Assembly: GCA_000200715.1 (NCBI GenBank) | Contig: DP000238.1 | Span: forward strand, 1,784,849-1,848,848 | Source: Cenarchaeum symbiosum A | GTDB lineage: Archaea; Thermoproteota; Nitrososphaeria; Nitrososphaerales; Nitrosopumilaceae | Length of the DNA: 64,000 bases | Reading direction: 5' to 3' | Shown: piece by piece, positions 1 through 64,000 of the stretch | Position numbering within the stretch: position 1 is the first letter of the stretch | How the letters are laid out: the number at the start of each line of letters is the position of its first letter | The notes under the pieces: generated by a model | Seen by the model: the letters and a program-made list of their open reading frames with translations, nothing else | What the model was told of the DNA's origin: nothing | The model's database searches: none | Made by a program: the position numbers and the translations under genes

Positions 1-137
1 CATGGGCCTGCCCCTGCCTGCGGAGGGGCCGGATGCCCTGTTGCGTGCCTAGAAGGCGGGCCCTGCACCGCCGGGGGCGGGCCCTTGCCGCAAAAAATTG
101 AAAAAGTATTTTAAGTGAGCAGAGGCGGCCCCCTTTA

Positions 138-1682
138 ATGAATAGAAAATTCAAGTATATTGCTATACTTGCGATGCTACCGCTGTTTTCAGTGGCGATA
201 GTCTCCAGCTTTGAGGCTGCCGAGGCAGCCAAGGCCGAAGGCAGAGCTGCCTCGAACTATGGTTCCGACACACGGAAGATAGTCTGCGGGGACCGGCTCT
301 GCTCGGATTATCCCGGCGGACGTGCAGCCTTTGAGGAGGCCCTGAGAAGCGGGGTTCCCGTAGGCGGCGAAGCCGAGGATGACGACCGCATGGAAGACGA
401 CAGACACATGGATGACGATCACATGAAGGACGGGGACCACATGGACCGCGACCACATGGATGACGGCATGATGATGGACGACGACCGAATGATGGACGGC
501 ATGATGATGGACGACGACCGAATGATGGACGGCATGATGATGGATGACGGCATGATGATGGATATGGATGACGGCATGATGATGGATGACGACCGAATGA
601 TGGACAAGGACCACATGAAGGACGGCAAACACATGGATGACGACCACATGATGGACAAGGACCACATGGACCGCGACCACATGGACGACGGCATGATGAT
701 GGACGGCGACAAGAAGACGGGCAAGGCAGTCCATCTCTCCAGAGCCAACGTGCCGGCGACAATACCCCTGCACCACGGCTACTATGAGGGCGAGGATGTG
801 CACTTTATCATAACCGATTCCAGCGACCCGACCCACGCCGAGATAATCTCGGAGAGCCAGGGCTGGAATGTCGAGCTTGCTCCGCTTCTTGCGAACGCGC
901 CCGAGTCTGCCACCTCAACCACATACATGTTCACAAATGGTGTAGAGGGCGGAGGCGTCCACGGATTCCAGAGTGAGGTATTCACCAGCACGCCGGCCCA
1001 GGAAGACGAGTACAGCGCGCTGACCAGCCACATCCACGTGACGTGGAACAGTGACAGGTCGAGCGTACTGACTTCCGAGCAGGATATCATGGATGCAGAA
1101 GCAGCAGGCGAGATCTTTTTGACCCCGCTTGATGTGGTGCTCAACATGCCGCACATAGTCTGGCCCGATGGCCAGATGATGGTCAAGGAGGATTCAACAC
1201 TGACAGACCACACGCCATACGGCGGAGGCCAGGTATTGGATATTGACATGGAGGAGATGACCGTGACCTTTGTCGCGCACAGGGGCTGGGGCCCGGATGG
1301 CAGGACCATATATTACATCCTGACAGACCTGACGCCAGCTGCACCCGCAGAGGCCATGGGCGTGGTCAGCGCACCGACTGCCGCCAACCTCATGTCCAGC
1401 TCTGCAGCAGTGGACCTGTTCCAGTTCAGCAACGGCCTGTATGGCACCGGACCACTGGGTTTCCAGCCGGGAATAGCCGCAGGAGCACCGGGTGATGACA
1501 ACTACTCCCCAATGTGGAGGATTCATCTGGTAAGCTGGGACGAATCATCGCATACCGCAGTATTAGAAAACCTGATGGACATCAGTGCCATGAGGGATTC
1601 GGGTGACATCACCACGACCCTTGCGCGGCCAGGCGATATGGACCACATCGTCAACTGCCCAATAATAGACCCATTCCAATAG
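138..1682 (+). CDS. Secreted Met/Asp/His-rich protein with duplicated C-terminal domain
   Basis: A 514-residue exported protein. Residues 1-30 form a signal peptide (basic start, hydrophobic core, Ala-rich end). Residues about 81-190 are low-complexity, built from DDxMMDG, DDGMMMD and DHMxDxDHM units, so very rich in Met, Asp and His. Such a region could bind copper or another metal; this is inference. Residues about 205-510 contain two related beta-rich domains: the first around the VHFIITDSSDP and MPHIVWP segments, the second around IYYILTDLTP and MDHIVNCPI. A TATA-like AT-rich stretch at about 101-116 lies 28 bp before the ATG. Function unknown; probably a cell-surface or periplasmic-like protein. 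High confidence it is coding, low for metal binding. Confidence 0.85.
   Translation: MNRKFKYIAILAMLPLFSVAIVSSFEAAEAAKAEGRAASNYGSDTRKIVCGDRLCSDYPGGRAAFEEALRSGVPVGGEAEDDDRMEDDRHMDDDHMKDGDHMDRDHMDDGMMMDDDRMMDGMMMDDDRMMDGMMMDDGMMMDMDDGMMMDDDRMMDKDHMKDGKHMDDDHMMDKDHMDRDHMDDGMMMDGDKKTGKAVHLSRANVPATIPLHHGYYEGEDVHFIITDSSDPTHAEIISESQGWNVELAPLLANAPESATSTTYMFTNGVEGGGVHGFQSEVFTSTPAQEDEYSALTSHIHVTWNSDRSSVLTSEQDIMDAEAAGEIFLTPLDVVLNMPHIVWPDGQMMVKEDSTLTDHTPYGGGQVLDIDMEEMTVTFVAHRGWGPDGRTIYYILTDLTPAAPAEAMGVVSAPTAANLMSSSAAVDLFQFSNGLYGTGPLGFQPGIAAGAPGDDNYSPMWRIHLVSWDESSHTAVLENLMDISAMRDSGDITTTLARPGDMDHIVNCPIIDPFQ
380..712 (+). repeat. Met-Asp-His low-complexity coding repeat
   Basis: Degenerate short tandem units reading GACGACCGAATGATGGACGG and GGCATGATGATGGA repeat inside the secreted protein gene. 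They encode runs of Asp, Met and His. The units differ at third positions, so selection appears to act on the amino acids, although slippage expansion is also plausible. Confidence 0.8.
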
Positions 1683-1734
1683 TAGATCCCGCACAACCAG
1701 GATTCTCTCTTTTTATCTTTCGCTAGTGCTAAAT

Positions 1735-2010
1735 ATGCCGCGTCCCGGCATGCCGCGCATGGATTTCATGCTCGAAGAGGAGCTCTTTGACCTGATGGAG
1801 TTCTGCCTGAAGAGCCCCGATTCCCCGGAAGCAGGGGAGAAGAAGGGGCGCATAACGGAGATAGGCAGGGAGCTGTTCGATGACGGGGGCGCCGACGCCC
1901 TTGTGAACTTTTTCTTTGCCCTGAAGAACCGCCTTGTGGAGGAGACCGGCAAGAACCCCGACGTCTTCCGCCCGCTGTGGAACGGCCTTACAGAAGAGTG
2001 GAAGTACTAG
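1735..2010 (+). CDS. Small conserved-looking hypothetical protein
   Basis: A 91-residue acidic, helical protein with no recognised domain. It has a hydrophobic helical middle (VNFFFALKNRLVEE). A TTTTTATC box at about 1709-1716 sits about 23 bp before the ATG at 1735, which I prefer to the GTG at 1726. It lies between the secreted Met-rich protein and the Nramp-like transporter, all on the same strand but each with its own promoter-like box. Function not known. Confidence 0.7.
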   Translation: MPRPGMPRMDFMLEEELFDLMEFCLKSPDSPEAGEKKGRITEIGRELFDDGGADALVNFFFALKNRLVEETGKNPDVFRPLWNGLTEEWKY

Positions 2011-2052
2011 CCGCACGGTAAACTTTTACCGCCTGCGCGCGCCCCAAAGCGC

Positions 2053-3333
2053 ATGAAGGACAAGATACACAGGTATGCAATGACGCTGGGCCCCGGCGCG
2101 CTGTTTGCGTCTGCCGCCATAGGGGCATCCCACCTGGTCCAGTCGACTAGGGCGGGGGCCGAGTTCGGACTCGTCATGATCATCTTTGTGGTACTGGCCA
2201 ACATGTTCAAGTATCCATTCTTTGAGTTCAGCACCAGGTATACTTCCGGGACGGGCATCAGCATAATCAACGGGTACGGCCTGCTGGGTAGGCGCTACCT
2301 GGCGCTGTACTTTGGGGCGACTGTCGCGTCCATGTTCTTTGTGACGGCGGCAGTCGGCGTGGTGACATCGGGCCTGCTTGAGAACCTGCTCCGGGTGGAA
2401 TTTTTGGGGGAGTGGTCGCTGCCGATCCTCTTTGTGGTGTGCGTCGCCATATTGATAATAGGAAGGTATTCAGTTCTGGACAGCCTGATCAAGATGATCG
2501 GGGCGGTGCTGCTCATCTCGACTGTGCTCGCGCTGGCAGCCGCGCTCTGGAACGGGCCCATCGAGGCGGCGCCGGGCTTTGAGGTGCCCGGCCTGTTCAC
2601 ACAGGTGGGAATATTCTTCCTGATAGCGCTGATGGGGTGGATGCCGATGCCCCTTGACCTGTCAAGCTGGCAGGGCCTCTGGGCGATCGAGCGCATAAAA
2701 CAGACGAGTTTCCGGCCCAGGATGTACGAGGCGCTGGTGGATTTTGGAGTCGGGTATGTTGCAGCCGGCGTGATTGCTGTTTTTTTCATCATACTGGGGG
2801 CATACATGTTCCACGGGATAGGAGAAGGCCTGCCCGACGACAGCGCGTCGTTCGCCGGCAAGCTGGTCGAGCTGTATACATCCACAATAGGGGAGTGGAG
2901 CGGCGTCGTGATGTCGGCGTCTGTGTTCAGCGTCATGTTCGGGACAGTAATCGCCGTGCTTGACGGGTACACGCGCGTGCTGGCGCACACTGCGCGCCTG
3001 CTGATAGGCAAGCGCAGCAGGTCCGCGGGCCTCACCAGGCCCATGTACACCCTAGTCGTGGCGATGCTCGCGGGCGGCGCCCTGCTGGTTGCGATCCAGT
3101 TCTCCGACAGCCTCAGCGAGCTTGTGGACTTTGCGACGAGCGTCTCCTTTGTGATCGCCCCGCTGGTGGCTGTGCTCAACTTCAGGCTGGTCACGGGAAG
3201 ATACCTGCAGAAAAAGATGCAGCCGCCTGCCTGGCTCAAGACGCTTGCCTATGCAGGCATTGTATTCCTGACGGGCTCTGCCGTCATTTTCCTGCTGCTA
3301 AAAGCGGGGCTGCCACTCTGGGGCGTCAACTGA
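2053..3333 (+). CDS. Nramp-family (divergent) metal transporter
   Basis: A 426-residue polytopic membrane protein with about 11 hydrophobic segments and the overall pattern of Nramp divalent metal transporters. TM1 is recognisable (GPGALFASAAIGASHL), and a TM6-like segment carries MGWMPMPLDLSSW. The canonical Nramp metal-binding motifs DPGN (TM1) and MPH (TM6) are not present as such, so substrate cannot be assigned; it belongs with the Nramp-related proteins. A TTTTA box at about 2024-2031 is 26 bp before the ATG, consistent with a leaderless start. Its 3' end overlaps the convergent secreted protein gene by 8 bp. Confidence 0.8.
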   Translation: MKDKIHRYAMTLGPGALFASAAIGASHLVQSTRAGAEFGLVMIIFVVLANMFKYPFFEFSTRYTSGTGISIINGYGLLGRRYLALYFGATVASMFFVTAAVGVVTSGLLENLLRVEFLGEWSLPILFVVCVAILIIGRYSVLDSLIKMIGAVLLISTVLALAAALWNGPIEAAPGFEVPGLFTQVGIFFLIALMGWMPMPLDLSSWQGLWAIERIKQTSFRPRMYEALVDFGVGYVAAGVIAVFFIILGAYMFHGIGEGLPDDSASFAGKLVELYTSTIGEWSGVVMSASVFSVMFGTVIAVLDGYTRVLAHTARLLIGKRSRSAGLTRPMYTLVVAMLAGGALLVAIQFSDSLSELVDFATSVSFVIAPLVAVLNFRLVTGRYLQKKMQPPAWLKTLAYAGIVFLTGSAVIFLLLKAGLPLWGVN

Positions 3334-3751
3334 CGGTAAACTCGAGCAGGACGGGCTCCGAGAGTGCCACCGCGTCTGCCAGGCTCTCCCAGACGTAGAT
3401 CTCGGCGGTGTACACGCCTGCTTCCTCGGCATCCCACGACTGCGCCACGTTGAACGACTTGAAGGGTGCCAGTTCTGCGGCAATCGTGCCGATCGAGGAG
3501 ACGCGCCCGCTCTCGTCCCTGATCTGGAGTATGTACACAAAGGGCTGCCCCCTGTTCTGGGTGTTTTCCAGGTCGACGGAGACCTGTAGCGTCTGGCCTA
3601 TGGTTACGTGGTCGTGGATGGGGGTTCTGCTGGCATCGACCAGGGCCGCCGAGCTTATCCTGACTGCGTCCGTGTCGGCCAGTGCGGGTGCCGCGTATGC
3701 CAGCACTGCCAGCGCCAGTGCGGCCGCCACGGCGGCTGCGGTTCCTGCCAT
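3326..3751 (-). CDS. Secreted beta-sandwich protein
   Basis: A 141-residue protein with an Ala/Leu-rich signal peptide (residues 1-25, ending APALA). The mature domain looks like an Ig/CARDB-like fold: V-I-x-Q-L-V strand pattern, ENTQNRGQPFVYILQIRDESG, ending in EPVLLEFTV. Such domains often bind or present extracellular partners; the specific role is unknown. A TTTAA box (reverse strand, about 3772-3780) lies 26 bp upstream of the ATG. It is convergent with the Nramp-like gene. Confidence 0.75.
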   Translation of the reverse strand: MAGTAAAVAAALALAVLAYAAPALADTDAVRISSAALVDASRTPIHDHVTIGQTLQVSVDLENTQNRGQPFVYILQIRDESGRVSSIGTIAAELAPFKSFNVAQSWDAEEAGVYTAEIYVWESLADAVALSEPVLLEFTVS

Positions 3752-3831
3752 GATCCCGCCACAAAGGGATCGGTTAAATGGATTTGCCGGTCAGGCCTGC
3801 GTTATAACCGCCCGTGCGGCAGCCGGACTGC

Positions 3832-6800
3832 TCATCCGCCGAACAGGGACCTGAACCATCCCATGATCATGCCAAGCAAGTCGTCGGGCTCCTCGGGTTC
3901 CGCGGTGGGTTCCGTGCCGGCGCCGGGCCCTGCCGGCCCCGGCTGTCCGGGCTCCCCGCCCATGCGGGGCTCAGGGTCCATGGGATCTTCGGGGTCCATA
4001 GAGGCCGCCGCGGGATCCTCCGGGGGCTCCGGCGCGGGATCCCGCATTCCGCTGGGCCCGTCTTCGCGCACGACATCCCCGCCGGGCGCATCCCCGCGTT
4101 CAACATCATCCGGCGCATCCGGCTGTCCGGTGCTTAGACCGTATACCGCGCGGTCATGCGAGAGCAGCAGTATGCCGCGGCTGTCCTGCAGCATGACGCT
4201 CATTGTCCCCTCAAACTCGTCTTCGAGCGGTATCTCGAGGCTGAGCTGGTCCGATGCATCAAGCGTGTACCCTGTGTCCTCCTCCGAGATCACGGAGGAT
4301 GCATCGCACGAGAATATGCGGTCCGATGTATGCGATTCGCCGGAGCACTGTTCCGAGTTGAGCAGCACGGGGACAGCCGAGTACCTGACGCGGGCATCCT
4401 CCTGTCCGCCTGCCCCGTACAGGATCACCTCCATTCCGAACACCCTTGCAGTAAAGCCGTCCGATTCTATCTCCGGGGTGATGACGAGGGTGCCGCCCGG
4501 CGCGAGGAGTATCCCCGAGGGGGATCCTAGCGCGTCCTGCCCGCCGGATGCGAACCCGAGCGAGGCGGATGATTCCACACTGGGCCCTGAAAGGATGGAG
4601 CCGCCGCCCCCGCCGCCGCCACCGCCCCTGCGCGGCAGCGGTGCTGGTGTTGGTGTCGGCGGGGAAACTGGCTCGAGCGTGGGTATGAACAGGCCGAACG
4701 TGGATAGGCCGTACGTCAATATTGTAAAGTTGTTGCCGGTATTGACCAGGCAGGCGCTGCCGTTGGCTCTATGTACGTCCGCCCCGTCGGGGCTGTTCCC
4801 ATCGCAGCGATTTATCACCGTGGTCATGTTCGTCGAGTTTATGCGGTATCCGAGGTCACCCGGCACCCCGTCCAGCCCGATCTCTACCGGCATGCCCAGC
4901 AGCAGGTCCACATTAGGCAGGCCCACCTCCACGGATGTCTCCCGGGGGGTGCCGTTCACGTTAAGAGGCCTGGTTGGATCCTGTATGATTATCTGCTGCG
5001 TGTCATTGAATCCAGACAGGGTCAGGTTTGCCGGCAGCAAAAGGGTGACGTTATCCCGGTTGACATTCATACGGGTGACCGTTATATTCGAGGGAAGGGT
5101 TGCGCTGGCACCGTCGGAACTACGTACATTCTCAAGGTTCAGTATGAGCGGCTCGCCCCGTGTTTCATCCCCTATACGGACCACATCGGGCAGCCTGTCG
5201 TGTATGACAAGCAGGTTGCCATCATCGTCTATGACTACCTCCCTGCCGTCAAGCAGAGCCTTGTCGTTGTCGGTGAGGTTGTATTCATCCTCTGCAAGCG
5301 GATTCCCCGCGGGGTCCGTCACGCCTGTAAACTGGACCGTGATGTTCTGTGCATCAAGGAGCGTGCGGTTTGTGGTTATGAGCAGGTTGTTGCCAGCTAC
5401 CGTATCCACCATGGTCGCATTGGCGGGTAACCCGTCTACCGCCAGTTCGATGTTCGTGCTGTTAATGTTGAGCGGCTCGCTCGTGGCGGCCTCCAGGATA
5501 TAGTTCCCCGTGGCCAGTATGCGCGCTATCGATGGGAATATGGTGTCGATTACCACGTTTGAGCTGCCAGACAGCGATGATGGCGAGCCGGGCTGCGGCA
5601 GTGTTAGGTCTGCTGCCGCCCCGTCGTCTGCCGCCGATATTGTGCCATTTCCAGGGATCAGCGCGCCTGTGCCCGTATAGGCGAGGTCGGGAGAGTTGTG
5701 GCCATCTAGCACTGTATAGCTGAAGACAAGTTCGGTGGTGCCCGAGCCCGACGCATATTCCGCAGTCACGTTGTCCACTCCCACCTCTAGGAGGAGCTGC
5801 GGGGCGGACGTCACGTCTACGGGCTCGCTAAACGTGATGGTTATGGCGACCGTTCCGTTCTCTTTTTCAGCGGCGGAGTTGGCCGAGACCAACCTTACCG
5901 TAGGAGTGGTGTGCGCCGAGTCCGTTATGCCCGGCGCATCCGATGTACTCAGTAGAATCATGCCCATGCTAGTCTCCCTCTCAGAGACGGCGGGGGCGTC
6001 TCCCGTCCCGAGGGAGACGGAACGGACCACCGTCTCGATGAACTCGGGTGCAACGGTCTTTTGTATAATGCCGTCTTGCATGACTTCCGCGCCGTCGGAG
6101 ACCATGGGCGCGTCTGCCGCCTGTGTCATGCCCATCCTCATGCCGTCGATTCTCTCAGATACGAGGGGTGCGTCTGCTGCAGCCAGGCCGGTTCCGAGGG
6201 ACACCCTGTCCGAGTGCCCCGGTGCATCGGATTCCCTTATCTCGCCTGACAAGTCCACATCATTATTCTCGGATACGGTTGGTGCGTCCACGGCCGCCCG
6301 TACGGCAGCCAGTATGATGTCCGTACTATCGGAGGGGGATGGGGCATCGGCTGCTGATCTCATCACCGTTTCTGAATCGATTGTCCTGTCGGCTGATGCC
6401 CGTTCTGCAACCGTAGGTGCATCAGATACCGGTCTTGCCGCCATTGCAGATACTGCCACACTATCAGCTATCGATAGGGCATCGGCTGCTGATCTCATCA
6501 CCTCTCCTGAATCGATTGTCCTGTCGGCTGATGCCCGTTCTGCAACCGTAGGTGCATCAGTTGCGGGCCTTGCCACCATTGCGGATACTGACACGCTGTC
6601 GGCGAGGGATAGGGCATCGGCTGCTGATCTCATCACCTCTCCTGAATCGATTATCCTGTCGGCTGATGCCCGTTCTGCAACCGTAGGTGCATCAGTTGCG
6701 GGCCTCGCCACCATTGCGGATACTGCCACACTGTCGGCGAGGGATAGGGCATCGGCTGCTGATCTCATTACCTCTCCTGAATCGATTGTCCTGTCGGCTG

Positions 6801-8559
6801 ATGCCCGTTCTGCAACCGTAGGTGCATCAGTTGCGGGCCTTGCCACCATTGCGGATACTGCCACACTGTCGGCGAGGGATAGGGCATCGGCTGCTGATCT
6901 CATTACCTCTCCTGAATCGATTGTCCTGTCGGCTGATGCCCGTTCTGCAACCGTAGGTGCATCAGTTGCGGGCCTTGCCACCATTGCGGATACTGCCACA
7001 CTGTCGGCGAGGGATAGGGCATCGGCTGCTGATCTCATTACCTCTCCTGAATCGATTGTCCTGTCGGCTGATGCCAGCTCGGCAACCAGCGGGGCATCCG
7101 ATGCCGGCCTTTCAAATGTCGTATATATGACCGCGCCCTCGGCGATAGGCAGTGCATCCGACGCCGGCCTTGCCGCCGATGCTGGCTCTGCTCCAGATAC
7201 TGCCACACTGTCAGATATGGATAGGGCGTCGGCTTCGGCGCGCACGTCCAGCGGTCCATCGACTATGGCGCCCACGCCCTGCGCCGTTCCGGGCTGCACG
7301 CTGGAATATTCATACACCCGCACCCGGTCCGTTAGACCCGATGTCAGGTCGGCGGCATACTCGGAGACAAACACGTGCGTCCCGTTGGATGTCACCGAGT
7401 TCACCAGATAGCCCGCATCTGGCGCCCCGAACTCCTGCACTATATTGCGGGAGTTATCCAACACAACCACTCCTGTTTCATGGGATACCAGCATCACATC
7501 ATCAGATACATGCACGTCCGAGGGCCCTGAGCTCTCTCCATGCGAAGCGTTCAGTATCTCTTGCGGGGCACCGGTGGCATTAAAGACCTGTACCCTTCCA
7601 TTGCCAAAGTCGGCCACAAATATGTGGGTCCCGTTGGTCTCCACGCCCGAGGGCTGGAATAGCTGTCCGGGCGCGGTTCTGTTGTCACTTCCGTCATTGC
7701 CGAAAGTGAGCTGGAGGTCCGGGCTGTTCAGATCGTACACGGCCACTTGGTTGTTTCCAAAATCGGCTACGACGATTCCGGGATTCAGATCCACATCTAT
7801 GGGATAGCCTACTTCTGAAGTGATAATCACCCCGCTCTGGTTCCCGCTGCTATCTATGATGAAGATGCCGGTTGTCGCGGGAGTTGATACTGTTGCGACA
7901 ACGTCTGTCCCGTCTATACCTACCCCGGTATAAGAGATGTTGCTGAAACCGATTCCGGTCCAGTCGACAAGGTTTAGCTCGTCGTCGTATATCAGCAGGC
8001 CGTTATAGAGCCCCTCGGTTGCAAAAAGGTGGGTCGAGTTGTGCTCCAGATCGGTTATGTATGCAAAGGGAGCCCCTTCCCTCCCGCTAAGATCCGTGCC
8101 GGGCTCGTCAAAGAATATCTCGTCGAGTATGGCCGCCTCTGCTGCCACCACACTCCCCTCGCTGTTTAGCGCAGAGATGGACCCGTACAGGATCACCATG
8201 GGGGGATCATCCGCCGGCGCGGGCTCGGCCAGTGTCAAGACCACCTCGTTCCCGGAGACTGCGGCCCCCGTGACGATGCTGCCCGGCACGCCAAAGGCAC
8301 CCGCCGTTATATTTTCCGGATCCACATTGTCTGAAAAGGCCAGCGTGATGCTCCCGCCGTCTGCCGCCAGCTCCGCAGAATCCAGTGTGAACCCGCCGGT
8401 CTGGGAGTACGACGTACCCAGAGCAAACGTCACAAGCACGGTCGCAAGGGCCAGGTACACCGGGAGGCCCCCCAGGCGGACGCGGATCCGCGCTTTACAG
8501 TCCGGCCTGTTCCGTGATCCCGCTGCCGATCCATTCCGTGTTATACGGGACCCGTCCAT
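3832..8559 (-). CDS. Giant surface protein: beta-propeller, 45-aa tandem repeats, Ig-like domains
   Basis: A 1575-residue secreted protein. Hydrophobic residues about 33-52 are a signal peptide or anchor. Residues about 55-120 resemble a bacterial Ig-like SbsA domain (LTLAEPAPADDPP). Residues about 150-420 contain NHL-like beta-propeller motifs (VVADFGNNQVAVYD, FVADFGNGRVQVFN). Residues about 490-740 are near-identical 45-residue repeats with cores ADAPTVAERASADR and AADALSLADSVAVSAM; degenerate copies continue to about 870. A further Ig-like domain (ITFSEPVDVTSAPQLLLEV), a Pro-rich and poly-Gly linker and an acidic Pro/Glu-rich C-terminus follow. Likely a cell-surface or adhesion protein. 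TTAATTAG at about 8580-8587 (reverse strand) is 24 bp before the ATG. Confidence 0.85.
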   Translation of the reverse strand: MDGSRITRNGSAAGSRNRPDCKARIRVRLGGLPVYLALATVLVTFALGTSYSQTGGFTLDSAELAADGGSITLAFSDNVDPENITAGAFGVPGSIVTGAAVSGNEVVLTLAEPAPADDPPMVILYGSISALNSEGSVVAAEAAILDEIFFDEPGTDLSGREGAPFAYITDLEHNSTHLFATEGLYNGLLIYDDELNLVDWTGIGFSNISYTGVGIDGTDVVATVSTPATTGIFIIDSSGNQSGVIITSEVGYPIDVDLNPGIVVADFGNNQVAVYDLNSPDLQLTFGNDGSDNRTAPGQLFQPSGVETNGTHIFVADFGNGRVQVFNATGAPQEILNASHGESSGPSDVHVSDDVMLVSHETGVVVLDNSRNIVQEFGAPDAGYLVNSVTSNGTHVFVSEYAADLTSGLTDRVRVYEYSSVQPGTAQGVGAIVDGPLDVRAEADALSISDSVAVSGAEPASAARPASDALPIAEGAVIYTTFERPASDAPLVAELASADRTIDSGEVMRSAADALSLADSVAVSAMVARPATDAPTVAERASADRTIDSGEVMRSAADALSLADSVAVSAMVARPATDAPTVAERASADRTIDSGEVMRSAADALSLADSVAVSAMVARPATDAPTVAERASADRIIDSGEVMRSAADALSLADSVSVSAMVARPATDAPTVAERASADRTIDSGEVMRSAADALSIADSVAVSAMAARPVSDAPTVAERASADRTIDSETVMRSAADAPSPSDSTDIILAAVRAAVDAPTVSENNDVDLSGEIRESDAPGHSDRVSLGTGLAAADAPLVSERIDGMRMGMTQAADAPMVSDGAEVMQDGIIQKTVAPEFIETVVRSVSLGTGDAPAVSERETSMGMILLSTSDAPGITDSAHTTPTVRLVSANSAAEKENGTVAITITFSEPVDVTSAPQLLLEVGVDNVTAEYASGSGTTELVFSYTVLDGHNSPDLAYTGTGALIPGNGTISAADDGAAADLTLPQPGSPSSLSGSSNVVIDTIFPSIARILATGNYILEAATSEPLNINSTNIELAVDGLPANATMVDTVAGNNLLITTNRTLLDAQNITVQFTGVTDPAGNPLAEDEYNLTDNDKALLDGREVVIDDDGNLLVIHDRLPDVVRIGDETRGEPLILNLENVRSSDGASATLPSNITVTRMNVNRDNVTLLLPANLTLSGFNDTQQIIIQDPTRPLNVNGTPRETSVEVGLPNVDLLLGMPVEIGLDGVPGDLGYRINSTNMTTVINRCDGNSPDGADVHRANGSACLVNTGNNFTILTYGLSTFGLFIPTLEPVSPPTPTPAPLPRRGGGGGGGGGSILSGPSVESSASLGFASGGQDALGSPSGILLAPGGTLVITPEIESDGFTARVFGMEVILYGAGGQEDARVRYSAVPVLLNSEQCSGESHTSDRIFSCDASSVISEEDTGYTLDASDQLSLEIPLEDEFEGTMSVMLQDSRGILLLSHDRAVYGLSTGQPDAPDDVERGDAPGGDVVREDGPSGMRDPAPEPPEDPAAASMDPEDPMDPEPRMGGEPGQPGPAGPGAGTEPTAEPEEPDDLLGMIMGWFRSLFGG
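6344..7080 (-). repeat. 135-bp coding tandem repeats
   Basis: The string GCATCGGCTGCTGATCTCAT recurs with exactly 135-bp spacing: copies begin at 6344, 6479, 6614, 6749, 6884 and 7019. Central copies differ by only a few bases, which indicates recent amplification or gene conversion. The unit length keeps frame (45 codons). Confidence 0.95.
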
Positions 8560-8716
8560 GCCCTGCGGGCCAATGAATGCTAATTAACTGTAGGGAGTGC
8601 CCGCGGAGTCTTGCACCTGTCAGTGCAAGCCCGGCTTGGATACAGTCTGCGGCCTTTGCCGGGCTGCCGTGCATGGGCGGATCGCCGGCGCGGGCCCGTG
8701 CGCCCCCCACCGCCCG
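8560..8716. other. Short intergenic region
   Basis: It carries the promoter of the giant surface protein gene (TTAATTAG, reverse strand) and no convincing ORF. The upstream FAD oxidase gene ends at 8717 on the same strand. Confidence 0.6.
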
Positions 8717-10117
8717 TCATGCGGCCCGTAGGGGCAGCACCTTGCCCGGGTTGAGCACACCGTAGGGATCCAGTAGCGCCTTGAGCTCGGCAAACCTGGC
8801 CACGGTTCCCGCACCGTACTGCGCCCGGAGGTATCCCGCCCTGGCAGTCCCGTCGCCGTGCTCGGCAGTCATTGTTCCGCCAAGCGATCTGACTGCTGCA
8901 AAGTACCTGCGCGCCATGCCCGCCGTGCCGCCCCGCCCCGCCAGCCGCAGGTGCAGGTTCCCGTCGCCTGCGTGCCCGTAGATTATGGGCCGCATCCCCG
9001 ACCCGGCGCAGACCTTCCATATCGCACGCACCAGCTCGGGAAGCCTTGCCACTGGGACTGCCGCGTCCTCCATTATGTTGTGCATCCCGCCGCCGGGCGC
9101 CGCCCTGATGCTGTACGAGAGGGACCTGTCCCGCTGCCTCCACCACCGGTCGATCTCGGGCCCGCTGCGGGTCGATGCCACCACTGCCCCCCGGTGCCCC
9201 CGCGCCGGGGCCCCGCACGTCTCGACCATCAGCAGGCACCGGGTGCCCGCAGGAACGGGGCGCCCGATGTATCGCAGTATGTTATAGTCGATGATCTCAA
9301 GAGTCGAGGGCCCCGCGGCAGCAAGCCCGGCGCAGTCCGCTGCAGCGCGCAGAATGGAGCGGTACGCCAGCACCTCGAGGCGCCGCCGCCGGGGGGCTTC
9401 ATGTGTCCGGAGCCGGACGGATGTTATGACCCCCAATGTGCCCTCCGAGCCCGCCAGAATCCTGGCAGAGTCTGCAGCCCCCCGCACGGCATCGAGCCTG
9501 TATCCAGACGAGTTCTTTGATGTGCAGGGAAATGCGGCAGAGTCAGTGCGGCGCGCCACGCCGAGTATCCTGGCAGACAGAGCCCCGTCCCCGGGCAGCC
9601 TCCGGAGCCTGCCCGTCCCGTCGACAAACTCGACTGCAAGAACGCTGTCGATCATCGTGCCGTACCTGAGCGACCTGCTGCCGGCGGCATTGGTTGCCAG
9701 CATGCCGCCCACTGTACAGTACGGCCCGACCGACGGGTTGGGCCCCAGGATCCTGCCCCTGCGCGCCAGCATGGCGTCGAGCCTCCCCTTGGAGGCCCCC
9801 GGCCCCGCTGTAACCGACGACCTGCCGCACCTTACACCGGCCATCCTCCGCATATCCATGACTATGCCGCCGCCCACGGCGCCGCCCGCCAGCCCCGTCC
9901 CTCCCCCGCGCGGGGTGACGCCTATGCGGCTGCGGCGCGCAAACCTTACCGTCCGGGCCACGTCCGCCGCATCGCGCGGCATGACTACCGCCAGGGGCCG
10001 CACCCTGCACGGCCCAGAATCTGCAGAGTATGCGTCAAGCGCCTCCCCCTCCACGACGGCCCCGGGCAGCCGCGCGAGGCCGCGGGGGCTCACAGGCGTA
10101 TGCGGTAATAGTCCCAT
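8717..10117 (-). CDS. FAD-binding oxidase, glycolate/D-lactate dehydrogenase (GlcD/Dld) family
   Basis: A 466-residue flavoprotein of the VAO/PCMH family. The FAD_binding_4 domain covers about residues 35-210 and contains the pyrophosphate-binding loop TPRGGGTGLAGGAVGGG. The C-terminal FAD-oxidase_C domain carries GHAGDGNLHL and AEHGDGTARAGYL, the family's His-bearing substrate motifs. It probably oxidises a 2-hydroxy acid such as glycolate or D-lactate with FAD; the exact substrate is not visible. Its start overlaps the 3' end of the upstream HD-domain gene by 28 bp, which suggests co-transcription. Confidence 0.88.
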   Translation of the reverse strand: MGLLPHTPVSPRGLARLPGAVVEGEALDAYSADSGPCRVRPLAVVMPRDAADVARTVRFARRSRIGVTPRGGGTGLAGGAVGGGIVMDMRRMAGVRCGRSSVTAGPGASKGRLDAMLARRGRILGPNPSVGPYCTVGGMLATNAAGSRSLRYGTMIDSVLAVEFVDGTGRLRRLPGDGALSARILGVARRTDSAAFPCTSKNSSGYRLDAVRGAADSARILAGSEGTLGVITSVRLRTHEAPRRRRLEVLAYRSILRAAADCAGLAAAGPSTLEIIDYNILRYIGRPVPAGTRCLLMVETCGAPARGHRGAVVASTRSGPEIDRWWRQRDRSLSYSIRAAPGGGMHNIMEDAAVPVARLPELVRAIWKVCAGSGMRPIIYGHAGDGNLHLRLAGRGGTAGMARRYFAAVRSLGGTMTAEHGDGTARAGYLRAQYGAGTVARFAELKALLDPYGVLNPGKVLPLRAA

Positions 10118-11400
10118 CTCTCGGGATCAAAGAGCGCCACAAACTCGGCCTCCTCGGCCTCGACGCGCTTCCTGATCACGTCCCTCAGTGAAAAGCCGGT
10201 AAGGAACCTGAACTTTTTCGAGTGCGCCTGCATTGTAAAGAGGTGCCTCATCTCGCTCCCGCCGTTCATGCCCCAGTACCCCATCTTGAGGGCAATCGGC
10301 TCCAGGAATATCGTGTTGTTCAGGCCGTTGTTCTCGTCGCGTATCTCGGGCCGCAGCTCATAGTCCTCGAGGGGCCCGCCCTTGGCAAACCCGACGATCT
10401 CGCCCCGGAGCCCCCGGAGCCGCAGCGTGTTCAGTATGGTGCCGGGGTCCCTGATTGATTCGTCGAACCTCTCGCTTTCAAACTGGAGCGGCTTGGGCAG
10501 CTCGTCGTATATTGCGCGGAGCGCCGATGCAAACTCGGGCTTTTGCCGCATGCTCATCTTTTCAATCACCGGGATCATCCGGAGGTTGGCGTAGAGGTAG
10601 TCGGCCTGTATGCGGATCTCGTGCTGGCGCAGATCAAAGAACGCCAGCACCGTGCTCATAAAGTTCCTCCTCATAAGCTTCGGCAGCGACGCGAGCACCC
10701 GCTGCAGCATGGGGCCCTCGTTGCTCAGCATGTACTCGAAATACTCGACCGCCCTGCGCACTATAAGCGAAGGATGCCACGCCATCGCGTGCGCGTTCAT
10801 CTTTGAGAGCTCCATCGCCCTCGGAAAGCTGCCCAGGGAGTAGCCTGCCACCCTGTCCGCAATGGAAAGATACCAGCCGAGCTCCTTGTAGTGCTCCTGC
10901 GCGGGCGGGTCGTCCCGGGTTATCGGCGAATCAAGCAGGCACCGCTCCATCTTCTTCTCCGTCTTTTCCTTTATCCGCCCCGACCACGGAAAGGTGGTCC
11001 TGTGTATGAGGCATTTTATTATCTCAAGATCGATCTCCGCCTCGCCCAGCAGCCCCTGCAGCTGCCTGTCCAGCGAGATGAAGCGTATCACGTGCTCCTC
11101 GTGCGGCTTGTCCACGCTCTTCTGGGGGTCAAAGTCGTGGAAGAGCGCCGCCACGTAAAGATACTTGAGGTCCTTGTGCGGCAGGCCGCTGCGCGTCGCG
11201 GAGAGCAGGGTCACATAGGTGACCTCCAGCTCGTGCGATATGTTGTGGTATCCGTAATAGTCCTGCCCGAGGCCCTGCGACTCGAACAAGTCGATCGTAT
11301 AATCGAGCATCCTGGTGTAGCAGTCCTGTGACATACCGTTGCCGTTTATGAGGTCCGCTATCCTGCCCCTCAGCGCGCTCGGCGCGGGCTGCTGCCGCAT
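10090..11400 (-). CDS. HD-domain phosphohydrolase-like protein
   Basis: A 436-residue protein. An HD-type metal site is visible near the N-terminus: YHNISHELEV (paired His) followed by AALFHDFDPQKS. This is the metal-binding HD signature of phosphohydrolases acting on nucleotides or phosphoesters. The rest is helical and unassigned. I use the ATG at 11400; a longer reading from 11469 would run through a TTTAAAG box at about 11427-11434, which sits about 30 bp upstream of 11400 and looks like the promoter. The FAD oxidase gene overlaps its 3' end. Substrate unknown. Confidence 0.8.
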   Translation of the reverse strand: MRQQPAPSALRGRIADLINGNGMSQDCYTRMLDYTIDLFESQGLGQDYYGYHNISHELEVTYVTLLSATRSGLPHKDLKYLYVAALFHDFDPQKSVDKPHEEHVIRFISLDRQLQGLLGEAEIDLEIIKCLIHRTTFPWSGRIKEKTEKKMERCLLDSPITRDDPPAQEHYKELGWYLSIADRVAGYSLGSFPRAMELSKMNAHAMAWHPSLIVRRAVEYFEYMLSNEGPMLQRVLASLPKLMRRNFMSTVLAFFDLRQHEIRIQADYLYANLRMIPVIEKMSMRQKPEFASALRAIYDELPKPLQFESERFDESIRDPGTILNTLRLRGLRGEIVGFAKGGPLEDYELRPEIRDENNGLNNTIFLEPIALKMGYWGMNGGSEMRHLFTMQAHSKKFRFLTGFSLRDVIRKRVEAEEAEFVALFDPERWDYYRIRL

Positions 11401-11507
11401 TATACACCAATTCCGGGCATGGTCTTTAAAGTTGTGCCGGAGCCCGCCCCGGCCCGTGCCTGCGCGCACCTGCCTAGGATTAAATTGGCTTCCGCGGCAC
11501 GGCTCCC

Positions 11508-11903
11508 GTGGAGGTCGACGAGGGGCTCGTCATGGAGGTTGCCGGCGCCGCGGACGCTCTCGATGCCGAGCTGCATTTGCTGGACAGGACATTCCCCGTG
11601 GAGCGCCTCCGCATATCGAGGGAGTCGGTTCCGGTTACAAAGCGCACGCAGCGCGGGGGATCGTATTTTGCCGATGTGGATGTCTTCCGTGCAAGGGCCC
11701 GCATCCGGGGCGGGGGCGTATCGGACCTGGTCCCCCGGGCCATGCTGGGGCCGAGCACAGAGTTTGCCGACGTGATAGTCATCGCCGAGGGGCTGATCGG
11801 CGGCAGGAGGCGCCGGGTCATCCTGCATACAAACCTGACCAACGCGGTAGAGGGCCCGTCGTACGCGGAGCTGAGCCTCAACGTGACGGGTACCGAGGGC
11901 TAG
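11508..11903 (+). CDS. Hypothetical protein
   Basis: A 131-residue soluble protein with a mixed alpha/beta pattern and no domain I recognise. The GTG at 11508 lies about 26 bp after an ATTAAAT box (11478-11485), so it fits a leaderless start; an ATG at 11532 is an alternative. Its 3' end overlaps the convergent DnaJ-like gene by 4 bp. Confidence 0.6.
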   Translation: MEVDEGLVMEVAGAADALDAELHLLDRTFPVERLRISRESVPVTKRTQRGGSYFADVDVFRARARIRGGGVSDLVPRAMLGPSTEFADVIVIAEGLIGGRRRRVILHTNLTNAVEGPSYAELSLNVTGTEG

Positions 11904-12415
11904 GGTTCGAGCATCCCGTCGTACTGTTCCCTCTTGTCGTCGTCGGAGAGCACCTCGTACGCTTCATTGATCTCGGCCATGCGGCCGGTCGAGGGATCGC
12001 CCGTCCTGTCGGGGTGCTCCTCCTTTGCGAGCTCCCTGTACCTTTTCTTGATCTCCCCCCGGGTGGCGCCCCTCTCCAGGCCCAGCACCCCGTAATAGTC
12101 CGGCAGGCCCCCCTCGGGCGGATCCCACTTTGCGCGCTTTCTGCCCGAGCTGCGGGGGTACTCCTCCCCCCAGTCGGAGTGGTACTTTTCAAAGTCGCGG
12201 TCGCGCTGCGAGTCAAAGTCGCTCTTTTCATAGTCGGTCTTTCTGCCAAGCAGGGCCTCGCGGGAGATGTATATCGCAATGCCCGCGACCACCGCGACGG
12301 CCACCGAGAAGAGCAGCACAAGGTCGGACGGCGACGGCCCCGCCGCCTCCTGGGCCGCGGCCTGCCCCACCAATGCAGACGGGGCGGCAATCAGAAGGTG
12401 TGTCAGGCGGGCCAT
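11900..12415 (-). CDS. Membrane-anchored DnaJ-domain protein
   Basis: A 171-residue protein. The N-terminus has a signal-like segment and a transmembrane helix (about residues 30-50). A charged linker follows, then a J domain at about residues 104-168 with the essential HPD motif (KEEHPDRTG) and the DYYGVLGLERGAT start. J domains stimulate Hsp70 ATPase; there is no Gly/Phe or zinc-finger region, so this is a type III J protein tethered to the membrane. It begins 4 bp after the Lrp-family gene ends, on the same strand, so they are probably one operon. Confidence 0.85.
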   Translation of the reverse strand: MARLTHLLIAAPSALVGQAAAQEAAGPSPSDLVLLFSVAVAVVAGIAIYISREALLGRKTDYEKSDFDSQRDRDFEKYHSDWGEEYPRSSGRKRAKWDPPEGGLPDYYGVLGLERGATRGEIKKRYRELAKEEHPDRTGDPSTGRMAEINEAYEVLSDDDKREQYDGMLEP

Positions 12416-12418
12416 GGC

Positions 12419-12856
12419 CTATTCCAGCCGGAAGTCCTCCTTTACGGTGTTGAGTACCACATGCGTGATGGTGCTCTCCACGTTCCCTATTGTGGAGAGG
12501 TTCTTTACCAGCAGGCTCAGCTCCGCCCGGTCCCTGAACTTGGCCACTATGATTGTGTCGGTGCCGCCCGTCACGTCGTATACTGCGCAGACGTTCTCTA
12601 TCGACGATATCTTCTCCTCGATTTCGAGCAGCTTGTCGTTTTTTGCCACCAGTTCTATGACCGCGGTCAGCGCATAGCCGAGCTTTTCGTCGTCGAGCCT
12701 CGCCGAGTACCCCTTGATCACGCCGGACGCCTCGAGCTTTCGGACCCTGGAGAGCACGGCAACAGTCGACATGCCCAGCCTCGCCGAGAGCTGCCTCGCC
12801 GAGAGGCGCGCGTCGACTAGCAGGTTCCTTATGATCTTCTTGTCTTTTGCGTCCAA
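12419..12856 (-). CDS. Lrp/AsnC-family transcriptional regulator
   Basis: An Lrp/AsnC regulator: an N-terminal helix-turn-helix (DARLSARQLSARLGMSTVAV) followed by a RAM/ACT-like effector domain (ALTAVIELVAKN to TDTIIVAKFRD). The open frame extends to a GTG at 12877. I prefer the TTG at 12856 because the protein then begins MDAKDKKIIRNLL, as is usual in the family, and because an AATTTAAAT box at 12885-12893 is about 33 bp upstream. Effector unknown. It is followed closely by the dnaJ-like gene. Confidence 0.88.
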   Translation of the reverse strand: MDAKDKKIIRNLLVDARLSARQLSARLGMSTVAVLSRVRKLEASGVIKGYSARLDDEKLGYALTAVIELVAKNDKLLEIEEKISSIENVCAVYDVTGGTDTIIVAKFRDRAELSLLVKNLSTIGNVESTITHVVLNTVKEDFRLE

Positions 12857-12948
12857 TCCGCTCTCATAAACCGGCACAAACGGATTTAAATTTTGGCGGG
12901 CGGGGCCGGCCTAGATGCTTCAAATAGGCGGGCACGCGGCAAAAAGGC

Positions 12949-13170
12949 ATGGACGGCGGGCCGCACGCGGAGGGGATGAAACTGCTAGAAGAGGGCAGGT
13001 TCGACGAGGCGCTGGAGCTCTTTGAGGGCGCGCTGCGGGAGAGCCCCGACGATCCGGACCTGCTCAACGGCAAGGGCGTGTCGCTGCGCTCGCTGGGCAG
13101 GTACGACGAGGCAAACGAGTGCCTCGCAAGATCGCTGGAGCTGGACCCCAGGGACAGGATGTCATCATAG
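12949..13170 (+). CDS. Small TPR protein
   Basis: A 73-residue protein made of two tetratricopeptide units (GMKLLEEGRFDEALELFEGA and KGVSLRSLGRYDEANECLAR). TPRs mediate protein-protein interaction. A larger TPR gene follows on the same strand after about 40 bp; together they may be a split or duplicated TPR module. Confidence 0.75.
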   Translation: MDGGPHAEGMKLLEEGRFDEALELFEGALRESPDDPDLLNGKGVSLRSLGRYDEANECLARSLELDPRDRMSS

Positions 13171-13209
13171 CGCGGATGGTTAATGTACTTGTGCACTAGG
13201 CAGGGCCGC

Positions 13210-13683
13210 ATGAAACCGGAGGAGCTCATGGACAGGGCGGCGGGGCGCTGCGAGGACGGCGACTATCTCGGGGCGCTGGCATTCTATGATAAAATCCTGG
13301 ACTCTGATCCCGGGTACGTTCCCGCGCTTGTGGACAAGGCAGTAACCGTGCAGAACCTCGGGCGGACAAGGGAGGCCGTGGCCCTGTACGACAGGGCGCT
13401 CGCCCTCGAGCCGCGTGAAGTCGACGCGCTGGTAAACAAGGGCTCCGCGCTGCACGCCCTGGAGAGGTACGAGGACGCCATATCCTGCTATGAAAAGGCG
13501 CTGGCCGCCGACGGGGCCTGCGCCATGGCCGTGGCGTACAAGGGCCTGGCGCTGGGGGAGCTGGGGAGGATTCCCGAGGCCGCCGAGGCCTTCAAGCGCG
13601 CGCTCGACATGGACGGCGGGTACGACCTTGCAAGAAAGGGGTACGAGACGGCCGCCGCCCTCATGGATGGCGGCAGCCCCTAA
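13210..13683 (+). CDS. TPR-repeat protein
   Basis: A 157-residue protein with about four TPR units (GDYLGALAFYDKIL, GRTREAVALYDRAL, ERYEDAISCYEKAL, GRIPEAAEAFKRAL). I use the ATG at 13210 because GGTTAATGTAC at 13173-13183 fits a TATA box for it; an upstream ATG at 13183 lies inside that box. It overlaps the stop of the zinc-finger gene on the opposite strand. A scaffold role is likely; partners unknown. Confidence 0.82.
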   Translation: MKPEELMDRAAGRCEDGDYLGALAFYDKILDSDPGYVPALVDKAVTVQNLGRTREAVALYDRALALEPREVDALVNKGSALHALERYEDAISCYEKALAADGACAMAVAYKGLALGELGRIPEAAEAFKRALDMDGGYDLARKGYETAAALMDGGSP

Positions 13684-13853
13684 AAGACGCTGACGTCTCC
13701 GGGCGCAGGGCCGCGGTCCTTGCCTTCTCCGTGGGCCTCAAGGTGATCCTTGTGCTCTGTGCTCTGGTGCAACCTGAGCCCCTCCAGGTCCGCAAAGCCC
13801 CTGTGGCACAGGTAACACTTTGGGTTCGACTCGTCGACTAGCGGCAACACCAT
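13680..13853 (-). CDS. Small C2H2 zinc-finger protein
   Basis: A 57-residue ORF read on the reverse strand, beginning MVLPLVDESNPK. Residues 13-34 match a classical C2H2 finger: C-x2-C, 12 residues, H-x4-H (CYLCHRGF ... LRLHQSTEH), including the conserved Phe and Leu core positions. The tail is His- and charge-rich. The stop overlaps the convergent TPR gene by 4 bp. Small single-finger C2H2 proteins occur in archaea and may bind nucleic acid or protein. The finger pattern makes it very likely real despite its size. Confidence 0.75.
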   Translation of the reverse strand: MVLPLVDESNPKCYLCHRGFADLEGLRLHQSTEHKDHLEAHGEGKDRGPAPGDVSVF

Positions 13854-13981
13854 GCCCGCCGGGGCCGCGGCAGGGTAATTAATCCTTTAACGCCCGGCCT
13901 GCAGCGATTCCGGGGGGGGCCTTTCCCCATGAAGCCCCGCCCGTCTAAAATGTTATATTCAAGCCGGATTCCCTCTCGATC

Positions 13982-15079
13982 ATGCTGGAGAAGCTCGCAT
14001 CACAATCCCAGGCCCTCGACCGGGCGCTCGCAGGGGAGGAGCTCTCGCTTAAAGACGGGGTGGAGATCATGGAATACGACAACCTGCACATTCTCGGTGC
14101 GGCCGCCGATCTGGCCCGCAGGAGGCTCGTGGGGGAATCGGTCACGTTCGCTGCATCATACTACATGAACTATACAAACGTCTGCGCCGCGAGCTGCCAG
14201 ATGTGCGCTTTCTACCGCAAGGGCGGCGAGGAGGACGCCTACACCCTGACGCCCACCCAGATCGAGGCGCGCGTGGCGGATGCCAAGCGGATGGGCGCCA
14301 CCGAGGTGCATATAGTGGGCGGATTCCATCCGGACCTGCAGCTGGACTATTACGAGGAGATGATGCGCACGATAAAAAAAGAGCATCCTGAACTCAACAT
14401 AAAGGCGTTCACCGCGGCCGAGATCTTCTTTCTCTCCAAGCTGACCAAGACCTCCGTCAAGGAGATCCTGACAAGGCTCAAGGAGGCGGGCCTTGACTCG
14501 ATGCCGGGCGGCGGCGCCGAGCTGTTCCACCCCGACGCGCGGAACCAGATCGTAAGGGGCAAGTGCACGGGCCAGGAATGGCTCGACACCATAGAGCAGG
14601 CGCACAACCTGGGCATCAAGAGCAACGTTACAATGCTGTACGGGCACATAGAAAAGCCCGAGCACGTGGTGGACCACCTGATCAAGGTCAGGGAGCTCCA
14701 GAAGCGGACGGGGGGATTTTTGACAATCATACCGCTCAAGTTCAGCCTGGACAACACCGAGCTGGAAAAGGGCGGCAACGTCAGCCAGGAATGCTCCTCC
14801 GTCTATGACATAAAGGTGATCGCGCTGTCGAGGCTGATGCTCGCCGGCGTGCTAGACAACATATCGGTCTACTGGGTGGCGCTTGGCAAGAAGCTGGCGC
14901 AAGTGGCTCTCGCAAACGGGGGAAACGACCTCGTGGGCACCGCGTTCTCCGAGGAGATCTACCGGGCGGCAGGCAAGCCCACCGGCTCGTCGCTCGACGA
15001 GCTAGCCGGCATGGTAAAAGAGATAGGCAGGATCCCAATCCAGAGAAACACGCACTTTGGGACCGTCCGCACGTTCTAG
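13982..15079 (+). CDS. mqnE: Radical SAM enzyme of the MqnE/MqnC/CofH group (probable aminofutalosine synthase)
   Basis: A 365-residue radical SAM protein. The [4Fe-4S] cysteines are C68, C72 and C75 (CAASCQMC). The downstream signature MPGGGAELF and the stretch NVTMLYGHIEKPEHVVDH match futalosine-pathway enzymes (MqnE, MqnC) better than the MPGTAAE type of CofH. MqnE joins chorismate-derived enolpyruvyl-oxybenzoate to SAM in menaquinone synthesis. Thaumarchaeota make menaquinones, so this fits. TGTTATATTC (13951-13960) lies about 26 bp before the ATG, giving a leaderless mRNA. CofH (F420 synthesis) is the main alternative. Confidence 0.72.
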   Translation: MLEKLASQSQALDRALAGEELSLKDGVEIMEYDNLHILGAAADLARRRLVGESVTFAASYYMNYTNVCAASCQMCAFYRKGGEEDAYTLTPTQIEARVADAKRMGATEVHIVGGFHPDLQLDYYEEMMRTIKKEHPELNIKAFTAAEIFFLSKLTKTSVKEILTRLKEAGLDSMPGGGAELFHPDARNQIVRGKCTGQEWLDTIEQAHNLGIKSNVTMLYGHIEKPEHVVDHLIKVRELQKRTGGFLTIIPLKFSLDNTELEKGGNVSQECSSVYDIKVIALSRLMLAGVLDNISVYWVALGKKLAQVALANGGNDLVGTAFSEEIYRAAGKPTGSSLDELAGMVKEIGRIPIQRNTHFGTVRTF

Positions 15080-15390
15080 ATATCCTGCCCGAGATGCTTT
15101 TTGACAGAGCCCATCTTGTCATCCATTGACTGGGCCTTGTCCCTTCTGGAGTCCACCTTTAGCACGACCTCCACCCGGCCCACGCCAAGATTGTGCACAG
15201 CCTCGCACATCATGTCGGCCGCCTCAAAGATCTCCCCGAGCGTGCGGGCCTCGAGCAATGTTCCCATCGGGGTGATCTCGTGCCTTACGCCCTCGAGCCC
15301 CCGGATCGCCTCAATGGATTTTGCTATGTAAAAGCTGGCGCTGGTGCTCTGCGTCCCCATCGGGTAGATGCTGATCTCTGCGTGCACCAT
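15076..15390 (-). CDS. MTH1187/YkoF-family thiamine-binding-like protein
   Basis: A 104-residue protein of the DUF77/MTH1187 family: start VHAEISIYPMGT, core ITPMGTLLEARTLGEIFEAADMMCEAV, and RVEVVLKVDSRRDK near the end. Family members form ferredoxin-like dimers and tetramers and some bind thiamine or its precursors. A TATTTTTATC box (reverse strand, about 15416-15425) is close to 26 bp upstream. It overlaps the 3' end of the convergent radical SAM gene by 4 bp. Confidence 0.85.
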   Translation of the reverse strand: MVHAEISIYPMGTQSTSASFYIAKSIEAIRGLEGVRHEITPMGTLLEARTLGEIFEAADMMCEAVHNLGVGRVEVVLKVDSRRDKAQSMDDKMGSVKKHLGQDI

Positions 15391-15434
15391 TGCACATGCA
15401 TGGCACCGCCGGGGATAAAAATATTTGAGCGCCG

Positions 15435-15716
15435 CTATTCCGCGGGCTTTTTCTCCTTTTTGACGGGCCTGTCCCTGCGCTTTCTCCTTGCGCCGAAGCT
15501 GATCAGTATCAGCAAAAAGCCAAGGCCCATCATTATCCCCGAGAGCTCGCGATAGTCGTCGAGCACCCTCTGGTCCTGCTCCAGCTGCATCGCCGCATCC
15601 TCGGACATGCCAGGGGTCCCTATGGGGTATGTTGCGTTGATGTAAAGCACTATCCCAAGGCCGACTGCCAGCATGGCCACGCCGCCAAAGAGTATCCTCT
15701 TGTCAACAAGGACCAT
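15435..15716 (-). CDS. Small two-helix membrane protein
   Basis: A 93-residue protein with two hydrophobic helices (about residues 8-27 and 62-80), a glutamine/aspartate-rich loop between them and a very basic C-terminal tail (RRKRRDRPVKKEKK). Topology suggests both termini in the cytoplasm. A TATACTCTAAATAC region at 15737-15750 (reverse strand) is a suitable promoter. Function unknown. Confidence 0.65.
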   Translation of the reverse strand: MVLVDKRILFGGVAMLAVGLGIVLYINATYPIGTPGMSEDAAMQLEQDQRVLDDYRELSGIMMGLGFLLILISFGARRKRRDRPVKKEKKPAE

Positions 15717-15762
15717 GGCATGGCTGCGTGGAGGGTGTATTTAGAGTATATTCGCACTGCCG

Positions 15763-16059
15763 TCAGGTGCCCAGCTTCTCCTCTATGCGGGAGATGTACT
15801 CGCGGCTGAACCGGAGATACAGGCGGATCTTCTCCTGCGAGAGGGCCATGGCGCCCGGCCTGCCGTTGATCTCGCCGTCGAGCCCTTTCTGCCTCTCCTT
15901 GAGCCCCGCCAGGCCGGGCCCGTCAAGCGAGTCGAGCCCCGCCAGCAGCCCGCGGAGCTCGGCCTCAAAGAGCCCCTCCAGCTCCCCGGGCGGCGGCTCG
16001 CTGCCAAACACCTGCTGCGCGGTGATGCCGCCAAACACCCTCTCCTTGAGGTCGATCAT
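15763..16059 (-). CDS. Hypothetical helical protein
   Basis: A 98-residue, mostly helical acidic protein; the C-terminal half (LSQEKIRLYLRFSREYISRIEEKL) may form a coiled coil. No family recognised. An AATTTATAG box (reverse strand, about 16079-16088) lies about 25 bp before the ATG, supporting a real gene. Confidence 0.6.
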   Translation of the reverse strand: MIDLKERVFGGITAQQVFGSEPPPGELEGLFEAELRGLLAGLDSLDGPGLAGLKERQKGLDGEINGRPGAMALSQEKIRLYLRFSREYISRIEEKLGT

Positions 16060-16109
16060 GTGATGCAGCCGGCGCCGCGCTATAAATTCAATTCCTCCCT
16101 GCGGCGGGC

Positions 16110-16697
16110 TCAGTATTCGTGCTCGCTAAAATCGGCGCCCAGGGGCACCGTCGCCACCACCGTATTGCCGGTTGTCTCGAACCTGACGTTCAGGGCAGGA
16201 TCAAACGAGGCGAAGAGCTCCTTGAGGAGCTGCTCTGTAAAAAACGACCATTTGAGCCCAAGATCGTGCTGTATGATGAACTGGTGGTCGGGGCCCTCCA
16301 CACGGTGGTCCGACTTTATGCCCGAGGCCCTCATGTAGTCCTCGAGTGCCTCGATGCACCTCCTCAGATCAAAGCCGCCTTTCATAAACATGACAGAGTC
16401 CCTTATCGCGGGCACCAGTGCGTCCACTATCAAGTTGATGTCGCCGCCCTGCATTCCCCCGCCCAGCACGGCGAGTATCTTCCGGGGCACGGGGATCACG
16501 CCGATCTTCTCCCCGAATCTGTCCCATTCCAGATACCGCTGCAGTATCTGCCTTACCAGGACGTTCTGGGATATGCCCCTGCCGGCAGCCTCCGTCTCAA
16601 GCTCCCCTAGAATGTCCTCCGGCAGCCTGTACGTGATGCTCCGGGTGCTCCCCTTCCTTGCTGTGTGCGGCTGCCTCTTCTGCCCCCCCGACGACAC
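16110..16697 (-). CDS. Ribbon-helix-helix-type regulator with unknown C-terminal domain
   Basis: About 195 residues. The N-terminal part (SITYRLPEDILGELETEAAGRGISQNVLVRQIL) fits a ribbon-helix-helix DNA-binding or CopG-like domain; the following alpha/beta domain is unassigned. The frame opens at a GTG at 16703; the GTG at 16697 fits better with TATAATAC-type sequence at about 16718-16727 (reverse strand). Likely a transcription factor with a ligand-sensing or oligomerisation domain; target unknown. Confidence 0.65.
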   Translation of the reverse strand: MSSGGQKRQPHTARKGSTRSITYRLPEDILGELETEAAGRGISQNVLVRQILQRYLEWDRFGEKIGVIPVPRKILAVLGGGMQGGDINLIVDALVPAIRDSVMFMKGGFDLRRCIEALEDYMRASGIKSDHRVEGPDHQFIIQHDLGLKWSFFTEQLLKELFASFDPALNVRFETTGNTVVATVPLGADFSEHEY

Positions 16698-16765
16698 GTG
16701 CACGCTGCGCCGGCCCGTGTATTATATCTGGCTGCGCGGGGGCCCTGCATGCGCGGGCTGCTGCA

Positions 16766-17584
16766 TCAGTACTGCTCCCCGTACCCGTGCTTTATCTCAT
16801 CGCGGGTGCCTGCCGCCACAAACGCCCTTACCACGTCAAACGTGCTGGTCACGCCCGCAAGGCTCCCGTCGGGATCGGTCACGGGAAGTCCGCTGATCTT
16901 GTTGCTTATCATCAGGCCTGCCGCCGCGGCCAGGTCCCCCTCGCGCGGCGCAGTTACGGCCCCCCCGTCCGTAAGGCGGGACACGTCGGCCCCGGATTCC
17001 GGGAGTCCGCCAGAAAAGTATTCCGTGTGGTGGAGCAGCGTTCCCGTGGTGATTACGCCGACGGGCACGCCGGATTCGTCGGTTACCACCAGCCGCGACA
17101 CCCTGTTCCTGTTCATCACATCGGCTGCAAACCGGACCGTGTCAGATCCCCTGCAGGTAAGGGCGCCGCGGCTCATAAACTCCCCCACCTTGAACCTGCC
17201 GCCGTGCGCGGCAGCAAACTCCCGCGTTATGTCGGTCTTGGTGACTATCCCTGTTATCATGCCGCGGTCATCGACGAGGACCACCGCGCCGATCCCGAAT
17301 GCCTCCATCCTGGCGGCGCACTGCGAATGCCGGTCCCCAGATCCCTCGGGCACAGTTATCACGCTCTTCTGCATTACGTGCTTTACGGGCACCTCGTCGA
17401 GGGCGCCTGCGGTCCTGCCGTCCCCAAGGAACCGGGCCGCGTCCCGGGCCGTGACCACCCCCACGGGCCTGCCGTCAAGCGCCACCACCACGTGCTTTAC
17501 GCCGTTTTCCCGCATCACCCCGAGCGCCTCCGAGAGCGACGATTCAGGGCCCACTGACAGAACGCTCCCCGGCCGGTCACCCAT
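16766..17584 (-). CDS. Protein of four CBS domains
   Basis: A 272-residue protein that consists essentially of two CBS pairs. Motifs such as VVVALDGRPVGVVTARD, VVLVDDRGMITGIVTKTDI, LVVTDESGVPVGVITTGTLL and LPVTDPDGSLAGVTSTFDV mark the four modules. CBS pairs bind adenosine nucleotides and act as energy sensors. I use the ATG at 17584 rather than 17608 because a TTTAAAT box occupies 17609-17615, about 27 bp upstream of 17584. No catalytic domain is attached, so it probably regulates a partner. Confidence 0.88.
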   Translation of the reverse strand: MGDRPGSVLSVGPESSLSEALGVMRENGVKHVVVALDGRPVGVVTARDAARFLGDGRTAGALDEVPVKHVMQKSVITVPEGSGDRHSQCAARMEAFGIGAVVLVDDRGMITGIVTKTDITREFAAAHGGRFKVGEFMSRGALTCRGSDTVRFAADVMNRNRVSRLVVTDESGVPVGVITTGTLLHHTEYFSGGLPESGADVSRLTDGGAVTAPREGDLAAAAGLMISNKISGLPVTDPDGSLAGVTSTFDVVRAFVAAGTRDEIKHGYGEQY

Positions 17585-17628
17585 GCGCGGCAATGCCCCC
17601 TTTTTCATTTAAAGCGGCGCCCCGATTA

Positions 17629-18003
17629 TCATGCATGGTTGCCAGCCGGCTGCCAGGGCTTGTTGGGGACCACCTGTATCTCAACGCATCCCCCGTTGAA
17701 GGTGCATGCGGCTGACCTCATCTTGCTCCTGTACAAAAGGTACTTTTTGCCGTCGTCGCTGATCGTGCCGGTGATCCCGATCAGCTTGGCTTCGTGCAAG
17801 GCCTGAAGCCGCCTGTATACGGTGCTGATCGGCACGCCGGATTCGGAGCAGATCTCCGCCGCAGACCGGGGCCTGTACATGGTGCACTCCAGTATGGCCC
17901 GGCAGTACCTGTCGGCCAGCACTCCGAGGACCGCGTCCTTCGTCTCCCCGCCGAGCCTGCGGCCCGCGTCTAGCGCCTGCACGGCATGCCTCTGGCCTTC
18001 CAA
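17629..18003 (-). CDS. Winged-helix transcriptional regulator
   Basis: Up to 124 residues. A winged helix-turn-helix of the ArsR/TrmB-like type is visible (RSAAEICSESGVPISTVYRRLQ) followed by the wing (GTISDDGKKYLLYRSK). The TTG at 18003 lies directly after a GTTATAT box (18006-18012), so translation may start at the GTG at 17982, 26 bp further on. The C-terminal tail contains two Cys around AACTFNGGC. Target unknown. Confidence 0.75.
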   Translation of the reverse strand: MEGQRHAVQALDAGRRLGGETKDAVLGVLADRYCRAILECTMYRPRSAAEICSESGVPISTVYRRLQALHEAKLIGITGTISDDGKKYLLYRSKMRSAACTFNGGCVEIQVVPNKPWQPAGNHA

Positions 18004-18049
18004 GATATAACAAGTGGGTGTTCATTGCAATGCAGTGCGGCCGCAGGTC

Positions 18050-18364
18050 CTACAGGACCGTGTGCCCGCACTCCTTCGAGCGGAGGTCCATTACCTCCTC
18101 TACATTAGATACAAAGACCTTGCCGTCCCCCTGGCATCCCGTGGATACGGCCTCGCCCACCGCCTTGAGCAGGGGGGCGAGCTTCTCTTCCTCGGCCACC
18201 GTGGTTATCAGGACCCGGGCGTGGAACTCGCCCACCAGGGGCTTCTCCTCGGCCCCCTGTCCTTGCACCTCGGATACTGTCAGGCCCCCGACGCCCACCT
18301 TCCTGATTGCCCGGATCGCGGCGTCACGCTTGTCGGTCCGGATTATAATATCGAGCCTCTTCAC
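18050..18364 (-). CDS. PII-family nitrogen regulatory protein
   Basis: About 104 residues from the GTG at 18364, which begins MKRLDIIIR as in PII proteins; TTTTAAGG at about 18386-18393 (reverse strand) is about 26 bp upstream. The T-loop region reads SEVQGQGAEEKPLVGEFHAR and lacks the Tyr that is uridylylated in enterobacteria. The C-terminal PII signature is present (STGCQGDGKVFVSNVEEVMDLRSKE). PII proteins sense ATP/ADP and 2-oxoglutarate and control ammonium transport or glutamine synthetase. No amtB is adjacent, but two glutamine synthetases lie in this window. Confidence 0.88.
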   Translation of the reverse strand: MKRLDIIIRTDKRDAAIRAIRKVGVGGLTVSEVQGQGAEEKPLVGEFHARVLITTVAEEEKLAPLLKAVGEAVSTGCQGDGKVFVSNVEEVMDLRSKECGHTVL

Positions 18365-18501
18365 AAGGACTCTGGGCACGCGGGCGCCTTAAAACTCTCC
18401 ATAGATTATCAAAGTTGGTTTTCAGGCGCGAATGGCGCCTTTCCCCCAATTAACCGGTTAAAAAGGGGTGTATTTTGGCCCGTCGTGCCTATGCAGCTTG
18501 G

Positions 18502-18508
18502 TTATAAG
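18502..18508 (+). promoter_or_regulatory. TATA box of tfb
   Basis: TTATAAG centred at 18505 lies 25-26 bp before the ATG at 18530, the usual archaeal spacing from TATA box to transcription start. It favours 18530 over the in-frame ATG at 18515 and implies a leaderless mRNA. Confidence 0.65.
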
Positions 18509-18529
18509 TGTTAGATGTGTATAGTAGGC

Positions 18530-19444
18530 ATGACGTCGGCATATCCAAACGAGTATGACATCAGGTGCGATCTTGACGCCTGCCAGACCTACCCGATAAT
18601 CACCGATTCCGAGAGGGGCGAGATGTTCTGCGGTGGCTGCGGGTCGGTCCTGGTGCAGAGAATGGAGGATGCGGCATACGGGGAGCGCGGCCACTCGTGG
18701 GAGGAGTTCTCGTCCCGCAGCAGGACCGGCCCCGGAACGTCGCTTGCCATGAACGACAGGGGGCTCTCCACCATGATAGGGAGGAATGTCGATTCGTCAG
18801 GAAACGCCCTTTCCGGGAGGACGAGGCAGACGTTCAACAGGCTGCGGGTCTGGGACCAGCGCAGCAGGTCCCGCTCGGTCTCCAATTTGGGCAAGGCCCT
18901 GATCCAGCTCAATGCCATGGGGATAAAGCTCGGGGTGCCCGAGCCGGCAGTCGAGAAGGCCGCATACATATACAGAAAGGCGGTCGGCGAGAAGCTCACG
19001 CGGGGCAGGACCGTCTCGTCGCTGATCGCGGCGTCCCTGTACGCGGCATGCAGGGAGAGCGGCATACCAAGGACTCTTGACGACATGGCGCGGGTGTCAA
19101 ACGTCGAGCGCAGGATACTCTCGAGGGATCTTAGGACGATGCTCAGGAAGCTCGGCATGAGCCTGACCCAGTATGACACGAGCTCGTTTATCACAAAGAT
19201 AGCAAACAACCTCGGCCTGAAGGAGAAGACAAAGCGGGACGCGGTGGATCTGCTCAGGAGGGCAGAAGAGATCAAGATAACCGCGGGCAAGAACCCTGTC
19301 GCCCAGGCTGCAGCTGCGCTCTACATTGCATGCATGAACAACGGCGAGGGGATCAGCCAGAAGAGCTTTTCCCGCGAGGCCGGCGTCAGCGATGTAACGG
19401 TGAGAAACCGGGCGACGTTCCTCAAAAAGAACCTGGGCCTCTGA
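18530..19444 (+). CDS. tfb: Transcription initiation factor TFB
   Basis: A 304-residue TFIIB homologue that joins TBP-DNA to RNA polymerase. The N-terminal zinc ribbon keeps a C-terminal CGGCG pair, but the first pair is CDLDAC (C-x4-C) rather than C-x2-C. A B-finger follows (SSRSRTGPGTSLAMNDRGLSTMIG). Two cyclin folds cover about residues 105-200 (LGVPEPAVEKAAYIYRKAV) and 205-300 (LGLKEKTKRDAVDLLRRAEE), and the second ends with the HTH SREAGVSDVTVRNR. The start is set by a TATA box at 18502-18508. Thaumarchaea usually have several TFBs; this is one of them. Confidence 0.93.
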   Translation: MTSAYPNEYDIRCDLDACQTYPIITDSERGEMFCGGCGSVLVQRMEDAAYGERGHSWEEFSSRSRTGPGTSLAMNDRGLSTMIGRNVDSSGNALSGRTRQTFNRLRVWDQRSRSRSVSNLGKALIQLNAMGIKLGVPEPAVEKAAYIYRKAVGEKLTRGRTVSSLIAASLYAACRESGIPRTLDDMARVSNVERRILSRDLRTMLRKLGMSLTQYDTSSFITKIANNLGLKEKTKRDAVDLLRRAEEIKITAGKNPVAQAAAALYIACMNNGEGISQKSFSREAGVSDVTVRNRATFLKKNLGL

Positions 19445-19447
19445 TCC

Positions 19448-19549
19448 ATGAACACTGCACCGTTCTGGCGCGGCAAGATCTGTTCGGACTGCAAGAGGAT
19501 CGGCTGCCGCGACGGGTGCAACTGCGACTGCCACTGGCGGAGGACCTAG
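19448..19549 (+). CDS. Tiny Cys-rich protein (possible)
   Basis: A 33-residue ORF starting 3 bp after the tfb stop, with six Cys and one His packed as C-x2-C-x4-C-x3-C-x-C-x-C-H (SDCKRIGCRDGCNCDCH). The arrangement suggests a zinc knuckle or metal-binding peptide. It could be translated with tfb. Its stop overlaps the end of the convergent ferritin gene. Small size keeps confidence moderate. Confidence 0.45.
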   Translation: MNTAPFWRGKICSDCKRIGCRDGCNCDCHWRRT

Positions 19550-20058
19550 GCGGCCGCGGCCGGCTCGGGCTCCATGGCCCCTATTATCTTGTCCACTTCA
19601 TAGACGGCTATCTTGTCCCTGCCCAGCAGGTCGAACTTTTGCAGTATGGTCTCCATTTTCTTCTCCTCTTCTATCTGCTCGCTGACGAACCACTGCAGGA
19701 ACGCAAACGTCGCGTGATCCTTTGCCTTTTGCGCCGCGTCCGTCATCTTGTCGAACGCGACGGTCACGGCCTGCTCGTTTTTTAGCGCCAGTTTGAATAC
19801 CGCCTCGAGGCTCTTGAACGTGCCGGGCGGCTTTACCACCGACGGGATTACGGCGCCCGCCCCGATCTCGTTGAGGTGCTGCACTATCTTCATCATGTGG
19901 GCGCGCTCCTCGTCGGCCTGCATGTAGAGCTGCTTGGCCGAGCCCTCGTATCCGGTCGCCTCGCACCATGACGCCATGGACAGGTAATAGTTTGCGGCGT
20001 ACAGCTCCATGCCGATCTGGTCGTTGAGCATCTTTTTGAGCCGGGGGGAGAGCCTCAT
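19546..20058 (-). CDS. Ferritin
   Basis: A 170-residue ferritin-like four-helix-bundle iron storage protein. The ferroxidase residues are visible: E in MELYAANYYLSMASW, ExxH in ADEERAHMMKI, E in LKNEQAVT and Q/E in FVSEQIEEEKK. It oxidises Fe(II) and stores Fe(III) in the shell. The ATG at 20058 is preferred to 20091 because TATTTAA (reverse strand, 20081-20087) lies 26 bp upstream. The C-terminus is Glu/Pro/Ala-rich. Confidence 0.92.
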   Translation of the reverse strand: MRLSPRLKKMLNDQIGMELYAANYYLSMASWCEATGYEGSAKQLYMQADEERAHMMKIVQHLNEIGAGAVIPSVVKPPGTFKSLEAVFKLALKNEQAVTVAFDKMTDAAQKAKDHATFAFLQWFVSEQIEEEKKMETILQKFDLLGRDKIAVYEVDKIIGAMEPEPAAAA

Positions 20059-20121
20059 GCCGTGGGTGGTGCGGGGCCGATTAAATACCATTCTAAGGGC
20101 GCGGCCCCGCCGGAAGCGGGC

Positions 20122-23100
20122 TCAAAAGTCGGTCAGCAGTGCCTGGTCCCCGCCGCCCTTCCCGAATACGAGCTCGATCTCGTCGGAGAGGGCGTGGATC
20201 CTGCCCCGCTGGTACGCCCCCACGTCATACTCGTTGACCAGCCTCTTTGCTAATTTTAGGTACTTTTCGACCGACGCCCGGGTTATGGTCTGGATGAGCC
20301 CGTTGCCGCAGGAGCAGCGCTGTGCAAGGGGGATCCTCCTGTAGCTCTTGCCGCATGCGGTGCATCGGAAGTTCTGCCTGGCGTACGCCCGGAGGTTCCC
20401 CATTATGTCGGGCACAAGGTGCGTGGATATCACGTTTGATATGATCTCGGCAGCGTCAACTGCGGCTATCAAGTTTGCGTTGCGGATCTGCAGGTCCAGC
20501 TTGTCGAGCATCGATCCGAGGGTCGAGTAGGCGCTGCGGGGCCTCGATGTGGTAAGCGATGACGTCCCGTGTGTAAAGTGATACCCCCCGAACTGCCCTG
20601 CCGTCTCCAGCCGCGACTTTACGATCTCCACGCAGCCAACCTCCGAGGCCTTTTTGCGCGCAGCAGCAGCCTCGTAGAACCCCGGCGGCAGCCGCTTTAC
20701 AACCTCGATGTTGTGCGCCTGCGACTGGGACTCGTGCGGCAGCACCAGCGGCTGGATGAGCAGCGGCGCGTCCATGAGGCCGCCGATCCTGTCGGACAGA
20801 TAGTGCCGGGAAAAATTCAGAAGCGCGTCCATGAGAAGTATTATGGAATCTGCGTCGCCGTCGGCGTCCCTCCTCTTTGCGGAATGCCAGTTGGGAGTCC
20901 CAAAGCAGACGTGCGTCTCCGTATACCCTATGATTCTTGCAGCCACGCCGACGGAGGTGTGGGGTGCGAGGCCGACTACAAGATGGCCGATCAGGCCCCC
21001 TAAATCCGGGACTTTGTAAAACGGGGGGGCGCCGTACAGCTTGTCCAGCTCCGCGTCGATATACCCGCAGGCCGACACCAGGTATTTGGCGCCCTCCAGG
21101 GGTATGACAATATCCTGCATCCTGAGCTCGACGAGCTGGTCGGGCCCCTCGAGTTTCTTTCCGTCGACGTCGGTCTCGTAGCCGAGTTCCCTGAGTTTCT
21201 CCGCGCTGGTGCCTATCCAGGACGGCTTGAAGTGCGTCATGGGCGAGTTGGTCGCATCGAACCGGACTGTTCCGTCCTTGAAGACGGTCAGGCTCCTGCT
21301 CTGCCTGATCAGCCCTTTCTCGAGGGGCTCGGCAATCCGGTCCTGGTGTGCAAGCTCTTTTACGCCCTTGAGGGGGTCGTGCGCCCTCACCCCCGTCTTT
21401 TCCTGCGCAGAGACAAGCATCTTTTTGAGCGGGAACTCGACGCGCGAGTGCGCCAGCCCCGGCCTGCCGCACCTCTCGCACTCCTCCCCGTCGACGTCCG
21501 TCCCGCACTGCATGCAGGTGCGCTCGACCGCGGTCCTCTCGCCGCAGGCCCAGCACCGTATGCTGATCGACGGCTCGCCGCACCCGGGGCACCGGCGGCT
21601 GAGTATGTCGGCGCTAAAGCCCGGCCGCGCCGCCGATTTGAGCAGGTTGTTGGTGGGGCCGCCCGTGCCCCCCACCGGGAACAGGCAGTGGGTCGGCGGC
21701 CGCATCTGCCGCGGGGCCGCCTTCTCGGGCCTGCCTATCCTGACCCCGATCGAGGTGGAGAACTTGTCGCGTATGGTTATGCCTGATGAGCGGGAGATCA
21801 GCTCAGGCACGGGGGCCGATGCGTCCGGGCCGGGGGGATTATCCAGGATCAGCTCGCGGAATATCCGGGCCTCGTCGCCTTCCAGGACGGGGCCCTCCGG
21901 GCCGGCCTTGTGCGGGACCCCGAGCTTTTCGAGTACCGGCTTGCAGGCGGCGGGGTACGATATCGCGTCCCCCTTATCCAGCGGGGAGAGCAGCATGGCC
22001 AGCTCCTCGTGCGAGATCTGGTCCCAGTAGTAGAGGTACCGGGGGTGCAGGGGCACCCCCAGCTCGCGGGAGATCCGCACCGCCTCGTCCGCCGAGGACG
22101 GGCTGCCTTGTGCGGCGCCCGCGGCCTCCATGTCCATCTTCCAGATCTCCTCTACATACCCCGAGGGCACGAGCTGCGCGTTGTTCTCGAGAAAGTCGCC
22201 AAACGATATGAGCATGTCCCCCAGGTGGAGGATCCTTTCTATGCTGCCCTTTAGCTCGATGCCGTGCGCAACGTCCCTTATCTTTACCACGTCGCCCCCG
22301 GCAAGCCTGACGGTGGGCGCCTCGATCGTATCGACGAATGCCACGGTCGCGCCCTTGCCGGGTATGTCGATCTTGACCTGGGTGCCCACGGCTATCGTGT
22401 GATCCAGGATCTCGGCCACCGCCGGGTGGAATCCCACCGAGGTGTACCCGGTGTTGCAGGCGCGGCCGTAGCGCAGCCGGAACCCCCCCAGCCTGTTCGG
22501 CATGGAGAGCACAGACCGGCCCGTTATCACCTCCCTCATCCTCTTTGCCGCGGCATCCTCCTTGTTCTCGCCGGTCTGGACCGCGCCCTTGAGTTCTGCG
22601 AGCCACTCCCAGCCGTCAAGGCCGTACAGCTCTATCCTTTTGAGCAGCTTCTTCGACCTGCCTATGAGTCCGTCGTTGAGGACCCGCAGGGCGCCCCCCC
22701 GCACCCTGTCCGTCTGGATCCTGCTCATCCCCTTGTGGTTGACCACCTCGTATGGGTCGGTGTCCACCCCGTCGAGCTCCACCGGAAGGTGGGAGATCAC
22801 CGCCCGTATGTCCTCGTCTAATACATGGAACTGAAAGCTCCCCACCTCGCGCTCGTAGATCCTCAGCTCCTCTATGAAGCGCCCAGTCTCGTCGTCAAGC
22901 GAGTCCGCCTGGTACTCTGCAAGGCCCGCCTGCCTCCTTACATAATCGGCTATCAGCATGGTGACTGCGGATTCCGTGCCCCCGGCGGAGCGCATGGGCC
23001 CCGCTATGGAGACGGAAAGGTACTCTGAGCCGTCCTTGTTCTTTTTGGTGATGACATCGGCTATGCCCTGGAGGGGGGCAATCGTCACGCCCTCGGTGAC

Positions 23101-23460
23101 CACGGCCAGCCCCACCCTTACGGCCGAGTCGATCCGCTTTTCTATATCCGCCTCGGGGAGGTACTTGCCATCCATTATCTCCTTGGCAAGCATCAGCGCC
23201 GCAAGCTCCTTGCCTTTGGTGGCGAGGAGCTCGCGCAGCGGCCCGGCTATGTCCAGATCGTGCATTTTGGCGACCCTGTCCGAGAGGTCCACAGCTATCT
23301 TGGGCTCGACCATGCCGGACGAATCGGCCAAGTTGGACTTTGCTGATGCTGCCTTTTCAAATATATCGTATGTGCCGCCCGACAGGGACGAATAGTACCG
23401 GCGGTACTCTTCTGGCATGTCGGCCCCCCTGAGATACTCTTCTACGTCACCCCCGGACAT
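20122..23460 (-). CDS. polC: DNA polymerase D large (catalytic) subunit DP2
   Basis: A 1112-residue protein, the replicative family D polymerase catalytic subunit. The N-terminal part starts MSGGDVEEYL and has the GPMRSAGGTESAVTMLIADYVR motif. A multi-Cys zinc region lies at about residues 613-655 (CPGCGE, CWACGE, CMQCGT, CERCG). The catalytic Asp motif is DADGDADSIILLMDALLNFS at about 861-880, followed by DRIGGLMDAPLLI. A C-terminal zinc finger (CTACGKSYRRIPLAQRCSCG, about 1030-1050) contacts DP1 or PCNA. No intein is present. It lies 4 bp downstream of the GGGP synthase gene's stop, with the same strand order ggps after polC start; likely one unit. Confidence 0.97.
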   Translation of the reverse strand: MSGGDVEEYLRGADMPEEYRRYYSSLSGGTYDIFEKAASAKSNLADSSGMVEPKIAVDLSDRVAKMHDLDIAGPLRELLATKGKELAALMLAKEIMDGKYLPEADIEKRIDSAVRVGLAVVTEGVTIAPLQGIADVITKKNKDGSEYLSVSIAGPMRSAGGTESAVTMLIADYVRRQAGLAEYQADSLDDETGRFIEELRIYEREVGSFQFHVLDEDIRAVISHLPVELDGVDTDPYEVVNHKGMSRIQTDRVRGGALRVLNDGLIGRSKKLLKRIELYGLDGWEWLAELKGAVQTGENKEDAAAKRMREVITGRSVLSMPNRLGGFRLRYGRACNTGYTSVGFHPAVAEILDHTIAVGTQVKIDIPGKGATVAFVDTIEAPTVRLAGGDVVKIRDVAHGIELKGSIERILHLGDMLISFGDFLENNAQLVPSGYVEEIWKMDMEAAGAAQGSPSSADEAVRISRELGVPLHPRYLYYWDQISHEELAMLLSPLDKGDAISYPAACKPVLEKLGVPHKAGPEGPVLEGDEARIFRELILDNPPGPDASAPVPELISRSSGITIRDKFSTSIGVRIGRPEKAAPRQMRPPTHCLFPVGGTGGPTNNLLKSAARPGFSADILSRRCPGCGEPSISIRCWACGERTAVERTCMQCGTDVDGEECERCGRPGLAHSRVEFPLKKMLVSAQEKTGVRAHDPLKGVKELAHQDRIAEPLEKGLIRQSRSLTVFKDGTVRFDATNSPMTHFKPSWIGTSAEKLRELGYETDVDGKKLEGPDQLVELRMQDIVIPLEGAKYLVSACGYIDAELDKLYGAPPFYKVPDLGGLIGHLVVGLAPHTSVGVAARIIGYTETHVCFGTPNWHSAKRRDADGDADSIILLMDALLNFSRHYLSDRIGGLMDAPLLIQPLVLPHESQSQAHNIEVVKRLPPGFYEAAAARKKASEVGCVEIVKSRLETAGQFGGYHFTHGTSSLTTSRPRSAYSTLGSMLDKLDLQIRNANLIAAVDAAEIISNVISTHLVPDIMGNLRAYARQNFRCTACGKSYRRIPLAQRCSCGNGLIQTITRASVEKYLKLAKRLVNEYDVGAYQRGRIHALSDEIELVFGKGGGDQALLTDF

Positions 23461-23464
23461 GCGG

Positions 23465-24250
23465 TCAGGTGCCCCCGATTGCCCCTGCTATCCGGGAGAG
23501 CTTGTCCAGGGAGCCGCCCCCCTCGAGCATCGTCCCTATCACTATCGCATCCGCGCCAGCCTCCGATGCGCGCCTGGCCGCTTCCTCGTCCCTGATGCCG
23601 CCGCCCACTATGAGAAAGCCGTCAAAGGCCTCGCGGACGGCCCTGATCATCTCCGGTTTCACGGGCGATTCTGCCCCCGAGCCTGCCTCCAGATAGACGA
23701 ACCTCATGCCGAGAAACCTGGCCGCAAGCGAGTAGGCCGCGGCAATCCGGGGCTTGCCCAGCGGTATCCCGCGTGCGGCTCCCACAAACCAGACCGAGGT
23801 GCCCTCGCCTATCACAAGGTATGCCGTCGGGAGCGCCTCGAGGCCGAACTTTAGCACGCTGGGGGCCCCTAATGCCTGTGCCTGTGTGATAAAGTACGGG
23901 TTCTCCGAGTTCATAAGGGAGCTGAAGAGGATCGCATCCGCGCCCGGGGCCACCCCCGTTACATTGCCTGGAAAGAGGATCACGGGGATCGTGGTTGCCT
24001 CCTTGATGTCTCCCACTATCCGGGACGTCTCTGCCTGGTCTCCTGTGGACGATCCCCCGACCAGGATCGCCGAGGCGCCCGCCTTCTCCGCCCCCCTTGC
24101 CAGGTCCTGTGCTGACTTGGTATCTGATACCTCCGAATCAATCAGGGCGAATAGGAGCGTCTTTCTCTTTTTGAGCTCCGACCTGAGGCGGGCCTCCACC
24201 GCGCCCACCGGAACTGCATGCGCCCCGGGGGGGTCATTATCCGGGGCCAT
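23465..24250 (-). CDS. Geranylgeranylglyceryl phosphate synthase
   Basis: A 261-residue TIM-barrel prenyltransferase that makes the first ether bond of archaeal lipids from sn-glycerol-1-phosphate and geranylgeranyl diphosphate. Family motifs: LFALIDSEV (N-terminal Asp), SAILVGGSSTG, PVILFPGNVTGVAPGADAIL, YLEAGSGAESPV and VGGGIRDEEAARRASEAGADAIVIGT (phosphate-binding loop). It ends 4 bp before the polC start, both on the reverse strand, suggesting co-transcription with the polymerase gene. Confidence 0.95.
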   Translation of the reverse strand: MAPDNDPPGAHAVPVGAVEARLRSELKKRKTLLFALIDSEVSDTKSAQDLARGAEKAGASAILVGGSSTGDQAETSRIVGDIKEATTIPVILFPGNVTGVAPGADAILFSSLMNSENPYFITQAQALGAPSVLKFGLEALPTAYLVIGEGTSVWFVGAARGIPLGKPRIAAAYSLAARFLGMRFVYLEAGSGAESPVKPEMIRAVREAFDGFLIVGGGIRDEEAARRASEAGADAIVIGTMLEGGGSLDKLSRIAGAIGGT

Positions 24251-24457
24251 CAGGGGCCTCCAGGGGCGGGGCCCTTTCCGTTCGGTACGTGCTGTGGAGC
24301 CTCTGTTGTCCTTTCCATGTTCAAGTACACAGAACGGGGCTTAATGGTATTTCGCCCGGGGTGCATTGCACGGGAATGGCACCGTCCGTGCCTAGGGGCG
24401 CCGTGTAGCCAAAAGTCAGCCTCCGGGGCAGCTGCGGGATTGGGGCGGGCGGCCGTC

Positions 24458-24640
24458 TGTCAGCAGCTCTGTCCAGTATGGGTGCCATGGATCCAAACAT
24501 GGGCAACCAAATGACATGAAAATCTTCCAAATTTTGAACCATCCCCCTGCCTGAATGATATGGCCCTCCGCCTGGACGGAATGCCGATGGATCCTGAAGG
24601 GTCGCATGCACTTCAAAGGCAGGCTGCCCAAATTAGGTGC
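24458..24640 (-). repeat. Dispersed repeat copy A (inverted relative to copy B)
   Basis: The reverse complement of this segment aligns with 26726-26909. Both begin GCACCTAATTTGG and share an extended block around AAATTTGGAAGAT and a further block around ATCCAT(G/A)GCACCCATA. About two thirds of positions match by eye over about 180 bp, with higher identity in the last 80 bp. Confidence 0.75.
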
Positions 24641-25096
24641 CTGTGTGCATGGTACCTTGATTTCATGCCTCCGCCATCCATAGAGGAACACTCCGGAATA
24701 TTCCAGTCAGGCGGCGGGTCAATGCGGACAAAAAAAGAAACGCAAGTTCTGGATGTTACTGTGATATAGCATCCTAGCATGTTTTTTAACACGAATGACA
24801 ACGCGAGCTGGAAGGAAAGATGCTGGGATTTCATGGAACATCTCATTTGGTCTTTTCATAGAATAGACAAGCTGCTGTATCTGGCGCTTCCCGCCATCAG
24901 AATTGCTTTGTCGTATGAGCCAATTCCCCGCGCGTTTGGCTTTCTTGCATTTCTGCCGGGAGCACAAAATGTTTTTAAGCGGCCCGGGCACGTTTACACG
25001 TCTGTTATTTTTGCCATGGCACCCACGCCGGGTCTCGGCGATCCTGCGGGAGCCCACGCAGTCAAGGCTTCGACAGCATACCAGCGGCTATGCCGT

Positions 25097-25172
25097 ATCT
25101 GATGCCGCCTGTATCGGGCCGTACACTGCTGTACCGTTGAGGTATGCGTCAAGTTCAGGCTCTTCGTTGTCG
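25097..25172 (-). pseudogene. Fragment of a third cupredoxin-gene linker
   Basis: These 76 bp are identical to 25776-25851, which encodes the linker DNEEPELDAYLNGTAVYGPI inside the adjacent gene. Here the fragment lies just after that gene's stop codon, shifted one base out of frame, and meets a stop after AASDTA. It is the remains of a longer tandem array. Confidence 0.85.
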
Positions 25173-25184
25173 GCGGGTGGTGAC

Positions 25185-26384
25185 TCACCACCAGCCAAAC
25201 CAGATGTCTTGAGCATCCAAATCAGGTCCCGGCTTCCGCACCTCAACCCGGCCCTTCTCCCACGGATGGTCTATGCAGTAATACGGATAGTGCCCCGTTT
25301 CAAGCCCGCCGGTATCAAGGGTGTATGTTTCGCCGGGCATAATCGTCCCGGTCTCAAACGCGCCGTCCGGCCCCTTGTCGGGCAGTCCGCTTGCCAGTGT
25401 ATGCGATACCGGGCTGTCGTTGTACCAGGTAATGTTAACACCGGGCGACGCCGTCACATGCGCCTTGTCAAAGCACTCTTCACACGTGCGGTCATGGCCG
25501 TCCCCCAGCATGTGGACGATCGTATCGTTCTCTGCATAGTGTCCTAACGGGACGGCCACCTCGTATGGCTCGCGCACCGTGTCTATCCCGTCGGATGCGG
25601 TAATCCGGAATGCATAAGTGCCCACACCCGCGGAGGATACGTCTATCAGTATGGTAGCCGTGCCGTTGCCATGGTCCGATACCGAGACCGCCGCCGGGGG
25701 TAGGTCGTCGGGTATTACGCCTATGGTGACGAGATCGCCGTCCGGGTCAGATGTCAGCACCAGCAGCGATACTGCATCTGATGCCGCCTGTATCGGGCCG
25801 TACACTGCTGTACCGTTGAGGTATGCGTCAAGTTCAGGCTCTTCGTTGTCGAAGATTGGTACGCCAGTCCAGATGGGCGCATTCAAATCGATTCCCGGCT
25901 TCCGCACCTCAACCCGGCCCTTCTCCCACGGATGGTCTATGCAGTAATACGGATAGTGCCCCGTTTCAAGCCCGCCGGTATCAAGGGTGTATGTTTCGCC
26001 GGGCATAATCGTCCCGGTCTCAAACGCGCCGTCCGGCCCCTTGTCGGGCAGTCCGCTTGCCAGTGTATGCGATACCGGGCTGTCGTTGTACCAGGTAATG
26101 TTAACACCGGGCGACGCCGTCACATGCGCCTTGTCAAAGCACTCTTCACACGTGCGGTCATGGCCGTCCCCCAGCATGTGGACGATCGTATCGTTCGTCG
26201 TAGAGATCCCCGCCGGATGCGCCGGGGTATCCCCCTCTACGGGCTCTGTGGTGTCCTGTGCAGCGGGCTCGTTCTGTGAGACAGGCACCGGGGTGTTTTG
26301 AACGTCGGATGCCGACAATGCCACATATCCTACTGCCGCGGCCACAATTATCACGACTGCAGCTGCAAGGTACGCCCTCCTCAC
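25185..26384 (-). CDS. Secreted protein with two identical cupredoxin domains
   Basis: A 399-residue exported protein. Residues 4-24 are a signal/anchor helix. Two plastocyanin-like domains (about residues 63-165 and 285-386) flank an Ig/cadherin-like linker (SSAGVGTYAFRITASDG). In each domain the copper site is SHTLASG (His) and YYCIDHPWEKG (Cys, His); the axial Met usual in HPWM motifs is Glu here. Each also has DGHDRTCEECF, a possible extra metal site. The two domains are identical in 304 bp of DNA. The start is a GTG whose bases overlap the TGA of the upstream small ORF (GTGA). Likely electron transfer or copper handling outside the membrane. Confidence 0.85.
   Translation of the reverse strand: MRRAYLAAAVVIIVAAAVGYVALSASDVQNTPVPVSQNEPAAQDTTEPVEGDTPAHPAGISTTNDTIVHMLGDGHDRTCEECFDKAHVTASPGVNITWYNDSPVSHTLASGLPDKGPDGAFETGTIMPGETYTLDTGGLETGHYPYYCIDHPWEKGRVEVRKPGIDLNAPIWTGVPIFDNEEPELDAYLNGTAVYGPIQAASDAVSLLVLTSDPDGDLVTIGVIPDDLPPAAVSVSDHGNGTATILIDVSSAGVGTYAFRITASDGIDTVREPYEVAVPLGHYAENDTIVHMLGDGHDRTCEECFDKAHVTASPGVNITWYNDSPVSHTLASGLPDKGPDGAFETGTIMPGETYTLDTGGLETGHYPYYCIDHPWEKGRVEVRKPGPDLDAQDIWFGWW
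25227..25530 (-). repeat. 304-bp perfect direct repeat, downstream copy
   Basis: Identical base for base to 25893-26196 by inspection. It encodes the second cupredoxin domain. The absence of synonymous changes points to a very recent duplication or ongoing gene conversion. Confidence 0.93.
25893..26196 (-). repeat. 304-bp perfect direct repeat, upstream copy
   Basis: Partner of 25227-25530, offset 666 bp. It encodes the first cupredoxin domain. Confidence 0.93.
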
Positions 26385-26554
26385 GGGACGGCCACCGCGT
26401 ATGGCTCGCGCACGGTGTCTATCCCGTCGGATGCGGTAATCCAGAATACGCGGGTGCCCGTCACATCAGGCCCCCGAGACTGGGAGTATGCAGGAGCAGC
26501 AAACAGGGCGATCAATGCAAGAACAGTCGCGGCGGCAACGATTTGTGCGTTCAT
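26381..26554 (-). CDS. Short secreted peptide, truncated cupredoxin-linker paralogue
   Basis: A 57-residue ORF: a signal peptide (MNAQIVAAATVLALIALFAA) then about 30 residues whose tail (WITASDGIDTVREPYAVAVP) matches the linker end RITASDGIDTVREPYEVAVP of the next gene. The cupredoxin domain expected in between is absent, so it is a deletion derivative. A TTTAAATAC box (reverse strand, about 26576-26584) is 26 bp upstream of the ATG at 26554. The stop overlaps the GTG start of the two-domain gene, so translation may be coupled. Could be a pseudogene that now serves as the leader of the operon. Confidence 0.6.
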   Translation of the reverse strand: MNAQIVAAATVLALIALFAAPAYSQSRGPDVTGTRVFWITASDGIDTVREPYAVAVP

Positions 26555-26605
26555 TCGAGCCGCCACATCCGAAAGTGTATTTAAAGATGTGCGGCGGGAC
26601 CTCAT

Positions 26606-26986
26606 GGGGGTTTGTTCCAGGACTGGCAGTACAGTACCATGATCAGCGGCCCGATGCTATTCGGCGGGTCCAGCAAACGGAGGCGCGGTGTGCGAGAGAA
26701 GGCTTGTGTAAGCGGGCCGCCATGGGCACCTAATTTGGACAACTGCCCCCGAGAGACGCATGAACCGTCAAGGCCAGACCGCAGGGACGCCCGGCTCGTA
26801 CAATGGGCGATACATACAGGTACTGAAAGGCCCAGAAATTTGGAAGATATTCCTGTCGCTTGGCTGCCCACTCTGATCCATAGCACCCATAATGGACAGG
26901 CTCTCAGCATGGGATCGGCAGCGGCATTAGTGCCGTCTAACTTTCGCATCATTGATAATTGGTAATGTATACAGATTTGTATAGCT
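26606..26986. other. Intergenic region with repeat copy B
   Basis: There is no supported gene. It holds repeat copy B and the promoters of the flanking divergent genes. A long forward frame crosses it but has no family features, and its only notable segment (NLEDIPVAWLP) is part of the repeat. Confidence 0.65.
26726..26909 (+). repeat. Dispersed repeat copy B
   Basis: It pairs in inverted orientation with 24458-24640. The two copies bracket the cupredoxin locus, which lies 0.55 kb and 0.17 kb inside them respectively. No terminal transposase or target-site duplication is evident. Confidence 0.75.
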
Positions 26987-27349
26987 ATGTCGGGGCATGA
27001 TAGTTCTAAATTTAACAATATAATGAAGCGAATCATCGATAACTCGCTGTTTACGGAACGCCAGATTGAAATTATTCTAAACTCACAGAACCGTCTGGAA
27101 CTAGATACCAGGATCAGTAGAGGCGGATATTACAGGCAACTGGGACAGTCCAAGGGCAAGCTGGCGAAATTCCGCTATACGATGATCCTCCTGCAGGCAC
27201 TGGAGATTATCGGGCCAGAAGAGGTTGATGTGATGTCAAAACTCTCCGAGCAGCTATCTGTGATAAAAGATAGTGATATACTCTCTGAAAAGGAGGAGGA
27301 AGTGATGGGTGTGATTGAGAGAGTAATCGAGCAGGCTTCGGGCGCATAA
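26987..27349 (+). CDS. Small helical hypothetical protein
   Basis: A 120-residue protein with a lower GC content than its surroundings and no recognised family. The start (SSKFNNIMKRIIDNSLFTERQIEIIL) and middle (YYRQLGQSKGKLAKFRYTMILLQAL) are helical, resembling a helix-turn-helix-containing DNA-binding protein, but I cannot assign it. Upstream AT-rich sequence (TAATGTATAC at 26962-26971) fits a promoter. It precedes a membrane-bound winged-helix gene on the same strand. Confidence 0.7.
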   Translation: MSGHDSSKFNNIMKRIIDNSLFTERQIEIILNSQNRLELDTRISRGGYYRQLGQSKGKLAKFRYTMILLQALEIIGPEEVDVMSKLSEQLSVIKDSDILSEKEEEVMGVIERVIEQASGA

Positions 27350-27380
27350 TCTCTATTTTCACGCCTGTAAAACGGGTGGT

Positions 27381-28028
27381 GTGAAGCCCGCCTGTGATAA
27401 CAGATTTCAGCCAGAGAGTGAAATTATATCATTCGTTAATGATAAATCACACACATATCATACACTTGTGATATTGGCTGAAGTGCTTGATCTGGGGGCC
27501 GTCCTGGCCATCATTTCCATGTCATTGGCGGGCGTACTGGGCTTCCTGCTCTATCACAGGACGCGGCCACGCACGGATTCGGCCAGAGAGATGGCAGAAA
27601 GCGACCATCTGGACCGCCTAGAGTACTACGAGAGGCAGTTGATCGATATGAAAATACGCATGGATGCCTTGGATATGACAGGGCAGGAGGAGGAGAGTGA
27701 CCCTGCTGTGATAAATGACGATCCCGACCAGACTCAGAGTGATGTGAGTGATGTGGTTGATACTGCCAAAGTAGATATCGTGCCTGAAACCGTAGAAACC
27801 CCACCTAGATACAATAGCAATATCACAGAACATGTGCTACAACTAATCACAGAAAAACCTTTGACATCACGTGATATACAAATCACGATTAAAAGAACGC
27901 GCGAGCACACATCCAGACTGATGAAACGGCTCTCCGAGGAGGGCCTCGTCGAGCGCCACGTGGACAAAAAACCCTATATCTACTCGATTACTGGCAGGGG
28001 TAAGGAGAGGTTGGAGCGCGGTGAGTAG
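27381..28028 (+). CDS. Membrane-anchored winged-helix regulator
   Basis: A 215-residue protein with one transmembrane helix near the N-terminus (about residues 38-56, LDLGAVLAIISMSLAGVLGF), a probable coiled coil (LDRLEYYERQLIDMKIRMDAL), an acidic linker and a C-terminal winged helix (PLTSRDIQITIKRTREHTSRLM, then the wing KKPYIYSITGRGKERL). The layout suggests a one-component sensor that binds DNA from the membrane. GTG at 27381 follows CTATTTTC (27352-27359) by about 26 bp. AT-rich composition unlike housekeeping neighbours. Confidence 0.75.
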   Translation: MKPACDNRFQPESEIISFVNDKSHTYHTLVILAEVLDLGAVLAIISMSLAGVLGFLLYHRTRPRTDSAREMAESDHLDRLEYYERQLIDMKIRMDALDMTGQEEESDPAVINDDPDQTQSDVSDVVDTAKVDIVPETVETPPRYNSNITEHVLQLITEKPLTSRDIQITIKRTREHTSRLMKRLSEEGLVERHVDKKPYIYSITGRGKERLERGE

Positions 28029-28175
28029 GGGGCGAAGGTTTGTCTGCAAGTGGAAGACTGCCGGTACTGGTAGGGCCTTGACCCATAGCTTTTCTGGTCC
28101 GGTCTTACACACACTTCCATTCTTATTTTAATGATATATGTTATTAATGAATAATGAATATAATTTGATATGATA

Positions 28176-28184
28176 TTTATATTA
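28176..28184 (+). promoter_or_regulatory. TATA box of the AbrB-like gene
   Basis: TTTATATTA, in a strongly AT-rich stretch (28130-28198), is centred about 25 bp before the ATG at 28204, predicting a leaderless transcript. Confidence 0.6.
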
Positions 28185-28203
28185 TATAATATTATAATCA
28201 GGC

Positions 28204-28359
28204 ATGGAAGAAGATGGGCATATAGTCAAGATAACGTCAGGCGGCACGGTCTCCCTTCCAAAGCAGTACAGGAAATACATGGACATGCAGAAGGGGGACT
28301 ATGTGAGGATAACCATTGAGGAGGACCGCTTGGTGGTCAAAAAGGTCACAATGAGCTAA
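28204..28359 (+). CDS. AbrB/SpoVT-type DNA-binding protein
   Basis: A 51-residue protein with the swapped-hairpin AbrB signature: VKITSGGTVSLPKQYRKYM, then QKGDYVRITIEEDRLVVKKV. Such proteins dimerise and bind DNA, often as antitoxins (VapB-like) or global regulators. No toxin-like ORF follows directly; the downstream region is transposon debris. Its family pattern makes it secure despite its length. Confidence 0.8.
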   Translation: MEEDGHIVKITSGGTVSLPKQYRKYMDMQKGDYVRITIEEDRLVVKKVTMS

Positions 28360-28563
28360 AACGGCAGGGCGCAGGCGTGTGGAACGGCCAGGCTGTATGA
28401 GGCTGCCCAGTGGCGCCCCCCCCCCCAAGTGCCGCATTCCGCCGGCAGCCAGCCAGAACAGGTGCTATTGTCCGGTAATCTGGTTCGTCAGCCATTGACA
28501 CCCTCCCCATCCAGCAAGGATGGGCCTCCCCGTACCCCCTGTACGATACGATAATCATGTTCG
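28360..28563. other. Intergenic stretch with an 11-base C run
   Basis: No gene is seen. An uninterrupted run of 11 C lies at 28416-28426. A segment at 28499-28529 (CCATCCAGCAAGGATGGGCCTCCC) imperfectly repeats the end of the transposase remnant at about 28586-28615. Confidence 0.5.
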
Positions 28564-28960
28564 CTATTCATCGCTATCCTCCTCCATCCAGTGAGGATTG
28601 GTCTTCCGGAGCCCCTTGGAAGCTATCTTACGCCTGAAGGCCTCCAAGGGCATCTCGTATTGGCTGATGCCGGGCAAGGTGCGGACCCTCCGCTCGTCGT
28701 AATACCCCATGAGATCCGCTGCCCCGCCAAAGTAGGGCATCCCCCCTTGGAGGCCCGGAAGAACCGTTCCAGCTTGCCATTGGGTCTGAGGATGGCATGG
28801 TCGTGAGTTGACCAGGCATATCTTGTTCCGGATGAGCTCTTCCATGAACAGGGTGGGCTGCTACAACCCCGGGCGGCTTTCTGCCTCCGGCCCCCACAAA
28901 GCACGACCCGTTCCCAGAGAGGATGCCGGCAGGCCCTCGAACATGGGTGTATGCAGGCAC
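28564..28960 (-). pseudogene. Remnant of a DDE (integrase-core) transposase
   Basis: Three reverse-strand frames in series read as pieces of one integrase catalytic core. First, GILSGNGSCFVG resembles the DNGSxF motif around the second catalytic Asp, with Asp changed to Gly. Next, HPQT in one frame and NGKLERFFRASKG in another together give the typical HPQTNGKxERFxR motif with the catalytic Glu. Finally MPYFGGAADLMGYYDERRVRTL and EMPLEAFRRK match the family C-terminus. At least two frameshifts, one at a run of six G, separate them. The N-terminal third is missing, so the element is dead. Confidence 0.75.
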
Positions 28961-29089
28961 CGATTCACTGCTGTTTATGGGGCATATGCCGTATATTTTT
29001 ATAGATTATACAAAAAATGATGCCATTTTACCTTATATTATCAATTATGACTATAAGGTTTGAAAATTATAACCAATATCTAACCCAGA
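28961..29089. other. AT-rich intergenic spacer
   Basis: It is markedly AT-rich (28995-29080), with no ORF. It separates the transposase remnant from the gene flanking the putative origin and could act as a termination or unwinding region. Confidence 0.4.
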
Positions 29090-29473
29090 CTATCTGGTTT
29101 GCTGGGTCATGCCTGCAATCTGGTAGGTCCATGACCTGCCGGATCTTGCCCTGTTGACCCTCCCCCTCTGGGCGAACCTGGACAGGTATGTCGATATTAT
29201 GCTGAGCTTGATCGGGGCGTTGTACTCGTCCTCGTACTTTTCAAGTATGTCAGTAGAGGTGAACCTGCCTATGGGGAACTGTTTCTCCACTATGCCCCAG
29301 ATCTTTGAGCCTACCGTGTCTGGTACGGGGGAGTCGGCCTCCTCGATGTTTATCATGTCTAGCATGTCGAATATCTTGATGACCTTTTCACGGTTGACCT
29401 TGCCCTCTATGCGGATGTCATACCTGCCCCCCTCTGCGTCCTCCACGTCTATCCGTATCCGCTTCCTTGTCAT
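29090..29473 (-). CDS. Hypothetical protein beside the putative origin, possible winged helix
   Basis: A 127-residue basic protein. The N-terminal half is beta-rich (KRIRIDVEDAEGGRYDIRI). The C-terminal half (FTSTDILEKYEDEYNAPIKLSIISTYLSRFAQRGRVNR) looks like a winged helix with the wing RSGRSWTYQIAG. I use the ATG at 29473, since a TTGTTAAG box at about 29495-29502 (reverse strand) is 26 bp upstream of it; the frame extends to 29500. It faces away from orc1/cdc6 across the origin region. A DNA-binding role is inferred. Confidence 0.7.
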   Translation of the reverse strand: MTRKRIRIDVEDAEGGRYDIRIEGKVNREKVIKIFDMLDMINIEEADSPVPDTVGSKIWGIVEKQFPIGRFTSTDILEKYEDEYNAPIKLSIISTYLSRFAQRGRVNRARSGRSWTYQIAGMTQQTR

Positions 29474-29631
29474 GCGGATCGTTAGAGTGGCCCTTAACAA
29501 ATGAACAGATCCTATGAATTTTGTTAATTATCATGTCTGTTAATGTTGACTGCCTGTACAGGGCCTGCAGGAGGCCCCAAGATAACACCTCCGAGCCCCC
29601 TTCCACCTTATAAAGAGGGTATTTTGTGCGT

Positions 29632-29653
29632 GGAGTGGAAATGAAGGGGTCGG
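29632..29653 (+). promoter_or_regulatory. ORB-like box 1
   Basis: GAGTGGAAATGAAGGGGTCG matches the ORB pattern: a TGGAAA core followed by a G-string. The next bases (GGGAATCC) are shared with box 2. Confidence 0.75.
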
Positions 29654-29692
29654 GAATCCGTCATTATCACTGTTAACGGCCACCTTCACGCC

Positions 29693-29716
29693 TAGAGTGG
29701 AAACAAGGGGGTCAGA
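29693..29716 (+). promoter_or_regulatory. ORB-like box 2
   Basis: GAGTGGAAACAAGGGGGTCA is the closest match to the archaeal ORB consensus. It is in the same orientation as box 1, about 61 bp further on. Confidence 0.78.
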
Positions 29717-29774
29717 AATCCCCCCGTTCCCATCCTCCTTAACCAGACCTTAACAGGACGTTAATCCCTGCATA

Positions 29775-29800
29775 CCCACACACCTGTATTTCCACTCTAT
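29775..29800 (-). promoter_or_regulatory. ORB-like box 3 (inverted)
   Basis: Read on the reverse strand: GAGTGGAAATACAGGTGTGT followed by GGG. The core is conserved, the G-string interrupted. Opposite orientation to the other boxes and adjacent to the T-rich tract. Confidence 0.65.
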
Positions 29801-29868
29801 GTTTTTTTTATTTTTTTTTTCAAAGAGAGATCATACATACCAGACCACACCATACAACGATCCGGTTG

Positions 29869-29896
29869 TACAGTGGAAATGAAGGTGTGGAGGGGG
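29869..29896 (+). promoter_or_regulatory. ORB-like box 4
   Basis: CAGTGGAAATGAAGGTGTGG then AGGGGG. Together with box 3 it flanks the AT-rich tract, one on each side, in the classic inverted arrangement around an unwinding element. Confidence 0.72.
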
Positions 29897-29978
29897 TGGT
29901 TGATCGGTGTCAACAAACTTGATCTCCACTGTAAACAATATTCGTGTGATAACTTGAATTGGAACTATAGGATCCAAG

Positions 29979-31220
29979 ATGATCCCGATGAGCATCACAC
30001 TTCAGAAACAAGAGACCGATCAGGATCCAGTGGATGCGATCTTGGATACGGCCGAGAACGGCAAGTCGGTGATAAGAAACAGGGAGATGCTCAGGTTCAC
30101 CTACATACCGGAGACCATCCATCATAGGGACGGCGAGCAGAGAAACGTGACCCACTCACTCTCCCCAATACTCAAGCGATCAAGGCCCTCCAACCTGCTT
30201 GTGTATGGAAAGCCAGGAACTGGCAAGACGCTTGTTGTAAAAAAGATACTGCAAAAGATCCAAGAGCGTGTCAAGCGGTCAGACTTTCCCATCAAGCTGG
30301 TCTATACAAACGCAAAGGATGAGACCACCCTGTACGGGCTATTGGTGAGCTTCGGCAGGCAGCTGGGCCTTGATGAGAAGGAGCTTCCGCCAACCGGCCT
30401 TGCCATCTCGGAGGTATTCAAGCGGCTGATCAAGGCGATAGATACAGGCAGGACCAACGCCGTATTTGTTATAGACGAGATAGACTACCTTGCACACCTG
30501 GTCTCAAAGACCAGAAAGGACGTGTTGTACCAGCTGACCCGTGCAAACGAGAGGATAAGGGAGGGCTCCCTTACGATAGTGGGCATCTCAAACGATCTGG
30601 CCTTCAAGGAGAGGCTGGATCCCCGGGTGCTCAGCGCACTCAGCGAGGAAGAGGTGGTCTTTGCCAACTATTCTGTCGATCAGATCAGGATGATACTAGA
30701 GGACAGGGCGGGGGAGGCGTTTGTCCCCGGGGCCGTCTCATCTTCTGCGCTCAACTTGTGCGCCGCAATGGCCGGCAGGGAGCACGGCGATGCCAGGCGC
30801 GCCATCGACCTTCTAAGGGTGGCAGGCGAGATGGCCGAGAGGGCAGCCGCCGACGGCGTGACCGAGGGCCACGTCAGGGATGCCGCGCTAAAGATAGAGG
30901 AGAACAAAGAGAACACGGCCCTCCGGTCGTACCCGCTACATGAAAAGCTGGTCATACTGGCGGTCATGAGGTCAAAGGGCTCGTCAACGGGGGAGATCTA
31001 CTCTACATACAGGGAGCTTTGCAGGCTGACCGGCCAGGCGGTGCTCACCCAGCGGAGGGCCACGCAGATGCTCAGCGACGTGGAGCTCTCCGGGATGGTC
31101 TCGGGCCGGATTACCCACCAAGGGATACACGGCAGGACGAAAAAGTTCAAGCTGACCGTCCCTCCGGCGACCGTCCGGGAGGCCTTTGGGGACGACCTGA
31201 TCCTGGCGGATATAATATAG
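29979..31220 (+). CDS. cdc6: Orc1/Cdc6 replication initiator
   Basis: A 413-residue AAA+ initiator that binds ORB sites and loads MCM. Walker A GKPGTGKT lies at about residues 76-83, Walker B VFVIDEIDYL at about 161-170, sensor 1 in VGISNDLAFKERLDPRV, and the sensor 2 region around HGDARRAIDLLR. A C-terminal winged helix covers about 310-410 (LSDVELSGMVSGRITHQG). The gene sits directly beside ORB-like boxes, as is common. An ATG at 29988 is an alternative start. Confidence 0.95.
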   Translation: MIPMSITLQKQETDQDPVDAILDTAENGKSVIRNREMLRFTYIPETIHHRDGEQRNVTHSLSPILKRSRPSNLLVYGKPGTGKTLVVKKILQKIQERVKRSDFPIKLVYTNAKDETTLYGLLVSFGRQLGLDEKELPPTGLAISEVFKRLIKAIDTGRTNAVFVIDEIDYLAHLVSKTRKDVLYQLTRANERIREGSLTIVGISNDLAFKERLDPRVLSALSEEEVVFANYSVDQIRMILEDRAGEAFVPGAVSSSALNLCAAMAGREHGDARRAIDLLRVAGEMAERAAADGVTEGHVRDAALKIEENKENTALRSYPLHEKLVILAVMRSKGSSTGEIYSTYRELCRLTGQAVLTQRRATQMLSDVELSGMVSGRITHQGIHGRTKKFKLTVPPATVREAFGDDLILADII

Positions 31221-31234
31221 CGGATAGATAACGG

Positions 31235-32665
31235 CTATTCCCCAAAGTCCTTGTAGTATACCTTGAATGTCTTGAGGTTGACCAGAACCGCCCGGGCAGG
31301 GGTGGGGGTCTGGCCTATGCTTGACTGGAAGGGGGTCTGGCCCTGCCAGGTTCCCGCGTTGACCAGCAGCACCCCGCGGTAGCTGCCAAGCTCCGTCACG
31401 TGGACGTGCCCCATGTGGAAGATGTCCGGCACCTCGTCTATTACCATCATGTCCTCAGTCTCTGGGGCGATGGGCGTCTGGCTGCCGAATATGGGGCTGT
31501 AATGCCGGACCTTGAGCAGGTGGCGCATGACGTCGACCGGCCTGTCGTAGCTCAGCCCGGGGGTGGTCTTTACTATGTCGTCTATGCTCTGGCCGTGGAA
31601 TATGCCCACCTTTACACCGTTGAGCGAGATCATGGCGGGGTTGCCCAGCATTTCCACGTTGCCGCGCTCCCAGAGGCCCGCGTGGTACTTTTTCGGTATG
31701 GCGGGCTGCGGCAGGGCCCTCCTTCCGGGGTCGTGGTTGCCGGGCGTTATGAATATCTGCACATGATCGGGCACGCCCGCGAGCATCTCGTCTGCCTTTT
31801 GCAGCTGCTCCCCTATGGTCTGGTATGCAAGCTCCTTGTCCTGGTTGGGGAATATCCCCACGCCGTCCACCAGGTCGCCGCCTATTATCATATAGCGGAC
31901 CCTCCTGGCCACCGGGTCTATGCCTGATAGCCAGGAGACGAACTCTGCAAACGCCCCCTCCAGAAAGTACTTGCTGCCTATGTGCAGGTCCGAAAGAAAG
32001 ACCGCGTACACCTCGCTCTCGGACCTGTTGGGCTCGGATCCGGACCCGGGCACATCCGGCATGATCAGCTCCCGCGCCACAAGCCCGCCGCCCCTCCCCG
32101 CCACGACCTTTGCCATTACAAACTGGTCGTTTAGCAGCATGTCGGCCGCCTTCCGCAGGTCCCCGTCGTGCACCACCGCTTCCAGCGTGCCGGCGGGGTC
32201 GTCGAGCGCCACCTTGGTCACGTTCCGTTCGGAGGACCGGCCGGTGACCAGCCCGCAGACGTACGCCTCCTCGTCGTCCTTGACAGAGGCGGCAGAGGCG
32301 CTGCTCCTGAGGCGGGACGCCTCGGGCCTGGCAAGCACTATCTTTTTGAGCTTTGCAAACCTGCTTGCAAAAAGGGCATTGTACCCCTCTACCCCTTCCG
32401 CCGACGTGATCAATGGAGTGGGATCAAACAGGACGGAATGCTCTGCCGTGAGCTCGCCCTCGGGTTTTATGCCGAGGATCTCCTCCAGGTCGTCCCGGCT
32501 GATCATAAACGCGTTCTTGCCGGCCTTGGTCTTGACCAGGTCCCTGATCAGCCTCTGCAGCTCGGATGCATCAACGCCCTCCAGCACGTCCAGCGCGTCG
32601 GGGTGCACCTGAAAGCCCTTTTTGAGCGCGTAATCAAGGGCCAGGGCCACCTCTCGGTCCAACAC
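31235..32665 (-). CDS. polB: DNA polymerase D small subunit DP1 (3'-5' exonuclease)
   Basis: About 476 residues. It is the calcineurin-like proofreading subunit of PolD. The metal-binding motifs appear in order: DLHIGSKYF, GGDLVDGVG, TPGNHDPGR, HGQSIDD and HMGHVHVTEL. An OB-fold (VCGLVTGRSSERNVTKVALDDP) precedes them, and the N-terminus is a small helical domain that contacts DP2. The frame opens with TTG at 32677, but AAATTTAATTAAA (reverse strand, 32683-32695) puts the transcript start near the GTG at 32665. It converges with cdc6. Confidence 0.95.
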   Translation of the reverse strand: MLDREVALALDYALKKGFQVHPDALDVLEGVDASELQRLIRDLVKTKAGKNAFMISRDDLEEILGIKPEGELTAEHSVLFDPTPLITSAEGVEGYNALFASRFAKLKKIVLARPEASRLRSSASAASVKDDEEAYVCGLVTGRSSERNVTKVALDDPAGTLEAVVHDGDLRKAADMLLNDQFVMAKVVAGRGGGLVARELIMPDVPGSGSEPNRSESEVYAVFLSDLHIGSKYFLEGAFAEFVSWLSGIDPVARRVRYMIIGGDLVDGVGIFPNQDKELAYQTIGEQLQKADEMLAGVPDHVQIFITPGNHDPGRRALPQPAIPKKYHAGLWERGNVEMLGNPAMISLNGVKVGIFHGQSIDDIVKTTPGLSYDRPVDVMRHLLKVRHYSPIFGSQTPIAPETEDMMVIDEVPDIFHMGHVHVTELGSYRGVLLVNAGTWQGQTPFQSSIGQTPTPARAVLVNLKTFKVYYKDFGE

Positions 32666-32797
32666 CCCCCGGGGCAATGTGTTTTAATTAAATTTACCCG
32701 CGGCCGGGGGATCGCGGAGGACGGGGCGCCTGCGCGGATTTCGCGGCGGCTCTTACAACACACTATTATATCAACAGGGGAGGGGTAGCCTGATCCC

Positions 32798-33328
32798 ATG
32801 AAGCGGGCCTATGTCTTTCTCATCTTCCTGGGGATCTTTACACTCGCCTACCAGATTGGCGCAATGTGGCCCGTGGATACCGACGAGGCCCAGGAGTTCA
32901 TGGACGAGTTCAGGGAGCAGGTGGAGGGCATAGACGCGCTGGGCATATTCATGCACAACACGCGGATAGCGCTGCCCATGTTCATACCCGGCTTCGGGAT
33001 GGCATGGGGGCTATTTGCAGCCTGGTCCACGGGGCACGCGTTTGCGTCATTTGCGTCGGTGACGCCGGCGCTGGCGGAACTGCACCCGCTGTCTGTCCTC
33101 TTCACGACGCCGTTTGGAATCATGGAGGTGACCGCATACTCGCTGGCCATCTCGAGGAGCTACCTGCTGGGCGTCCTGATGATCAAGAGCAGGCCCATTC
33201 GGCCGCACATCCGCATGATCCTCATTGAGATCGGCATCGTGCTGGGCCTCCTGATCGCAGGCGGCGTCATCGAGCACCAGATAATAGAGATGATAGGCGA
33301 GACGGTCCCCGCGGAGCCGACGATATGA
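32798..33328 (+). CDS. SpoIIM/DUF95-family membrane protein
   Basis: A 176-residue protein with four to five hydrophobic helices. The family motif is seen in GIFMHNTRIALPMFIPGFGMAWGLFAAW and TPFGIMEVTAYSLAIS. Members of the stage II sporulation protein M family occur widely in archaea without sporulation; function there is unknown. TATTATAT (32763-32770) lies about 30 bp upstream. It converges with cbiE. Confidence 0.75.
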   Translation: MKRAYVFLIFLGIFTLAYQIGAMWPVDTDEAQEFMDEFREQVEGIDALGIFMHNTRIALPMFIPGFGMAWGLFAAWSTGHAFASFASVTPALAELHPLSVLFTTPFGIMEVTAYSLAISRSYLLGVLMIKSRPIRPHIRMILIEIGIVLGLLIAGGVIEHQIIEMIGETVPAEPTI

Positions 33329-33334
33329 TCCCGA

Positions 33335-34054
33335 TCATACATTCCACTGCCACTGATAGTTCATGTAAGAGTCCGGCCTGTGCTGGTCGAACACCATCAC
33401 GCTGAGATCCGAGAACTCTTTGCCCTCAAGATTGCTGACCATCCCCTCAAAGGAGGCCTCGTCCTCCCCCGTCAGCCTCTCGAACACGCAGACCCTCATG
33501 CGGCCCGTATCAAAGCCGCTGCCGCGGAGGTACGCGGCAATCTCGGACGGCATAAAGTGCCTTTCGGGGCTGCGGGGCCACGGCCTCGGGACCAGTATGA
33601 CACTCAGCCCGTCGAGCAGGGCCTTTTGCAGCTCCAGCTTCTTGCCCTCTATCGACGGGGTCACATGCATGGTGATCACCCGGGACTTGTCCAGGGGAAT
33701 CCTGGCCCTCGCTGCCGCCACCTGGATCGCGCTGATTCCCGGCACGACCCGGACGTCCCCAAAGATCTCGACGAGCCGGTCGACCACCTCGGATTCTGAA
33801 AAACTGGCGTCCCCGGTAAACGGCACGGCCAGGCTCCTTTCGCCCAGCCCCGCGGCAATCCTCTGGTACACCTCCTCCTGGGTGGCCATGGTGATCCGGT
33901 GCACCTCCTTTCCCTCCAGCAGGCCGGCTATGGCATGAAGCGTATACTCGTGCCCGGCCACCACGCCGCAGGCATTTATCGCCTCCCGGGCCTCGCCCGT
34001 CAGGCACGCAGGCGAGCCGGGGCCGACGCCGACGGCGTACACCTTTGCCTTCAC
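33335..34054 (-). CDS. cbiE: Cobalt-precorrin-7 C5-methyltransferase-like protein (CbiE)
   Basis: A 239-residue tetrapyrrole SAM methylase. The N-terminal VGVGPGSPACLTGEAREAI is the class signature, followed by AVPFTGDASF, VPGISAIQVAAARARIPLD (the GIS motif) and VILVPRPWPRSPE. This family methylates C5 and sometimes C15 in cobalamin synthesis; thaumarchaea make B12. The start overlaps the stop of the upstream gene (ATGA), so the two are coupled. Confidence 0.82.
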   Translation of the reverse strand: MKAKVYAVGVGPGSPACLTGEAREAINACGVVAGHEYTLHAIAGLLEGKEVHRITMATQEEVYQRIAAGLGERSLAVPFTGDASFSESEVVDRLVEIFGDVRVVPGISAIQVAAARARIPLDKSRVITMHVTPSIEGKKLELQKALLDGLSVILVPRPWPRSPERHFMPSEIAAYLRGSGFDTGRMRVCVFERLTGEDEASFEGMVSNLEGKEFSDLSVMVFDQHRPDSYMNYQWQWNV

Positions 34055-34539
34055 GGGGTGATCCTCCGCTCCCTGATGAACTCGACAAACGGCCCCCAGT
34101 CGACCTTTAGATATCTGGTGGGCTCCTTGAGCGGATATTTCACCCAGTCCCTCGCTATCATGTACCGGAACTTTGCGTCCTTGCCGTCCTTTGAATAGCG
34201 CAGCTCAAGGACGCTGCCCCACGCCTTCTCGGAGTATTCCACGTCCAGTATGTCATCAAATGCAATTTCTGTATTCTTTGTGTTCTCGAGATCCCTGCGC
34301 AGGTCCTCCTCCCCGTACCCGTCATGGAGGATCATGGTATCCTTGGACCTCATCAGCTTGAGCGCCTGCCTGTCCACCACTACGGTCCACCACCTCTTTT
34401 TGGATTCCGTCTTTTGTACAAAACAGAGGTGCCTATCCGTGAGCAGCAGCATGCCCTCCCTTCCGCCCACCGAGAACCTCTTCCTGGCCTCCCGCCAGAC
34501 CGAGACCAGGTGGGCGCGGATCCTCTCGTCGTCGTCCAT
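34051..34539 (-). CDS. PH-like hypothetical protein
   Basis: A 162-residue soluble protein. The pattern EGMLLLTDRHLCFVQKTE and VLELRYSKDGKDAKFRY suggests a PH/GRAM-like beta sandwich, but that is a resemblance only. It overlaps cbiE by 4 bp. A TTTTTAAAA box (reverse strand, about 34561-34569) is 26 bp upstream of the ATG. Function unknown. Confidence 0.65.
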   Translation of the reverse strand: MDDDERIRAHLVSVWREARKRFSVGGREGMLLLTDRHLCFVQKTESKKRWWTVVVDRQALKLMRSKDTMILHDGYGEEDLRRDLENTKNTEIAFDDILDVEYSEKAWGSVLELRYSKDGKDAKFRYMIARDWVKYPLKEPTRYLKVDWGPFVEFIRERRITP

Positions 34540-34687
34540 GCTTCAGGTCGTGGCGGGGCTTTTTTAAAAACTGATGGCCCGGGTGCGTGCCTCCCTCCCG
34601 GGGCGGGATCCGTGCCTGAGGCTGGGCCTTGCACGGCGGGCATGCCACGAAGCTTGGCTTTTATTTGGCCCGGGGCGGGGCACCGCG

Positions 34688-36325
34688 TTGAAGGCGCTCC
34701 TGTCAGCCATTGCCGCTGTCATTTTGGCCGCGGGCGCGGCCGATGCATACGCCGAGGACAGGCTGGTCGTATTGCACACAAAGTCCGGGGATATCGCCAT
34801 AGAGTTCTTTGCGGATGACGCGCCGGGGCATGTAGAGAACTATATCTCCCTGGTGGAGTCGGGCTTTTACGACCGGACCGTATTCCATCGTGTAATAGAG
34901 GGCTTTATGATCCAGGGAGGAGACCCCAAGACCAAGCCCGATGGGTATGATTCTGTAGGCGAGTGGGGCACCGGCGACCCGGGATACATGATAGATGCCG
35001 AGTTTAACACGATAAAGCACAACCGCGGCATATTATCCATGGCGCGCTCGCAGAACCCCGACAGCGCCGGCTCGCAGTTCTTTATCGTCCACAGGGCATC
35101 CAACTTTCTAGACGGGCAGTACACCGCCTTTGGCAGGGTCGTCACACAGGAGGGCCTGGACACGCTTGATGTGATTGCCACACTGGAGACCCCGCCCGGC
35201 GAGACGATACCCCTGAGATGGGGAGAAGGGGAGATAACCTCGGCCGAGGTGGTCGACAGGTCCTCCGTCGATAACCTGCTGGATCTCGGCGAGCCGGAGA
35301 GGATGAACCTGCCCCCGGAGATGTCGGACCCGCCTCTGGAGATCGTCTCGGGCACCTATACCAACGATGATCTCGGGATCGAGTTTGACGCCCCCGACGG
35401 CTGGTCTGTGCAGAGCCCGGCAAAGACGACTGCCAGCGCGCCGGACATGATCTTTGTGGGCCCGCAGGTGGAAGGGTTCAACCCCGCAATCGCAATCACG
35501 ATAGACCCGAGGGGCTCGATGAGCCTGGACGACAAGGTTGCCCAGAACCAGAGGCTGCTCGACGAGCAGGACGGGCCGGTGGGATTTGAAGTGCTCTCGG
35601 AGAACACCACGGACATCAACGAGTTTGAGGCGTTCGCCAAGGACGCAAGGGGCACGTTTCCCCTGAGCGGCGAGAACGTGACCATAACATTCAGGGAGGT
35701 GGTGCTCGCTACCCCCGACCTGTTCTACACGCTTACATACAGCAGCAGGGACAGCGCATTCAACGATTATCTGGGCGAGTTTAATTCACTGCTCTACTCG
35801 TTTACGGTCCTGCCGGGCGCCAGGGCGCAGACCCCGCTGCAGCTCGGCGGGCAGGAGGCCCCCCTCGATGCAGCCGAAGGCGGCATGTCCGACGATGCAA
35901 CGTCCGAGGGCGGAGGGTGCCTGATCGCCACTGCCGCATACGGCACGGAGCTGGCGCCGCAGGTGCAGCAGCTTCGCGAGGTAAGGGACGGTACGCTCAT
36001 GTCTACCGCGTCGGGCTCGGCGTTCATGTCGGCGTTCAACTCTGCATACTATGCATTCTCGCCCGCCGTGGCGGACCTCGAGAGGGAAAGCCCCGCGGTC
36101 CGCGAGGCCGTCCGCCTGCTCATCACCCCGATGCTTGCAACCCTGTCGTTAATGTCGCTGGCCGAGGAGGGATCCGAGCAGCAGGTGCTCGGCCTTGGCA
36201 TCGCGGTGATATCGCTCAACCTGGGCATGTATGTGGCTGCCCCCGCGCTGGCCGTATCAGGGCTTGCTACCATACGTCGTCGACCTCGTCTAGGCCGCGC
36301 TGCTCCACAGCAGAGCTCTTCCTGA
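34688..36325 (+). CDS. Secreted cyclophilin-type prolyl isomerase with C-terminal CFI-box anchor
   Basis: About 545 residues from a TTG at 34688. TTTTATTT at 34660-34667 is about 25 bp upstream, and the longer frame from 34574 lacks a signal peptide. Residues 1-20 are a signal peptide. Residues about 22-175 are a cyclophilin domain (FHRVIEGFMIQGGDP, SQFFIVH). Residues about 220-380 are a PsbP-like beta domain (GIEFDAPDGWSVQSPA). The motif GGGCLIATAAYGTELAPQV near residue 411 matches the Cys-containing CFI-box C-terminal domain of archaeal surface proteins, followed by hydrophobic helices. Probably folds exported proteins at the cell surface. The end overlaps NDH-2 by 59 bp. Confidence 0.85.
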   Translation: MKALLSAIAAVILAAGAADAYAEDRLVVLHTKSGDIAIEFFADDAPGHVENYISLVESGFYDRTVFHRVIEGFMIQGGDPKTKPDGYDSVGEWGTGDPGYMIDAEFNTIKHNRGILSMARSQNPDSAGSQFFIVHRASNFLDGQYTAFGRVVTQEGLDTLDVIATLETPPGETIPLRWGEGEITSAEVVDRSSVDNLLDLGEPERMNLPPEMSDPPLEIVSGTYTNDDLGIEFDAPDGWSVQSPAKTTASAPDMIFVGPQVEGFNPAIAITIDPRGSMSLDDKVAQNQRLLDEQDGPVGFEVLSENTTDINEFEAFAKDARGTFPLSGENVTITFREVVLATPDLFYTLTYSSRDSAFNDYLGEFNSLLYSFTVLPGARAQTPLQLGGQEAPLDAAEGGMSDDATSEGGGCLIATAAYGTELAPQVQQLREVRDGTLMSTASGSAFMSAFNSAYYAFSPAVADLERESPAVREAVRLLITPMLATLSLMSLAEEGSEQQVLGLGIAVISLNLGMYVAAPALAVSGLATIRRRPRLGRAAPQQSSS

Positions 36326-37601
36326 AGAGCTTCATCCTGGCAATATCCCGGTCAAAGAAGAGGTCTATCGTCCAGTCGAGCAGCACCCTGATCCGCTTCT
36401 CCATCCTGGGGATCTTTGAGAGGTAGACGTTTCTCCACAGGAACCACGCCCAAAAGCCCGCGATATTCGCGCCAAGAAACGACGCTATGCCCGTGCGCTT
36501 GCCTATTACCGCCATCTGCCCCTTTTGCTTGAACGTAAACGCCTTCATGCCGCCGCCCCTGATCAGCGCCTGCAGGTTGTGGGCCACCGTCTCGCCCTGC
36601 GCCTCTGCCAGCTGCGCGGTGGGGGGAAACGGGCGCCCGCTGCCGGGGTCCACCGAAAGGGCGCAGTCGCCCACCGCGAACACCCCGGGAAACTCGGGAA
36701 CTGCGAGAAAGCCATCCACTACTATCTTGCCCTTCTCGGTCTTGAAAAGCGACCTCTTGATCGTATTGACGGGCGTCACCCCGGCGGTCCACACCAATGT
36801 GTTCGTCCTGATCGCATCCTCGCCGCCGCCGTCGAGCCCCTTGAAGGAGACCTCCGTGCCGTCAAAGCCGCTCACCGCTGTCCGGAGCCTTATGTCCATC
36901 CCTTTCTCCAGCAGCTTCTCATGGGCAAACTTTGCGAGCTTTTCATCAAACCCGGGCAGTATGGCGCCGAGCGCCTCGAGCACCACCACGCTAAAGTCGT
37001 CCTTGCGTATGTTGGGATAGTGCTTTCTTGCGTCGAGCAGCAAATCCAGGATCTCCCCCGCGGTCTCTATGCCGGCAAAGCCCCCGCCCACTATAACAAA
37101 CGTGAGCAGCGTCCCCCGGAGTATCGGGTCGGTCTCGTTCTCCGCCTGCTCGAGCATGTCGACGACCCTGTTTCTCAGCACGACCGCGTCGCCCAGCGTC
37201 TTCATTGTATACGCGTTCTTTTCTACGTCGCTCAGGCCGAAAAAGTTGGTCTGGCTGCCGAGTGCGAGCACCAGAAAATCATAGGTGATGGAGATGCCGC
37301 GCTTCTCCCTTGTGCCCCACAGGTCGACGCTCTTGCCGTACGGGTCTATGTTCTTGACCCTGCCCTCGTAAAAGGTGGTCCTGTCGCAGATAGTCCTGAT
37401 CGGCATGACGATGTGCCTGGTCTCGATCATGCCCGACGCCACCTGCGGCAGCATCGGGGTGAACAGCAAAAAGTTGTCCTCGCTTACCATGGTTATCTCC
37501 ACGTCGGCGTCGCCGCCCATTGTCGACTCGAGCTCCCGCGCGCATTTTACGCCGGCGAACCCGCCGCCAAGGATCAGTATTCTTTTCTTTTTATCCTGCA
37601 A
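36267..37601 (-). CDS. Type II NADH dehydrogenase-like flavoprotein
   Basis: A 444-residue pyridine nucleotide-disulfide oxidoreductase. FAD-binding ILGGGFAGVKCARELE lies at the N-terminus, and the NADH-binding Rossmann motif FVIVGGGFAGIETAGEIL at about 165-185. A second FAD motif is PGVFAVGDCALS. Like NDH-2 it has a C-terminal amphipathic or hydrophobic segment (ANIAGFWAWFLWRNVYL) for membrane attachment. It would pass electrons from NADH to a quinone without pumping protons. Start codon TTG. Sulfide:quinone reductase is less likely because the catalytic Cys pair is not evident. Confidence 0.85.
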   Translation of the reverse strand: MQDKKKRILILGGGFAGVKCARELESTMGGDADVEITMVSEDNFLLFTPMLPQVASGMIETRHIVMPIRTICDRTTFYEGRVKNIDPYGKSVDLWGTREKRGISITYDFLVLALGSQTNFFGLSDVEKNAYTMKTLGDAVVLRNRVVDMLEQAENETDPILRGTLLTFVIVGGGFAGIETAGEILDLLLDARKHYPNIRKDDFSVVVLEALGAILPGFDEKLAKFAHEKLLEKGMDIRLRTAVSGFDGTEVSFKGLDGGGEDAIRTNTLVWTAGVTPVNTIKRSLFKTEKGKIVVDGFLAVPEFPGVFAVGDCALSVDPGSGRPFPPTAQLAEAQGETVAHNLQALIRGGGMKAFTFKQKGQMAVIGKRTGIASFLGANIAGFWAWFLWRNVYLSKIPRMEKRIRVLLDWTIDLFFDRDIARMKLFRKSSAVEQRGLDEVDDVW

Positions 37602-37641
37602 CTGCGGCGCTCCCGGGCCCCTGAACCGTATCCATCAGGCG

Positions 37642-38301
37642 CTAACCCCTTGCCACCGTGCGGAGGACCTCGTACGCCCGGGCGGCGTCGTCCTGGTCGA
37701 ATGTTATGATCATGTTCTCCCTGCTAAAGTACGCGTCGACAAACTCGACGCCGTTCTTGTGGAGCAGCTCTACCACATAGGATCCCGCGTCGGCCCTCTG
37801 CTCGAGCGGCATGCTGATCTTGATCCTGACAAGCCCCGTGCTGAACGTCTCCTGGCCCTGCGGCATAGAGCTCATTATCCTCCTTATGCCCTCGAGGTCT
37901 TCAGTCAGCAGCCGAAACGAGCCCGGCAGCTTGAAAAAGTCAAAGTCCTTTGTCACACGGGAGAACTTTTCAAGCAGGTCGGCAGGATACCCGTCATCGT
38001 ACGCGTCCCCGGGAAGCTTGATGTCCACCATCCCGTCGGTCAGCGAGATCCTTGCATCCTTGAGCACAGTCTCGCTCCTGACCTCGTCCTTCTGGTCGAA
38101 CGAATCGGCGTACCTCTTTATCGCCACCACTATCGTGTTGAGGTTGACCGGCCCCCCGAGATGCCTCTCCACCTCGGACTGTATCTTTACTGCAAGCGCG
38201 GTATAATTGATGAGGTCCATCTTCATGCAGTCATATACGGAGCGGTTCCGTGTTACTATCTCGCGTACCGCCTCTGGAACGGAGACGCCTGCAGCCTTCA
38301 T
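37642..38301 (-). CDS. Hypothetical protein with ACT-like C-terminal half
   Basis: A 219-residue protein. The N-terminal part (VSVPEAVREIVTRNRSVYDCMKMDLINYTALAVKIQ) looks helix-turn-helix-like. The C-terminal half (RIKISMPLEQRADAGSYVVELLHKNGVEFVDAYFS) has the beta-alpha pattern of an ACT domain. These suggest a ligand-responsive regulator, but I cannot name the family. ATTATAAATG (reverse strand, about 38322-38331) is about 26 bp before the ATG. It is divergent from hsp20. Confidence 0.7.
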   Translation of the reverse strand: MKAAGVSVPEAVREIVTRNRSVYDCMKMDLINYTALAVKIQSEVERHLGGPVNLNTIVVAIKRYADSFDQKDEVRSETVLKDARISLTDGMVDIKLPGDAYDDGYPADLLEKFSRVTKDFDFFKLPGSFRLLTEDLEGIRRIMSSMPQGQETFSTGLVRIKISMPLEQRADAGSYVVELLHKNGVEFVDAYFSRENMIITFDQDDAARAYEVLRTVARG

Positions 38302-38366
38302 ATCAAATATTATATACTGTCATTTATAATGCTATCATGTAAGAAATCTACCCATAATAAGAAAGT

Positions 38367-38376
38367 TTTATATAAT
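38367..38376 (+). promoter_or_regulatory. TATA box of hsp20
   Basis: TTTTATATAA predicts a start of transcription near 38397 and a short leader of about 14 bases, with AGGTG near 38399-38403 as a possible weak ribosome site. This is one of the few genes here that appears to have a leader. Confidence 0.55.
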
Positions 38377-38410
38377 GTCATACACATTACATTGAATAGG
38401 TGTATATGAC

Positions 38411-38905
38411 ATGATCATAGATGACGAGTTCGACAGGCTCTTCAAGAGGATGTCCGGGTCTTTTTTCAACCTGGATGAGCTCTTGGAGGAGGCCCGGCAG
38501 ACCGGAGGCCAGGGCGGGCCCGTATACTACGGGTACGCCATGACCGTCGGTCCGGACGGGAAGCCTGTCGTAAGGGAATACGGCAACATGAAGCCCGGCC
38601 TGCTGCCCAATGCAGAAAGGAGGGAGCCCCTCGTTGACGCGATAGTCGACGAGAAGGACGGCATCCTCAAGCTGGTGGCGGAGATGCCCGGAGTCGAGAA
38701 GGATGACGTCAAGGTCGTAGTCGAGGGGGCGACAGTCTCCATTGACGCAGAGAGGGGTTCAAAAAAGTACCATGTACAGGTACCTCTCGAGCACAAGGTC
38801 GACCAGGACTCGGCAAAGGCAAACTACAGGAACGGGATTCTAGAGCTGGCATTCAAGCTGGCCAAGCCGGACAAGCCGAAAGGCAAGACAGTGGAGGTCC
38901 AATAA
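38411..38905 (+). CDS. hsp20: Small heat shock protein, Hsp20 family
   Basis: A 164-residue protein with an alpha-crystallin domain at about residues 70-155 (VDEKDGILKLVAEMPGVEKDDVKVVVEGATVS; NYRNGILELAFKLAKP carries the GIL motif). Hsp20 oligomers hold unfolding proteins for refolding. It is followed after 12 bp by the CDC48 gene on the same strand, so proteostasis genes are clustered. Confidence 0.93.
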   Translation: MIIDDEFDRLFKRMSGSFFNLDELLEEARQTGGQGGPVYYGYAMTVGPDGKPVVREYGNMKPGLLPNAERREPLVDAIVDEKDGILKLVAEMPGVEKDDVKVVVEGATVSIDAERGSKKYHVQVPLEHKVDQDSAKANYRNGILELAFKLAKPDKPKGKTVEVQ

Positions 38906-38917
38906 CCTCCTTTTTTT
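38903..38917 (+). terminator. Possible T-rich terminator after hsp20
   Basis: The stretch CCTCCTTTTTTT follows the hsp20 stop. Oligo-T tracts terminate archaeal RNA polymerase. It lies directly before the CDC48 start, so it may reduce but not prevent read-through. Confidence 0.4.
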
Positions 38918-41059
38918 ATGGTGATGAGTATGGAAGGAATAGAACTGCGGGTCGAAGAGATACCACGGCAGCACGTGGGTGCCGGGAGGGTGATAGCCGA
39001 CCCGGTGGTTATGGAGCAGGCCGGCTGGAGCACGGGGCAGATCCTGGAGCTATCGTACAACAGGAGGACGCATGCAAAGCTCTGGCCTGGGGGCCCCGAG
39101 GACCGTGGCACCGGCGTGGTGAGAATCGACGGGCTGACCCGGCAGAACATAGGCGCGGGGATAGGCGACAGGATCAAGCTCTCTGCTGCATCGGCGTCTG
39201 ACGCTGTCCAGGTGGTCCTCTCGCCAGCAGAGAAGATCAACGTGGGAGGCCTGCAGGAGTACATGGCCCAGAACTTTCTCAACCATGTGTTCACGGCGGG
39301 GGACACAGTAACGCTGGGCACCCAGATGGGCGGCAGGGTGCAGTTTGCGGTTGCATCCACGTCGCCTGGCGGCCCCGTTATCGTTGTCGAGGGAACCAAG
39401 TTCAAGCTGGGAGCCCCGTCGAGGGCCACGGACGCATCGCATCCGCGGGTCACGTATGACGATCTTGGGGGGCTTACAAGCGAGGTGCAAAAGATCCGCG
39501 AGATGGTCGAGCTGCCCATGCGGCACCCGGAGCTCTTTGAGAAGATCGGCGTGGACGCGCCCCGGGGCGTTCTTTTGTACGGCCCGCCGGGCACAGGAAA
39601 GACGCTGCTTGCAAAGGCGGTGGCGGGCGAGACCAACGCGAACTTCTCCTACATAGGGGGCCCCGAGATCATGGGCAAGTATTACGGCGAGAGCGAGGAG
39701 AGGCTGCGCGAGATGTTCCGGGAGGCAGAGGAGAACGCGCCGAGCATAATATTCATAGACGAGATAGACTCGATCGCCCCCAAGCGCGACGAGGTCTCGG
39801 GCGAGCTCGAGAAAAGGATCGTCTCGCAGCTGCTATCCCTGATGGACGGCATGACCCGGCGCGGCAAGGTGGTGGTGATAGCCGCCACCAACCGGCCGGA
39901 CTCGATAGACCCGGCACTCAGGCGGCCTGGCAGGTTCGACAGGGAGATCGAGATAGGGATACCCGGCCGCGAGGGCAGGGAGCAGATACTTGGGATACAC
40001 ACGCGGGGCATGCCCCTTGACGGCGATGTCAACCTCGAGAAGATAGCCGGGGTCACGCACGGCTTTGTGGGGGCGGACCTTGAGGTGCTAACAAAGGAGG
40101 CCGCCATGGGGTCCCTGCGGAGGGTGCTGCCGGAGATCGACCTTGACCAGGAGAGGATCTCCGGGGATATCCTGCAAAAGATCAACGTGACCGCGGGCGA
40201 TTTCCGGGAGGCGCTCAGGGAGGTCCGGCCGTCGGCGCTCCGCGAGGTGCTAGTCCAGGTGCCGGATGTGAGCTGGGACGATGTAGGCGGACTCGACGGG
40301 CTCAAGGAGGAGCTGCGCATGGCCATAGAGTGGCCTGTAAAGCACAAGGAGGCGGTAAAGTACGCGGGTGTGAGCCCCCCCAAGGGCCTCATGCTTCACG
40401 GCCCGCCGGGCACCGGCAAGACCCTCATAGCAAAGGCGGTCGCTAGGATGACCGAGTCGAACTTTATCAGCGTCAAGGGGCCGGAGCTTCTCTCGAAGTG
40501 GGTCGGCGAATCAGAGAAGGGCGTCCGCGAGATATTCAGAAAGGCAAGGCAGGCCGCCCCGTGCATAATATTCTTTGACGAGGTCGACGCGCTGGTGCCC
40601 CGGCGCGGCGGCGGCTCCACATCGCATGTGACGGAGAATGTGGTCTCGCAGATACTCACCGAGATAGACGGGCTCGAGGAGCTGCACGGCGTGCTGATAA
40701 TTGGCGCCACCAACCGGCTCGACATAGTGGACCCGGCGCTGCTGCGGCCCGGCAGGTTCGACCGGGTGGTGGAGGTGCCCCGTCCGGACGCCGGCGCGCG
40801 CGAAAAGATATTTGCAATACACACAAAGAACAAGCCGCTCGACGGCACGGTGGACCTGGCTGCACTGGCATCTTCATCGGAGGGGCTCACGGGGGCCGAG
40901 ATAGAGTCCGCTGCAAACAGGGCCGCAACAGAGGCGCTCAGGCGCCACGTGGAGTCGGGCTCGGACGACGTAAAGGGGATAAAGATAACGCAGGAGGACC
41001 TGCTGGGCGCAGTCCGCTCGATGCTGCCGCAGCATGCAGGCGCCGCGACGGCTACCTGA
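38918..41059 (+). CDS. CDC48/VAT-type AAA ATPase
   Basis: A 713-residue unfoldase homologous to p97/VAT. The N-terminal double-psi barrel and N domain cover about residues 1-185. D1 has Walker [14 protein letters not shown] at about 221 and Walker [14 protein letters not shown]2 has Walker [14 protein letters not shown] at about 493, Walker [13 protein letters not shown] and second-region RPGRFDR in both rings. It extracts and unfolds proteins for the proteasome or for refolding. It follows hsp20. Confidence 0.96.
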
Positions 41060-42377
41060 GCTTTACGTATTCGTAGGCGGGCAGTTTCTTGTCAAAGCAG
41101 TACTGCACCTTCTGAAAGGGCTTCCTGAACGATTTTACCTTTGATGCGAGCCTCTTTGGGTCCCCGCGTTCTGTTACCGCCTGTTTCATAAGCTCGGCTA
41201 TCTCCGCCATCTCGCCTGTGCCCATGCCGAGCCTTGTGACCTCCGAGACGCCCAGCCTGATCCCGCCGGGGTGCAGGTAGTGGCGCCCAGCCTTGATATC
41301 GCCGGGTATGAGCTGCCGGTTTACTATAATGTTGGCCTTCTCCAGCCGGGCCTCGATCTTGCCCCCGTCGGAATACTCCAGCACGTTGACTGCCACCTGG
41401 TGCGACTTTGTAAAGCCCCCGTCCTCGCCGAGCACCTTGAAGCCAAGCCCGCTTAGTGACTCTGCCAGGGCCTTTGCGTTACGGACCACGTCTTTTGCAT
41501 ACTTTTTGCCAAACTCGAGAGCCTCGGTGAATGCCACAGCCTTTGCCGCCATGTGGTGTATGTGGTGGCTGCTCGTAAGCCCGGGGAACATCGCCTTTTT
41601 GATCCCCTCTGCGTGCTCATTCCGGCCGAGTACCAGGCCGCCCTGGGGGCCAAAGAGCGTCTTGTGCGTGCTCATGGTCATCGTGTCTGCGCCCTCCCTT
41701 ATCGGGTCCTGGAACTGCCCCCCCGCTATCAGGCCGGCGACATGGGCGCCGTCGTAGTTGATGTGCATGCCGCGGCCCTTCATGAACTCTGCTAGCTCCT
41801 TTACCGGGTGGGGGAACAGGAACAGCGAGCCCCCGAACATGGCTATCTTGGGAGTGCGCCCCGCCTTCTCCAGATCTATAATCTTGGCCTTTGTCGCGTC
41901 TACATCTATGGTCATGCTCTTGGCATCAAAAGGATAGAACTCGACCTCGAGTCCGTGGACGAGGCCCGCAGTGCCGGAGTGCTCCTTTCTGCCGTGCGAT
42001 ATGTGCCCGCCTGCTGGTATCGAGGGGGCGATCATTACATCGCCAGGATCTGAGAAGGCCGAGTATATCGCCAGGTTGGCCACCACACCTGAGACGGGCC
42101 TGACGTCGGCAAACTCCGCCTTGAAGAGCTTCTTGGCGAGCTTCATGCATTCGGTCTCGACCATGTCGATGTAGGTGCAGCCTGCATATACCCTCTCGCC
42201 GGGCCAGCCTTCGGCATAGCGGTTGCCAAAGTCGGAGATCAGCGCCTCGCGCACTGCGGGGCTGGGTATGTTCTCGCTGGCAATCAGCGGGATCGAGTTC
42301 TCAAACCACTTGTTGTGGTCCCGGAGCAGGGTAAAGATTCTCCCGTAGGACTTTCTGCTGGTACTGGCTCCGGCCAT
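41052..42377 (-). CDS. glyA: Serine hydroxymethyltransferase
   Basis: A 441-residue PLP enzyme that interconverts serine and glycine with transfer of a one-carbon unit to a folate or pterin. PLP-binding Lys is in [14 protein letters not shown] at about residue 236; [18 protein letters not shown] and [15 protein letters not shown] are conserved. TTTATAAA on the opposite strand of 42401-42408 is about 28 bp upstream, so the mRNA is leaderless. Its 3' end overlaps the CDC48 gene by 8 bp. Confidence 0.95.
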
Positions 42378-42458
42378 GCGGCGGCAGATTCTTCTCCCAA
42401 TTTATAAACACCGATCAGGTCCCTGCCGGCGCCATGCGTTGGGGCTCCGCAGACTCTG

Positions 42459-42568
42459 GCGCAGGTCTGCCGTGCAAGCGCCCCGGGCTGTTCCCATTCA
42501 ATGTCTGGGCCGTTTCCAAGTTGGCCGGACCCATCAAATCAGGGCGGTCAAGTACTCGCATCTGCAGT
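42459..42568 (+). repeat. Direct repeat, first copy
   Basis: It aligns with 42713-42818: both start GGCGCAGG, then share GCGCCC..GGGC, TCCC(A/G)TTCAAT, GCCGGA(C/T)CC and CAAA(T/C)CAGGGC(G/T)GTC. About three quarters of positions agree by eye. Non-coding. Confidence 0.7.
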
Positions 42569-42712
42569 ATCTTGGCGGCGGCCCACTTGGCATCATCATG
42601 TTCGCATACGTTGCAATCTGGCTGGCCATGGCCCGAATCATAGCCTGGCCAATAACTCGCTACCAGAGAAAGGCGCGGAGGGCCGCCAGGGCTGCACAAA
42701 GGGCGGGGCTCC

Positions 42713-42818
42713 GGCGCAGGCCCCCCGCATAGGCGCCCCCGGGCCGATCCCGTTCAATATAAGGCCTGCCAGGCAACTGCCGGATCCCTCAAACCAGGGC
42801 TGTCCAGCACCTGCAGAT
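42713..42818 (+). repeat. Direct repeat, second copy
   Basis: Partner of 42459-42568. A short stretch beyond it (GGCCCGGATCTGGAAGATTCC, ending about 42869) resembles GGCCCAGAAATTTGGAAGAT of repeat copy B at 26838-26857, so the two repeat groups may be related. Confidence 0.6.
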
Positions 42819-42943
42819 CTTGCAGATCGCCCTGCCTAGGGGCCCGGATCTGGAAGATTCCAGCACGCGGCTGTGGTAATGAATGCCACTGCTTACCACT
42901 GCAATCCGTGTGTCGGAATAACTTACCAGAGCCCCGGAATAAG

Positions 42944-42951
42944 ATATAAAA
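42944..42951 (+). promoter_or_regulatory. TATA box of the thermosome gene
   Basis: ATATAAAA is centred 28 bp before the ATG at 42976. It is a near-consensus archaeal TATA box, as expected for a highly expressed chaperonin. Confidence 0.75.
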
Positions 42952-42975
42952 AGGGATTTTAGGGCCAGCCAATCT

Positions 42976-44676
42976 ATGAGCAACGTCCAGGCCTCGTCAA
43001 AGGGCACCATGCCGGTTGTACTCCTCAAGGAGGGGTCCAGCGAGACCAAGGGACGCGACGCGCAAAAGAACAACATAGCGGCCTCCAAGATAATAGCCGA
43101 GATAGTCCATTCCAGCCTCGGCCCGCGGGGCATGGACAAGATGCTAGTAGACTCGCTGGGCGATGTAACGATAACAAACGACGGGGCGACCATTCTCAAG
43201 GAGATAGACGTGCAGCACCCGGCGGCAAAGATGCTGGTGGAGATATCCAAGACCACCGACAACGAGGTCGGCGACGGCACGACATCGGCAGTGGTCCTTG
43301 CGGGGGCGCTTCTCGAGAACGCCGAGACGCTAATAGTCCAGGACGTGCACCCGACCGTGATTGTAGACGGGTACAGAAAGGCCGCAAAGAAGGCGGGGCT
43401 CTACCTCAACGAGATAGCCGAGAACGTCACGGCCGACGACAGTGTCGTGCTCAACAAGGTGGCCAAGACCGCCATGCAGACCAAGCTGGTCAAGAAGGAA
43501 TCGGACTTTCTCTCGGGTATCATAGTAAAGTCGGTCCTTGCGGTTTCTGAAAAAGACGACCAAAAGTACAAGGTAGACGTGGACGACATCAAGGTGGAGA
43601 AGAAGGCGGGCGGCTCGATAAAGGACTCTGTGCTCATACAGGGCATAGTCCTTGACAAGGAGATAGTGCACGGCGGGATGCCCAAAAGGACCGGCGGCGC
43701 AAGGATAGCCCTCATCAATACGGCGCTCGAGATAAGCAAGACCGAGACCGATGCCAAGATCAACATATCGAACCCACAGCAGCTCAAGTCGTTCCTGGAT
43801 GAAGAGAACAGGATGCTCAAGGGAATGGTGGACAAAGTGATAAACTCGGGCGCAAACGTGGTCCTGTGCCAGAAGGGCATAGACGACATGGCGCAGCACT
43901 ATCTTGCAAAGGCAAACGTGGCCGCGGTCAGGCGCATAAAGGAGAGCGACCTGGCAAAGCTCGCAAAGGCCACGGGGGCCCGCGTTGTGACCAACCTTGA
44001 CGACCTGCATGAGAATGACCTCGGCAGGGCGGAGGTTGTAGAGGAGAGGAAGATAGAGGAGGACCGCTGGGTGTTCGTAGAGGGCTGCATGCATCCCAAG
44101 TCGGTGACACTGCTGGTGCGCGGCGGATCCCAGAGGGTAGTCGACGAGGTCGAGAGGTCCGTGCACGACGCGATAATGGTTGTAAAAGATGTGATGGAGC
44201 TGCCCTCGGTGGTGGCCGGCGGCGGGGCGCCCGAGATATACGCGGCGACCAAGATCCGCAACTGGGCAAAGTCGCTCGAGGGCAGGGAGCAGCTTGCCGC
44301 CGAGCAGTTCGCCGACTCGCTCGAGGTGATCCCCCTTACCCTTGCAGAGAACGCGGGAATGGATCCAATAGACACGCTCACGTCCCTCAGATCCAGGCAG
44401 CTCAAGGGCGAGAAGTGGAGCGGCATAGACGTAATCAAGGCGAGCATCGCAGACATGAAGAGCAGCGACATCATAGAGCCGCTGGCCGTAAAGAGGCAGG
44501 TAGTCTCGGCGGCAGCAGAGGCGGCCTGCATGATACTCAGAATCGACGACGTGGTCGCAACCGCCAAGTCCCCCACCCCCCCGCCAGGCGGCGAAGAGGG
44601 CGGAATGCCCCCCGGCATGGGTGGCATGGGCGGAATGGGAGGCATGGGTGGCATGCCGCCCGGCATGGGCATGTAG
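42976..44676 (+). CDS. ths: Thermosome (group II chaperonin) subunit
   Basis: A 566-residue ATP-driven folding chamber subunit. The nucleotide site includes SSLGPRGMDKMLVD and GDGTTSAVVLAG at about residues 97-108; ANAGMDP-like motif ENAGMDPIDTL is near the C-terminal equatorial domain. The C-terminus is a Gly/Met-rich tail (GGMGGMGGMPPGMGM) that projects into the cavity. It has its own TATA box. Confidence 0.97.
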   Translation: MSNVQASSKGTMPVVLLKEGSSETKGRDAQKNNIAASKIIAEIVHSSLGPRGMDKMLVDSLGDVTITNDGATILKEIDVQHPAAKMLVEISKTTDNEVGDGTTSAVVLAGALLENAETLIVQDVHPTVIVDGYRKAAKKAGLYLNEIAENVTADDSVVLNKVAKTAMQTKLVKKESDFLSGIIVKSVLAVSEKDDQKYKVDVDDIKVEKKAGGSIKDSVLIQGIVLDKEIVHGGMPKRTGGARIALINTALEISKTETDAKINISNPQQLKSFLDEENRMLKGMVDKVINSGANVVLCQKGIDDMAQHYLAKANVAAVRRIKESDLAKLAKATGARVVTNLDDLHENDLGRAEVVEERKIEEDRWVFVEGCMHPKSVTLLVRGGSQRVVDEVERSVHDAIMVVKDVMELPSVVAGGGAPEIYAATKIRNWAKSLEGREQLAAEQFADSLEVIPLTLAENAGMDPIDTLTSLRSRQLKGEKWSGIDVIKASIADMKSSDIIEPLAVKRQVVSAAAEAACMILRIDDVVATAKSPTPPPGGEEGGMPPGMGGMGGMGGMGGMPPGMGM

Positions 44677-44780
44677 GCCCTTCTCGCACCCTGATCCAAC
44701 CATATTCTTCAAGGCGGGCCTTTCAGCCCGGACTGCGCCTCATGCCAATGTTTATTTCCCCGCGCTAATCACGCGCAGCA

Positions 44781-45059
44781 TTGAACAAGGCGGGCATCCG
44801 CGCGATGTCGGGCGCAAAATATGCATATCTGGTGGTATTCTTTGCGCTGCTCGCGGGGCTCTTCCACCCGGTGATCACCGGCGGGTCCTTTGATTCGGTT
44901 GTATCGGGTATCCTGGTGCTCTTTCTGGGCCTGGCAGGCGGGGCGCTCTTGTACAAGTCCACCAATACCGCAGGGGGGAGGACCATCTACCTTGGCATGG
45001 GGCTTGGCCTGATCGCACTCTCCCTCTATCTGGTGCTGACTATAAGCGGCAGGGTCTGA
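44781..45059 (+). CDS. Small membrane protein
   Basis: A 92-residue protein with three hydrophobic helices (about residues 14-32, 38-56 and 69-88). The TTG at 44781 follows TTTATTT (44749-44755) by about 28 bp; an ATG at 44805 is the alternative. It ends 2 bp before the convergent glutamine synthetase. Function unknown. Confidence 0.65.
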   Translation: MNKAGIRAMSGAKYAYLVVFFALLAGLFHPVITGGSFDSVVSGILVLFLGLAGGALLYKSTNTAGGRTIYLGMGLGLIALSLYLVLTISGRV

Positions 45060-45061
45060 TT

Positions 45062-46522
45062 CTAGACGTCAAAGTAGAGGTAGAACTCGTGGGGGTGGGG
45101 CCTTATCGCGATCTCCCTCTGGTCGCGCCTCCCGAGCTCTATCAGCCTGTCTATTACATCGTCCGGGAACACGGGCGCGAGGAACTCTTTGTCGCTTTCC
45201 AGCTCGTCGAGCGCCTCGCCCAGGTTGGCGGGCAGGACGCCTATCCCCCTCTTGGCCCTCTCGGACCTGGTCATCTTGAAGATGTCCTCCTGCACCTGGT
45301 CCCCCGGGTCCGACTTTTTTGTTATCCCGTCGAGGCCGGCGGCCAGCACCGACGCAAAGACCAGGTACGGGTTGGACGACGGGTCGGGCGCCCTGAACTC
45401 GAGCCGCTTTAGGCGCGCATAGCCTACCCCCTTGAAGTGCCGCGGGATCCTCACTATCGCGGAGCGGTTGCTGCCGCTCCACGCTATGTACACGGGCGCC
45501 TCGTACCCGGGGACCAGCCTGTGGTATGAGTTGGTGGTCGGGTTGGATATTGCGCAGAGCGCCCTGGAGTGCTCCAGGATTCCGCCGCAAAAGTACCGGC
45601 CCACCTGGCTGAGCTCCATCTCCGCCTCCTCGTCAAAGAATATGTTCTTCTTGTCCTTCCAGAGGCTCACATTGGTGTGCATGCCGGATCCTGAATCCAT
45701 GGATATGGGCTTGGGCATCATGGTGGCCACCTTGCCGTACTTTTTGGCAACGTTCCGTATCACGAACTTGTAGGACTGGGTGGCATCGGCCGAGTTTGTC
45801 AGGTAGTCGTACCTTATGTCGATCTCGCACTGGCCGGCCGTGGCCACCTCGTGGTGGTGGTTGTCGCACAGTATGCCAAAGTTCTCGCTGAGTATGTTGA
45901 CGCATTCGTTTCTAAACGGCGTGAGCGTGTCCGACGGGGTGCTGGGATAGTACCCCTCCTGCAGCCCCATGGGATAGCCCGAGCCGCTCTGGCTCCAGGG
46001 GGCCTCCTCTGATTCTATCGAATACGACTGCCCCTTGTACGGCGTCAGCACATCCCAGTGGATTTTGTCAAACACAAAGAACTCGACCTCGGGGCCCCAT
46101 GCGCTGTAGTCGAACCCGGAGCTCTTGACGTACTCTTCGGCCCTCTGGGCCAGCCCGCGGGGGTCCCTTGAGAGCCTGCCCCTGTCCTCGCCCCAGTATA
46201 CATCGCAGAGCAGCCTTGCGGTCTTGTTCGCCGTGTACCATGGGATCACAGCAAAGGTGTTGGGATCCGGCTTTAGCACAAGGTCCGAATCGTCAATGCT
46301 GGTAAACCCCACTATCGACGAGCCGTCGAGCTTGGGCAGCCCGTCGCGCATCTGCTCGGGGGTGAACGTATTGGCCGAGATTGTCGTATGGTGGAACCTG
46401 CCGGTCAGGCCCGTAAACTGCAGGTCTATGAACTTGATCCCCTCGTGTTGTATACGGGAAAAGACCTCGTCGGCCGAATAACTCAGCTCCAGTGCCTTTC
46501 CGTGGCTCACTTTAAACGGCAA
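45062..46522 (-). CDS. glnA: Glutamine synthetase (first copy)
   Basis: A 486-residue type I glutamine synthetase that makes glutamine from glutamate, ammonia and ATP. The beta-grasp N-domain carries KLDGSSIVGF. The catalytic domain has the WGPEVEFFVF metal-binding motif, CDNHHHEVATAGQCEIDI, PKPISMDSGSGMHTNVSLW and NPTTNSYHRLVPGYEAPVYIAWS. This gene differs from the second glutamine synthetase at 59.6 kb. Start codon TTG at 46522 (a GTG at 46510 is possible). Confidence 0.95.
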   Translation of the reverse strand: MPFKVSHGKALELSYSADEVFSRIQHEGIKFIDLQFTGLTGRFHHTTISANTFTPEQMRDGLPKLDGSSIVGFTSIDDSDLVLKPDPNTFAVIPWYTANKTARLLCDVYWGEDRGRLSRDPRGLAQRAEEYVKSSGFDYSAWGPEVEFFVFDKIHWDVLTPYKGQSYSIESEEAPWSQSGSGYPMGLQEGYYPSTPSDTLTPFRNECVNILSENFGILCDNHHHEVATAGQCEIDIRYDYLTNSADATQSYKFVIRNVAKKYGKVATMMPKPISMDSGSGMHTNVSLWKDKKNIFFDEEAEMELSQVGRYFCGGILEHSRALCAISNPTTNSYHRLVPGYEAPVYIAWSGSNRSAIVRIPRHFKGVGYARLKRLEFRAPDPSSNPYLVFASVLAAGLDGITKKSDPGDQVQEDIFKMTRSERAKRGIGVLPANLGEALDELESDKEFLAPVFPDDVIDRLIELGRRDQREIAIRPHPHEFYLYFDV

Positions 46523-46576
46523 CGCTATACCTTGAAGCTAACACAAATAGGCCTGTCATTTAAGGATTGGGTGGGC

Positions 46577-47128
46577 ATGGCAGGGCTTGAAGTCGACGCT
46601 AGCTTGCTGTACTCGATCGTGCTGCGGGAGGTCCAGAGTGATGCGGCCCAGGAGCTTGACCCGGGGATCTACCGGGCCGTCTCCGAGTACCTTGGAAAGC
46701 TCCGGCACGAGGAGTACGAGGGCACTGAAAAGAGGATAAAGGACGCCACGGCGGGGATGGTCGGCGGCCTGGCATCGTACCTGCTAATGGTCCGGCTGGA
46801 AAAGGCGGCAGCCGGCGGCGCCGACCACGCCAACCTGCTCGACGAGGAAAAGTTCATCGTGCACTCGCAGGAGGAGATGGGCGAGAGGCGCGGGGTCATA
46901 GAATCGGGGATCCTCAGCGGCAGGCCGGGGCTCCTAGAATCGGTGGCGCAAAAGTACAAGACCCGGCCGGTCGTGGTGAGGTTCCTGCAAAAGACCGACC
47001 GGATGATGGGCGCCGACATGGAATCGTACGGGCCGTTCAAGGCAGAAGACGTGGCGGCCCTGCCCTACGAGAACGCCCAGGCCCTCATATCCAAAAAGAT
47101 AGCCGACAGGGTCCGATGGGAGGACTAG
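46577..47128 (+). CDS. GINS complex subunit (Gins51-type)
   Basis: A 183-residue protein. The N-terminal two thirds are helical (A domain) and the last about 50 residues are the small beta B domain: VVVRFLQKTDRMMGADMESYGPFKAEDVAALPYEN, ending LISKKIADRV. The A-then-B order is that of the Gins51 (Sld5/Psf1) class. GINS joins MCM and the Cdc45/RecJ-like protein in the replicative helicase. The frame opens upstream inside the divergent glnA; I use the ATG at 46577 (GTG 46571 possible). It is followed by a small membrane protein gene after 3 bp. Confidence 0.85.
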   Translation: MAGLEVDASLLYSIVLREVQSDAAQELDPGIYRAVSEYLGKLRHEEYEGTEKRIKDATAGMVGGLASYLLMVRLEKAAAGGADHANLLDEEKFIVHSQEEMGERRGVIESGILSGRPGLLESVAQKYKTRPVVVRFLQKTDRMMGADMESYGPFKAEDVAALPYENAQALISKKIADRVRWED

Positions 47129-47131
47129 GCG

Positions 47132-47407
47132 GTGTCGCATATAGATGTCGACGTGATAGATTTTTTGCTGCTTACGATATACCCGGCGGCGGGGCTCCTT
47201 GCGGTAGAAGCGGCCTACCGGGCCGCACGGTTCCCCCTGTGGGTCAAGCTGCTGGCCCAGGCGGCAGTCTCGACAGGCTTTGCAGTGGCATACGTGACGC
47301 TGATTACAGCCCACTGGCTCACATCGATAGTGCTGCTCTTCCTTGCGGCGGCCCTGCTCTACCAGGCGCGCAGGGCCAAGATCGACCCCGCAAAGTCCGT
47401 GTACTAG
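47132..47407 (+). CDS. Small three-helix membrane protein
   Basis: A 91-residue protein with hydrophobic helices at about 11-30, 37-58 and 62-78 and a basic C-terminus. It starts with GTG 3 bp after the GINS stop, so it is probably co-transcribed. Its 3' end overlaps the AN1 gene by 4 bp. Function unknown. Confidence 0.7.
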   Translation: MSHIDVDVIDFLLLTIYPAAGLLAVEAAYRAARFPLWVKLLAQAAVSTGFAVAYVTLITAHWLTSIVLLFLAAALLYQARRAKIDPAKSVY

Positions 47408-47631
47408 CGCCTTAGCCGGGCCCATATCCTGCGGAGTATGTTGGGGCGGTCCCTGCCGCCGTCGCGGATTACGCCCCTCTTGCCGAACTCTTTGGATCTT
47501 ATCTGGGTGAGCTTTACACACCGGTGCTCCTCTGGCAGCCGGTGCTCTGCGCAGAACGGGTCCTTGCAGTAGCTGCACTCGAAGGGGAGGTCGGTCATCT
47601 CCCCGCAGTAGGCGCACATCTCGGCCTTCAC
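47404..47631 (-). CDS. AN1-type zinc-finger protein
   Basis: A 75-residue protein with an AN1 finger: C-x2-C (CAYC), C-x2-C (CSYC), then CAEHRLPEEHRC, giving the eight-ligand pattern. The tail is basic (RRIWARLRR). In eukaryotes AN1 proteins work with ubiquitin and p97 pathways; a CDC48 gene lies in this window, but the link is inference. I use the GTG at 47631 because TTTATTAG (reverse strand, 47655-47662) is 27 bp upstream; the frame runs open to 47700. Confidence 0.82.
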   Translation of the reverse strand: MKAEMCAYCGEMTDLPFECSYCKDPFCAEHRLPEEHRCVKLTQIRSKEFGKRGVIRDGGRDRPNILRRIWARLRR

Positions 47632-47729
47632 GGTGTATTCCCGGCGCACTCTTCTAATAAAGCATGCCGGGCGCCCCGCGGGCCCCGCGGCCAAAAACAT
47701 TTTTACCCCGCCAGCGGGGCCTGCATCCG

Positions 47730-48461
47730 ATGATAAAGGGCAAAGTGGCGATAGTCACGGGGGCCAGCAGCGGGATCGGCCGGGCCACTGCCCTTGCGCT
47801 CTCCCGCGCGGGCGCCAAGGTTGCCATAGGGGCCAGGAGGACCGGCAAGCTCGAAGAGCTCGCCGGCGAGATTGGCGCGGACGTTCTGGCAAAAAAGCTG
47901 GACGTCACTTCCAGGGAAGAATGCGAGGCGTTTGCAAAGGCCGTGCTCGACAAGTGGGGCTCGGTAGACATACTGGTGAACAATGCGGGCCTGATGCCCC
48001 TGAGCTTCTTCAAGAGGCTCAAGGTGGACGAATGGGACAGGATGATCGACGTCAACATCAAGGGGGTCCTGTACTGCACAGGGGCGGTAATAGGCCACAT
48101 GGCGGGCAAAAAATCCGGCCACATCGTGAACATATCGTCGGTTGCGGGCAGGCTGGTATTCCCCGCGGGCAGCGTCTACTGCGCCACCAAGCACGCGGTC
48201 ACGGCATTCAGCGAGGGGCTCCGCCAGGAGTTCAGCCAGCGCGCCAACATACGGATCACGACCATCGAGCCCGGCGTGGTTGATACCGAGCTGACCCATA
48301 CCATAACAGACGAATCACTGCAGGACTTTGTAAACAAGGCAAAAGAGATGACAGCCCTGCGCGCGGAGGACATAGCTGCAGCCGTGCTGTACGCGGTGGA
48401 GGCGCCGCAGCACGTGAGCGTAAACGAGGTGCTGATCCGGCCCACCGTGCAGGAACGCTAG
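47730..48461 (+). CDS. Short-chain dehydrogenase/reductase
   Basis: A 243-residue SDR. The cofactor loop TGASSGIG lies at residues 10-17, NNAG follows in VDILVNNAGLMPL, catalytic Ser in NISSVAG, and YxxxK in SVYCATKHA. The residue pattern after the glycine loop (GARRTGKLEEL) suggests NADPH. Substrate unknown. The ATG at 47730 is chosen over 47664 because ATTTTTACC at 47698-47706 is about 27 bp upstream. Confidence 0.9.
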   Translation: MIKGKVAIVTGASSGIGRATALALSRAGAKVAIGARRTGKLEELAGEIGADVLAKKLDVTSREECEAFAKAVLDKWGSVDILVNNAGLMPLSFFKRLKVDEWDRMIDVNIKGVLYCTGAVIGHMAGKKSGHIVNISSVAGRLVFPAGSVYCATKHAVTAFSEGLRQEFSQRANIRITTIEPGVVDTELTHTITDESLQDFVNKAKEMTALRAEDIAAAVLYAVEAPQHVSVNEVLIRPTVQER

Positions 48462-48658
48462 CTGTCCTTTCCCTTCTCCCTGGCCAGATGGTCCAGAAAG
48501 GCCCTCATTTCTACGGCAAGGTCCGAGGGGTCCGACCCGAGCCTCTCGGGCAGGCCCTCCTTTGAATTCTCATCCTCCAGCATGAGGCGCATCTTCTCCT
48601 GGCAGTCCAGGTGGTCCCCGCCGGCCGAGATTCTGTGGCATATAGAGCAGGTCCCCAT
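48458..48658 (-). CDS. Small CxxC protein
   Basis: A 66-residue acidic helical protein with an N-terminal possible zinc site (CSICHRISAGGDHLDC). No family recognised. Its start is about 30 bp from the shared AT-rich box at 48681-48693, which may also serve the divergent tRNA gene. The stop overlaps the SDR gene by 4 bp. Confidence 0.65.
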   Translation of the reverse strand: MGTCSICHRISAGGDHLDCQEKMRLMLEDENSKEGLPERLGSDPSDLAVEMRAFLDHLAREKGKDS

Positions 48659-48680
48659 GGATATACAGGCACATCACACG

Positions 48681-48693
48681 ATTTAATAATTTT
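48681..48693. promoter_or_regulatory. Possible bidirectional TATA region
   Basis: ATTTAATAATTTT is the only AT-rich stretch between two divergent genes 54 bp apart. Its centre is about 26 bp from the tRNA 5' end (48713) and about 29 bp from the start of the small CxxC protein. Confidence 0.5.
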
Positions 48694-48712
48694 GCATTGA
48701 GGCACCCTACGG

Positions 48713-48787
48713 GGGACCGTCGTCTAGATTGGCCATGATGCTAGCCTGGGGTGCTAGAGGTCGCAGGTTCAAATCCTGCCGGTCCCA
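48713..48787 (+). tRNA. tRNA-Pro (GGG)
   Basis: A 75-nt cloverleaf. The acceptor stem GGGACCG pairs with CGGTCCC; the anticodon stem CTAGC/GCTAG surrounds loop CTGGGGT, giving anticodon GGG. The T arm GCAGG-TTCAAAT-CCTGC is standard. The discriminator base is A and the next three bases are CCA. No intron. It is followed directly by the 3' end of the AlkA-like gene on the other strand. Confidence 0.95.
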
Positions 48788-48790
48788 CCA

Positions 48791-49381
48791 TCATATGTTC
48801 CTGAATCCCTGCGTGCCCTTCCAGAGGTACCACGTGGCGGCCGTCCTGTACGGCCTCCACCGCTCGGCCGTCTTTACGATCTCGGCATCGGTGGGCAAGC
48901 TGTCCATTGAACAGAGCTTCATCACGCCCTTTCTCAGCCCAAGGTCCCCAAGCGGCAGCACGTCCTGCCTGCCGAGCGCGAATATCAGGAACATCTCGGC
49001 GGTCCACCTGCCCACCCCGCGGACCCGGACCAGCTCGGCTACCACCTCCTCGTCGCCCATGCGGGAGAAGCCTGCAAGTTTTAGCTCGCGCCTGTCTATC
49101 ATGCCAGACAGCCCCCTGATGTAGTCTGCCTTCATGGCGGAGATCCCCGCCTGCTGCAGCTTTCTTGCGGGCGTTCTTGCCACGTCGGCCGGCCGCGGGA
49201 ACCCTCCCCCGTACAGCGCCCGGAACCTTGCCAGGATGGACGACGCGGCAGAGCCGGAGAGCTGCTGGGTGATTATCGACCGGACCAGCGCCTCGTGCCT
49301 GTTGCGTGTCCTCCTTGGATTGTACTCGCCGACCAGGCGTATCAGCCTGGCCATCCTGCGGTCTTTGCTCAGGTGGGCCAC
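48791..49381 (-). CDS. AlkA-type DNA-3-methyladenine glycosylase
   Basis: A 196-residue HhH-GPD base-excision glycosylase. The start HEALVRSIITQQLSGSAAS matches the family helices, the hairpin is VRVRGVGRWTAEMFLIFALG, and the catalytic Asp is in DVLPLGDLGLRKG. It removes alkylated purines. It is shorter than E. coli AlkA (no N-terminal TBP-like domain). On the reverse strand it is followed by the tRNA-Pro gene on the other strand. Confidence 0.92.
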   Translation of the reverse strand: MAHLSKDRRMARLIRLVGEYNPRRTRNRHEALVRSIITQQLSGSAASSILARFRALYGGGFPRPADVARTPARKLQQAGISAMKADYIRGLSGMIDRRELKLAGFSRMGDEEVVAELVRVRGVGRWTAEMFLIFALGRQDVLPLGDLGLRKGVMKLCSMDSLPTDAEIVKTAERWRPYRTAATWYLWKGTQGFRNI

Positions 49382-49398
49382 CGCATCTTCTGCTATGG

Positions 49399-50145
49399 TT
49401 ATACCCGGAGCACCTCCAGCAGGCTCTCAAAGCCCCCCCTGTTCCGCTCCTGCTTGTAGCCCCTCAGGGCGCCTATCAGCTCCTCCCTCGGGGGCTGCCC
49501 GAGCACGCGCCCGATCATCCGGGCAATCCGGCCGCCCATGAATATCGCCTGCGCGGCAGATGTGACATTGGCCGGCCGCCGGTCCGTGCTCGAGCTCTCA
49601 AAGTCCACAATGGTCGTCTTGCATCCTACTATGACGTGCTTTGAGATGAAGCTAAGCTCCCCGTGGTCGAGCCCCGCCTCGTCCAGGCGATAACAGTCCT
49701 CGAGAATCTTCCTGGCGCACGCCCCGGCCGCATCTGCATCGTCTTCGCCCAGGCTGCACACCCAGTCGCCTATCCTCTCGCCCTCCAGGTACTCCATGGC
49801 AAGAAAGTTCCTGCTGTATGCCACGAGTCTCGGCCCCACGCCGGCTTTATTGGCGACAGACAGCAGGGCCGCCTCGCCCTCCATGTTGTCCCGCTGTGAA
49901 TCTGTGCGGCGGATTTTCAGCGCTATCGTCTGCCGGTCCATCCTGGCCAGCACCACCACCCCCACGTACCCTTTTCCTAGCACGTCGAGCCCCCCGAGTG
50001 AGACCGGGCCCCCGAAGGATACGCCCGTGACCCCGAGTTCCTCCAGCTCGGCGACCCTGTGCCCCGTGTCGCCGCCCGGGTACGCCACGATCCCGGCGTA
50101 CGGCCCCTCGGAGAGCTCGCTAACGGGATGGAAAGACTGCAGCAT
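49399..50145 (-). CDS. Protein kinase-like (RIO/Bud32-like) protein
   Basis: About 248 residues. A kinase fold is visible: glycine-rich loop LGKGYVGVV, lysine in IALKIRR, hinge YSRNFLAMEYLEGERI, and a catalytic-loop-like segment LDHGELSFISKHVIV followed by TTIVDFESSS. The catalytic Asp of HxD is replaced (HGEL), and DFG reads DFE, so activity is uncertain. I use the ATG at 50145; the frame continues to 50217 inside the cca gene. Overlaps the 3' end of cca, so translation may be coupled. Confidence 0.7.
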   Translation of the reverse strand: MLQSFHPVSELSEGPYAGIVAYPGGDTGHRVAELEELGVTGVSFGGPVSLGGLDVLGKGYVGVVVLARMDRQTIALKIRRTDSQRDNMEGEAALLSVANKAGVGPRLVAYSRNFLAMEYLEGERIGDWVCSLGEDDADAAGACARKILEDCYRLDEAGLDHGELSFISKHVIVGCKTTIVDFESSSTDRRPANVTSAAQAIFMGGRIARMIGRVLGQPPREELIGALRGYKQERNRGGFESLLEVLRV

Positions 50146-51448
50146 CGGTGGATACAAGCTCCAGCAGCTCCGCTTTAACTGATTCGGGGAGCCGGCTGCC
50201 GCCTGCTGCAACCGCAAAGCCGCGCTTTACATCGGGCTTTATCCCGCGGGGCACGCCAGACCCGTCGAGTCCCCGGCCCAGCAGCGTGCGCAAAAAGCCC
50301 TGCGCGTCGCTCTCCGCGCGCCTCTCCATTGACATGACCCTGCCGCTGCCGCCGACCCAGACGGCGAGCGCCTTTCTGCCGCTGGCCGCAAAGCGCTCCG
50401 CGTCGTCCCCCCCGAAAAAGTCGGGCCCCTCCCGGACCGTATACTCCGGTATGGACCGGGACTCCAGCAGAAAGAAGAGGCACGCCCTGCTGCGCCCGTC
50501 GGTCCACGCGCCGGACCTTGCCACCGTAAAGCCCGCCATCATCAGCTGCTGCCCCACGGCGGAGGCGGCGCGCTTGACCTGCCCCCAGATTGTATCGGGG
50601 CTCCTCTCCTCGTGGCGGAAGCTGACCGTTATGCAGTTGCGGAGCAGCGCCTCCGATGTCCTCAGCTTTCTGCGCACAAAGTACGAGGCCGACTGTTTTT
50701 TCTCAAACCCCCTGCACAGCAGGACCAGCCTGCCCAGGCTCTCCACGGATACCGCCGCGGCCAAGTTTCTCAGCGGGTCCACGGGGTCCATTATCGAGAC
50801 CGGCGTGTCAAACTCCTTCCCCGCTGTGCCTATCACCTGGCCCCGCCTTATTCCGGCCATTCCGCGGACCACCCCCTCGAAGCCGCCAAAATTCCACACC
50901 AGGACCTCTGTCGCATACCCGCTGAATCCCTGCCGCGAGATCTCGGCCCCGTATACGCCGTTGTTCTTTAGGAAGAGCTTGAGGAGCCTGACCTCGTCCC
51001 TCATTGTCGAGGTGAGGTTCTCTTTCATAAAGGCGGTGTGGAAGCGCGACCTGTCTGCTGCGCTCTTCCATTTGCCCTTCTCCACCTCATAGCACGGTAT
51101 CACGTTTATTCTGGTCCCCTCCATCTCGGCCTCGACATAGGGGTGCTCGGAGAACCTGGTGTACGGCCCGTGCCCCTTTAGAGCTGCAAAGCCCACCTCC
51201 TTTGAGACGTCCTCAAACTCGCCCCGCGGGGCGGATACGTCGAATCTTACGAATATATCGATGTCGGACCTGCCGGGCAGCCACGTCCCCTTGGGGTACG
51301 AGCCCCCGAACTCGGCGCCCGTGATCCGGGGGCGCCCCGCTATCTCCGATTCTACGAGCGCCAGCGCGCGCGCAGCCGTGCGGTCCTTTTCGCGCGCGGC
51401 CCGGGCCGACGGCACGGCGAGCTTTCGCGCCCTATCCAATACTGTCAT
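50120..51448 (-). CDS. cca: CCA-adding tRNA nucleotidyltransferase (class I)
   Basis: A 442-residue archaeal CCA enzyme that completes the 3' end of tRNA. The nucleotidyltransferase signature is GGSYPKGTWLPGRSDIDIFVRF, with the two catalytic Asp in DID. The remaining domains are the class I archaeal type. Its start overlaps the ThpR gene stop by 4 bp, and the kinase-like gene overlaps its end, forming a three-gene unit. Confidence 0.95.
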   Translation of the reverse strand: MTVLDRARKLAVPSARAAREKDRTAARALALVESEIAGRPRITGAEFGGSYPKGTWLPGRSDIDIFVRFDVSAPRGEFEDVSKEVGFAALKGHGPYTRFSEHPYVEAEMEGTRINVIPCYEVEKGKWKSAADRSRFHTAFMKENLTSTMRDEVRLLKLFLKNNGVYGAEISRQGFSGYATEVLVWNFGGFEGVVRGMAGIRRGQVIGTAGKEFDTPVSIMDPVDPLRNLAAAVSVESLGRLVLLCRGFEKKQSASYFVRRKLRTSEALLRNCITVSFRHEERSPDTIWGQVKRAASAVGQQLMMAGFTVARSGAWTDGRSRACLFFLLESRSIPEYTVREGPDFFGGDDAERFAASGRKALAVWVGGSGRVMSMERRAESDAQGFLRTLLGRGLDGSGVPRGIKPDVKRGFAVAAGGSRLPESVKAELLELVSTDAAVFPSR

Positions 51449-51972
51449 GCGGCGCCAACCTCTGCAAGATCCGAATAAACGGGGCCCTGCCGCGTAAGCA
51501 CGCTCTTTTTGAGCTTTACATGATCAACCCTCTGCGAGCCGAGCTCCTCGCCGCCTAGCCCGCCTAGCGCATCCCTCATGTCCTTCCGGGCTCCAATTCT
51601 CAGCATGGTCAGGTGCGGCCTCCCCCGTATATCGGGACTCACGCCGAGCGCGGAGCAGACGGTCCGTGCCAGTGCAGCCAGGGCGCCCCCGCCTTTTTCG
51701 TCGACGCCAGCCCAGACAACCCTCGGGGACTTTGCGCTTGGAAAGGCGCCAACCCCCCTGAACAGGACCGTAAACGGCTCAAAGGATACAGAACCAAGGG
51801 CCCTGCCGGCGGCAGCTGCCGCCGCATCGTCAATCTCGCCGAGGAACGCCAGCGTAAAGTGCAGGTTCTCTGCGCCTACCTGCCTGCCCCATCCTGCGAG
51901 ACAGCGCTGGACGGAAGCTATCCTTTCGAGCGCCCCTGCGTCCGTAACCTCTACTGCCACAAAGGACCGCAT
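51445..51972 (-). CDS. thpR: RNA 2',3'-cyclic phosphodiesterase (ThpR/2'-5' RNA ligase family)
   Basis: A 175-residue 2H phosphoesterase. The two HxT motifs are NLHFTLAFLGE and RPHLTMLRIG. The family opens 2',3'-cyclic phosphates on RNA. It is first in the unit with cca and the kinase-like gene, which suggests tRNA repair or maturation. TTATAAGG (reverse strand, about 51990-51998) is close to 25 bp upstream. Confidence 0.9.
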   Translation of the reverse strand: MRSFVAVEVTDAGALERIASVQRCLAGWGRQVGAENLHFTLAFLGEIDDAAAAAAGRALGSVSFEPFTVLFRGVGAFPSAKSPRVVWAGVDEKGGGALAALARTVCSALGVSPDIRGRPHLTMLRIGARKDMRDALGGLGGEELGSQRVDHVKLKKSVLTRQGPVYSDLAEVGAA

Positions 51973-52044
51973 CGGGCCCCTGCCGGGATCTCCTTATAAC
52001 AATATTCGGTAGCTTCATAGGATCGGCGGCGCGGGGCGGGCCCG

Positions 52045-52605
52045 TTGGCCAAGCTTATAGTCTGCCTGACCGGAATGCCCGGGGTTGGCAAGTCGACGAT
52101 AGCAGCAGGGCTTGCAGTTATGGGGTATGTGACCATCAACATGGGGGACATGGTGAGAAAAGAGGCAGCAAGAAGGGGCATAGAGCCGACCGGCGGCAAC
52201 CTGGGCAGGCTGATGCTCGAGCTCAGGGAGAAGGGGGGCCCCGGCGCCATAGCGGAGCTGATCAGGCCGCAGATAGATGCGGCCGGCCCGGGCACTGCCG
52301 TAATAGACGGCATCCGCTCCAATGATGAGATCGAGTTTCTCAAGGGAGTGGGCCGCGTCAGGATCCTCTCTATCCACGCATCAGCAGGCAGGAGGTTCGG
52401 CCTTTTGCAGGGGCGGGGGAGGCCAGATGACCCGCGCGAGATGCGGCAGCTCGAAGAGAGGGACGCGCGGGAGCTCGGTGTGGGCATAGGCACCTCGATA
52501 GCACTCGCCGATGAATCGCTCTCCAACAACGGCCTGACGGCAGAGCAGCTCGTGGACAGGGCAGTCTCGATAATACAGGGCTGGGAGGAAGAAGATGCGG
52601 CCTGA
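52045..52605 (+). CDS. UPF0200-family P-loop nucleotide kinase
   Basis: A 186-residue P-loop protein. Walker A is LTGMPGVGKSTIA; VIDGIRSNDEIEFLK and DDPREMRQLEERDARELGVG are conserved in the archaeal UPF0200 family, related to adenylate and dephospho-CoA kinases. Substrate unproven. The start is TTG. It overlaps the following UPF0201 gene by 11 bp, a pairing common in archaea. Confidence 0.85.
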   Translation: MAKLIVCLTGMPGVGKSTIAAGLAVMGYVTINMGDMVRKEAARRGIEPTGGNLGRLMLELREKGGPGAIAELIRPQIDAAGPGTAVIDGIRSNDEIEFLKGVGRVRILSIHASAGRRFGLLQGRGRPDDPREMRQLEERDARELGVGIGTSIALADESLSNNGLTAEQLVDRAVSIIQGWEEEDAA

Positions 52606-53023
52606 TGCCGAGTGCCACGTGACGGGGCACTGCGAGGTATTGAACTCTGAGGATCCCGACAAGGTCAGGGATGCGCTGCTAAACGTTCTGCCCGACGGCG
52701 AGGTCCGCATGGGCGCGCGCTCGGCGGGGATAACCGGGGACCTGTTATCCCTTGAGAGGATCCGGGAGACCATAAGCTCCCGGGGGAGCCGGGGGGTATA
52801 CATGCGGAACATGAAGCACCACATTGACGGCACGTCCACATGGTTCTATCTCAACAAGCAGGCGGCACACGCGGGAACAGTGGCCCTGTGCGCCGACGCC
52901 GAGGAGTCGCCGCTTGGCCCCATAAGGGTCACCCTGCGGTCGGACCACATAGAGGAGGTCATGGAGTGGCTGGTGGGCGGGCGGAATCAAAAAAATTCGA
53001 GCGGGTCGGATCAAAAATTTTAG
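52595..53023 (+). CDS. UPF0201-family RNA-binding-like protein
   Basis: A 142-residue archaeal UPF0201 protein: CHVTGHCEVLNSEDPDKVRDALLNVLPD at the start, then FYLNKQAAHAGTVALCADAEESPLGPIRVT. The fold resembles ribosomal protein L5-like RNA-binding domains; function unknown. Translationally coupled to the UPF0200 gene. Confidence 0.88.
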   Translation: MRPDAECHVTGHCEVLNSEDPDKVRDALLNVLPDGEVRMGARSAGITGDLLSLERIRETISSRGSRGVYMRNMKHHIDGTSTWFYLNKQAAHAGTVALCADAEESPLGPIRVTLRSDHIEEVMEWLVGGRNQKNSSGSDQKF

Positions 53024-53064
53024 CACGCGCGTAAAAAGCCACCCGCAGTACTAGACAAAAGGCG

Positions 53065-53316
53065 ATGTTAAAGATAATCATAATTCTATGCGTGGTGGCA
53101 GTGGGCGTGACGCTCTTTATGCCGCAGACCTCCGAGCTGTTCCCCGAAATATGGGAGATTGCGGACTCTGTGCGCAACGACCTGACCGCGATAGGCGGGG
53201 ACGTCGGGGAGCAGCTCAAGGACGGCATCAACGGGACGCTTGCGGCTGCAGGCGAGCAGATCGACGTGGCATGGGAATCGTCAGAGGGCCTGTTTGCAGC
53301 GGCCGATTCAGGATAA
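53065..53316 (+). CDS. Small membrane-anchored protein
   Basis: An 83-residue protein with an N-terminal hydrophobic helix (residues 2-20) and a helical acidic exterior domain. No family recognised. It is followed by the convergent RNase Z gene after 7 bp. Confidence 0.65.
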   Translation: MLKIIIILCVVAVGVTLFMPQTSELFPEIWEIADSVRNDLTAIGGDVGEQLKDGINGTLAAAGEQIDVAWESSEGLFAAADSG

Positions 53317-53323
53317 TTGGCGC

Positions 53324-54220
53324 CTATACCTCGACTTCCAGCAGGTCGCTTGCGGCATATGATGAAGGGTGTATTTTTTGCGCCTCGCGCAGCAGATCGT
53401 CCGTGTCGCTATACCGCGCGGAAAAGTGCGTCAGTATGAGGTTTTTTACGCCGGCATTTTTGGCCAGCGCGGCCGCCTCGGCCGCCGTCGAGTGGCCCGT
53501 CTCGCGCGCCCTTTTTACCATCTCATCGGCGAAGGTCGAATCAAAGACCAGGTAGTCGCACCCCTGGAAGAACTCTGCGAGCTTGTCCGTCGGCCTTGTA
53601 TCGCCAGAGAACCCCACCGTCCTGCCCCTTTTGCCCTCCCCGAGAACATCCGACGGGAGGACGGTCCTGCCGCCTACAGAGACGGCGCTGCCGCCCTGGA
53701 GCGTGCCCCACAGTTCCCCCTCGGGCACGCCAAGCCCGCGCGCCTTCTCTGTAGAGAACCTGCCCGGCCCGCCTTTTTCAGAGAACCGGTACGAGAACGC
53801 CTCCACCGAGTGCTCCGCCCTGCATGCAGAGACCTCGTACCCGGGTGCATCGACTACCGTCCCCTCTTCTGTCGTTTCCATGATAACAGGGAACGACGGG
53901 GAGAAGCCGAGCATCCTGGCGTTTGCAGCGACAAACTCGTCGGTGCCGGGCGGCCCGTATATCTCCACGGACTCTGTCCTCCTCTGCATCGACATCGTCT
54001 GCAGCAGCCCCAGCAGCCCCAGGCAGTGGTCGCCGTGCAGGTGTGTGATAAAGATCCTCATCTTTTTGTTCCACCCGAGCTTTGATCTGAGGTAGGGCAC
54101 CTGCATACCCTCCCCGGCGTCGAACATCAGTATCTCCCCTTCCACCTTGAGGCACGTGCAGGACAGCCCGCGCCTGGTGGTCGGCTGTGCTGCCGAGGTG
54201 CCGAGGAAGACGAGCTTCAT
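53324..54220 (-). CDS. rnz: Ribonuclease Z
   Basis: A 298-residue metallo-beta-lactamase-fold tRNA 3' endonuclease. Zinc motif HLHGDH lies at residues 60-65; [10 protein letters not shown] and [10 protein letters not shown] supply other ligands. It removes the 3' trailer of pre-tRNA. A GCATAAAAG box (reverse strand, about 54240-54248) is about 25 bp upstream of the ATG. It belongs with the nearby CCA enzyme functionally. Confidence 0.95.
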
Positions 54221-54307
54221 CGGCCGGCGGGGCGGCGCCGATCTTTTATGCCTATGTATTGCGGGCCCCGCCGTAGATAGTTATAGGCGCGCCGCGGCGC
54301 CGCGGCG

Positions 54308-55300
54308 TTGGCGGAGATGGAGTGGGCCGAGCTTGCGCCGGGATTTAGGATTCCCCGCATCATAAACGGCATGTGGCAGGTGGCCGGCGGCCACGGCGCC
54401 ATAGACCTGAAAGCGGCGCTTTCCGCCATGGCAGAGCACCATAATGCGGGGCTTGTATGCTGGGACGCAGCAGATATCTACGGGCCCGCGGAGGAGCTGC
54501 TGGGCGGCTTCCGGAGGGGGCTTGCACCGGAGGAGCTGGCCCGCTCGGTTGTATTTACAAAATTCGTCCCGCCCCCGGGCCCCATGACGCGCAGCATAGT
54601 CGAGCACCACATAGATGAATCGCTGAGGAGAATGGGCACGGACTCTATTGACTTGCTGCAGTTCCACTGGTGGGACTATAACGACCCTGCATACCTTGAC
54701 GCACTCGACCATCTAGACGCGCTGCGCGCAGAGGGCAAGATACGCCACCTAGGCCTCACCAACTTTGACACGGAGAGGCTCCGCTTGATAGTTGATCACG
54801 GCATAAGGCCCGTCTCAAACCAGGTCCAGTGCTCGGTGCTAGACCAGAGGCCGCTCTCCCTAATGGCGCCATTCTGTGAAAAAAACGGCATCGCCCTGCT
54901 TGCGTATGGCACCCTGCTGGGGGGCTTTCTCTCGGAGAAATATCTGGGCGCTGACGAGCCTGCGCGGCCAGAGACGCACAGCCTCCAGAAATACCTGCGC
55001 ATGATCGAGGAATGGGGCGGCTGGGGACTGTTCCAGGAGCTGCTGGCTGCACTCGGCAAAATAGCGGAGAGGCACTCTGCCGGCACGGCCAATGTGGCGG
55101 CCCGCTTTGCGCTGGACATGCCCGCCGTTGCGGGCGTCATAATAGGGGCCCGCCTCGGAATATCGGGGCACATCCCAGAGACGCTGCGCGTGCCGGGGCT
55201 CGCCCTGGACGGGGCGGACCTTGGGGCCATACGGTCGGTCACGGAGAGATCTGGGGACCTGTTTGCACTGCTCGGCGACTGCGGCGGCGAGTACCGCTAG
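54308..55300 (+). CDS. Aldo/keto reductase family protein
   Basis: A 330-residue (alpha/beta)8 barrel. Conserved residues: Asp/Tyr in CWDAADIYGPAEELLGG, Lys in VVFTKFV, and the partner motif SIDLLQFHWWDYND. NADPH-binding motifs are in the C-terminal part (ARFALDMPAVAGVIIGAR). Substrate unknown. The TTG at 54308 lies 25 bp after GTTATAGG (54281-54288). Its last 62 bp overlap the convergent PRPP synthetase gene. Confidence 0.88.
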   Translation: MAEMEWAELAPGFRIPRIINGMWQVAGGHGAIDLKAALSAMAEHHNAGLVCWDAADIYGPAEELLGGFRRGLAPEELARSVVFTKFVPPPGPMTRSIVEHHIDESLRRMGTDSIDLLQFHWWDYNDPAYLDALDHLDALRAEGKIRHLGLTNFDTERLRLIVDHGIRPVSNQVQCSVLDQRPLSLMAPFCEKNGIALLAYGTLLGGFLSEKYLGADEPARPETHSLQKYLRMIEEWGGWGLFQELLAALGKIAERHSAGTANVAARFALDMPAVAGVIIGARLGISGHIPETLRVPGLALDGADLGAIRSVTERSGDLFALLGDCGGEYR

Positions 55301-56189
55301 CGGCGTCCTCGATGGCCTCTGCTACAAGGCCCGAGACGTCGACCCGGCTAGTTCCTCCCCAGACGGTGTTCGTGCCCACTATCTTCTCGACGCCCGCCTC
55401 GGCGATCCTGCGCTCGGCGTCGTTTACCAGCAGGGCGTGCGTGCATGCCACGTAGATCCTGCCGCACCCGCGCCCCTTGAGGAACCCTGCCGCCTTGATT
55501 ATGCTCCCCCCGCTGCTGATCATGTCGTCGACGAGGACAACGTCCCTGTTCTCCGTATCCGGCAGGCCCGGCCCCGAGACGGCTATGCTGCCGGTCCTCC
55601 GGTTTCTGCGCTTTTCCAGGGCCGCATGCCCCGTGCCCAGCAGGCCCGCAAATTCAGCGGCCCTTGCTGTCCCGCCCGCGTCGGGCGAAACGACCAGGGG
55701 ATCCTTTAGGCGCATCCGGCCAAAGTGTTCCGCAAGCGCGGGAGCGGCGGGCACGTTTACCGCGAGGCCGCCAAACAGCCCGAGGCCCGCCATGCTGTGC
55801 ATATCAACAATGTACACCCTGCGTGCCCCGGCTGCGCGGAACAGCCCCGCCACCACTTCAATGGTTACAATCTCACCCCGGAGAAACTCGCGGTCCTGCC
55901 TCGCATACCCCATGTAGGGGACCACGGCCACCACTTTGTCTGCTATGCAGCCTGCCTTGTGCACAAGAAGGAGCGCCTGCAGCAGGTTGGTATCCGCCGG
56001 CGGCTGCGTCGACTGGACCACCACCGCCGTGCCGCGCCTGCGCGGGGCGTCAAGGGTGAGCCGGCTCTCCCCGTCAGCAAAGACGCGCACCCGGGGCCTG
56101 ACCAGATCCGCGCCGAGCCTCTTTGAGAGACTTGCAGCCAGGTTCCGCGATGAGGGGCCCGCTATTACCGTATACCCGGCCAATATCAC
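55239..56189 (-). CDS. prs: Ribose-phosphate pyrophosphokinase
   Basis: A 316-residue PRPP synthase. It has VFADGESRLTL near the N-terminus, QSTQPPADTNLLQALLLVHKA, MGYARQDREF and VDMHS for ribose/ATP binding, and the PRPP-binding loop VVLVDDMISSGGSIIKAA. It makes PRPP for nucleotides and histidine. Start GTG, with an AAATTTATG box about 20-25 bp upstream on the reverse strand. The C-terminal tail is antisense to the AKR gene end. Confidence 0.93.
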   Translation of the reverse strand: MILAGYTVIAGPSSRNLAASLSKRLGADLVRPRVRVFADGESRLTLDAPRRRGTAVVVQSTQPPADTNLLQALLLVHKAGCIADKVVAVVPYMGYARQDREFLRGEIVTIEVVAGLFRAAGARRVYIVDMHSMAGLGLFGGLAVNVPAAPALAEHFGRMRLKDPLVVSPDAGGTARAAEFAGLLGTGHAALEKRRNRRTGSIAVSGPGLPDTENRDVVLVDDMISSGGSIIKAAGFLKGRGCGRIYVACTHALLVNDAERRIAEAGVEKIVGTNTVWGGTSRVDVSGLVAEAIEDAASGTRRRSRRAVQTGPQISP

Positions 56190-56223
56190 GCCCGGCCCGG
56201 GGGCCCCATAAATTTTGAGAGGC

Positions 56224-57996
56224 CTACTCCTCGTCGCCGGATCCCTTGGACAGGTCGCCTATTCCATACTTGGACATGACCCTGCCGCGCTCCGCGTTCA
56301 GGCTGCCTATCTCCTCTGCCTCCCTCTTCTCGTCGCCCTGGTAGACTGTCCTGATCGGCCACGGTATCCTTATGTCGTACCTCTTGAACTCCTCGTACAT
56401 TATCATCCTCATGTCGGTCTTGGTCTTGAACTGCGAGCCATAGTCCCTCACATAGACCCAGATGGAAAAGTCCAGCGCGGAATCGTTAAAGTTCTGGAAC
56501 CTGACCACGGGCTGGTTGACGTCCACGTGCAGGCCCGCATCGCACCCGCAGCTGGCCTTGTTGGCCCCAAGGTAGGGGCACCTCTTCTGCCTGACCAAAT
56601 GCCTGCCCTTTCCGTCCGTCACCTCGGCCATCGCCCGCTTGCCCACCTTGACTAGTATCGACGCCACCTGCTTGGGGTCGTTCAGATAAGAGACCCCGAC
56701 GTCCACTATCGCGGGGACCATCTTGAGCTCCTTTGAATAATTGACGATCTGGGCGTTGATCAGCTGCCGGGTCGGTATTATCGCATACGATTCGTTCATC
56801 GCGTGGCGCACATACGTCACACGCGAGGTGATCTTGTGGACGTACCCGTTGTAGCCCGTATCCAGCTCGATCCTGTCGCCCTCGACTACTATCCCGTCCT
56901 TTCTTATCATTATGTACGCAAACCAGTTCTGCATAGTCTCCTGAAGGGCCAGGCCGATGCCTATAGCAAAGCCGCCCGTCGCGGTGGCCAGCACTATGAG
57001 GTCGACGCCCCACCAGCTGACCACGCCGAGCACGGCCGCGGCAAAGACCGCTATGGGGATTAGCTGCGTCACCGACTTTGGGATGTCCTTTCTCTTTTTT
57101 GCCGCATAGCCGACGGGCCTCGCCCCCGAGACGATCGCCTCGAAGCCGCCCGTACGCTTCTCCTCCCTCCAAATGTCAATCGCGTATATCTCCTCGATCT
57201 TCTGTCCGGTCCTGAGCCTCCTGCCGGATTCGTTGTTTCCTGTAGTGCAGCGGTCAAAGTATTCATAGTATTTCGAGCGCTCGGACTCTTTCCATTCCTC
57301 GAAGGGATCCTTTACGAGCTCCTCGTAGCTGCCCACCTCCCGGCCCCTCGAGGTGCGGAAGCCCTCCAGGTATTTCCTGCCCTCCTCTGTGCCCATGTGG
57401 CGCCGGAACTCCTCGTCATCCATGTCCTCGGGCGCGCCCGGCGGCGGTATCCACTTGAAGAGCTTGTGGAAAAAATCCCCCTTGTCGTCGGGAAAGCCGC
57501 GCGACAGTATCCAGGATTCATAGTCTTCTCTTTCCAGCACGGACTTTTCGCGCTTTGTAATCAGTATGGGTATCAGGTGTGCCACCGTATACCCTATGAT
57601 CAGCACGTTGAGCGTGTTGAGCATCTTTGAAAATGTGGCGCTGATGTGCACCGAAGAGCCCTCCGAGTCAAAGATCTCAAACGTCTGTATGTAGGCGTTG
57701 GTGGGCGTTACCAGGGCTATGGCAAAAAACGGCAGTATCGCGACGTTCACAAAGCGCGACACGTGGGGCCTCGTATAGCTGAACCGCTTTGACCTGCTCC
57801 ACTTGGAGAGCAGCCTGTACCCCAGCATTATCCCCATTATCCCCACGATCAATACCACGAACGCCGTCTGGAGCGAGGTCGATGCGGCAAGGAGCTCCGA
57901 GACGTTCTCGAACTGGCCCACCTGCTCAGAGACCGCGCCTATTATCTCGTCTTCCTCGGCCACTCCTATCCACCCGCAGTGGTTTTGCGGATCCAT
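56224..57996 (-). CDS. MscS-type mechanosensitive channel with cysteine insert
   Basis: A 590-residue protein. N-terminal helices at about 30-70, 80-110 and 120-140 precede a hydrophilic cytosolic loop (about 145-295). The MscS pore helix and TM3 follow at about 310-350 (GGFAIGIGLALQETMQNW), then the beta domain (IVVEGDRIELDTGYNGYVHKI). A Cys cluster CPYLGANKASCGCD at about residue 470 lies within the following alpha/beta domain; this is not usual in MscS. It releases osmolytes on osmotic downshock, gated by tension. Confidence 0.88.
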   Translation of the reverse strand: MDPQNHCGWIGVAEEDEIIGAVSEQVGQFENVSELLAASTSLQTAFVVLIVGIMGIMLGYRLLSKWSRSKRFSYTRPHVSRFVNVAILPFFAIALVTPTNAYIQTFEIFDSEGSSVHISATFSKMLNTLNVLIIGYTVAHLIPILITKREKSVLEREDYESWILSRGFPDDKGDFFHKLFKWIPPPGAPEDMDDEEFRRHMGTEEGRKYLEGFRTSRGREVGSYEELVKDPFEEWKESERSKYYEYFDRCTTGNNESGRRLRTGQKIEEIYAIDIWREEKRTGGFEAIVSGARPVGYAAKKRKDIPKSVTQLIPIAVFAAAVLGVVSWWGVDLIVLATATGGFAIGIGLALQETMQNWFAYIMIRKDGIVVEGDRIELDTGYNGYVHKITSRVTYVRHAMNESYAIIPTRQLINAQIVNYSKELKMVPAIVDVGVSYLNDPKQVASILVKVGKRAMAEVTDGKGRHLVRQKRCPYLGANKASCGCDAGLHVDVNQPVVRFQNFNDSALDFSIWVYVRDYGSQFKTKTDMRMIMYEEFKRYDIRIPWPIRTVYQGDEKREAEEIGSLNAERGRVMSKYGIGDLSKGSGDEE

Positions 57997-58164
57997 GAAA
58001 AGGCGCCATTGTCAATTCTAACTGCCGCCAGGCGGGGGAAATGTTCACACACCGGGGGCCGTGTCCCGCGAAAAGGCCCTGCGGGCGCCCGGCCGTGCCT
58101 AGAAGGCGGGCAGCGCAGCGGCCGATCAGCTAAAGTTTAACAATAGTGCGGATTGATGCACATA
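57997..58164. other. Intergenic region between divergent MscS and radical SAM genes
   Basis: It contains the 18-bp sequence CGTGCCTAGAAGGCGGGC at 58094-58111, identical to 44-61, and a possible TATA box AAAGTTTAAC (58133-58142). No gene is seen. Confidence 0.6.
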
Positions 58165-59526
58165 ATGGCACAGGAGACCGTCTGGGACGAGGCAGGATCC
58201 CCGTCCCTCAAGTCGTACACGATAAGCAACTACAAGCAGCTGCCCCAGGTGCAGGCCCTCTCCGAGGAGGTCCGCTTCGAGATGGACGTGGTGGCCAGCG
58301 TCCTGCCGTTCAAGACCAACAACTATGTGGTGGAACAGCTGATCGACTGGGACAGGGTGCCAGACGACCCGATGTACGTGCTGACCTTCCCCCAGAAGAA
58401 CATGCTCAAGAAGAGGCACTTTGACCAGGTGGCCCAGATGATAAAAAACGAGACGCCAAAGGAGGAGATGGACAAGAAGATAAACGACGTCAGAATGGAG
58501 CTCAACCCCCACCCCGCGGGCCAGCTGGAGCTCAACGTCCCGTCGCTCAAGGACGGCACCAAGCTGTACGGGATGCAGCACAAGTACAACGAGACCTGCC
58601 TGTTCTTTCCCAGCCAGAGCCAGACGTGCCACGCATACTGCACCTTCTGCTTTAGGTGGCCCCAGTTCGTGGGCATGGATGACATGAAGTTCGCCATGAG
58701 GGAGGGCGAGCAGCTGGCCCAGTACATCGGGGAGCACCCCGAGATCTCGGACGTGCTCTTTACAGGCGGCGACCCGATGATCATGAAGGCCAAGATGTTC
58801 CGCACTTATGTGGACACGCTGATCGATGCCAAGCTGCCCAACCTCACCACGATAAGGATCGGCACCAAGATGCTCTCCTACTGGCCGTACAAGGTGCTCT
58901 CCGATGATGACGCTGCAGAGACACTGGATACGTTCCGGCACATATCGGACAGCGGGCTGCATCTCTCAATCATGGGGCACTTTAACCACCCCGTAGAGCT
59001 TAGCACGGATGCTGTAAAATCCGCCATCCGCAAGATCCGCGCCACAGGTGCCCAGATAAGGACCCAGTCCCCGCTGCTCTCCCACATCAACGACGACGCA
59101 GACGCCTGGGTCCGCATGTGGACCCAGCAGGTCCGGCTCGGGTGCATCCCGTACTATATGTTCATCGTGCGCGATACCGGGGCGCAGCATTACTTTGGAA
59201 TGTCGCTTGCCAGGGCATACGAGATATTCACCTCCGCGTACAGGAGGGTCAGCGGGCTTGCCAGGACGGTCAAGGGGCCGAGCATGTCCGCGACGCCCGG
59301 CAAGGTGCTGATAAACGGGATACCGGAGATCGGCGGCAAAAAGCTCTTCTCGCTGAGGTTTTTGCAGGGCAGAAACCCCGAATGGGTGGGCAGGCCCTTT
59401 TACGCGGAATACGACGAAAAGGCAATCTGGCTCGACGACCTCAAGCCCGCGTTCGGGGGCAGGTTCTTTTACGAGGAAGAGCTGGAGGCCAGATATTCAG
59501 GCGCACGCCAGCTGAAGAAGGACTAG
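58165..59526 (+). CDS. KamA/lysine 2,3-aminomutase-family radical SAM enzyme
   Basis: About 453 residues. The radical SAM cysteines are in CHAYCTFCFRWPQFV. LFTGGDPMIMKAKMF matches the family GGDP motif. The PLP-binding Lys region of lysine aminomutases could be in the C-terminal part (PGKVLINGIPEIGGKKLF), but I cannot confirm it. It may perform amino-acid 2,3-migration or a related radical reaction, for example in osmolyte synthesis; this is inference. ATG 58165 is preferred; TTG 58153 and ATG 58156 are in frame. Confidence 0.8.
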   Translation: MAQETVWDEAGSPSLKSYTISNYKQLPQVQALSEEVRFEMDVVASVLPFKTNNYVVEQLIDWDRVPDDPMYVLTFPQKNMLKKRHFDQVAQMIKNETPKEEMDKKINDVRMELNPHPAGQLELNVPSLKDGTKLYGMQHKYNETCLFFPSQSQTCHAYCTFCFRWPQFVGMDDMKFAMREGEQLAQYIGEHPEISDVLFTGGDPMIMKAKMFRTYVDTLIDAKLPNLTTIRIGTKMLSYWPYKVLSDDDAAETLDTFRHISDSGLHLSIMGHFNHPVELSTDAVKSAIRKIRATGAQIRTQSPLLSHINDDADAWVRMWTQQVRLGCIPYYMFIVRDTGAQHYFGMSLARAYEIFTSAYRRVSGLARTVKGPSMSATPGKVLINGIPEIGGKKLFSLRFLQGRNPEWVGRPFYAEYDEKAIWLDDLKPAFGGRFFYEEELEARYSGARQLKKD

Positions 59527-59580
59527 GCCCCGCCTGCAGGCGCACAAACTCTATTATTAAGCGGGCCGGGCGGCACCCTG

Positions 59581-61026
59581 TTGGACGCACACTCCGTCAT
59601 GGAGAGAATCCGGAAGGAGGAGGTCACGTTCCTCGACTTTTGGTTCGTGGACATATTTGGCGAGCTGCGCAGGATGGGGATGCCCAGCTATGCGGTCAGC
59701 GAGGAGAACTTCCATGACGGGCTGGAAAAGCTCGATGCCAGCTCGATAGCGGGCTTCAAATCGGTCAACAACTCGGACATGATACTCAAGCCGGACCCGA
59801 CCACGTTTAGGATCCTGCCCCCCGAATACGACAACGGCCGCAGGAGAAACGCCCGCCTGATCTGCGACCTGTACGAGGGCAGCACTTCGGAGGGGTCGCG
59901 CTACAACAGGGACTCGCGGGGCATCACCAAAAAGGCCTCGGAGAAGCTATCCGCGGCAGGCCTGACGCACACCAACTGGGGGCCCGAGATAGAGTTCTTT
60001 GTGTTCGACGCGATCAACGTGTACCCATCGCCGTATGCCGCCACCCACTCCTACGGCGGCTCCGGCTATTCCATAGAGTCCAAGGAATCGCCCTGGGCCA
60101 AGGGCAACATCAGCACGGCCATCGACATCAAGGAGGGCTACTATCCGTCGCAGCCCAAGGACACGCTCGAGACCTTCCGCAAGGACATCTGCGACGACCT
60201 GTACGAGTACTTTGGGATAAGGATCGAGGCGGAGCACCACGAGGTGGCCACCTCGGGCCAGTGCGAGATCAACCTGGCATACGACGAGATGACCGCGATG
60301 GCGGACAACGTGATAGCTGTCAAGAACGTAGTCAAGGTAAAGGCCAAGAGGCGGGGCAAGGTGGCCACATTCATGCCAAAGCCGATATACGGCGACAACG
60401 CGTCGGCCATGCACGTGCACCAGAGCCTCTGGAAGGGGGATGAGAACGCCATGTTCGATTCCGCGGACAGCGTGGCGGAGATGAGCCAGATCGGCAGGTA
60501 CTACATAGGGGGGATACTGGACCACTCCCAGGCGCTCTGCGCAATATCCAACCCGACGACCAACTCGTACAAGAGGCTGGTGCCAGGCTTTGAGGCGCCC
60601 ATCAACGTCTGCTGGGGCATGGGAAACCGCTCGGCGGCGATAAGGGTGCCCATGTACTGCCGGAACCAGCAGAGAAGCAAGAGGATGGAATACAGGGTGC
60701 CCGACCCGACGGCCAACATATACCTGCTTGAGGCTGCATTGCTGCTGGCGGGCCTCGACGGGATCAGGAAAAAGACCGATCCCGGGTCCCCAGTGGTGGA
60801 GAACGTCTACAGGATGACCAACGAGAAAAAGCGCGAGTACAACATAGGCTCGCTGCCCTCCACCCTCAAGGGCGCACTGGACGCGCTGGCCAGCGACAGC
60901 GGGTTCCTCGAGGACGTCTTTACAAAGGACTTTCTGGACAAGTACTCGGAGCTCAAGCGCAAGGAGTATTCCGCGTTTGCGCAGACGCCCACCGCATGGG
61001 AGGTCTCCATGTACGCAGACGCATGA
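59581..61026 (+). CDS. glnA: Glutamine synthetase (second copy)
   Basis: A 481-residue type I glutamine synthetase paralogue. Conserved blocks: GLEKLDASSIAGF, NWGPEIEFFVFDA, EAEHHEVATSGQCEINLAYD, FMPKPIYGDNASAMHVHQSLW and NPTTNSYKRLVPGFEAPINVCWG. Differences from the first copy in the N-domain (FWFVDIFGELRRMGMPSYA) suggest different regulation. TATTATTAAG (59552-59561) lies about 25 bp before the TTG start. Confidence 0.94.
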   Translation: MDAHSVMERIRKEEVTFLDFWFVDIFGELRRMGMPSYAVSEENFHDGLEKLDASSIAGFKSVNNSDMILKPDPTTFRILPPEYDNGRRRNARLICDLYEGSTSEGSRYNRDSRGITKKASEKLSAAGLTHTNWGPEIEFFVFDAINVYPSPYAATHSYGGSGYSIESKESPWAKGNISTAIDIKEGYYPSQPKDTLETFRKDICDDLYEYFGIRIEAEHHEVATSGQCEINLAYDEMTAMADNVIAVKNVVKVKAKRRGKVATFMPKPIYGDNASAMHVHQSLWKGDENAMFDSADSVAEMSQIGRYYIGGILDHSQALCAISNPTTNSYKRLVPGFEAPINVCWGMGNRSAAIRVPMYCRNQQRSKRMEYRVPDPTANIYLLEAALLLAGLDGIRKKTDPGSPVVENVYRMTNEKKREYNIGSLPSTLKGALDALASDSGFLEDVFTKDFLDKYSELKRKEYSAFAQTPTAWEVSMYADA

Positions 61027-61087
61027 CTGGTACAATGCACGAAGGTGGCTCCAACATTTTTAATACTGGCGCGGCCCACAATACCCG

Positions 61088-61765
61088 TTGAAAGGGTACA
61101 GGCTCGCTGTAGCATCGGCACTGCTTGTTGCGGCGCTTGCGGCGCCCGACGTGCATGCGCATACGGTGGACGCGATAGGCGACTACCGGCTGGAGATCGG
61201 CTGGATGAACGAGCCTGTCGTCAGCGGGGAGACCAACGGGATAGAGCTGTACATAAGCCCGCTCGGAGAGTGCCCTGATCTGGAGCCGATGAAGTGCGCC
61301 GAATCGCAAGAGTTCGCAGACGGCGTGGGGGGGCTGGCCAAGGATGTCAAGATCCAGCTGACCCTCAAGCAGGACAAGATAACGCTGCCCCTGGCGGCAG
61401 ACCATGACATACCCGGCAAGTACTATGCGTTCGTCAACCCGACGGTCTCCGGGTACTATCAGGCCAACCTGTTAGGTGACATACAAGGGACGCCGGTAAG
61501 CCTTTCGATGCACCCGCCCAAGGTAAACGAGAGGGCATACATAGAGTTCCCCGAGCCTGCCGACCTTACCGTCGAGCAGATGATCGACGGGCATACGGCC
61601 CTTATCGACGAGGTAAGCACGCTCAAGTCCGACGTGCGGGAGATCACCGACGGGATGTCCGGGGGCGACCCGGCGGAAGGCGTTGGATACGCGGGGATAG
61701 GCCTCGGCATAGCGGGCATCGCGGTGGCGTCGGTGGCGCTATCCAAGAGGCGCAGCGGATCCTAG
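61088..61765 (+). CDS. Secreted, membrane-anchored protein with N-terminal His
   Basis: A 225-residue protein. Signal peptide residues 1-24 end in DVHA, so the mature protein may begin with His (HTVDAIGDYRLEIGW). This resembles extracellular copper-handling domains of the CopC/YcnI style in which an N-terminal His can bind copper, but that is inference only. A beta-sandwich domain covers about 25-165, then a short coiled segment and a C-terminal helix (about 199-218). Start TTG, about 28 bp after TTTTTAATAC (61056-61065). It overlaps the end of the convergent next gene by 27 bp. Confidence 0.75.
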   Translation: MKGYRLAVASALLVAALAAPDVHAHTVDAIGDYRLEIGWMNEPVVSGETNGIELYISPLGECPDLEPMKCAESQEFADGVGGLAKDVKIQLTLKQDKITLPLAADHDIPGKYYAFVNPTVSGYYQANLLGDIQGTPVSLSMHPPKVNERAYIEFPEPADLTVEQMIDGHTALIDEVSTLKSDVREITDGMSGGDPAEGVGYAGIGLGIAGIAVASVALSKRRSGS

Positions 61766-63289
61766 GATCATACCGGACAACAGGTTCCGCAGTGCTCCTG
61801 CAAACTCGCCGTCTGTTATATCGCCTGCAGCCCAGCGGCCCGCGTCATTTTTGATATCCCCGGGCTCCGCGCCGGAGTCCCCGGGGGGAATCCTCAAGAC
61901 TCCCCTGTCCACCAGATACTGCACACCGGAGGCAAAGTCCCCGTCGGTAATCTCGCCTGCGGCCCACCAGCCGGCGCTCCCTCTTACCCACTCGGGTATG
62001 CGGACTGCCGCGGGCCCGCCTGACTCGGCCCTGTCGACGACCACCGGCAGCACGGCCCTGCCAAGCGAGCTGCCGCCGAGGCCCTCAAAGGATAGTGTGA
62101 CGGGCCCCGAGATGCCGGGGGGCATATCCACGCGGAACTCCTCCCCCTTGTCCGAGCCGCTGCTCGTGCCGGAGGTGCTGGCGAGCACGTCTTCGCCGCT
62201 GAGCAGCGACAGCTCGTACTCTACCGATACGGGGCTGTCCTTTAGGAATACGTCCGTTATGAAAAATCGAAAGACTGTCTCCGAGCCGGACTTTATATCC
62301 GCGGGCTCCCAGTCCAGCCACACCCGGAACTCCCTGTTGTCGGTGACCGCGCTCAGGCCCGAGCCCTCGGCCGGCTGCAGGCTGAACCGCATGCCGCTGG
62401 TATCCTCCGTCTGGTTGTACAGTATATCCCAGAGCAGCAGCTGGTCCATGATTATGTGGACTATCCTCTCGTCCACGCGGGATTCGTCTATCGTGATCGT
62501 CCTCTCGGGGACCTGCAGGCCGTTGACGGTGCCCACGTACCCGCCCGCCAGCAGGTCGCCAAACGACCTGGCAAACGCGATCTCCTCGTGCACGATATAG
62601 GTCTCGTTGATGTTGGCGGCCTCCCAGCGGAAGGGCATATAGAACGAGATCTCCCTCGGGCCGGGGTCGTACTCGAACCCGGTGATCTCGTCATAGTATG
62701 TGACCACGCTGATCTGCTGGGCCCCGTAGTTGGGATCCGCGACATCGTGGTAGGTCCTCTGGGGCACCGACAGCCCGACGTCAAACCTCACGGGGGGGTC
62801 GAGCTCCTCCGAGAACGAATCCGCGGTGGTTATCAGCACGCGGAAGCTGTACAGCCCGCCGGTCCTGAAAGGGGCCCCCTCCAGGTGTACAAGCTCCTTT
62901 TTCTGCCCCTTGATAAAGTCGAAAAAGTCGCTCCTGTCCTCGGTGCTGACCGTTATCTCCTCGGAATCGGATCCCTTCAGGACAAAGGAGAATATGCCGT
63001 CGGGCGCCAGAAAGGTGTCATCGAACAGGACACGGCCCCCCTTGGAGGCCTCGACATTGTACGTGACATCCCTGAGTGTTATCTTGTTGTCCGCGTTGAA
63101 CAGCGAGAACGTTATCTCCCTGTCCGGGTTGTCCGGGTTTTCATACTGGGACGAGTTGACCTCCAGCGAGACCATCCTGTCACCGAGCGGGACCGGCGGC
63201 AGCACCTCGTATCCTATTCCGTGGCCGTATGCTGCAGGAACTGCAACACACAGCGCCGCGGCCAGCAGCGCTGCCGCAAGCGCCCTCAT
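61739..63289 (-). CDS. Secreted beta-rich protein with C-terminal WWA repeats
   Basis: A 516-residue exported protein. Signal peptide: about residues 1-21. The body is beta-sandwich-like (about 25-425). The C-terminus has a repeat found in many thaumarchaeal secreted proteins: IPEWVRGSAGWWAAGEITDGDFASG, then VQYLVDRGVLRIP, followed by a shorter copy NDAGRWAAGDITDGEFAGAL. The repeat may bind surface or protein partners. Its start overlaps the upstream gene's stop (ATGA). Confidence 0.82.
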   Translation of the reverse strand: MRALAAALLAAALCVAVPAAYGHGIGYEVLPPVPLGDRMVSLEVNSSQYENPDNPDREITFSLFNADNKITLRDVTYNVEASKGGRVLFDDTFLAPDGIFSFVLKGSDSEEITVSTEDRSDFFDFIKGQKKELVHLEGAPFRTGGLYSFRVLITTADSFSEELDPPVRFDVGLSVPQRTYHDVADPNYGAQQISVVTYYDEITGFEYDPGPREISFYMPFRWEAANINETYIVHEEIAFARSFGDLLAGGYVGTVNGLQVPERTITIDESRVDERIVHIIMDQLLLWDILYNQTEDTSGMRFSLQPAEGSGLSAVTDNREFRVWLDWEPADIKSGSETVFRFFITDVFLKDSPVSVEYELSLLSGEDVLASTSGTSSGSDKGEEFRVDMPPGISGPVTLSFEGLGGSSLGRAVLPVVVDRAESGGPAAVRIPEWVRGSAGWWAAGEITDGDFASGVQYLVDRGVLRIPPGDSGAEPGDIKNDAGRWAAGDITDGEFAGALRNLLSGMILGSAAPLG

Positions 63290-64000
63290 GTCCCGGCCTC
63301 CTTGCGGCCCGCCAGGAACCTGCGCCGGAACATAAGCGAGAGCAGCGCACCCGCCGGTATGCCGATTATAGTCCCGATGCTTACATACGGGGCGACGAAA
63401 AAGTCGCCTATCCAGATTCCTCCATCGGTCGTAAGCTCCATGAATGTGCGCGGCCGCAGCACGAGAGTGACCGTCTGGGAATCTTCCCTCTGCTCGCCCG
63501 CGCCGTCCGTATAGCTGACCACCACCTGGAAGGGCACCCGGTGCTCCGAGAGCACCTCCTCCTGTTCGGTGACGATCCTCGAGGTTATGCCCAGGGTGCT
63601 GCCCTTTTCCACGTACGAGAAGGTGTGCAGCGTCTCGCCCCGAAAACCCACGTCGGCCGGGGGCACAAGCCTGACGCTGACGTCGTCAAGGTCCTCATCG
63701 GAGGTCACCGACACGGTAAACGGAAACTCCGCCCCCGCGAATATGGACCCGGGGGTGGACGTCTCTATCGAGACACGCCCGCGGTCCCTTACATCTATGG
63801 GCACAGCTATGCTGGTCCGCGCAGGCTCCCTCGGAGTCTCGTTGTTTTCCAGCAGCACCTGGGAGTACTCTACATTGAGAAAGTGCACACCCGGCGAGGC
63901 GCCGGGGAGGACGGCAAGGTCGACCGTCTCGCCGTAGGATCCGCCGGCGGGCACCCTGCCAGCCCTCACCTCCATTCTATCGGAGTCTATGGCGCCGTCG
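63286..64000 (-). CDS. Secreted or membrane-anchored beta-rich protein, 5' end outside window
   Basis: At least 238 residues; the reading frame stays open to the window end, so the true start is beyond 64000. Internal ATG at 63975 is not necessarily the start. Two Ig/CARDB-like beta domains (VDLAVLPGASPGVHFLNVEYS; FPFTVSVTSDEDLDDVSVRL) precede a C-terminal transmembrane helix (YVSIGTIIGIPAGALLSLMF) and a basic tail. It is translationally coupled to the WWA-repeat protein, so the two may form one extracellular complex. Confidence 0.75.
   Translation of the reverse strand, partial: DGAIDSDRMEVRAGRVPAGGSYGETVDLAVLPGASPGVHFLNVEYSQVLLENNETPREPARTSIAVPIDVRDRGRVSIETSTPGSIFAGAEFPFTVSVTSDEDLDDVSVRLVPPADVGFRGETLHTFSYVEKGSTLGITSRIVTEQEEVLSEHRVPFQVVVSYTDGAGEQREDSQTVTLVLRPRTFMELTTDGGIWIGDFFVAPYVSIGTIIGIPAGALLSLMFRRRFLAGRKEAGT

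Follow-up and report, generated by a model that had tools for sequence, protein, structure and literature searches.

Results

The window, that is, the whole 64,000-bp stretch of DNA analysed here, belongs to the genome of Cenarchaeum symbiosum A, which is 2,045,086 bp long and forms a single contig. It holds an orc1/cdc6 gene and, divergent from it across a 505-bp intergenic region, a gene for a small winged-helix protein. The two genes, the elements between them and the gene that follows orc1 are arranged as follows.

29090..29473, minus strand: gene for a 127-aa winged-helix protein that belongs to no named family; it diverges from orc1 on the other side of the putative origin
29494..29543, no strand assigned: left TTAAC/GTTAA group, with copies at 29494 (plus), 29523 (minus) and 29539 (minus); in relatives, three slots at fixed positions to the left of box 1
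29631..29650, plus strand: ORB box 1 (TGGAGTGGAAATGAAGGGGT), 18/20 against the common ORB motif, the joint top score in 664 kb; exact pattern unique in the genome
29672..29677, no strand assigned: GTTAAC palindrome between boxes 1 and 2; slot -26 from box 2, fixed in about 90 of 104 loci
29693..29712, plus strand: ORB box 2 (TAGAGTGGAAACAAGGGGGT), 17/20 against the common ORB motif; starts 62 bp after box 1
29739..29764, no strand assigned: triple TTAAC-TTAAC-GTTAA in steps of 11 and 10 bp between boxes 2 and 3; slots +40, +51 and +61/62 from box 2
29780..29799, minus strand: ORB box 3, inverted, GGTGTGTGGGT type, 16/20; the inverted box is conserved in the ++-+ layout
29802..29820, no strand assigned: T-tract of the form T8-A-T10, flanked by inverted box 3 and forward box 4; a candidate for the unwinding element
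29869..29888, plus strand: ORB box 4 (TACAGTGGAAATGAAGGTGT), 18/20; exact pattern unique in the genome
29979..31220, plus strand: orc1/cdc6 initiator gene, 413 aa (Pfam Cdc6_lid, Cdc6_C and AAA; TIGR02928 above cut-off)
31235..32677, minus strand: gene for the DNA polymerase D small subunit (DP1; PF04042), tail to tail with orc1

The first-pass annotation of this DNA had proposed four ORB-like boxes upstream of orc1/cdc6, with a run of mostly T between boxes 3 and 4, as a probable chromosomal replication origin. A check of the sequence together with a genome-wide pattern scan confirmed the four boxes in their places, the T run was found as described, and the orc1/cdc6 gene directly downstream of the boxes proved to be the only one in the genome. 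On the plus strand AGTGGAAA starts at 29634, 29696 and 29872, and the inverted box occupies 29780-29796. The pattern AGTGGAAANNNDGGKGT has four exact matches in the entire genome, all within the 505-bp intergenic region, and chance is therefore excluded. With one mismatch allowed, a single further match appeared outside the boxes, with no cluster elsewhere in the whole genome. We also scanned 664 kb of the genome with the "common" archaeal ORB motif of 20 positions (PMC4164010); the boxes scored 18, 18, 17 and 16, and all remaining sites scored 15 or less. The boxes are thus the best four sites in that 664 kb, and strong matches, which would have counted against the earlier proposal had they been widespread, were not widespread elsewhere.

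Three criteria were applied to the boxes, namely multiple ORB copies (TCCA-N-TGGAAA plus a G-string), clustering at the origin without spread across the genome, and adjacency to the initiator gene. All were met: the right half and the G-string are preserved, the boxes are clustered, and box 4 lies about 90 bp from the start codon of the single-copy orc1/cdc6 gene. The left TCCA half is degenerate here, reading TGGA, TAGA or TACA. Nitrosopumilaceae retain the TGGAAA half and the G-string and have a degenerate left half, with AGAG, GGAG and GGAA dominating before TGGAAA, unlike other orders of the class, where the TCCA form (TCCAGTGGAAA) is common. Box 4 is faced, at 29917-29930, by an inverted sequence that resembles a degenerate box (AGTGGAGATCAAGT, with 3 mismatches); it is possibly the remnant of a fifth box and was not counted. 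Repeats of other kinds were also seen. The minus-strand ORF 25185-26384 contains two nearly identical repeats of ~100 aa with a cupredoxin-like look (NDTIVHMLGDGHDRTCEECFDKAHV...), suggesting a recent internal duplication, and outside the window, at C1:272620-273089, five matches at exact 114-bp steps point to a 114-bp tandem repeat array.

Box number, orientation and spacing are conserved within the family and to some extent in the class as a whole. The comparison set comprised 80 named orc1 loci and further divergent loci, from which 122 orc1 upstream regions were scored. Boxes 1 and 2 forward, box 3 inverted with a GGTGTGTGGGT tail, the T-tract and then box 4 forward (++-+) were found upstream of orc1 in 86 of the 122 regions, and boxes 1 and 2 were spaced by 61 or 62 bp in 107 of the 122; the tandem box pair is present also in other families and orders. 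On the far side of orc1, the polD small subunit gene follows in 79/80 family loci. The genome G045 (1,645,259 bp), which we take to be Nitrosopumilus maritimus, has the same four-box layout, straddling the ends of its contig. It resembles the window also in its T-tract, its GTTAAC slots and its flanking orc1 and winged-helix genes, and differs in having a degenerate box 4 that lies farther from box 3. N. maritimus has one chromosomal origin, which was mapped in vivo (PMC4010727, PMC5333045). Given this mapped origin and the shared layout, we read the site in the window as the chromosomal origin. In one genome of the same genus (G001, locus L119) a G+C-rich GGGGGCCGGC repeat array separates box 4 from the orc1 start; the window has no such array.

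No second example of orc1/cdc6 or of an ORB cluster was found anywhere in the C. symbiosum genome. Several Nitrosopumilaceae (e.g. G033, G047 and G008) carry second Orc1-like paralogues of about 30% identity away from the origin, and none was found in the window's genome. Taken together, the unique boxes, the sole orc1, the conserved number, orientation and spacing, and the G045 layout support the earlier reading. Judged from sequence, this site is almost certainly the single Orc1-dependent chromosomal origin of C. symbiosum A, and the origin with its box layout as described is very probable; the site thereby adds a new member to the ORB/Orc1 family of origins. The identity of the boxes, their uniqueness in the genome, the conserved architecture, the repeats and the gene pair are direct observations; that an origin fires here is inferred from homology to the mapped one. 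An ORB origin of this ordinary kind was to be expected, and it is confirmed in silico only, there being no marker-frequency data for the organism.

The T-tract forms a clear local minimum of duplex stability within the G+C-rich window, and its 50-bp low-stability stretch ranks fourth among separated minima in the 64 kb. The window's lowest stability is found in two 50-bp stretches that start at 28149 and 29033, left of the winged-helix gene and outside the box region. Among relatives, a T-tract of at least 12 after box 3 was present in 61/84 loci, compared with 5 in shuffled spacers. The criterion of an AT-rich element flanked by inverted ORBs was thus met by the sequence; unwinding itself, and where it would take place, are inferred. 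One expectation raised for this site failed: GC skew, computed for 20-kb samples and for 344 kb of contiguous sequence, showed no clear inflection at the site. As no GC or AT skew inflection was seen around it, skew was not used as support. In archaea GC skew is not a strict origin criterion; it is a supporting sign of an origin, not a defining one.

The annotation had overlooked two things, the TTAAC/GTTAA repeats interspersed among the boxes and, to their left, the conserved gene that diverges from orc1. Between 29494 and 29764 we counted 8 five-base TTAAC/GTTAA matches (GTTAAC counted twice), against a background of 0.39 per kb, and the origin is the only cluster of at least 5 TTAAC/GTTAA per 300 bp in 664 kb. 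GTTAAC is conserved in 104/104 comparable loci, with repeat slots fixed relative to box 2 at -26, -13, +40, +51 and +61/62. Relatives have 2.26 TTAAC/GTTAA between boxes 1 and 2 where 0.14 are expected (16-fold) and 3.24 between boxes 2 and 3 where 0.31 are expected (10-fold), and no excess between boxes 3 and 4. The excess persists once ORBs are masked. GTTAA is the most enriched real pentamer in the family origin regions (z 68; the ORB core TGGAA reaches z 31), a ranking that leaves aside its top entry, a stretch of N in a single row. TTCAC takes the place of the TTAAC repeat in families f4, f7 and f11, and in other classes, with ORBs masked, TTCAC is 5.2-fold enriched and TTAAC 1.9-fold. 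As a general marker we tried the pattern TTAACN6TTAACN3-6GTTAA, which has a single whole-genome match in the window's genome and likewise in G045. It gave zero matches in the other four of the six genomes tried and was rejected as too strict. In the open-access literature searched, this second element is undescribed, and we found nothing relevant on GTTAAC in archaeal origins or on a conserved winged-helix neighbour of cdc6.

The divergent gene on the left adjoins orc1 in 77/77 family genomes and does so in the majority of the class's other families. Its 127-aa product had no Pfam match at 0.001 and no NCBIfam match above cut-off, and a profile search of solved structures returned no significant relative. 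The structure model consists of a low-confidence N-terminal hairpin and helix, followed by a confident winged helix at residues of about 50-120; blocks of the model covering residues 61 to 120 have a mean pLDDT >90, which satisfied our criterion for a winged-helix fold. Fold comparison aligned about 70 residues with Fur-type winged helices at a VIA Z of about 10, and the fold search matched many winged helices, including Fur, ArsR, Zalpha and others. This fold is common, so the match says nothing specific on function. Beyond the family, the divergent gene pair was found in 7/8 genomes of family f10, 13/15 of f3, 3/3 of f6, 4/4 of f7 and 3/3 of f8, and a profile of the protein found it in 184/300 Thermoproteota genomes. 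Outside the class, the gene is adjacent to orc1 in 18/37 genomes, across 11 families; it is often apart from orc1 there (f15, f20, f25, f40), and the repeats can persist (f40, f20). Family f9 lacks the repeats and has the gene in the same direction as orc1.

One residue of this protein varies with the repeat. Two positions before STYL in the recognition helix, the window protein has Ile92; this position is I, V, L or A in 74/75 TTAAC lineages and Thr in 28/29 TTCAC lineages, and the column is the best motif match among 233 columns tested in both proteins. The exceptions are Thr with TTAAC in one f8 genome and Ala with TTCAC in one f13 genome, and f22 is mixed. An independent-pairs sign test of the match found two clear independent switches only and was not significant. 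The tree requires just two motif switches, and the match is consequently suggestive, not proof. The TTCAC label of locus L255 in this tree is unreliable, since orc1 and the gene run in the same direction at that locus and it was the wrong side that was scored. Chemically, a contact between a hydrophobic residue and a thymine methyl, as opposed to a polar contact to a C-G pair, would fit, although this is an inference.

Discussion

Our results suggest a site of initiation with two layers. Orc1 made from the adjacent gene would bind four polar boxes, of which the first two form a tandem with a 62-bp spacing, the third is inverted and the fourth points forward; this binding is inferred, as no binding or footprint data exist for the organism. 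The boxes, once bound by Orc1, would jointly load MCM. At Sulfolobus oriC1, Orc1 on ORBs recruits MCM (PMC12141716). The duplex may then open at the T-tract that separates boxes 3 and 4, or else within the spacer of boxes 2 and 3. Helically phased GTTAAC half-sites interleave boxes 1-3 and not boxes 3-4, and their likeliest ligand would be the winged-helix protein encoded across the origin, a second origin-binding factor that may shape or gate initiation. It would coat the box 1-3 half in helical phase and either aid MCM loading or exit, or restrain initiation; whether its role is activating or restraining cannot be told.

That the winged-helix protein binds the GTTAAC repeats is inferred without binding data, and we regard it as rather likely. 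The most serious objection is that the repeats are bound by another protein, such as a nucleoid-associated protein (UBP-like or other) or a transcription factor encoded elsewhere, and that the winged-helix gene is a mere conserved neighbour. The second origin motif of Sulfolobus, ucm, is indeed bound by UBP (PMC12141716), and adjacency of genes alone is no proof of binding. However, within the 664 kb examined no GTTAAC cluster lies outside the origin, which is unlike the behaviour of a general nucleoid protein, and the recognition-helix residue of the neighbour tracks the repeat base. On this evidence we consider another ligand unlikely.

It is more doubtful still that the site is an origin whose GTTAAC repeats do no more than melt easily, as an unwinding element to which no dedicated protein binds. 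TTAA-rich DNA is weak, and repeats and T-tract share one intergenic region, but it is a specific sequence that has been kept rather than AT content, with TTTAC showing no enrichment. Moreover, the repeats sit at fixed slots with helical spacing, the more stable GTTCAC substitutes for them in other lineages, and their excess is missing beside the T-tract. Least credible of all is the proposal that boxes and repeats are operators of a divergent orc1/winged-helix promoter region subject to autoregulation, the true origin lying elsewhere, for although the region is a divergent intergenic one, box 4 is near the orc1 start codon and a skew signal is absent, the box sequence matches the archaeal ORB consensus, G045 (presumably N. 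maritimus, with its one mapped origin) shares the layout, four boxes and phased repeats over about 400 bp are too much for a simple operator, and the genome has no other orc1 or ORB cluster.

Under the preferred reading, with Orc1 on the boxes and the winged-helix protein on the repeats, the site may reflect an ancient two-protein origin code in many Thermoproteota. Orc1 on ORBs would be joined on phased GTTCAC/GTTAAC half-sites by a winged-helix protein that is encoded at the origin and dedicated to it. This protein and its half-sites would have co-evolved (Thr with GTTCAC, a hydrophobic residue with GTTAAC), and the protein would be a functional analogue of Sulfolobus UBP. We hold this broader proposal to be evenly balanced. 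Should the pairing of this protein with the hexamer be right, origins in Nitrososphaeria and related classes could be annotated by a second marker, and archaeal replication would gain an initiation factor that has so far been missing.

Comparable arrangements are known from other origins. At the Caulobacter origin, TTAA-type half-sites of CtrA lie about one helical turn apart and are interleaved with initiator boxes. The likeness in half-site arrangement is a lead at most; CtrA is a bacterial response regulator, and no homology is claimed. At Sulfolobus oriC3, a gene for a winged-helix protein, WhiP, adjoins an archaeal origin. It replaces Orc1 there, whereas in the window the winged-helix protein accompanies Orc1. 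WhiP is the initiator of oriC3 (PMC12141716). Sulfolobus oriC1 resembles the window in having polar ORBs inverted about an AT-rich element beside orc1, and in having a second, non-ORB motif (ucm) between inverted boxes, comparable to the GTTAAC that lies between boxes 2 and 3. In contrast, the second motif of the window is a multi-copy hexamer, GTTAAC/GTTCAC, and its candidate ligand is the origin-encoded winged-helix protein, not UBP. UBP is a small general nucleoid protein with >300 genomic sites in Sulfolobus; its structure is a saddle with stirrup loops, and ubp is a relatively recent acquisition of Desulfurococcales and Sulfolobales (PMC12141716). Whether more divergent archaeal lineages have UBP analogues at their origins is a question raised by the Bell laboratory in 2025 (PMC12141716), and for this question the 127-aa protein and the hexamer provide a concrete candidate pair.
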